Origin: a virus
Strand: one strand, 5' to 3'
DNA length: 22,760 bases
IMG/VR virus record: IMGVR_UViG_3300025759_006410
Span: 1 to 22,760 of that record
Under the pieces are notes generated by a model. That model was not told the DNA's origin, made no database searches, and saw nothing but the letters and a program-made list of their open reading frames with translations. Within the stretch, counting starts at the first letter, position 1. The number at the start of each line of letters is the position of its first letter. Shown in pieces: positions 1 to 22,760 of the stretch. A program made the position numbers and the translations under genes.

Positions 1-367
1 TCATGTCAGCAGTTTGATGTAATAAATGTATATTGTAAGCTGTTTCATCATCTCCGTGAAATACATCAATACCTTTGCTATCCCAAAATCTATTTACATC
101 ATCTGGTTTACCATCACTTCTATGTGCTGTATCTAATCCTTGACCTGCATCAAATTTATTTCTTGAATATATACGACCTAAGTTAGAAGTAAAGTCTTCA
201 GGGTTTTGTTTAACATTAACTTGCTGACCTGCTTGTACGTCAGATGATTGTATAGTCATTTCACGACCAGGACCTACAGCTGTACGTAAATAAATATTAT
301 CTAATTGTAAATCATATCCATAACGTTTAGGATTCTTAATGCTTGTTGTATTTGCTACTCTAGGCAT
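1..367 (-). CDS. Virion protein, N-terminal part only (cut by window start)
   Basis: The reading frame starts at the ATG at 367-365 and stays open for 122 codons to the window edge, so the C-terminus is missing. The start shares one base with the stop of the upstream gene (TAATG) and has no clear Shine-Dalgarno sequence, which suggests translation by termination-reinitiation. The protein begins MPRVANTTSIKNPKRYGYDL and later contains DAGQGLDTAHR and VNRFWDSKGIDVF. It is polar, has no signal peptide or membrane segment, and no catalytic motif is visible. Its place directly after the neck-type gene of a capsid operon suggests a tail or head-tail joining protein. I do not recognise a named family. 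Confidence 0.8.
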   Translation of the reverse strand, partial: MPRVANTTSIKNPKRYGYDLQLDNIYLRTAVGPGREMTIQSSDVQAGQQVNVKQNPEDFTSNLGRIYSRNKFDAGQGLDTAHRSDGKPDDVNRFWDSKGIDVFHGDDETAYNIHLLHQTADM

Positions 368-1374
368 TAGATTGGATAATTAATACTGTTTAAAACTACT
401 GGTTCTGGATATTTTGCTCTTAAATTTTTTCTTGCTTGTTGTATAAGTAAGTTTTGATACTGTAATAAATTATTTCTAATACTACCAGCAGTACCAGCAG
501 GAAAGTTTTGTACTGATAATTGTTCTGTTATATAAGCTGAATCTACTCGTTTTATATCTTTACCAGCAATCATTTGAGCCGCAACACCTGCCATAATAAT
601 TGGCTCGTATTCACTTTCTAAACCTACAGTTACTAGCGTATCTGTTTCAGCAGTTGGTGCAATAAATTTCTTTTTAAAAGTTACAAATACTTCATAACCA
701 GAAGATACACCTTGAAATTGTAATGCATGTACTACTTGAGGACCTGTTGTATAGGTCTTAGTACGTTCTGTGCCATCTTCATCAGTCCAAGTAAAACCAT
801 TCGGTAAATCGACCATTTCAACGGCTACACCTATAAATTTAAGTCCTGTTTCATCTGTACCTGCACTAAAGTCTGTAAACTGTGATATTGCTTTAACAGG
901 AGCTACTAAATAATTATTGTTATCTACATCTGTACCGTAATTCCCTATTATTCTATAGCCAGTACCTGATGTTAATGTCTTTGTTTCTACAGCAAATAGG
1001 GTAGGGTAGAGGTTTTCTATTTGGTCTATTACTGCATCGAATACATTTTTACGCGGAAATTGTGGAGTTATTTTAATTAAATCACCAGCACTATGAGCTG
1101 CAGCAGTAGTTCCTCTAGCACCTCTAGTAACGGTTATTTCATTAGTAACAGTATTGAGTGCAGTAGAAAACATAAGCTCTTGACCTACTTCTACGATTGC
1201 ACCAGCATCTAATGCATCTTCTTCTTCCACAGAAAACATATCATTAGAATACGCAAGTGTTGTATCAGAACTAGATATACCACCAGTTAAATAGGAATAT
1301 GACTCAACAGAGTCCATTGGCTCTAAGTATTCTCGATACACCCTGTCTACAAGGTCGCCTATTGTACTACTCAC
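367..1374 (-). CDS. Neck / head-tail connector-type virion protein
   Basis: A 335-aa protein that starts with GTG at 1374. An AGGAG lies five bases before that codon, and no better ATG exists nearby. The N-terminal helix (STIGDLVDRVYREYLEP) is followed by a beta-rich part containing VTRGARGTTAAAHSAGD at about residues 83-99. This Gly/Thr/His-rich loop type recurs in phage head-completion and adaptor proteins. The C-terminal half has an Ala-rich helix (IIMAGVAAQMIAGKD) and ends in a basic helix (IQQARKNLRAKYPEP). Position after capsid and a small virion protein fits a connector joining portal and tail. The role is inferred from order and general fold features, not from a diagnostic motif. The stop overlaps the next start as TAATG. 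Confidence 0.8.
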   Translation of the reverse strand: MSSTIGDLVDRVYREYLEPMDSVESYSYLTGGISSSDTTLAYSNDMFSVEEEDALDAGAIVEVGQELMFSTALNTVTNEITVTRGARGTTAAAHSAGDLIKITPQFPRKNVFDAVIDQIENLYPTLFAVETKTLTSGTGYRIIGNYGTDVDNNNYLVAPVKAISQFTDFSAGTDETGLKFIGVAVEMVDLPNGFTWTDEDGTERTKTYTTGPQVVHALQFQGVSSGYEVFVTFKKKFIAPTAETDTLVTVGLESEYEPIIMAGVAAQMIAGKDIKRVDSAYITEQLSVQNFPAGTAGSIRNNLLQYQNLLIQQARKNLRAKYPEPVVLNSINYPI

Positions 1375-1382
1375 AATGACTC

Positions 1383-1715
1383 CTAACTAGATTTGAATAT
1401 TAAATTTATTTGTCTATCTGCTGTTTCAGTTCCATCTGATGTAATTCTTAAAAATCCAGCTGTAGCAAATGCCCAACCACTAGGGTCAACTCTGACTACA
1501 TTACCAGCAGAAACAACATATGTAACTTCTGTGTTATTTGTTTCTACTACGTCTTTCCAGTTAATACCATCATAAGAGAAATCAAATGTTACATTAGCAC
1601 CTGTCATTGCTGCAGGAAATACTATACCTGATAATAATAAACCATCAGTTTGTACACCACTTGAGTTACTCGCATCGTCTGAAACGTCAATTAAAACTTC
1701 TTTTGATATTTGCAT
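1383..1715 (-). CDS. Small beta-rich virion protein, possible capsid decoration protein
   Basis: A 110-aa protein with ATG at 1715 and an AAGGA five bases upstream. It is rich in alternating hydrophobic, Ser and Thr residues (VTFDFSYDGINWKDVV, FLRITSDGTETADRQI) and has no predicted coiled coil or membrane segment, which indicates an all-beta domain. It lies directly after the major capsid gene and is separated from it by a hairpin. That is the usual place for decoration or head-stabilising proteins. The 'SYDGINWKDV' stretch resembles phage proteins that present a beta-sandwich, but I cannot name the family. The function is inferred from size, composition and position. Confidence 0.75.
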   Translation of the reverse strand: MQISKEVLIDVSDDASNSSGVQTDGLLLSGIVFPAAMTGANVTFDFSYDGINWKDVVETNNTEVTYVVSAGNVVRVDPSGWAFATAGFLRITSDGTETADRQINLIFKSS

Positions 1716-1730
1716 ATTGTCCTTACTATA

Positions 1731-1764
1731 GCAGAAGAAATGGGAGGAAGGTGGATTCCCCCCA
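1731..1764 (-). terminator. Hairpin after the capsid gene, partial terminator or RNA-processing stem
   Basis: In the minus-strand RNA, TGGGGGGAA (1764-1756) pairs with TTCCTCCCA (1749-1741) over nine base pairs, with one G.U pair and a six-base loop. It is followed by UUUCUUCU. The stem begins about 16 bases after the capsid stop codon and ends before the Shine-Dalgarno of the next gene. The U-run is interrupted, so full termination is unlikely. A read-through terminator, or a stem that protects the capsid mRNA 3' end, fits better. Confidence 0.55.
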
Positions 1765-1780
1765 AATCTTCAATATTTTA

Positions 1781-2902
1781 CTACGCTACTTTAGCTATCT
1801 TTATGTGATAGGAAGGAGGACCGAAGTCGTATCCCATTTCCATGTAGATTGCTTTTGCAATTTTAGCGCTGTCATCTTGGTCAATGTCTCTTACGAACAC
1901 AGTTCCATATCCTGGGATATTTGTAAAACATGGTTGTATGAATGCAAAGTCAAGAATGAACGCTGTATTTGCTGGCATAATATTAGGGTCAATAACCATC
2001 ATTCCGATTGTTCCGAATGGTGTAACTATTGAATCAATATCAATACCTGCAATACTTCTATCTCTTGGAAGGATAGCGCCAGTAATACCGACAGTACCTT
2101 CTAGTAACTCTTTGTTAAGGTCCAATAATTGTTTTGGACTTACGCAAAGTACTGGTTGTTGCATTGGTGCGTGTGCATCATAAAGTCTCTTTAGAGAATT
2201 TGCGATTGCATCCCAAGAAAGAACTTGGTTATCACCAGTAGCACCGTTTCCAGTAGTACCGTTATAATAGACGTTTCCACCTACAAATGTAGGGGCAACT
2301 GAGTTATTAGCGTTAGCATTTAATGCTACGTATTCTGAGAGTCCTCTCATTTCACGAGTACCTGCTCCAGGAGTTACATTAGCTCCGTCTGCAAATGTAC
2401 CGTTAAATGCGAACCACTCAACTTCTCTAGCTACTTTTTCAAGAGCTAAAGACATTTGTTCTGCGAACTCATCAACAATAGGGTTGCTGTTAGCAAGTCC
2501 TAGTTCTGTTCCCGCAGTTACTGTTCCATCACCATCAGATTGCGCAACTGCTGCTGCTGACAATGTGAATGGGTTTTGGTTTTGAAATGATGCCATTGCT
2601 GTATAGGTCATCTTTACACCTTTATGGAAAATCTGAGTTACGTTTGTGTATGCAACTCTATCTCTTCCAAGATATTCTGTTGGTGCTGCACCTTCCTGAG
2701 CTTTTGTTGGCTCAGAAGAGACTGTGTGAGAGTCTGATGCTTGGATTTGCCAGAAGGTAGATTGTAAAACCTTTCCTCCGTTAAGGCCTCCAGTAGCACT
2801 AAGAAATGGTGTTCTTTGACCACCTACACGGAATAGCTCCCCAGAAAAGTTATTAATATTCTGGGAGTAAATTGTATTTCCTGTCAAGCTTATGCCTGCC
2901 AT
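1781..2902 (-). CDS. Major capsid protein (DUF5309/SU10-like, HK97 fold expected)
   Basis: A 373-aa protein with ATG at 2902 preceded by a perfect GGAGGT. The N-terminal MAGISLTGNTIYSQNINNFSGE is followed by PFLSATGGLNGGKVL and then NVTQIFHKGVKMTYTAMAS at about residues 86-104. This 'TQIF.KGV..T.TA' segment, with a following helix containing EKVAREVEWFAFNG, is what I associate with the DUF5309/SU10 capsid family. The length is right for an unprocessed HK97-type shell protein. The C-terminus (MEMGYDFGPPSYHIKIAKVA) fits the peripheral domain. It directly follows the scaffold gene and has its own strong ribosome site. Identification rests on motif memory plus gene order; the HK97 fold itself is inferred. 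Confidence 0.9.
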   Translation of the reverse strand: MAGISLTGNTIYSQNINNFSGELFRVGGQRTPFLSATGGLNGGKVLQSTFWQIQASDSHTVSSEPTKAQEGAAPTEYLGRDRVAYTNVTQIFHKGVKMTYTAMASFQNQNPFTLSAAAVAQSDGDGTVTAGTELGLANSNPIVDEFAEQMSLALEKVAREVEWFAFNGTFADGANVTPGAGTREMRGLSEYVALNANANNSVAPTFVGGNVYYNGTTGNGATGDNQVLSWDAIANSLKRLYDAHAPMQQPVLCVSPKQLLDLNKELLEGTVGITGAILPRDRSIAGIDIDSIVTPFGTIGMMVIDPNIMPANTAFILDFAFIQPCFTNIPGYGTVFVRDIDQDDSAKIAKAIYMEMGYDFGPPSYHIKIAKVA

Positions 2903-2937
2903 TGTATACCTCCGTATGTTTCCGTATTAACTATTAC

Positions 2938-3396
2938 TTATTTTTGTTGGTCCATGATGTTTAGCTTTGCACGAAGTTGGTCTTTGACTGTACCATTCTT
3001 CATAACATTAGCTAATTGTTCATCTAGTCCCTGAGGCATTACAGATGTCGAATTTGCATCAAGTGCAGCTACTCTAGCACGTGCATCGTCTTGTACTACT
3101 GGTTCAGGTTCAGGTTGTGTTACGTCCTGTACTTGACCTGTTGGTTCAAAACCATACTCATCTTTAGCAAACTGTGTGATAGATTCTGGGTTAACAGGAC
3201 CATCATACACTTGTTTTAGCGCTTTACCGAAACCTTTGTCAGTTGATAAACCGATTTGACCAAAGACTGAATCAATTTCTTTTTCTTTATAAGAAGCTAA
3301 TTCTGCCTCAAGTTTTTTATTCTGCTCATCTTTTCTATCAAGAGCTTCTCTTAATTGCTTAACACCGTTTTCTGGTGCATCAAATTCATTTTCCAT
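2938..3396 (-). CDS. Capsid scaffolding protein
   Basis: A 152-aa acidic protein directly before the capsid gene. Residues 10-45 form a strongly charged heptad-like helix (KQLREALDRKDEQNKKLEAELASYKEKE), a likely coiled coil. The middle is Pro/Glu/Gln-rich and disordered (VTQPEPEPVVQ), and the C-terminal helix carries basic residues (VKDQLRAKLNIM) that could bind the shell. This layout is typical of phage scaffolds. I start it at the ATG at 3396 because a GGAGGT ends four bases before that codon. A TTG ten codons further upstream lacks such a site and would add unlikely residues. The leader upstream carries RNA structure and its own promoter. Confidence 0.85.
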   Translation of the reverse strand: MENEFDAPENGVKQLREALDRKDEQNKKLEAELASYKEKEIDSVFGQIGLSTDKGFGKALKQVYDGPVNPESITQFAKDEYGFEPTGQVQDVTQPEPEPVVQDDARARVAALDANSTSVMPQGLDEQLANVMKNGTVKDQLRAKLNIMDQQK

Positions 3397-3422
3397 TAGT
3401 ACCTCCACTATGTATAAACCAT

Positions 3423-3506
3423 TCAAACAAGACCATAGGATTCTTGCTGCGGTGCTACCTTAACACTTGACCTGTAACTCTGGTAGCAATAAGTTTGCAA
3501 GTCCAT
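3423..3506 (-). CDS. Possible 27-aa leader peptide
   Basis: An ATG at 3506 opens a 27-codon frame (MDLQTYCYQSYRSSVK..., ending ESYGLV) that stops with TGA at 3423, shortly before the scaffold gene. No convincing Shine-Dalgarno precedes it (GUAGAG only). The same bases form both arms of a perfect stem (TGCTACC/GGTAGCA), so the stretch may be under RNA rather than protein selection. If it is translated, ribosomes crossing the stem would change the leader fold. Listed as a possibility only. Confidence 0.25.
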   Translation of the reverse strand: MDLQTYCYQSYRSSVKVAPQQESYGLV

Positions 3507-3587
3507 TACTCTACGGTTTTAATACGAGCTTTCTACGTAGGCTTTGAAAGCTGAGTGCAGGTCTATTAGCGGACCACGCAACGCTTA
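3427..3587 (-). ncRNA. Structured 5' leader of scaffold/capsid mRNA
   Basis: This gap sits between a -10 TATAAT and the scaffold gene. In the minus-strand RNA, AGCUUUC (3552-3546) pairs perfectly with GAAAGCU (3533-3527). UGCUACC (3488-3482) pairs perfectly with GGUAGCA (3459-3453). GACCUG (3563-3558) can pair with CAGGUC (3474-3469) inside the loop of the second stem, which would make a pseudoknot. The same GACC can instead close a local GGUC/GACC hairpin (3575-3572 with 3563-3560). Competing pairings suggest a switchable leader or a stable mRNA cap. No known riboswitch family was recognised. Confidence 0.5.
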
Positions 3588-3593
3588 ATGTCT

Positions 3594-3622
3594 ATTATAC
3601 ACTATCCTGCTATAAGTCCAGT
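3594..3622 (-). promoter_or_regulatory. Putative promoter for scaffold and capsid genes
   Basis: On the minus strand a perfect TATAAT (3599-3594) lies immediately after the stop codon of the 311-aa gene. The -35 is weak: ACTGGA or CTGGAC at 17 or 16 bp spacing. Transcription would start near 3587 and begin the structured leader. A separate promoter here would raise capsid output relative to the long upstream operon. Confidence 0.45.
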
Positions 3623-4537
3623 AACTTCGTCACCTTTTTTAGCAGCACCTAATGTAGCACCTTGTTGAGCAAATATGTCAGCTTGTGTACGTTGTAATCG
3701 TTTAGTAGCTTGTACATCTCCAAGAGCAGCACCTTCTAATGTAGATAGGTCTAATTCTCTACCAACAGTACTTGCTGCGTCTATTAATCCTTGTGCGTTT
3801 CTATATAAAGTTCTAGCTTTTTCTCTAGTTAATCCTTCACGTCTTAGTGTTTCAAACCTTGCAAACGAAGTGTTAAAACCTGCAGCTGCAGCTTCTGCTT
3901 CTATTTGTAATGTTGTAATTTGATTACTTAATAATCCTTGTTCTACATCTTCATTAATTAATGCACCAAATATTGCATCATCTGTAGCTTCTATACCATA
4001 ATCTCTTGCAAATAACTCTTTAACTTTAGGTATATCATCAATAACTTGGTTATAAACTAAATCTATTCTCTGTTGAAATTCTAATGGCGACACTTCTGTA
4101 CTAATTAAATCTTTAAATTTATCTTCAAACAATGTAAAATCTTTTATATTATATTCAAACAATGTGTTTTTATATGATGCAATATTAGATACTGCATCTA
4201 ACTCAGACATAATTAAAGAACCATCATCTCTTTTTAAATAACCAAACTCTTTTTCCCATACAGCTGATTGTCTAAGCATTCCAATAGACCTTGTTGCATC
4301 TCCTGTATTTACCCAGTTATTAGCGTATTCATTTAATAAATCTTGATTAAAAAAACTATATAAAGATTGTGCTGTTTGTAGTCCTTCTTGTCTATCATAA
4401 GTAACAGAAGCAGAAGTACTTGCTGATATTTGTGGGTCACGACTATAACCTACAGCTTCTAGTTCTTTAGCACGGTCTTCAGATACTTCATAAAAACCTT
4501 CTAAATCTTTTCTATATACTTTAATTAAATCAGCCAT
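3602..4537 (-). CDS. Putative internal virion protein, 311 aa
   Basis: Starts with ATG at 4537. An AGGAGGT lies inside the last codons of the gene upstream, whose stop ends one base before this start (TAATATG). It begins ADLIKVYRKDLEGFYEVSED, then becomes almost entirely alpha-helical and charged, with Ala-rich helices near residues 210-225 (TLQIEAEAAAAGFNTSF) and a C-terminal helix rich in Gln/Ala. There is no enzyme motif, signal peptide or membrane span. It is the last gene of the block between portal and scaffold. The helical, Ala/Gln-rich make-up resembles ejected core proteins of podoviruses, which is inference from composition and place. Family not recognised. Confidence 0.8.
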   Translation of the reverse strand: MADLIKVYRKDLEGFYEVSEDRAKELEAVGYSRDPQISASTSASVTYDRQEGLQTAQSLYSFFNQDLLNEYANNWVNTGDATRSIGMLRQSAVWEKEFGYLKRDDGSLIMSELDAVSNIASYKNTLFEYNIKDFTLFEDKFKDLISTEVSPLEFQQRIDLVYNQVIDDIPKVKELFARDYGIEATDDAIFGALINEDVEQGLLSNQITTLQIEAEAAAAGFNTSFARFETLRREGLTREKARTLYRNAQGLIDAASTVGRELDLSTLEGAALGDVQATKRLQRTQADIFAQQGATLGAAKKGDEVTGLIAG

Positions 4538-4538
4538 A

Positions 4539-5732
4539 TTAACCTCCTGGATTTAACTCATAATCTAGTGATTTAACAATACCTGTACCAAAACTTTGAC
4601 TCATTGAACTGTATAAATCATTTACAACTGTTTCATAACCTCTGTTTAAACCTTCTTGACGTAATATCTTTTCACGTTTAGCAACATCGTTAATTGCCAT
4701 AACTTGTTGTATTGTTGTGTCGTTTTCATCAGGTCTAACACCCCATATGTTTTCAGCAGCACTAAGAATGTTATTTTTAATATTTATCCAAGGAATATCT
4801 CTATCCCAACTACTGTTGAAAGCATATCTTTCATCTTTTAGTTTTTCTGTAAATGTATCTAAAAATGTTGCATCAGATATAGATTTACCAGCTAAGTTTT
4901 GTATGTCATCTAAATATGGTTGTTGTAAAGATACAGGCAAATATGCTTCGATAATATTGGTAACTTGTTCTACGCCTTTATTAGAAAATGTAGTAACACC
5001 TTCTTCTAGTATCTTTTTAAACTCATCATCTGTTTCGTGTATAGAAAACTTTTGTGTAGCAGCTGTTAATTGTGTAAGAAGTTTTGTATCTGACCAACTA
5101 GCACTAGCATATTTGTTAGCTACCCAATCTACTGTATCAGCATCTAAACTTGCTTCTAATGCATTTAACATGTTTAATACTTTTGTTTTTGCATCTTCTA
5201 CTAACAACCCTCTACCAACTTCATCATTTTTGTAAGTAATCATTCTGTTATACATATCTTTACTAAAATTATATTTTTTTAGTATGTTACCAAATTTACC
5301 TTCAGCATCTAAAGTTAAATTAGCTGTCCAGTTTGCTCTATCTTCTATAAGATATTCTGTAACTAAATTTAAATAATCTGAATCGTTAGACCAAGGCATT
5401 TCAAGTGCAGCAGTTTTAATAGCGTTAACAGCAGCATCAATTTCAAACTCATTATCTTGTATCTCTGTTAGTAATCCAGCAGACCATAAGTCACCAGCTT
5501 CTTGTAGGTTAGACCAAGTTGTAGGAGAAACAGTTTGAAAACCTTCTATGTCTGTAGCTATAACTCCATTGTCATCAAAAGATATTTTTCCAGCATCTGT
5601 AATTTTATCTAATTCTTTTTTAGCTATTTCCCAATAAAGTTTTTTGCCTTCTGTTTCATATACTAAATAAAACTTTGTACCTACTTGTACAAGTGTTGTT
5701 CCTGTTGGACCGTAATTAAGTTTATATGCCAT
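4539..5732 (-). CDS. Putative internal virion protein, 397 aa
   Basis: ATG at 5732 overlaps the previous stop by one base (TAATG), with only a weak TTAGG upstream. The N-terminus is short and beta-like (YKLNYGPTGTTLVQVGTKFYLVYETEGKKLYWEI). The rest consists of amphipathic helices with many Asp/Glu/Lys. The last residues LNPGG encode, at DNA level, the AGGAGGT used by the next gene. No catalytic motif is visible. Together with its neighbours it forms a set of consecutive helical proteins made as one coupled unit, probably packed inside the capsid or at the portal. I do not recognise the family. Confidence 0.8.
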   Translation of the reverse strand: MAYKLNYGPTGTTLVQVGTKFYLVYETEGKKLYWEIAKKELDKITDAGKISFDDNGVIATDIEGFQTVSPTTWSNLQEAGDLWSAGLLTEIQDNEFEIDAAVNAIKTAALEMPWSNDSDYLNLVTEYLIEDRANWTANLTLDAEGKFGNILKKYNFSKDMYNRMITYKNDEVGRGLLVEDAKTKVLNMLNALEASLDADTVDWVANKYASASWSDTKLLTQLTAATQKFSIHETDDEFKKILEEGVTTFSNKGVEQVTNIIEAYLPVSLQQPYLDDIQNLAGKSISDATFLDTFTEKLKDERYAFNSSWDRDIPWINIKNNILSAAENIWGVRPDENDTTIQQVMAINDVAKREKILRQEGLNRGYETVVNDLYSSMSQSFGTGIVKSLDYELNPGG

Positions 5733-6406
5733 TATTTACCTAACTTTAACGCATTTTTAACAGCTTCATAGCCTTGTTGTGAAGGTGTTTTACCTTTACC
5801 TAAATCACTTTCAGCATATTTGTTTTCCATCCACAATGAAGGTGACAATTTCATTTGACTACTAAGATTTTGTGCAAAAGCATTTTTAATAGCATCAGCA
5901 TCAGCAGTAAATTCTTCTCCCATTAAAGCTTGTGATTGTCCTAACTGTGCTACACCACTAGCAGCACCAGCACCTCTAATTAACCCAGCAAGAAAGTTTG
6001 CAGCTTCTGCTTTTACCCACCATTGAGCTACTGAACCTAATCCAATACCTTTTAATGCAAACTCTAATCCTTCTGATATAGGGTCTAAAGCTAATCCTAG
6101 TTTTGATATAGAACCTTTAGGTATATTGTTATTCATTTCTATGTCACTAATTATATCTGCACGGTCTGGATTATTTTTATATAAATCTTTTTCTGTTGGA
6201 CCTTTACCTTCGGGTTGGTCAGGTGGAAAATTATCATCTCCTATATCCATAACCTCAGCATAAAGTTCAGCGTCTGGTTTAAAATATAAATAAGCTCTTT
6301 GTTCATCAGATAAACCATCTGTTATACCTTTTTTATAATAGTTATCTATTTGTTCCTCAGTTAATTTTTCAATTTCTTTATCAAAATTATCTTCAAATTC
6401 AGCCAT
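5732..6406 (-). CDS. Putative ejection protein with a Gly/Ala-rich hydrophobic stretch, 224 aa
   Basis: I start at the ATG at 6406 (MAEFEDNFDKEIEKL) because it overlaps the preceding stop as TAATG, as at most junctions here, with GGAAG upstream. An ATG seven codons earlier lies inside the previous gene. The first 90 residues are acidic. Residues about 103-165 contain KLGLALDPISEGLEFALKGI, then SVAQWWVKAEAANFLAGLI and RGAGAASGVAQLG, a Gly/Ala-rich, moderately hydrophobic segment. Such segments in ejected virion proteins can insert into membranes. That makes this the best pore or membrane-contact candidate of the block, although the function is inferred. No family recognised. Confidence 0.75.
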   Translation of the reverse strand: MAEFEDNFDKEIEKLTEEQIDNYYKKGITDGLSDEQRAYLYFKPDAELYAEVMDIGDDNFPPDQPEGKGPTEKDLYKNNPDRADIISDIEMNNNIPKGSISKLGLALDPISEGLEFALKGIGLGSVAQWWVKAEAANFLAGLIRGAGAASGVAQLGQSQALMGEEFTADADAIKNAFAQNLSSQMKLSPSLWMENKYAESDLGKGKTPSQQGYEAVKNALKLGK

Positions 6407-7653
6407 TATTTTCTTCCCATCATCCATCTTAAATATTCTTGTTGAACACTAGCTGTAAGTTGTGCTTGTTCAGAAAGTTGAGATTGTTCTTCAGCCATAC
6501 TTTCAAGTTTTTCTTGCGCTTCTACTAAAGGACTTTCTACATCAAATTGAGGTTTGAGTTCTTCAAACATAACATATTTACCACCTCTTAACATTGCATC
6601 TGGCATTGTACTAATTTCAGGACCTAGATAAGTATTCATAACTTCACCAGCTCTAATACTTTTATCCTGTGCTTCTAAAGCTTCTACATACGGTGACCAT
6701 TTTCTTACAACTTCTAAAGCCATATCTTGTGCTGCACTATCACTTAACTTATCACCAGTAAGTGCAAGCCAAGTATCTTCTAATTCCTCACGTACATCAA
6801 GTACAGTAGGTTTTCTATTGTCTAATCTAATCTTTGCAGCTGCAGCTTTATCTATACGAGCATCTTCTGTTTCTGATTCAGATTTTTTAATAGTCAAAAA
6901 ACTATCCATAGCATTAGCAAATATTTCTCTGCTTAATATTTGTTCAGAGTTGTACTGTTGTGACCTATAATCTGTGCCACCAAAAAATTTATTAATATCA
7001 TACGAAATACCTTGTTGGTTTCTAGCAGATAGCTCATCACTTACAAAAGTACTACGTTTAATAGAACCTTCGTACCAATCTTCGTATTCTTTATTAGCAA
7101 AATTTAAAACTTCGGCAATAAAGTTTTCAGTAACAATACCTAAGTTACCATTAACTTCATTTCCCAAATCTTCTTCATCTAAATATCCCATATTTAATGC
7201 AAAGTTTTGTATTCTTGACACATCACTTTGACTTAAAGTCTGTATAAAAGTCTCTACAAAGTTTTCAGCAGGAAACATTCCGCTTTCTAAATCTATTTCT
7301 ACTGTAGTTGGGTTACCATTTTCATCTAAAACTACTTGACCTTTACCATCTTTTACTACAACTAATCTTTTATTGTCAGTAGGTAATCCTGAACCAATTA
7401 AAGGTCTTCCATCTTCACCTATCATTCCAGGCAAAAGTCCTGTATCTGTTTCAGCTGGTTGTATGTTAGAAAACATTGCAGTAAATTTTTCTTCTGCAGC
7501 ATCTGAATCTATGTAAAATGTTAATAAATCTACTAATGATTCATTTCCACCATATTCACCAGGATTACTAATAAAATCTGCAAAAGTAAAACCTTCTATA
7601 CCTAAGTTTTGTGCAACAATAGCTTCGAGTCTTTCACGTTTTTCAGGTGTCAT
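6406..7653 (-). CDS. Putative internal virion protein, 415 aa
   Basis: ATG at 7653 shares a base with the stop of the giant gene (TAATG) and has no good Shine-Dalgarno, so its translation likely depends on the giant gene. The protein is acidic and helical. The first 90 residues contain GFTFADFISNPGEYGGNESL and then a Pro/Gly-rich linker (LLPGMIGEDGRPLIGSGLP). The C-terminal 60 residues form a Gln/Glu-rich helix (QEKLESMAEEQSQLSEQAQL) likely to be a coiled coil, ending in YLRWMMGRK. No enzymatic motif. Coupling to the giant protein suggests the two are made in fixed ratio and assemble together. Confidence 0.8.
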   Translation of the reverse strand: MTPEKRERLEAIVAQNLGIEGFTFADFISNPGEYGGNESLVDLLTFYIDSDAAEEKFTAMFSNIQPAETDTGLLPGMIGEDGRPLIGSGLPTDNKRLVVVKDGKGQVVLDENGNPTTVEIDLESGMFPAENFVETFIQTLSQSDVSRIQNFALNMGYLDEEDLGNEVNGNLGIVTENFIAEVLNFANKEYEDWYEGSIKRSTFVSDELSARNQQGISYDINKFFGGTDYRSQQYNSEQILSREIFANAMDSFLTIKKSESETEDARIDKAAAAKIRLDNRKPTVLDVREELEDTWLALTGDKLSDSAAQDMALEVVRKWSPYVEALEAQDKSIRAGEVMNTYLGPEISTMPDAMLRGGKYVMFEELKPQFDVESPLVEAQEKLESMAEEQSQLSEQAQLTASVQQEYLRWMMGRK

Positions 7654-10600
7654 TACTTAGTACCAACTTTTCTTTTGTTTTGTTCTAAGGCTGTATTATA
7701 CTTCATAAATTCTTTATCACTAGACATTAACCTAATAATAACATTTTGCCATATAGGGTAAAAATCAGGATAATCTGCAATTACTGAGTAGCCATATGCT
7801 GCAACTTGACTTCTTATTGTAAATGCAACAGGGTCTTTAGAGTTTCTCCACCAAGTACTACTATTTCCTAACTCTACAGATAATTCTTCTGCGTCTTTAA
7901 AAGCTTCATAAAACTCTGCAAATCCTTTACCTGCTTCTGTACTTAGAGCGTAATCACTTGTTAGCCATTGTGTTCTCATTTCATCAAATCTAACTTGTGA
8001 TGTAGGTGTATCAGTTTGACCATAAGCTCTCAAAAATCCTGGTCTTGTATCCATTAAAGCAAGTCTATATGCTTTTTTATACATATCTTTTTCAGCAGAT
8101 GACATGTTTGGATTGTCTTCTATATCTCTACTAAATTTTTTGTATTGTACTCCTGCTGCTGAATCATTTGCATATAACATATAATCGCTTGGATTCATAG
8201 TAGCTTGTGCAATCATGTCAGCATAGGAACGTTCTATTTCTGGATTATCATAATTTAAAAATTGATAAGTTGTTTTAAATCTAACAAGATTATCAGCATT
8301 TTTTTCTTTCCAAGTTTTTACTGTTGCATTAAATGTTTTAGCTCTTACATCTCTTTCTCTAGAAGATGTTGTTACATAAGAATGTTCAAATCCATATTTA
8401 CCATAAAACGCACTAGCTGCAGCAACATTATCTCCGCTATATTGGTCAAGTAATTGTTGATATTCTCCAGTTAAAACTGCTGTCATCCACCATTTACCTG
8501 ATTTATCTTTTACAGCTGATTCAAATACAGCACCTGTCATAAATCCAAATTGCGAAAGAAATCTATAAAAGTTTAACCATCTACCTTTATGCGCAGAGTA
8601 ACGCATCAATGCTAAATCTAATATAGCTGGTGTTAGTACACCTTTAGGCAAGTCTATAGGTAAATTGTTGTTTTCTAAATAAGCATTTGTTAAATCATTT
8701 ACATTTAACATATTTCTAGTTCCATCCCACTCAGGATATATAGCATATATATATTTATCTAGTTCTCCATTGTTAAGTAATCGTTCTTCATCGTGACTAG
8801 ATTTAATAGCATCCCAAACATCAATTGTTGCTTCAGCACGCATATGTTCTACTTTTGATGACATTTCCCAACGTTCAAAGTTATTATCTGGGTCTACGTA
8901 TGTTTCTAATACAGCTTCTCTTACTAAGTCTACACCAGCTTTAGTATCACCTAGACTTGCTCTTAGTTTGTCTAGATATGGTATACGTCCACCAGATAAA
9001 GCTTCTATAAAATTGTCTGGTGGTGGGAATGAACCAAAGAAATCATCTGCAAACTCTTGAGATACATTAGTTTTATCAAATAACCATTTAGTTCCAAAAG
9101 ATACTAATGGTGTTGTTGATGGGTATACCTGTGAACTTATCATGTTTATACCTTGAGCAAAACCTCTAGCAATCATTTTAAATGCACTATCTTGTCCAAA
9201 TAACAAGTTATTAAATTTAGCATTAAAAGGCATAATAAACATATCTTCACCTGTATCAGGGTCTTTTACAAATGTACCTTGATTTTCATAAGAATAAACA
9301 TTACCTGCTGCTCTTAAACCTTTGTAAGTAGTTGCACCTTGTCTAATGTAATAAGGATTCATAGCAGTTAACTTAGACCACCTTCTACCCATTTCAAAAA
9401 ATACTTCAGGGAATGGAAATATATTTCTACCTATTTCAGATATTCTATGTCTAGTTTTAGTATCATATAACAATTCTTTAAGACTATGTAATGCGTGGCT
9501 AGATGCTAAATCACTTATAGTTTGATAATTATCTATTTTACCTGATTTAAGCGCAGCTGTTCCTTTTAACTCCTGTATTACGCTATTAGGTATTGCAGCA
9601 GCAACTGCTTCAGCAATAAGTTCTTTCTGTAATTTAGGTGTAAATTCGTCAAAGTAACTTGTTAAATATAACCATCTGTATTCTTTAAATTTAGGAGAAC
9701 GGTGTAATCTTGCTAATGGTTCTGATAACAAAAAGTTAAATGTATTATTTAACATAGAATCTAACTTTTCATTTGCTTTTGCTAATTGACTTTCAGCTAT
9801 TTTAGGGTCTTTAATTAATACCTTACCTGCATCAAAAGTTTCTTGGTCAACTATAAGTTTGAAACCATTTCGCATGTCTCTTTCTTGTTTAATAGAATAT
9901 TTAGCAAAAACGTCTTTAGTATCTGGTGCTAAATCAAATTTAACTGTTTTACCATCAATAACTTTTTCTACTTTACCTGTAATAATTCCTTGACGTAACT
10001 CTAAATCGCCTGTATCGGTAAAACTATTATCGAACCAATGTTGTCCTTTTTTTGGACCTACATCATAAATACCATAATGTTTACCTTTTTGCATAGACAT
10101 ACCTGTTCTCATTCGGATGCCAGCTTCTATCTTATTAAGATGTTCTAGTAAACCTTCTTCTGTTTTTAATTTATTCATATTTGAACCCATAGTGGCAATG
10201 TAATTATCAATCATTTTTGCTGCATCACTACTTACCATCCATTGTGCAAGTTCATCAGTACCCCAACCTAATTCTACAATTTTTCTAGCAAAATCATCAT
10301 GTCTAAGTTTTTGATACTGTACTATATAACCTTCTAATGATTTTGGATTATCAGCAGATACAGGTACATAATTAACAAGTTTACTGTTTATGTTTTTGTA
10401 ATTTAATCCTTGATATCCAAAGTTTGCAGCTAAAGCATCATGAAATATAGTACTCATAGTTATATCGTTTATATCTTCACCTGAATCAATAATTTGTTTC
10501 ATTAATTTTTTTAACATTGAACCTTTTGGTAATTGACCATATGAATAAGTCCATTGTAAAGTTTTTAATGGATGGTCAAATAAACTTGTTAAATCAGGGT

Positions 10601-13598
10601 GTATAAAAAATGCTAACTGTTCTTCAAACATAACTCTCTGTGTCAAAGCAGGTTTAGCAATAGCTTTAGGTTTAAAGTATGTATTTGTCCAAAAATCCCA
10701 AACTGCTGTAGCTGCATCATTTTCTATTTTTGTAGTAGGTATTTTAAGTCCTGCAAAAAAACCTTCTTTTTCAATTAAGTTTTTCATATTATCTAATGCA
10801 TTACTAGCAAAACCTCGTTTAGATATTAAAGGTTCTATTTCTGTGAAATACCTACCCATTAACCTATTCATCATTCTATTGTTTGTTAATGGCGCACCTT
10901 GGTCTGCTGTTTCTGATAATAAACTTGCAGAAGGAATAAACTGTGTTTCTCCTGTATCTGGATTTGTTATTTTAGGACTAAAAGAATCATAGACTAAATT
11001 ACCTTCTGGGTCAGCCATATATCCTTTAAGTTGTGTTTCATCTCTATATAATTCATCAAATCTACGTTTCATAACTTCATATCTTGCTGTACCTGCACGT
11101 TCTTTTACTAACTGTAAATCAGCATCTTGTAATCTTTTAGCAAATTTATTAGCAGAACTTACTGACCAGTTTTTTATATTTGCAAAATCTTGCAAAATAA
11201 TGTCTGCTTTAGCTGTACCATAACCTGTACTACGCAAGTGTCTTTTTAAAGTTTCAAATGCTTTTTGTCTACTAAAATAATTTAAAGATGATGAGGGTTG
11301 TACAGATAACATTTTACGCCATTGAGGTGACATACCTTCACTAAATTCAGCATAAAATCCTAAGTTTCTACCTAAGTTATTATCACCTGTTCTATTCCAT
11401 CTATAAAATTCTTCTTTGTCTAAAACACGTTTACCATCTAATATTTTTGGTTTTAACATTTTTAATCCACCAGCATTAAATTGTCTAGGTAAGTTAGCTA
11501 CACTATCTACAGCATTAAGAGTTTTATTAGCCATTCTTCCAGCCATGCTACCTAGTGAAGGAACTGTAACAGGTGTGCCTTTAGCAGCCGTTAAAGCGCT
11601 ACTAAGCAGGTTAGATTGTCCTTTAGGTAATGTATCTAGTTTAAATAATTCGTTCATGCCAGGTAGTTTTAAGCCTTGGTCACTATAAATTTTAGTAAAT
11701 AAACTTTGCATATCTTCTAAATTGTCTATTTCGATAGTTAATTTTTGTACTTTTTCAGGAAATTTTTGTGTCCAAGGAATGTTGTCTAATTGAGACCAGC
11801 TTTTGTTTTGTACTAAATTATCAAGTATTCCACCGTTAGTTAATTTATTAACTATTTTTTCTGTTGTTGTGTCAAACATACCTGTTGCACGACCGCCAAA
11901 CAGACCATATTCTTTACGTAACTTGTTAGTTTTATTTCTTGCACCAATAACAGTGTCACTTAAATCCTGAACTAAATTTTTATCTTTTACTTTATAATCA
12001 AAATTAGTAATAAAATTATCTACGTCATCTATTGCTTCTCCTGTTACTGGATTAGCTTTGTTAGTTTTAACCCAATCAGTAATTATTTCTTCACGTTTAA
12101 CAGGTGTAAATAATTCAGTATCATCAAATTTATTTAATTTATTTAATGATTTAGTAAGTTTGCTTGTTTTCTGTAAAAACTTAACTACTCCGCCACCAGC
12201 TATTTCAGGTAATATTCTTTCGTAACCATCAATCCAACCAGACATTGTTTTGTATTCATCACTACCTACATCATATCGAAGAGAAGCTTGATACCTACCA
12301 GAAGAATATGGTGTTTGTATTCCTAATATTTCATTCATATTAGCTTGTTTATTTTCTGCATATTCTTGTGCTAGCTCTGGATTGTATATAAATTTTCTAC
12401 CAGCAAAAGCTTCTATTTGTTGAGGTCTTTGTATGGATGTCCAATGTATAGCACCATTTTCATTTGGTTTAACAATAGGTTGTCCTACGTTTGCATAGTA
12501 TATTTTTTCTGCATCTTGTTCTGACCAACCACGTTGTACTAACTCAAGAATCTCTGGTTTGTAATTACCTTGACTATCTTTAGCCATTAAACTTTCAACA
12601 GTAATAATATTGTTTCTATTGTAGTTTACTGGTTGACTAGAACGTACTTGATTAAGCATTTCAAATAAATAAGCTTCTCCACCTTTATCTTTAGCTTCTT
12701 GTGCAAACGAAATCCAATCTTTAGTTTCTTGTAACCAACCACCTTTTTTACCAAGACTTTGTACATTTGTAGTACGGAAGTCAATAGGTATAAATTGTTG
12801 AGCATATTCTTGTGTTTCGCCTCTTTCCATGTATTCATCCATAGCATTCATCTGTTGTGCATATGCCCAGGTTCTACCATTAAATAAAGCTTTGTTTTCA
12901 GGTAACAATAAGTTAAGACCAGGTATACCAAGTAATCCTTTTTTAAGAGGGCTTAATGCTTCATATTCTTCTGGTGTAACTAATTCACCTGTTGTTTTAT
13001 CAATAAATGGTTTTTGTATAGAACTACGATAACTAGGTGTATATTTAGCATATGTTTCACTTATTGCATCAAATGTAGCTATAGTCCACAAAGATAAGTT
13101 TTTTGCAAATTCTATTGGATTTGTAAACTCTTCAGGTGTTAAATCAATTTGTCCTATTGGTGTATCAAATTCTCCACCATCTTCAGGTATTTCTAATGGT
13201 GTAACAGCTTCTAAAGCTTTACGTGCAACATAAAGACCATTATCAATTAAATAACCTATACCAAAAACTTGTAACATATTCATAGTCATGTCGTCATTGT
13301 ATCCTTTAGACTTATAATCTTTAGATACTTCTGCCCAGTCATTAGCAGCTTGTACAGCTTTTTCTTGTACAAATAAATCAGTTAAATCTTGTACTGACTT
13401 TGCGTCTACAGGTATATCTGATTCTGCTAATGGTTTAAGTATCTCAGGAGGTAATACAGCATAACGTTCAGTAAAGGCTAGAAACCTTTGCTCAAAGTTA
13501 GGATTGGCGTCTAGGTAATCATTATATTGTTTATAACGTGCTTTTTGACGTTGACTTTGATTACCAAAGTTTTCTATATCATAGATATCATTAAACAT
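7653..13598 (-). CDS. Giant virion protein, 1981 aa, probable ejected/internal protein
   Basis: This one frame takes up about a quarter of the window. ATG at 13598 overlaps the upstream stop (TAATG) and no Shine-Dalgarno is present. The protein is mostly helical and charged, with many aromatic-rich patches (for example WLNFYRFLSQFGFMTG near residue 1650 and STWWRNSKDPVAFTI near 1900). I looked for lytic transglycosylase, peptidase and single-subunit RNA polymerase signatures (such as an HDS motif with an R...K...YG helix) and found no convincing match. Size, position next to portal and lack of a leader peptide point to a large internal virion protein comparable in role to T7 gp16 or the N4 virion protein. 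That comparison is inference, not homology. The reading frame is intact throughout. Confidence 0.85.
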   Translation of the reverse strand: MFNDIYDIENFGNQSQRQKARYKQYNDYLDANPNFEQRFLAFTERYAVLPPEILKPLAESDIPVDAKSVQDLTDLFVQEKAVQAANDWAEVSKDYKSKGYNDDMTMNMLQVFGIGYLIDNGLYVARKALEAVTPLEIPEDGGEFDTPIGQIDLTPEEFTNPIEFAKNLSLWTIATFDAISETYAKYTPSYRSSIQKPFIDKTTGELVTPEEYEALSPLKKGLLGIPGLNLLLPENKALFNGRTWAYAQQMNAMDEYMERGETQEYAQQFIPIDFRTTNVQSLGKKGGWLQETKDWISFAQEAKDKGGEAYLFEMLNQVRSSQPVNYNRNNIITVESLMAKDSQGNYKPEILELVQRGWSEQDAEKIYYANVGQPIVKPNENGAIHWTSIQRPQQIEAFAGRKFIYNPELAQEYAENKQANMNEILGIQTPYSSGRYQASLRYDVGSDEYKTMSGWIDGYERILPEIAGGGVVKFLQKTSKLTKSLNKLNKFDDTELFTPVKREEIITDWVKTNKANPVTGEAIDDVDNFITNFDYKVKDKNLVQDLSDTVIGARNKTNKLRKEYGLFGGRATGMFDTTTEKIVNKLTNGGILDNLVQNKSWSQLDNIPWTQKFPEKVQKLTIEIDNLEDMQSLFTKIYSDQGLKLPGMNELFKLDTLPKGQSNLLSSALTAAKGTPVTVPSLGSMAGRMANKTLNAVDSVANLPRQFNAGGLKMLKPKILDGKRVLDKEEFYRWNRTGDNNLGRNLGFYAEFSEGMSPQWRKMLSVQPSSSLNYFSRQKAFETLKRHLRSTGYGTAKADIILQDFANIKNWSVSSANKFAKRLQDADLQLVKERAGTARYEVMKRRFDELYRDETQLKGYMADPEGNLVYDSFSPKITNPDTGETQFIPSASLLSETADQGAPLTNNRMMNRLMGRYFTEIEPLISKRGFASNALDNMKNLIEKEGFFAGLKIPTTKIENDAATAVWDFWTNTYFKPKAIAKPALTQRVMFEEQLAFFIHPDLTSLFDHPLKTLQWTYSYGQLPKGSMLKKLMKQIIDSGEDINDITMSTIFHDALAANFGYQGLNYKNINSKLVNYVPVSADNPKSLEGYIVQYQKLRHDDFARKIVELGWGTDELAQWMVSSDAAKMIDNYIATMGSNMNKLKTEEGLLEHLNKIEAGIRMRTGMSMQKGKHYGIYDVGPKKGQHWFDNSFTDTGDLELRQGIITGKVEKVIDGKTVKFDLAPDTKDVFAKYSIKQERDMRNGFKLIVDQETFDAGKVLIKDPKIAESQLAKANEKLDSMLNNTFNFLLSEPLARLHRSPKFKEYRWLYLTSYFDEFTPKLQKELIAEAVAAAIPNSVIQELKGTAALKSGKIDNYQTISDLASSHALHSLKELLYDTKTRHRISEIGRNIFPFPEVFFEMGRRWSKLTAMNPYYIRQGATTYKGLRAAGNVYSYENQGTFVKDPDTGEDMFIMPFNAKFNNLLFGQDSAFKMIARGFAQGINMISSQVYPSTTPLVSFGTKWLFDKTNVSQEFADDFFGSFPPPDNFIEALSGGRIPYLDKLRASLGDTKAGVDLVREAVLETYVDPDNNFERWEMSSKVEHMRAEATIDVWDAIKSSHDEERLLNNGELDKYIYAIYPEWDGTRNMLNVNDLTNAYLENNNLPIDLPKGVLTPAILDLALMRYSAHKGRWLNFYRFLSQFGFMTGAVFESAVKDKSGKWWMTAVLTGEYQQLLDQYSGDNVAAASAFYGKYGFEHSYVTTSSRERDVRAKTFNATVKTWKEKNADNLVRFKTTYQFLNYDNPEIERSYADMIAQATMNPSDYMLYANDSAAGVQYKKFSRDIEDNPNMSSAEKDMYKKAYRLALMDTRPGFLRAYGQTDTPTSQVRFDEMRTQWLTSDYALSTEAGKGFAEFYEAFKDAEELSVELGNSSTWWRNSKDPVAFTIRSQVAAYGYSVIADYPDFYPIWQNVIIRLMSSDKEFMKYNTALEQNKRKVGTK

Positions 13599-14044
13599 TA
13601 TGTATTAAAGTTATAATTTTGTCTAGCGCGTGTATTCTTTAATTGTTTAATATATATATTGTTTTGATTTCTTGCATCTAGTACATCTAGTAAAATATTT
13701 ACATCATCCTGTGCAGATGCAATTTCTTCAATACCAATACTCTGTCCTGTAGCTCCACCAGCTCTAGGGTCTTGTGTTACTAATTCTGTACCTGTAAATA
13801 CTTCTGGTTTATTTTGTTTTACTATTTGTTCTCCTGTAGGTGCAGTTCTAGGTAAACCACTAACTGCTTGTTGCCCTTCTACAAAAGCTTTATTTTCTCC
13901 AGATTTTGCATCAGGCAATCTACGTATAGGTTGTTTAGTACTACCTGGACCACCATCAGTCCTTTGTGATAATGCACCTGGACCACTTACAGCAGCAGGT
14001 TTACGAGGTTCTCTTAAGCCACCTCTAGTACGATTCTTTGCCAT
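13598..14044 (-). CDS. Disordered minor virion protein, 148 aa
   Basis: ATG at 14044 has an AAGGA eight bases upstream. Residues 2-80 are basic, Gly/Pro/Arg-rich and low in hydrophobics: NRTRGGLREPRKPAAVSGPG, then ALSQRTDGGPG and RRLPDAKSG. This indicates a disordered tail. Residues about 100-140 form a helix (IEEIASAQDDVNILLDVLD) followed by a basic end. The 'VSGPGALSQRTDGGPG' stretch looks like a short conserved motif rather than random sequence, but I cannot attach a function to it. It sits between portal and the giant protein and is translationally coupled to the latter, so a linker or packing role inside the head is plausible. Confidence 0.75.
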   Translation of the reverse strand: MAKNRTRGGLREPRKPAAVSGPGALSQRTDGGPGSTKQPIRRLPDAKSGENKAFVEGQQAVSGLPRTAPTGEQIVKQNKPEVFTGTELVTQDPRAGGATGQSIGIEEIASAQDDVNILLDVLDARNQNNIYIKQLKNTRARQNYNFNT

Positions 14045-14189
14045 TATAAAATTCCTTTGTTATTAATATAATAATACCTTTTTGTGGAGTTATAATTTCA
14101 GTTACATTTTCTGACAGTATATCTAATTCGTCAGTTACACCGTATTCTTGATAAATCATATCCCAAAATTCATTCTCTACAAACTCCAT
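14025..14189 (-). CDS. Small acidic protein, 54 aa
   Basis: This gene fills the gap between portal and the 148-aa gene. The ATG at 14189 overlaps the portal stop as TAATG with AGGA upstream. The frame runs 54 codons to TAG at 14025, overlapping the next gene by 20 bases. The protein starts MEFVENEFWDMIYQEYG, is acidic, and has a hydrophobic strand near its end (KGIIILITKEF). No family recognised. The tight coupling and the lack of any other use of the gap favour a real gene, but it is short and could be fortuitous. Confidence 0.55.
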   Translation of the reverse strand: MEFVENEFWDMIYQEYGVTDELDILSENVTEIITPQKGIIILITKEFYNGKESY

Positions 14190-15973
14190 TACATTCCTAA
14201 TGCTTGTGCAACAGTAGGAGGTTGTCCACCTTGTTGCGCTAACATTTGTTGTTGTTGTATCATAGCCATTTGCTCAGGTGTCATCTGTGGCTCTTCAGGA
14301 GTGTAAAACTGTCTTAGAATATCAAGTACATTACCTGGATTTTCATATATAGCTATTGCAGCCATTGTTGCTTGCATGTCACCTTGTGCTGACCTAGCAA
14401 GTATTGAATCATATAAAACAGTTTCTGCTTTATTTTTTCTAATACGCTCTTGTACCTTAGCTACATTTTCAAGACCATCAATATTATCTTGTAATGTTTC
14501 TATATCTATAACACCAGCTTGTAGTAACTGTAAACCAGTAACAATCTTCTGTGGCTCATCAAATCCTGCCATAACACCATAGATACGTCTTGTTCTATAA
14601 TCTCCACCAATATCTACTAATGGTTGATAGTTTTCAGAAAATGCAGTACCGTTTAAATAACCTGCTATAGGTTTCTTAGTAATACCTGTTTGATAAGACA
14701 TGATTGTATCCATCTCTAATCTTTTTGCATCCATCTCTGTTAAACCAACTTTAATTAATTCTCTATATTCATTAATCATTAATGACATTGTTGAGTTAAG
14801 TTCTGACAATCCTGCACCAGTAACAAAAGAGTTAGGTGACTGTGAGTCATCAGTAACTGGATAACCACCTACCATACGTAGTTGTCTTTCTAATCTATCG
14901 ACTTGTTGGAACAACTGATACGGCATATTGTTTTGTGGTTTAGAAACTTGTGTACCTGGTGACAAATAGTTTATTGCAAATCTACCTTTTCGGTATTGTC
15001 CGCTCTCTATCTCACCTGATATGTTAGTTTCTGTGAAAACACTATCTTCCATAGCTATTGCTGACATAATGTTTATCTTTGCCATCATAGCCATTAAACC
15101 TATTACGTGGTCATACTGACCTTTTAGTTGGTCAAAAGATACACGCTTAACAAATACAAATGGAGGTGTACTTAATGTATTAGGTATAAAATCTAATATT
15201 AAATTTCTTTCAGGGAATATAATGTATGTTCCACCTTGGTCATAATATTCAATAATCCTTACACCTTGAGAAGTATTATCCTCCCATTGTTGTTCACGAT
15301 TAGTGTCATATGACATAAACGGTGTTGCATAGTCTTGATACTCTTGACCTGTATCATCTTCGTCATCTTGTTTTAAAATCTCTTTAGCAAACTCTGGATA
15401 GATTTGAGCTAGTTTATATCTAGGTACTCTACGTACAACAGCTAACTCTCTTGGTTTTTGGTCAGGTCCAAAGTTTCCTGGAAATGTATCAAAAGGGTCT
15501 CTTAGTTCTGCTGATGGATAGTAATAACCGTTAGCATCTCTTTTTGTTGAGATAACCCATGCACAGAAACCATAACCTGGTAACCACCTAGCAGCTTGTG
15601 CTAACTGTAAGTTAAGGTTTTGTTTTTCATCATAGCTAGTAACAATACGTTCTAGTTTCTCTGCACGATTTTTTGCTCTAGCAGAATCTACTTCATTAGG
15701 TACATCTACTCGTACTTGAGGTACACCTGAAATCTTTTGTGCAAGTCGGTCAATACCAGACTGCAACATGTTAGGAGCTGGTAGTAAATCAGCATCAGAG
15801 GTTTCCATTGTGTCACCTAGTAATGCTTTAATACCATCTGGTCCACCATTTAAAATAGCTTTAATTCTAGCTTTACTAACTTGTCTATCTTGTACGTTTT
15901 TACCAGATGTTAAGTTAGCAGCATTAGCTATAACTTCTTTATAATTTTTTACATCTATGTTTTCTATTCCCAT
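14189..15973 (-). CDS. Portal protein
   Basis: A 594-aa protein directly after the terminase, which it overlaps by ten bases. Size, position and layout fit a portal, the dodecameric ring at one capsid vertex through which DNA passes. The N-terminal half contains LLPAPNMLQSGIDRLAQKI and ELRDPFDTFPG, the wing region typical of podovirus-like portals. The centre holds a long helical segment (GLSELNSTMSLMINEYRELI, about residues 395-414). The C-terminus is a Gln/Met-rich tail (MTPEQMAMIQQQQMLAQQGG), common in portals and usually disordered. No catalytic motif is expected or seen. The main alternative, a minor head protein, is unlikely at this size next to terminase. Confidence 0.9.
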   Translation of the reverse strand: MGIENIDVKNYKEVIANAANLTSGKNVQDRQVSKARIKAILNGGPDGIKALLGDTMETSDADLLPAPNMLQSGIDRLAQKISGVPQVRVDVPNEVDSARAKNRAEKLERIVTSYDEKQNLNLQLAQAARWLPGYGFCAWVISTKRDANGYYYPSAELRDPFDTFPGNFGPDQKPRELAVVRRVPRYKLAQIYPEFAKEILKQDDEDDTGQEYQDYATPFMSYDTNREQQWEDNTSQGVRIIEYYDQGGTYIIFPERNLILDFIPNTLSTPPFVFVKRVSFDQLKGQYDHVIGLMAMMAKINIMSAIAMEDSVFTETNISGEIESGQYRKGRFAINYLSPGTQVSKPQNNMPYQLFQQVDRLERQLRMVGGYPVTDDSQSPNSFVTGAGLSELNSTMSLMINEYRELIKVGLTEMDAKRLEMDTIMSYQTGITKKPIAGYLNGTAFSENYQPLVDIGGDYRTRRIYGVMAGFDEPQKIVTGLQLLQAGVIDIETLQDNIDGLENVAKVQERIRKNKAETVLYDSILARSAQGDMQATMAAIAIYENPGNVLDILRQFYTPEEPQMTPEQMAMIQQQQMLAQQGGQPPTVAQALGM

Positions 15974-17886
15974 GGTGCGTTGTTCATCTCCGTCATCTTG
16001 TATTCCCCATAACTAGGATTATAGTCTAAACCCATGTCCGCAGTATGCTCTTTTTGCATACGCCTAAAAACCTTCATTGGAAACCAACTAGCCATAACTA
16101 TATCAGTTTTTTCCTTATTTCGTTTTGAAACAGGTTTACCATCAAAGTATAACAGTTGTTGCCTATATTGCTGTACTTTTGCATTTGACACACCATCACC
16201 GACAGGTAAGTGTATACGTCTATCTTCAAATAAGTCTGCCATAGCACCTACACCATACAATGGGTCATGTTTGTTTTTACCTGTAAGATGTCCTTGTACA
16301 GTAATACCAGTACGTAATGTAAATTCTTTTATACCTGCATCTTGTCTAATTGCAGACTGAAAACCGTTTTCCTCTACTATCCAATGTCTACAATCGTACT
16401 CGTGTAACCATACAGCCATTTGGTCAAGTGCAGCTCTAATACCTCCACCTTTTTTATTTTCTAAATCAACTAGGTATAACTCACCTTTGTATTGGTCTAT
16501 ACCCCAAAGTACTGCAGCTTGGTAACCAGATGATGCAGGGTCAAGTCCAGCAACTAAATGTAAGTTCTGATACATCTGTCCCATAACTAAATCTGGTCGC
16601 ATACATTGGTCAATAATGTTCATAGTAAATATCTGTGTACCCTCTATGTATGCTTGGTTGTAATACACCATCTCGAATGTCTGTCTACCACCTGTAGATT
16701 CAGCAGAATGTAACCTAGACATTAACCATCTGTAAGAACGTTTACTTGCCCATAACATACAGTCTGTGTGATTTTCTTCTTCATGTTCTGGTATTGCACA
16801 ATCTATAGCGTGTGCTGTTTCTACAATACTAGTAAAGTTATCTGCAGCTAATAAGTGATTATATAAATCATCAGGATGCTGTCTTGAACCAATTACTACT
16901 ACAGCTGTATGTTCCTCTTTACGACTTGATAATGTTGTAGTCCACCATTGTCTAGTACTTTCCCTAGCACCTGGTTGTTGTGTAGTTTGGTGGTCCTCAA
17001 TATCGTCAGCAATAATAATATCGCAGTCACGAGATAATATCTTTCCACCCTTACCTACAGCTACCATTGTCGGTGATTTAATACCTGCAACAGTACGTGT
17101 ACCTACAGTAAATTGATTCTGTGACCAGTTTTTACCTGACCTGTTATCTGGCTTAAAAGATGCACCTGGTGGACAGAAGTCCTCTCTAAGTTCTTCGTTA
17201 GTATCTAGTACGTCAAGTACAGCAGATAATGCGTTTTTAGCTATATCCTCGTTACCACCTACCCACATAATACGTGTGTTGGGGTTTTTACATATTTGAT
17301 ATACAGCAAAATGTATTAACAGTTCAGTCTTTCCATGTCGAGGGGGTGACAGTATTAATAACTCTTTACCGTTTTCTATACTATCAATAATGTTATTTAT
17401 CCAGTTTATATGGAATGGAGCGGTTTCATACTTCTTACCTAACTCGGTTCGGAAATAGCGTTGTCGGAAGTTTGAAAAATTTTCTAATGCATTCTTAGCA
17501 TCTTCGGAGAGTTCCCAGTCTTCTGCAGCTATAGCGTTTCTACTGTCTATCTTGTAGGCAGCGAGCATGCGACTAACGGTAGCTGAAGTGCAACCGAGGA
17601 GGGAAGCCGCGTTGGCTACCGTCATGTCGCCTGTTGCAACCTGGTCAGCTATTCCCTCACTTACGAAAGCTCGGTAATGCTGTCCTCGTCTAACTGAAGC
17701 GTAATCGCCCTCGTCAGACTTACGTTCTATGTTAATAGGTTTTTGTTCAGCTTTCTTGTTATGTCTTGAATCTCTTGCAAACTGTCTCTTTTGGCACTTA
17801 GGGGAACAGAATTTACGTTTTTTACCTGTTAATCTTTTCCTACAACCCTCTGCTATACAGATTACATTGTGTGATGATTCGACCAT
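15964..17886 (-). CDS. terL: Terminase large subunit with N-terminal zinc finger and helix-turn-helix
   Basis: A 640-aa packaging motor and nuclease. The ATPase domain has Walker A SPPRHGKTE (180-188), Walker B CDIIIADD (288-295) and a coupling motif near VIGSRQHPDDL (331-341). The RNase H-like nuclease shows AGLDPASSG (Asp449), WIVEENG (Glu505/506) and KTDIVMA (Asp595), the three acidic positions expected. Unusually, residues 10-31 carry four cysteines (C-x4-C-x11-C-x3-C, with KKRKFCSPKC), followed by a basic stretch and a helix-turn-helix at about 85-112 (TVANAASLLGCTSATVSRML). The DNA for the HTH part is clearly GC-richer than the rest. No separate small terminase is seen in the window, so this module may recognise the packaging site. 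The start is ATG 17886, with AGGAAG twelve bases upstream. Confidence 0.95.
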   Translation of the reverse strand: MVESSHNVICIAEGCRKRLTGKKRKFCSPKCQKRQFARDSRHNKKAEQKPINIERKSDEGDYASVRRGQHYRAFVSEGIADQVATGDMTVANAASLLGCTSATVSRMLAAYKIDSRNAIAAEDWELSEDAKNALENFSNFRQRYFRTELGKKYETAPFHINWINNIIDSIENGKELLILSPPRHGKTELLIHFAVYQICKNPNTRIMWVGGNEDIAKNALSAVLDVLDTNEELREDFCPPGASFKPDNRSGKNWSQNQFTVGTRTVAGIKSPTMVAVGKGGKILSRDCDIIIADDIEDHQTTQQPGARESTRQWWTTTLSSRKEEHTAVVVIGSRQHPDDLYNHLLAADNFTSIVETAHAIDCAIPEHEEENHTDCMLWASKRSYRWLMSRLHSAESTGGRQTFEMVYYNQAYIEGTQIFTMNIIDQCMRPDLVMGQMYQNLHLVAGLDPASSGYQAAVLWGIDQYKGELYLVDLENKKGGGIRAALDQMAVWLHEYDCRHWIVEENGFQSAIRQDAGIKEFTLRTGITVQGHLTGKNKHDPLYGVGAMADLFEDRRIHLPVGDGVSNAKVQQYRQQLLYFDGKPVSKRNKEKTDIVMASWFPMKVFRRMQKEHTADMGLDYNPSYGEYKMTEMNNAPWE

Positions 17887-17910
17887 AAAAAACTATCTTC
17901 CTGTAGATGT

Positions 17911-17938
17911 TTGCGTAGTGCTAATTATATGGTATAGT
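17911..17938 (+). promoter_or_regulatory. Putative rightward extended -10 promoter
   Basis: TTGCGT (17911-17916), a 16-bp spacer, then TATAGT (17933-17938) preceded by TGG, giving an extended -10. Transcription would start near 17945, at the 5' end of the candidate small RNA. It overlaps the opposed terminase promoter, so the two should compete for RNA polymerase. Confidence 0.5.
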
Positions 17939-17952
17939 CCTGTTAATTACAA
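17924..17952 (-). promoter_or_regulatory. Putative leftward promoter for the terminase/virion operon
   Basis: On the minus strand TTGTAA (17952-17947) and a perfect TATAAT (17929-17924) are separated by exactly 17 bp. Transcription would start near 17917, about 30 bases before the terminase ATG. This is the best match to a sigma70 promoter in the region and overlaps the rightward promoter almost fully. Confidence 0.6.
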
Positions 17953-18138
17953 ACATCAAACACAAGTAATTTGTTACAGGTGAAGTTGCAATCGGGATGC
18001 GGAAAGCTGCTGACTGGCGAGACAGTACACTAGAAAGACAAAGGCAGTACCCAAGGACTTAGGAAAAGGTTTGATTAGCTTTCAATAACACTAATGCCCG
18101 CTCATGCTCAAAAGCCTTATACTGACTGGGCTTTTACT
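17945..18138 (+). ncRNA. Candidate phage small RNA
   Basis: About 190 bases with no plausible reading frame, lying between the rightward promoter and a terminator-like hairpin. Pairings seen: AAUUAC (17945-17950) with GUAAUU (17966-17971); GAAAGCU (18002-18008) with AGCUUUC (18077-18083), enclosing a small ACUG/CAGU hairpin; and the final AAAAGCC/GGCUUUU stem. CUGACUGG occurs twice (18010 and 18122). Four GGA triplets in purine-rich context lie at about 17994-18065, which could bind a GGA-reading protein such as CsrA or an anti-Shine-Dalgarno; that is speculation. It is less GC-poor than the flanking DNA. No known RNA family recognised. Confidence 0.45.
18110..18135 (+). terminator. Terminator-like hairpin of the candidate small RNA
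   Basis: AAAAGCC (18110-18116) pairs with GGCTTTT (18129-18135) across a 12-base loop. The U-run is part of the stem rather than following it, so termination may be incomplete. The A-run and T-run make it usable in both directions. Confidence 0.5.
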
Positions 18139-18195
18139 GTACAGAATTACCAGAATATATTTCTAGACATACATATATAGTATACAACGTCTAGA

Positions 18196-18223
18196 TTGAC
18201 ATATGTAGGTCAATGACTATACA
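18196..18223 (+). promoter_or_regulatory. Putative rightward promoter within the inverted repeats
   Basis: A perfect -35 TTGACA (18196-18201), a 16-bp spacer and TATACA (18218-18223). The start would be near 18231, giving a leader of about 315 bases for the first rightward gene. One of the TAGACATA-type repeats overlaps the -35, which would suit regulation by a repeat-binding protein. Confidence 0.4.
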
Positions 18224-18313
18224 GATACAGTTCTTGTATACAGACAGTAGGTAATATTTTCTATATAGAGTAATGTATGCTGTATCTGTATAGACATATA
18301 TGTCCTACATATG
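18200..18313 (+). repeat. Long inverted repeat 1
   Basis: CATATGTAGG (18200-18209) is the exact complement of CCTACATATG (18304-18313). Nested inside, CTATACAGATACAG (18217-18230) is the exact complement of CTGTATCTGTATAG (18280-18293). In all 24 perfect pairs in two blocks surround a 49-base AT-rich loop. It could form a cruciform in DNA or a hairpin in either RNA strand. Confidence 0.75.
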
Positions 18314-18338
18314 AGTATATATAAATTTAAATACAGAG

Positions 18339-18444
18339 GTATGGTAGTTTAATGATGTGCCTTGATACTGTATGTAATGCATAGACATATATACACCTAG
18401 TAATAAGTCCAATAGAGATATCAAGGTACATATTACTACCATAC
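18339..18444 (+). repeat. Long inverted repeat 2
   Basis: GTATGGTAGT (18339-18348) pairs perfectly with ACTACCATAC (18435-18444). After a short bulge, 18355-18367 (ending CCTTGATA) pairs with 18419-18431 (starting TATCAAGG) over 13 positions with one G.U in the plus-strand RNA. With three further pairs between the blocks this gives about 26 pairs around a 51-base loop. It lies in the leader of the first rightward gene. Confidence 0.75.
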
Positions 18445-18479
18445 ATCTGCTATCCCCTTCAACCTCTGATTATCCTACA

Positions 18480-18510
18480 TGTCCCTTTACCTTGCGGAAG
18501 GGACATTCCG
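18480..18510 (+). promoter_or_regulatory. Recurrent TGT-stem-ACATTC hairpin, copy C
   Basis: TGTCCCTT (18480-18487) pairs with AAGGGACA (18498-18505) over eight pairs with loop TACCTTGCGG, followed by TTCCG and a pyrimidine run. It sits 41 bases before the first rightward start codon. It shares its closing TGT/ACA and 3' TTC with the hairpins at 19394-19430 and 21032-21065. Possible roles are an antitermination (put-like) element, an RNase III site or a translational control hairpin. Confidence 0.55.
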
Positions 18511-18546
18511 TCTCTTTCTTTTATCTATGAATAGATTGGAGATATA

Positions 18547-18807
18547 ATGGAACTAGATGAAATTATGACTGTAGATACAGCAGTAGATACAGAGGAAGCT
18601 AAAGATACTGCGACACAAGTAGATAGTAAAACATTTACTTGTAATGCGGATAATCATGAGGGTGATAGACAAGTGAAACTTGGCTTTAACTTTCGTGAGC
18701 AACGCTCTAAGAAAGAAGGGGATAGTTACAAGAATTATGAGTTCTGGTATAGAAACATATGCAAGCCTTGTGGACAAAATCTACTCCTTGAGGCACAAAA
18801 AGCCTAA
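18547..18807 (+). CDS. Small zinc-binding-type early protein, 86 aa
   Basis: First gene of the rightward operon. ATG 18547 follows a GGAG five bases upstream. The first 28 residues are acidic and Thr/Asp-rich, with a near-repeat (VDTAVDTEEAKDTATQVD). Then come TCNADNHEGD (Cys32, His37), a basic stretch and RNICKPCGQ (Cys72, Cys75). Two paired metal-ligand sites about 35 residues apart suggest a single zinc site. No named family recognised. As the first gene after the switch region, with a strong terminator right behind it, it may be the most highly made early product. A host-takeover or regulatory role is possible but not shown. Confidence 0.8.
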   Translation: MELDEIMTVDTAVDTEEAKDTATQVDSKTFTCNADNHEGDRQVKLGFNFREQRSKKEGDSYKNYEFWYRNICKPCGQNLLLEAQKA

Positions 18808-18817
18808 TTTATATATA

Positions 18818-18861
18818 CAGTATGTCTGGTACTCAATGTGCCAGACTACTGGTTTTTTTTT
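18818..18861 (+). terminator. Strong intrinsic terminator
   Basis: CAGTATGTCTGG (18818-18829) pairs with CCAGACTACTG (18841-18851) over eleven pairs with one bulged T and an 11-base loop. It is followed by G and nine T (18853-18861). It lies ten bases after the first rightward gene, so transcription must terminate here in part or be antiterminated to reach the following genes. Confidence 0.9.
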
Positions 18862-18905
18862 ATATAGAACTATCAATAAAAACGTGATAACGAGAAAGGA
18901 TAACT

Positions 18906-19148
18906 ATGGTAGGTGTAATTTGTGGCTATTGTGAACAAGATATTGAAAATACAAGTGACCGTTATTGGTATATAGGTAAAAAGAAATATCCTTTATACGT
19001 ACATAACAGTTGTGGAGTTAAATTAGTATCACATGGCGAAAACATCTGGAAATATCACAGACTTGGTGTAACTAGGACTGAACATGCTGAATATCAAGAA
19101 AGCATTATTGAAGATGTATATTACGAACAAACTAAATTAAGTATCTAG
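18906..19148 (+). CDS. Small zinc-ribbon-like protein, 80 aa
   Basis: ATG 18906 is preceded by GAAAGGA in a leader form that recurs before other genes here. Cys6 and Cys9 (ICGYCEQDI) and His33/Cys36 (VHNSC) form a C-x2-C...H-x2-C pattern of the treble-clef or zinc-ribbon kind, with a lysine-rich loop between (GKKKYPL). The C-terminal 40 residues are polar. Function unknown. Such small zinc proteins in phage early regions are often nucleic-acid or host-protein binders, which remains a general expectation. Confidence 0.8.
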   Translation: MVGVICGYCEQDIENTSDRYWYIGKKKYPLYVHNSCGVKLVSHGENIWKYHRLGVTRTEHAEYQESIIEDVYYEQTKLSI

Positions 19149-19178
19149 TATACTTAAACTAACTATGAAAGGAATACT

Positions 19179-19382
19179 ATGGATAATATCGTAGATATTA
19201 AGAATGCATTAGATGTAATTAAACCTATATTAAATGCAGCCGAAATAAATCAATTAAACAAAATGATTGAGAATGCAGTTACTGCATATCATGAAGGATT
19301 AGTTGATACAAAGATAGCTAATGACCTAGATGTTTTAAACATTACAGCGTCAAAGTTTATCTTTGATGATGCTCCCTTTTAA
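19179..19382 (+). CDS. Small helical protein, 67 aa
   Basis: ATG 19179 follows the same GAAAGGA-type leader. The sequence (MDNIVDIKNALDVIKPILN...) is fully helical and amphipathic, with two or three helices and an acidic, aromatic C-terminus (FIFDDAPF). An acidic tail ending in phenylalanine is reminiscent of the C-terminal tip of single-stranded DNA-binding proteins, but the protein is too short for an OB fold, so I do not call it one. It is followed by a 90-base gap carrying hairpin copy A. Confidence 0.7.
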   Translation: MDNIVDIKNALDVIKPILNAAEINQLNKMIENAVTAYHEGLVDTKIANDLDVLNITASKFIFDDAPF

Positions 19383-19393
19383 TTAAAATAAAC

Positions 19394-19430
19394 GCGTCTG
19401 TATCTGTCTCCCCTTGGCAGATACATTCGC
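19394..19430 (+). promoter_or_regulatory. Recurrent TGT-stem-ACATTC hairpin, copy A
   Basis: TGTATCTG (19399-19406) pairs with CAGATACA (19418-19425), loop TCTCCCCTTGG. An outer GCG/CGC stem (19394-19396 with 19428-19430) is separated from it by a UC/UU internal loop. Flanks CGCGTCTGT and ACATTCGC are identical to those of the copy at 21032. No U-run follows, so it is not an intrinsic terminator. It ends 42 bases before the next start codon. Confidence 0.6.
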
Positions 19431-19472
19431 TGCTTAAAAACTATATAAATAATTAATGACGAAAGGAAAACT

Positions 19473-19619
19473 ATGGATGATAAAGAAATTATAAGTCAAT
19501 TATGGGTATGTCTTAAAAGAGAATATACATATGATGAGGCAAAAATACATATCGAGGCTTTTATGCAAGGTATGACAACACAACGCGAGGTTGTTGTTGT
19601 TAATAAAAAGGAGAAATAA
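19473..19619 (+). CDS. Small protein, 48 aa
   Basis: ATG 19473 has AAAGGA upstream in the recurring leader. The product starts MDDKEIISQLWVCLKREYTY and looks like two amphipathic helices with a basic end (VVVVNKKEK). The last codons encode the AGGAG for the next gene, whose ATG overlaps this stop (TAATG). No family recognised. Strong translation signals and coupling at the downstream end support a real gene. Confidence 0.7.
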   Translation: MDDKEIISQLWVCLKREYTYDEAKIHIEAFMQGMTTQREVVVVNKKEK

Positions 19620-19762
19620 TGTTAGACCCATTAAAAATAATACATTATGCCTTAGCTATTAAACATGAGCTAGGTTTTGATGATATAGAAGCAGCAAACT
19701 ATATTGTTGATGATTTGTGGGAATATGCAACTCATGCACAAATAGATTTGGAGGAAGAATAA
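19619..19762 (+). CDS. Small acidic protein, 47 aa
   Basis: Coupled at both ends by TAATG overlaps, with AGGAG upstream. The sequence begins MLDPLKIIHYALAIKHELGF and continues with an acidic helix (IEAANYIVDDLWEYATHAQ), predicted all-helical. The terminal LEEE codons supply the GGAGGAAG for the next gene. No recognisable family. Confidence 0.7.
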   Translation: MLDPLKIIHYALAIKHELGFDDIEAANYIVDDLWEYATHAQIDLEEE

Positions 19763-19908
19763 TGGCTGAGATATATGCAAAATTTAATTTCAATGTTCTT
19801 TTTGAAGTTGAAGATATCAATGATAGTAATGAGATTAAAGACGCATTAATTGACTGGTGGAGTAACACAACAGACTTACCAGATTATGAAATATTAGAGG
19901 AGGAATAA
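19762..19908 (+). CDS. Small acidic protein, 48 aa
   Basis: I start at the ATG at 19762 (MAEIYAKFNFNVLFEVEDIN), which has GGAGG in place and overlaps the previous stop. A longer frame beginning at 19717 would lie wholly inside the upstream gene and has no ribosome site. There are two short strands, then a helix (NEIKDALIDWWSNTT), and an acidic end (DYEILEEE) whose codons again carry GGAGG for the gene that follows. This beta-alpha pattern could be a tiny ferredoxin-like half-domain related to the next protein, but that is only a shape impression. Confidence 0.7.
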   Translation: MAEIYAKFNFNVLFEVEDINDSNEIKDALIDWWSNTTDLPDYEILEEE

Positions 19909-20474
19909 TGCCTAACTGGTGTAGAAATAGTATTGAACTTACAGGTACTAAAGAAGATATAGATAGATTACTAATTGATGTAACTAATGAAGACGATACA
20001 TATTCATTAACTAACGTAATGCCTACTCCAAAAGAATTTGAGGGTATGCATAGCGGTGCAATTACTATTGACGGTGTTAGATATAAAAATTGGTATGATA
20101 ATGAAGACGGTACTAAACGTCCAGTTATGGATATGGTACTTGATGATTTAAAAGAAAAATATAATTGTACTAACTCTATTGACTGGCAGTATCTTAATTG
20201 GGGTACTAAATGGGGTGATTTTGAAACTACAGTTACAAAAATAGACGACAACACTTTAACTATCTGGTGTGAAACAGCATGGGGTGAACCATTTATGTTA
20301 TTGCAACATATTGCAGAAACATATAATGTATCTATTTGTAACAAATTTCTTGATGAATTTGAGTATGATTTAGAAGAACCACATCAAACAGATTATCCAA
20401 TAGAAGAGTTTGGTATGGTAGAACAAGAACATACAAAATCATTTACTGATTTAATAGAAAGATATAATAGATAA
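19908..20474 (+). CDS. Api92-like / ferredoxin-like domain phage protein, 188 aa
   Basis: ATG 19908 has GAGGAGG upstream. The opening MPNWCRNSIELTG is the hallmark start (MPNWC.N.L.I.G) of the Api92-like family, phage and prophage proteins with a ferredoxin-like fold. Further family-like features are NVMPTPKEFEG (residues 37-47), WQYLNWGTKWG (about 93-103) and WCETAWGEPF (about 120-129), all Trp-rich. The length of 188 aa is in the family range. The molecular role of the family is not established. Placement among tiny early genes fits its usual accessory setting. Family assignment is from memory of the N-terminal motif. Confidence 0.85.
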   Translation: MPNWCRNSIELTGTKEDIDRLLIDVTNEDDTYSLTNVMPTPKEFEGMHSGAITIDGVRYKNWYDNEDGTKRPVMDMVLDDLKEKYNCTNSIDWQYLNWGTKWGDFETTVTKIDDNTLTIWCETAWGEPFMLLQHIAETYNVSICNKFLDEFEYDLEEPHQTDYPIEEFGMVEQEHTKSFTDLIERYNR

Positions 20475-20587
20475 TGGGTGGCTGGTTATTATGCGAAGGT
20501 TGTGGACGTTATTCTCATACGCACAATGGTGGTGGAGAGATTAATAATAAACACTATTGCGAACCATGTTACCCAGAATATATATAG
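20474..20587 (+). CDS. Zinc-ribbon microprotein, 37 aa
   Basis: ATG 20474 overlaps the previous stop (TAATG). Only 37 residues, but with a full zinc-ribbon pattern: Cys7/Cys10 (LLCEGCGRY) and Cys29/Cys32 (YCEPCYP), with His15/His17 between. The two knuckles are 18 residues apart, enough for one tetrahedral zinc site, so it may fold by itself. The last bases run into AGGAGG for the next gene. Short, but the regular cysteine spacing argues strongly for a real gene. Confidence 0.75.
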   Translation: MGGWLLCEGCGRYSHTHNGGGEINNKHYCEPCYPEYI

Positions 20588-20595
20588 GAGGAAGA

Positions 20596-20805
20596 ATGAC
20601 GTACAAATATGTAGATAGTAATGCTAGAAGAAATGAGAATATTTTATCTATTGACTTTACATTCAATGGAGATGTGACAATGGAAGATGCCATTGCACAA
20701 ATAGACATGATGGTAAGTAATGTTGACAATGACGGTGATATAGAATTTAAATCTTATCAGCCAAGAATGTTCAGCATATCAGGACTATCTAATTTAATAG
20801 AATAA
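20596..20805 (+). CDS. Small protein of unknown function, 69 aa
   Basis: I choose the ATG at 20596 (MTYKYVDSNARRNENILSID) because AGGAGG lies seven bases upstream. A longer frame starting at 20557 would overlap the microprotein gene without a ribosome site. Predicted beta-alpha-beta: a strand (ILSIDFTF), an acidic helix (TMEDAIAQIDMMVSNV), a strand (DIEFKSYQP), and a hydrophobic end. No cysteine. No family recognised. It is the last gene before the 284-base structured gap. Confidence 0.7.
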   Translation: MTYKYVDSNARRNENILSIDFTFNGDVTMEDAIAQIDMMVSNVDNDGDIEFKSYQPRMFSISGLSNLIE

Positions 20806-20813
20806 ATACTCCG

Positions 20814-20946
20814 CTACTTACAATGAGAGTTTTCATAGTTCTCTCCGTTAGACCATATTGTAGGTAGCTTGTAGCACATAGGAACGTTGACCATTTGGTA
20901 ACCATTCCATTAGGTCTAATCGACTGTGTGTTACAAGCTATCTATA
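20814..20946 (+). ncRNA. Structured RNA with 23-bp stem, competing stem and possible pseudoknot
   Basis: Bases 20859-20881 pair without interruption with 20924-20946 (23 pairs). The four non-Watson-Crick pairs (60/45, 64/41, 74/31, 79/26) are all G.U in the plus strand and would be C/A mismatches in the minus strand, so the plus-strand RNA is the folded one. Inside the loop GTT-g-ACC/GGTAAC (20886-20902) makes a small hairpin. TTAGACC (20848-20854) can pair with GGTCTAA (20913-20919) in the same loop, a pseudoknot. CTACTTACAAT (20814-20824) pairs with ATTGTAGGTAG (20857-20867), which excludes the base of the big stem. No known family recognised. Confidence 0.6.
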
Positions 20947-20969
20947 CGTACGTAGCTTACAGTTCAGTT

Positions 20970-20992
20970 TTAACATACAAAAGTATTGTTAA
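20970..20992 (+). other. Bulged hairpin in the gap before the ATPase operon
   Basis: TTAACATAC (20970-20978) pairs with GTAtTGTTAA (20983-20992) over nine pairs with one bulged T and an AAAA tetraloop. AT-rich and followed only by ATTTC, so a weak terminator at most. The rest of the stretch from 20947 to 21089 has another short stem (GGTGC/GCATC, about 21016-21031) and hairpin copy B. Confidence 0.45.
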
Positions 20993-21031
20993 TTTCATGC
21001 CCGACTGGACTGTGAGGTGCATACAAGCATC

Positions 21032-21065
21032 CGCGTCTGTCGTATCTCCGTGAACGACATTCGCG
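21032..21065 (+). promoter_or_regulatory. Recurrent TGT-stem-ACATTC hairpin, copy B
   Basis: TGTCGT (21038-21043) pairs with ACGACA (21054-21059), loop ATCTCCGTGA. An outer CGCG/CGCG stem (21032-21035 with 21062-21065) is set off by a UC/UU internal loop as in copy A. Relative to A the inner stem bases change on both sides together, which is covariation within one genome. It ends 24 bases before the next start codon. Confidence 0.6.
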
Positions 21066-21089
21066 TTTATTAACTATGAAAGGATACCT

Positions 21090-21575
21090 ATGAAAGAACA
21101 TCTAATGCATTTAGGTGCGTCAAAACAGGAACAAAAGTTATACAACTATACAGCTGTATACAATCCTAATGACATAACTAATGATAAGAAGTCATTACGT
21201 ATTGAAGATAAACCAGTCACAATGGTATATCGTGTTGAAGTATGGTCAGATAATATTGCCAATGCTTTAAACAAAGGTATGGAAATTGTAAATCTGCAAC
21301 GTGCAGAGGAAATGACTGATTACGTTACAACTCATCCTAGATTACAAAATAAAGAATTTGTAACAATAAATGAGATAAATACAATACGTGATGAGGCAAT
21401 AGATATTGGTTTGTTTACTGATTGGATGATTATAACTCCAACAAGTATTCAAATTAATTTAGCAGACGATGAAGAACTACTGCAATCCCAAGTTATAGAA
21501 AGAGCTATGCATAGCGTAACTAACATTGGTGAAGAAGTAGACGATTATCTAAAGGAGATAACAGATGATGCCTAA
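21090..21575 (+). CDS. Protein of unknown function, 161 aa
   Basis: ATG 21090 follows the recurring GAAAGGA leader. The N-terminal 30 residues are polar (SKQEQKLYNYTAVYNPNDIT). Residues 43-70 look like a strand plus helix (VTMVYRVEVWSDNIANALNK). The C-terminal third is acidic and helical (EELLQSQVIERAMHSVTNIG). No catalytic motif or cysteine. It is the first of at least four genes joined by overlaps, the third being an AAA+ ATPase, so it probably acts in the same process. Family not recognised. Confidence 0.75.
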   Translation: MKEHLMHLGASKQEQKLYNYTAVYNPNDITNDKKSLRIEDKPVTMVYRVEVWSDNIANALNKGMEIVNLQRAEEMTDYVTTHPRLQNKEFVTINEINTIRDEAIDIGLFTDWMIITPTSIQINLADDEELLQSQVIERAMHSVTNIGEEVDDYLKEITDDA

Positions 21576-21870
21576 CGGTATGCGTCCAGCTATTCCACCA
21601 GAACCAAACCAATACAGAAAAGGTAAACAACCTACGCTGTTAACGGATGATAAAGTTAGAGTACTTCTAGCTAATCCAAACGAATGGTTCATTATCGGTG
21701 AAAAAGATAAGTGGATTAGCGGCGTTAAAGCAAATATTGAGTCTATGACTCAAGCAAACATTTCACACTTACGTGACAAAGGTAAGTTTGAAATACAACA
21801 AAGAAAAAATAAAAATGATGTTATTGACATTTACTGTCGATACATCCCTATAAATAAGGAGATACTATGA
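21565..21870 (+). CDS. Protein of unknown function, 101 aa
   Basis: ATG 21565 has AAGGAG seven bases upstream and overlaps the previous gene by 11 bases. A second ATG follows directly, so the start may be one codon later. The N-terminus is Pro-rich and basic (MRPAIPPEPNQYRKGKQP). The rest contains ANPNEWFIIGEKDKWISGVK and a helix (IESMTQANISHLRDKG) followed by a lysine-rich strand. The size and beta-helix-beta shape could suit a small nucleic-acid-binding domain, but no motif proves it. Its stop overlaps the ATPase start (ATGA). Confidence 0.75.
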   Translation: MMPNGMRPAIPPEPNQYRKGKQPTLLTDDKVRVLLANPNEWFIIGEKDKWISGVKANIESMTQANISHLRDKGKFEIQQRKNKNDVIDIYCRYIPINKEIL

Positions 21871-22580
21871 GCAACAATGATTGTTGGGAACTAATAGAAA
21901 AAGTACTAGGTAGAAGTCGTAGAGTTTTACTCTTCGGTCCTCCAGGTACAGGTAAAACATATAGTGCAGTTAAGCAAAATGCACCATACGATACAAATGG
22001 TGACGAAGTTGTTTACCAAATCACTATGACAGAAGATACAGCAGCAGCTAACTTAGAAGGTTTTTACAAACCAGCTAAAGATGGTGGATTTGAATGGCAT
22101 GACGGTATTGCTATTCAAGCATGGCGTAACGGTGGTAGATTGGTTATCAATGAGATAGACCATGCATCACCAGATGCTATGACATTCCTACATGCTATTC
22201 TTGATGACCAAGATATAGCTATGTTGACATTGAATAACGATACAAAGGAGACAGTTAGACCAGCTGAAGGCTTTCAAGTCGTAGCTACAACTAACAGTCC
22301 ACCAGAGTCATTACCTTTGGCTTTGAAAGACAGATTTCCTGTAAAAATATATGTTGACACAATACACCCTAAAGCCATGGAAAAATTTCCAGATGAGTGG
22401 CATGGTGTTATCAATGACACAACATTAGTAGAAGATGATGAGGAACGTATCTCAGTACGTGCATGGACAGAGTTCTTTGCATTACAAGATAAAGGTTTCA
22501 CACCTGAAATAGCAGCCAAGCTAATCTTTGCAGACAAAGCAGAAGAGCTTATAGATGCTGTTACATTAGCTCGTGCCTAA
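21867..22580 (+). CDS. MoxR/CbbQ-type AAA+ ATPase, 237 aa
   Basis: A compact AAA+ module. Walker A GPPGTGKT is at 24-31, a MoxR-type segment (TMTEDTAAANLEGFY) at 53-67, Walker B LVINEID at 92-98, sensor 1 ATTNSP at 140-145 and an arginine finger in LKDRF (Arg156). The 'TEDT...L.G' stretch after Walker A is characteristic of the MoxR/AAA_5 branch, to which CobS also belongs. These ATPases usually remodel a partner encoded next to them, often a VWA-domain protein. The gene is coupled to its neighbours on both sides (ATGA before, overlap after), so the following truncated gene is the likely partner. Annotating it as cobalt chelatase CobS would go beyond the evidence. Confidence 0.9.
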   Translation: MSNNDCWELIEKVLGRSRRVLLFGPPGTGKTYSAVKQNAPYDTNGDEVVYQITMTEDTAAANLEGFYKPAKDGGFEWHDGIAIQAWRNGGRLVINEIDHASPDAMTFLHAILDDQDIAMLTLNNDTKETVRPAEGFQVVATTNSPPESLPLALKDRFPVKIYVDTIHPKAMEKFPDEWHGVINDTTLVEDDEERISVRAWTEFFALQDKGFTPEIAAKLIFADKAEELIDAVTLARA

Positions 22581-22760
22581 CAGTAAAGCTTATCCGTATC
22601 CAGAGATTGTTACTGGTGAGAAATGGGAAGTAGTAGGTACTGTTAACAACAGTCCCGATGGTTCTACAGATAATCTCAACAGACAAATGACAGTCCCACT
22701 CGACAGAGAGTGTAAGGAATGTGGTATCAACCATAGTCGTATGATACGTAGACATGAACT
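22573..22760 (+). CDS. Downstream gene, N-terminal part only (cut by window end)
   Basis: A frame open from a GTG at 22573, overlapping the ATPase stop by eight bases (GTGCCTAA), to the window end (62 codons). It begins MPNSKAYPYPEIVTGEKWEV and includes CKECGINHSRMIRRH, a Cys-x2-Cys followed by His, possibly half of a zinc site. The start is uncertain because there is no good Shine-Dalgarno; an ATG within the frame (encoding MTVPLDREC) also lacks one. Being next to a MoxR-type ATPase it may encode its partner protein, but no VWA motif is visible in the part present. Confidence 0.65.
   Translation, partial: MPNSKAYPYPEIVTGEKWEVVGTVNNSPDGSTDNLNRQMTVPLDRECKECGINHSRMIRRHE

Follow-up and report, generated by a model that had tools for sequence, protein, structure and literature searches.

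A probable modular non-coding RNA locus with exchangeable interiors in uncultured, mostly marine phages

Introduction

What kind of element is the long hairpin that stands in front of an ATPase operon in the DNA of an uncultured phage, and does it serve that operon or act on its own account? The stretch of DNA analysed here, referred to as the window, comprises 22,760 nucleotides (IMG/VR record IMGVR_UViG_3300025759_006410, positions 1–22,760) with a G+C content of ~33%. Its minus strand encodes an SU10-like major capsid protein as well as a large terminase, and an AAA ATPase (MoxR/CobS-like) operon occupies its right end on the plus strand. The isolates nearest to the capsid and terminase proteins are actinophages, at 24–29% identity, a proximity of the structural proteins that makes a marine actinobacterium of low G+C content a plausible, though unproven, host; the host marker WhiB was found in 0 of 47 records, and the phage isolate collection contained no DNA match to the window.

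An earlier examination made from the letters and the open reading frames, the sequence-only reading, had proposed at this site a plus-strand RNA with competing stems and a pseudoknot, which would be either an attenuator or riboswitch of the ATPase operon or a free-standing phage RNA. The hairpin is now recognized as a member of a non-coding RNA locus that is widespread among uncultured phages, mostly marine ones, and has apparently not been described before. Judged from sequence comparison, the window very probably carries one unit of a modular phage RNA, which is built of exchangeable modules and read from the plus strand.

The hairpin and its setting

The gap at 20806–21089 (284 nt, plus strand), which lies between an 82-aa ORF (20557–20805) and a 161-aa ORF (21090–21575) in the ORF list, holds no ORF of 60 aa or more. 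Folded in its entirety (20806–21090), it yields z = -8.5, with a folding energy of -101.5 kcal/mol on the plus strand versus -77.8 kcal/mol on the minus strand, and the corresponding gap in relatives is also structured. Within it, the uninterrupted stem of 23 pairs that had been described from the letters was confirmed, the 5' arm at 20859–20881 (TGTAGGTAGCTTGTAGCACATAG; family consensus GTAGGTAGCTTGTAGCACATA) pairing on the plus strand with the 3' arm at 20924–20946 (CTGTGTGTTACAAGCTATCTATA; family consensus TGTGTGTTACAAGCTATCTAT). Its four wobble pairs are, as had been claimed, all G.U on the plus strand (G20860.U20945, G20864.U20941, G20874.U20931 and U20879.G20926). The region 20800–20960 folds at -56.7 kcal/mol (z = -7.4), and 0 of 200 shuffles were equally stable. 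This platform stem encloses an exchangeable inner module at 20882–20923 (plus strand) with the core GACCATTTGGTAACCA(N)TCCATTAGGTCTAATC, which is present in 11 retrieved stretches from other contigs; elsewhere the module sits mostly on a platform stem, in addition to an outer position in two contigs (L115, L213) and a diverged platform in another (L208).

The structured region is larger than the interval first noted, since it occupies 20806–21089 and includes two further plus-strand hairpins. In the second hairpin (20956–21016), CTTACAGTTCAG (20956–20967) is predicted to pair with CTGGACTGTGAG (21005–21016), and CATGCCC lies at 20996–21002; the module that it represents is also located 3' of the platform in L003, L046 and L145. 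The last predicted hairpin (21032–21065) precedes the ribosome-binding site GAAAGGA (21078–21084) and includes a weak terminator-like match at 21049–21065, and a hairpin is found at the same position in several relatives. No strong terminator was found in the gap 20806–21089. Farther upstream, in the early region, plus-strand terminator-like hairpins with T runs are located at 18494–18518 and 18824–18853 of the window, and five such hairpins were found over 17880–21200 against 0.9 expected from shuffles.

In the relatives L050, L064 and L066, which lack the platform stem, the region ~830 nt upstream of the ATPase retains TGCCC as a motif, together with a hairpin of 15 pairs (CTTTCTCTGTCGGTT / AACCGACAAAGAAAG) ahead of the start codon; a CCGACAG farther upstream is a possible competitor. 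Related ATPase-carrying contigs bear another non-coding array upstream of the ATPase, composed of G-rich units that each end in AAGGTAAGGCACATTAAAGTTTTAATT or similar (L041 4910–5483, L032 5052–5524, L042 5122–5524, L049 5276–5488 and L077 1–408).

A family of platform elements in viral contigs

A 29-base probe taken from the element matched another contig, in which an identical module has different flanks and is adjoined by a second element with a different interior. The 16-base 5' arm TAGCTTGTAGCACATA matched at least 120 stretches of viral contigs. Among the matches listed, 126 of 127 sites had the 3' arm TGTGTGTTACAAGCTATCTA no more than 220 nt after the exact 5' arm, as compared with 2 after shuffling, the 127 being only those sites that were found by the 16-base 5' arm alone and had enough downstream sequence. 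The sole exact 5' arm without its partner (L151 3649) belongs to a unit that looks truncated and is followed by A-rich sequence. A search of 84,980 bacterial and archaeal genomes returned no match to the platform arms.

In total, 178 elements were extracted, 173 of which are distinct and were used for the arm-pair counts. Their interiors form ~90 clusters and are 9–143 nt long, a range that applies within the 260 nt allowed between arm starts in the search. Because a single arm consensus was the basis for finding all 178, divergent platforms are under-counted, and more divergent ones do exist (L019, L033 and L070). The elements are intergenic, and each record has a single locus of one to few clustered copies, the sequences being metagenome contigs, many of them partial.

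Selection on a plus-strand RNA

Over the 173 elements, the cells of the arm pairs are Watson-Crick in 2902 cases, G.U in 522, A.C in 9 and other in 27, and the plus strand gives the more stable fold in 173 of 173, biases whose size is partly built in because resemblance to the consensus served both to find the elements and to orient them. The pattern at variable arm positions is not built in by this orientation; position 14 of the arm, for instance, is G.U, A-U or G-C and never A.C. Moreover, in 26 arm pairs that were hand-picked as divergent and pairing, 97.3% of the cells are paired and both sides have changed at 15 of 21 base pairs; neither the shuffles nor the slid registers approach the observed pairing. 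The flanking genes are largely co-directional with the elements (114:7 upstream and 109:15 downstream). The proposal that selection acts on a plus-strand RNA, originally drawn from the wobble pairs of the window, is therefore supported by the preference for G.U over A.C, by compensatory changes and by the sense orientation to flanking genes. When interiors are folded by themselves, neither strand is favoured in energy (84 lower, 86 higher), so the case for their being RNA is made by the outer modules and by position.

Some arrays are followed by terminators. On the minus strand of L184, a strong intrinsic terminator (CACCCCCATTAATTTGGGGGTGTTTTTTTT) comes after the array, with a small ORF between, and on the minus strand of L182 a near-identical one (GCCCCC..GGGGGC) comes after the units, an arrangement that suggests that the array is contained within a transcription unit.

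The stem is not the only conserved helix. On the plus strand, segment 2 (20857–20868; ATTGTAGGTAGC) has two alternative partners: segment 1, the 5' strand of a competing helix (20813–20824; GCTACTTACAAT), and, for the bases from 20859 onward, the 3' arm of the platform. The second stem proposed earlier thus exists, although it has 12 pairs here (20813–20824 / 20857–20868) rather than 11, and it overlaps the platform at 20859–20868. The competition between the two helices, noted in the window, proved to be conserved: in 124 of 159 elements, 10 or more bases at the base of the 5' arm find a complement upstream, versus ~7 of 159 with shuffled upstream sequence, and the competing helix shows compensatory changes. 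Its 4-nt extension outside the platform is variable (CATT/AATG, CTGG/CCAG and CGTT/AACG are examples) and scores 2.58 in pairing, against a mean of 2.14 and a maximum of 2.38 in 1000 shuffles between elements. Because both the upstream complement and the extension pairing exceed the shuffles, the platform stem and the competing helix both seem to be under selection.

Between the strands of the competing helix lies a small leader hairpin (20825–20845, plus strand; GAGAG-TTTTCATAGTT-CTCTC, from sequence and fold), a position at which relatives have other stems (GGGG..CCCC, CTAG..CTAG). It is followed by the plus-strand linker TTAGACC (20848–20854), for which a 7-pair kissing contact with GGTCTAA (20913–20919) had been put forward. 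The complement is real, but only 1 of the 16 elements with a TTAGACC linker, that of the window, has the partner GGTCTAA, and for this reason the contact is unsupported as a functional one.

Exchange of modules

Where both flanks of two contigs are at least 95% identical, the interiors are unrelated in 8 of 12 pairs, and at 90–95% flank identity in 18 of 22 pairs; L034, L035 and L036 present one frame with three different interiors. In addition, 118 pairs have interiors at least 75% alike without homology of the flanks. Modules pass from phage to phage and from one position to another, and what distinguishes near-identical phages is the complete replacement of one module, although such swaps could in principle be chimeras of metagenome assembly at repeats.

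Several phages carry head-to-tail units, in which inner modules, inside the stem, alternate with outer modules, defined as the sequence from the 3' arm of one unit to the 5' arm of the next. The outer module O1 reads GTARGAG-stem-CCCTGTT loop-stem-ACTGAA, and its stem is 80% paired versus 52% in shuffles (maximum 66%; 0 of 2000 reach the observed value). The outer module O2 adopts a pseudoknot-like fold with compensatory changes at three pairs, which, with 8 sequences, is modest evidence. A hairpin resembling the T arm of tRNA (GTAGGTTCAAATCCTAC, ATAGGTTCGAATCCTAT) was observed in the inner modules of L009 4951, L055 3837, L110 3244, L123, L125, L037 4994 and L081 4436.

Regulation, DNA mobility or a modular RNA

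It had been suggested that the element is an attenuator or riboswitch in front of the ATPase operon. As a cis-acting leader, it would regulate the 161-aa/ATPase operon downstream of it by switching between the competing helices. As in attenuators and riboswitches, two mutually exclusive helices are present and both are conserved; in the lineage of the window, the element occupies the leader of the ATPase operon, and the last hairpin, with its weak terminator-like match, lies before the ribosome-binding site. The likeness does not extend to a constant aptamer or sensor domain, a strong terminator or a fixed type of downstream gene, none of which was found with the platform elements. In other phages they adjoin 92 protein families, several phages hold them in tandem arrays, and the interior, which would be the aptamer site, is swapped for unrelated sequence while the downstream gene stays constant, whereas the relatives L050, L064 and L066 have only the last hairpin, and no long platform stem, before the ATPase operon. 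Control of the operon in cis is thus disfavoured and considered unlikely. The other suggestion, a free-standing phage RNA, came nearer the mark, but the mobile and modular character of the family was absent from it.

Two further explanations place the function in DNA. In a mobile element or recombination site of the MITE, REP or attC kind, a transposase or integrase would act on the arms, either as inverted repeats at its ends or as a site folded from a single strand, and the inverted conserved arms that flank variable cargo, the recurrence of modules in unrelated contexts and the fact that attC sites are also hairpins with variable tops (PMC2727003) would fit such an origin. It is nevertheless very unlikely, because it leaves the fixed G.U pairs, in place of A.C, and the strict sense orientation unexplained; moreover, copies are clustered at one locus per phage rather than dispersed, the conserved extension of the competing helix falls outside the arms, and none of the copies, with modules of 9–143 nt in a search of up to 260 nt between arm starts, contained a gene. 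Neither a tyrosine recombinase (PF00589; 0 of 44 records, which are partial, with 14 of 14 controls positive) nor a Y1 transposase, the only transposase type searched (0 of 44 records), was found. Integrons and transposons were rejected on the enzyme not found in the 44 records and on the wrong distribution, and MITE or REP elements on the clustering at one locus per record and the Y1 result. The least probable explanation, one to which hardly any weight is given, is a replication or packaging signal. Some phages use single-strand DNA hairpins as replication, primase or promoter signals, and a locus that is hairpin-rich, intergenic and present once per phage could be an origin, a primase site or a vRNAP-type promoter of that sort; however, dozens of exchangeable folded modules are not needed by an origin, the gene neighbourhood varies, and there are relatives without a platform stem at the site of the window.

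For the modular plus-strand RNA, which is the preferred explanation, the following course of events can be postulated. The locus would be transcribed with the early operon, and the helix directly upstream, a competitor for the base of the 5' arm, would form first during transcription, until the conserved platform stem of ~20 pairs around the exchangeable module displaces it once the 3' arm emerges. The platform, a good duplex of the RNase III type, may insulate the module or release it as a small RNA. Modules may be swapped by homologous recombination through the conserved arms, aided by a phage single-strand annealing protein. Such a protein (phrog_3290) was detected in 27 of 44 records and missing in 17 of 44, these records being partial, and was not found in the window; many loci have both a member of the annealing-protein family and a phage exonuclease-like protein. 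The best guess as to function, a tentative one, is a trans action of the modules on host factors, their diversity being maintained by an arms race with host defence or competing phages.

A broader possibility, speculative in the same degree, is a cassette system at the RNA level, through which uncultured, mostly marine phages would share dozens of small, folded trans-acting RNAs that are carried on a standard stem, presented or released by a host double-strand RNA nuclease and shuffled by recombination. If true, this would amount to integron-like shuffling as a means to beat changing host defences or rival phages. The arrays hold ~90 distinct modules, some families of which have evidence for their fold, and each module can be made and tested individually. 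The modules are candidate phage RNAs acting on host defence, translation or RNA turnover, and the arrays would show how phages evolve RNA function through recombination.

Comparison with known systems

The view that no known family fits the structure held up, as neither the window nor eight array loci matched any Rfam 15 family at the gathering score, and relaxed scans returned nothing credible. The closest resemblance is to the ssNA-helicase RNA (RF03070), a motif reportedly described by Weinberg in 2017, in which a hairpin is followed by UGUAGCAUGUAGCA, close to GTAGCTTGTAGCA in the platform 5' arm. Weak matches to the RF03070 model fall at or near platform arms where checked, with a best score of 22.5 bits against a gathering score of 41.5, and the window itself has no match at E <= 0.1. 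The conserved UGUAGCAUGUAGCA after the hairpin was not found as such in the elements, the arm GTAGCTTGTAGCA being alike to GTAGCATGTAGCA at 12 of 13 positions, and the exact RF03070 motif CTTATGTAGCATGTAGCA was not found in viral contigs. The model also lacks the 3' arm and the module of the platform elements. The ssNA-helicase RNA was rejected as an identity, the resemblance being in sequence only and all matches below the gathering score.

Phage tRNA arrays and trans-acting small RNAs are likewise small-RNA arrays in phages, and some modules have a T-arm-like hairpin. Platform modules differ in being clipped into a common stem and freely exchanged, and ARAGORN found no tRNA in the window or in 22 loci, the T-arm-like hairpins notwithstanding, on which ground a tRNA or tRNA array was rejected.

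ESAS of Cluster K mycobacteriophages are imperfect inverted repeats of 17 bp with a variable spacer, mostly in one orientation and near gene starts; a genome has them at many of its genes, their spacers measure mostly 4–13 bp and a 13-bp start-associated sequence lies adjacent (PMC3203893). Platform arms are also inverted repeats around a variable spacer in a single orientation, but they make up one array per phage and one locus per record, on a 20-bp stem with folded, exchangeable spacers of 9–143 nt, so the elements do not belong to the ESAS.

Integron attC sites are hairpins whose base is conserved and whose terminal structure varies, and cargo is exchanged in cassette arrays (PMC2727003, PMC6393395). 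Platform hairpins share the conserved base, the variable top and the exchange of cargo in arrays; the differences are that the phage locus has no integrase, that no gene cassettes were seen, that the stem has fixed G.U pairs and that the cargo is folded RNA of 9–143 nt. The platform arms read GTTACAA and TTGTAGC (alignment A1), which are not attC R boxes. The R-box consensus of integrons is GTTRRRY / RYYYAAC.

No description of such arrays was found in a literature search that covered few subscription journals, so a prior description is possible. Known hypervariable phage loci exchange protein genes, whereas the unit swapped here is a small non-coding RNA module on a standard stem.
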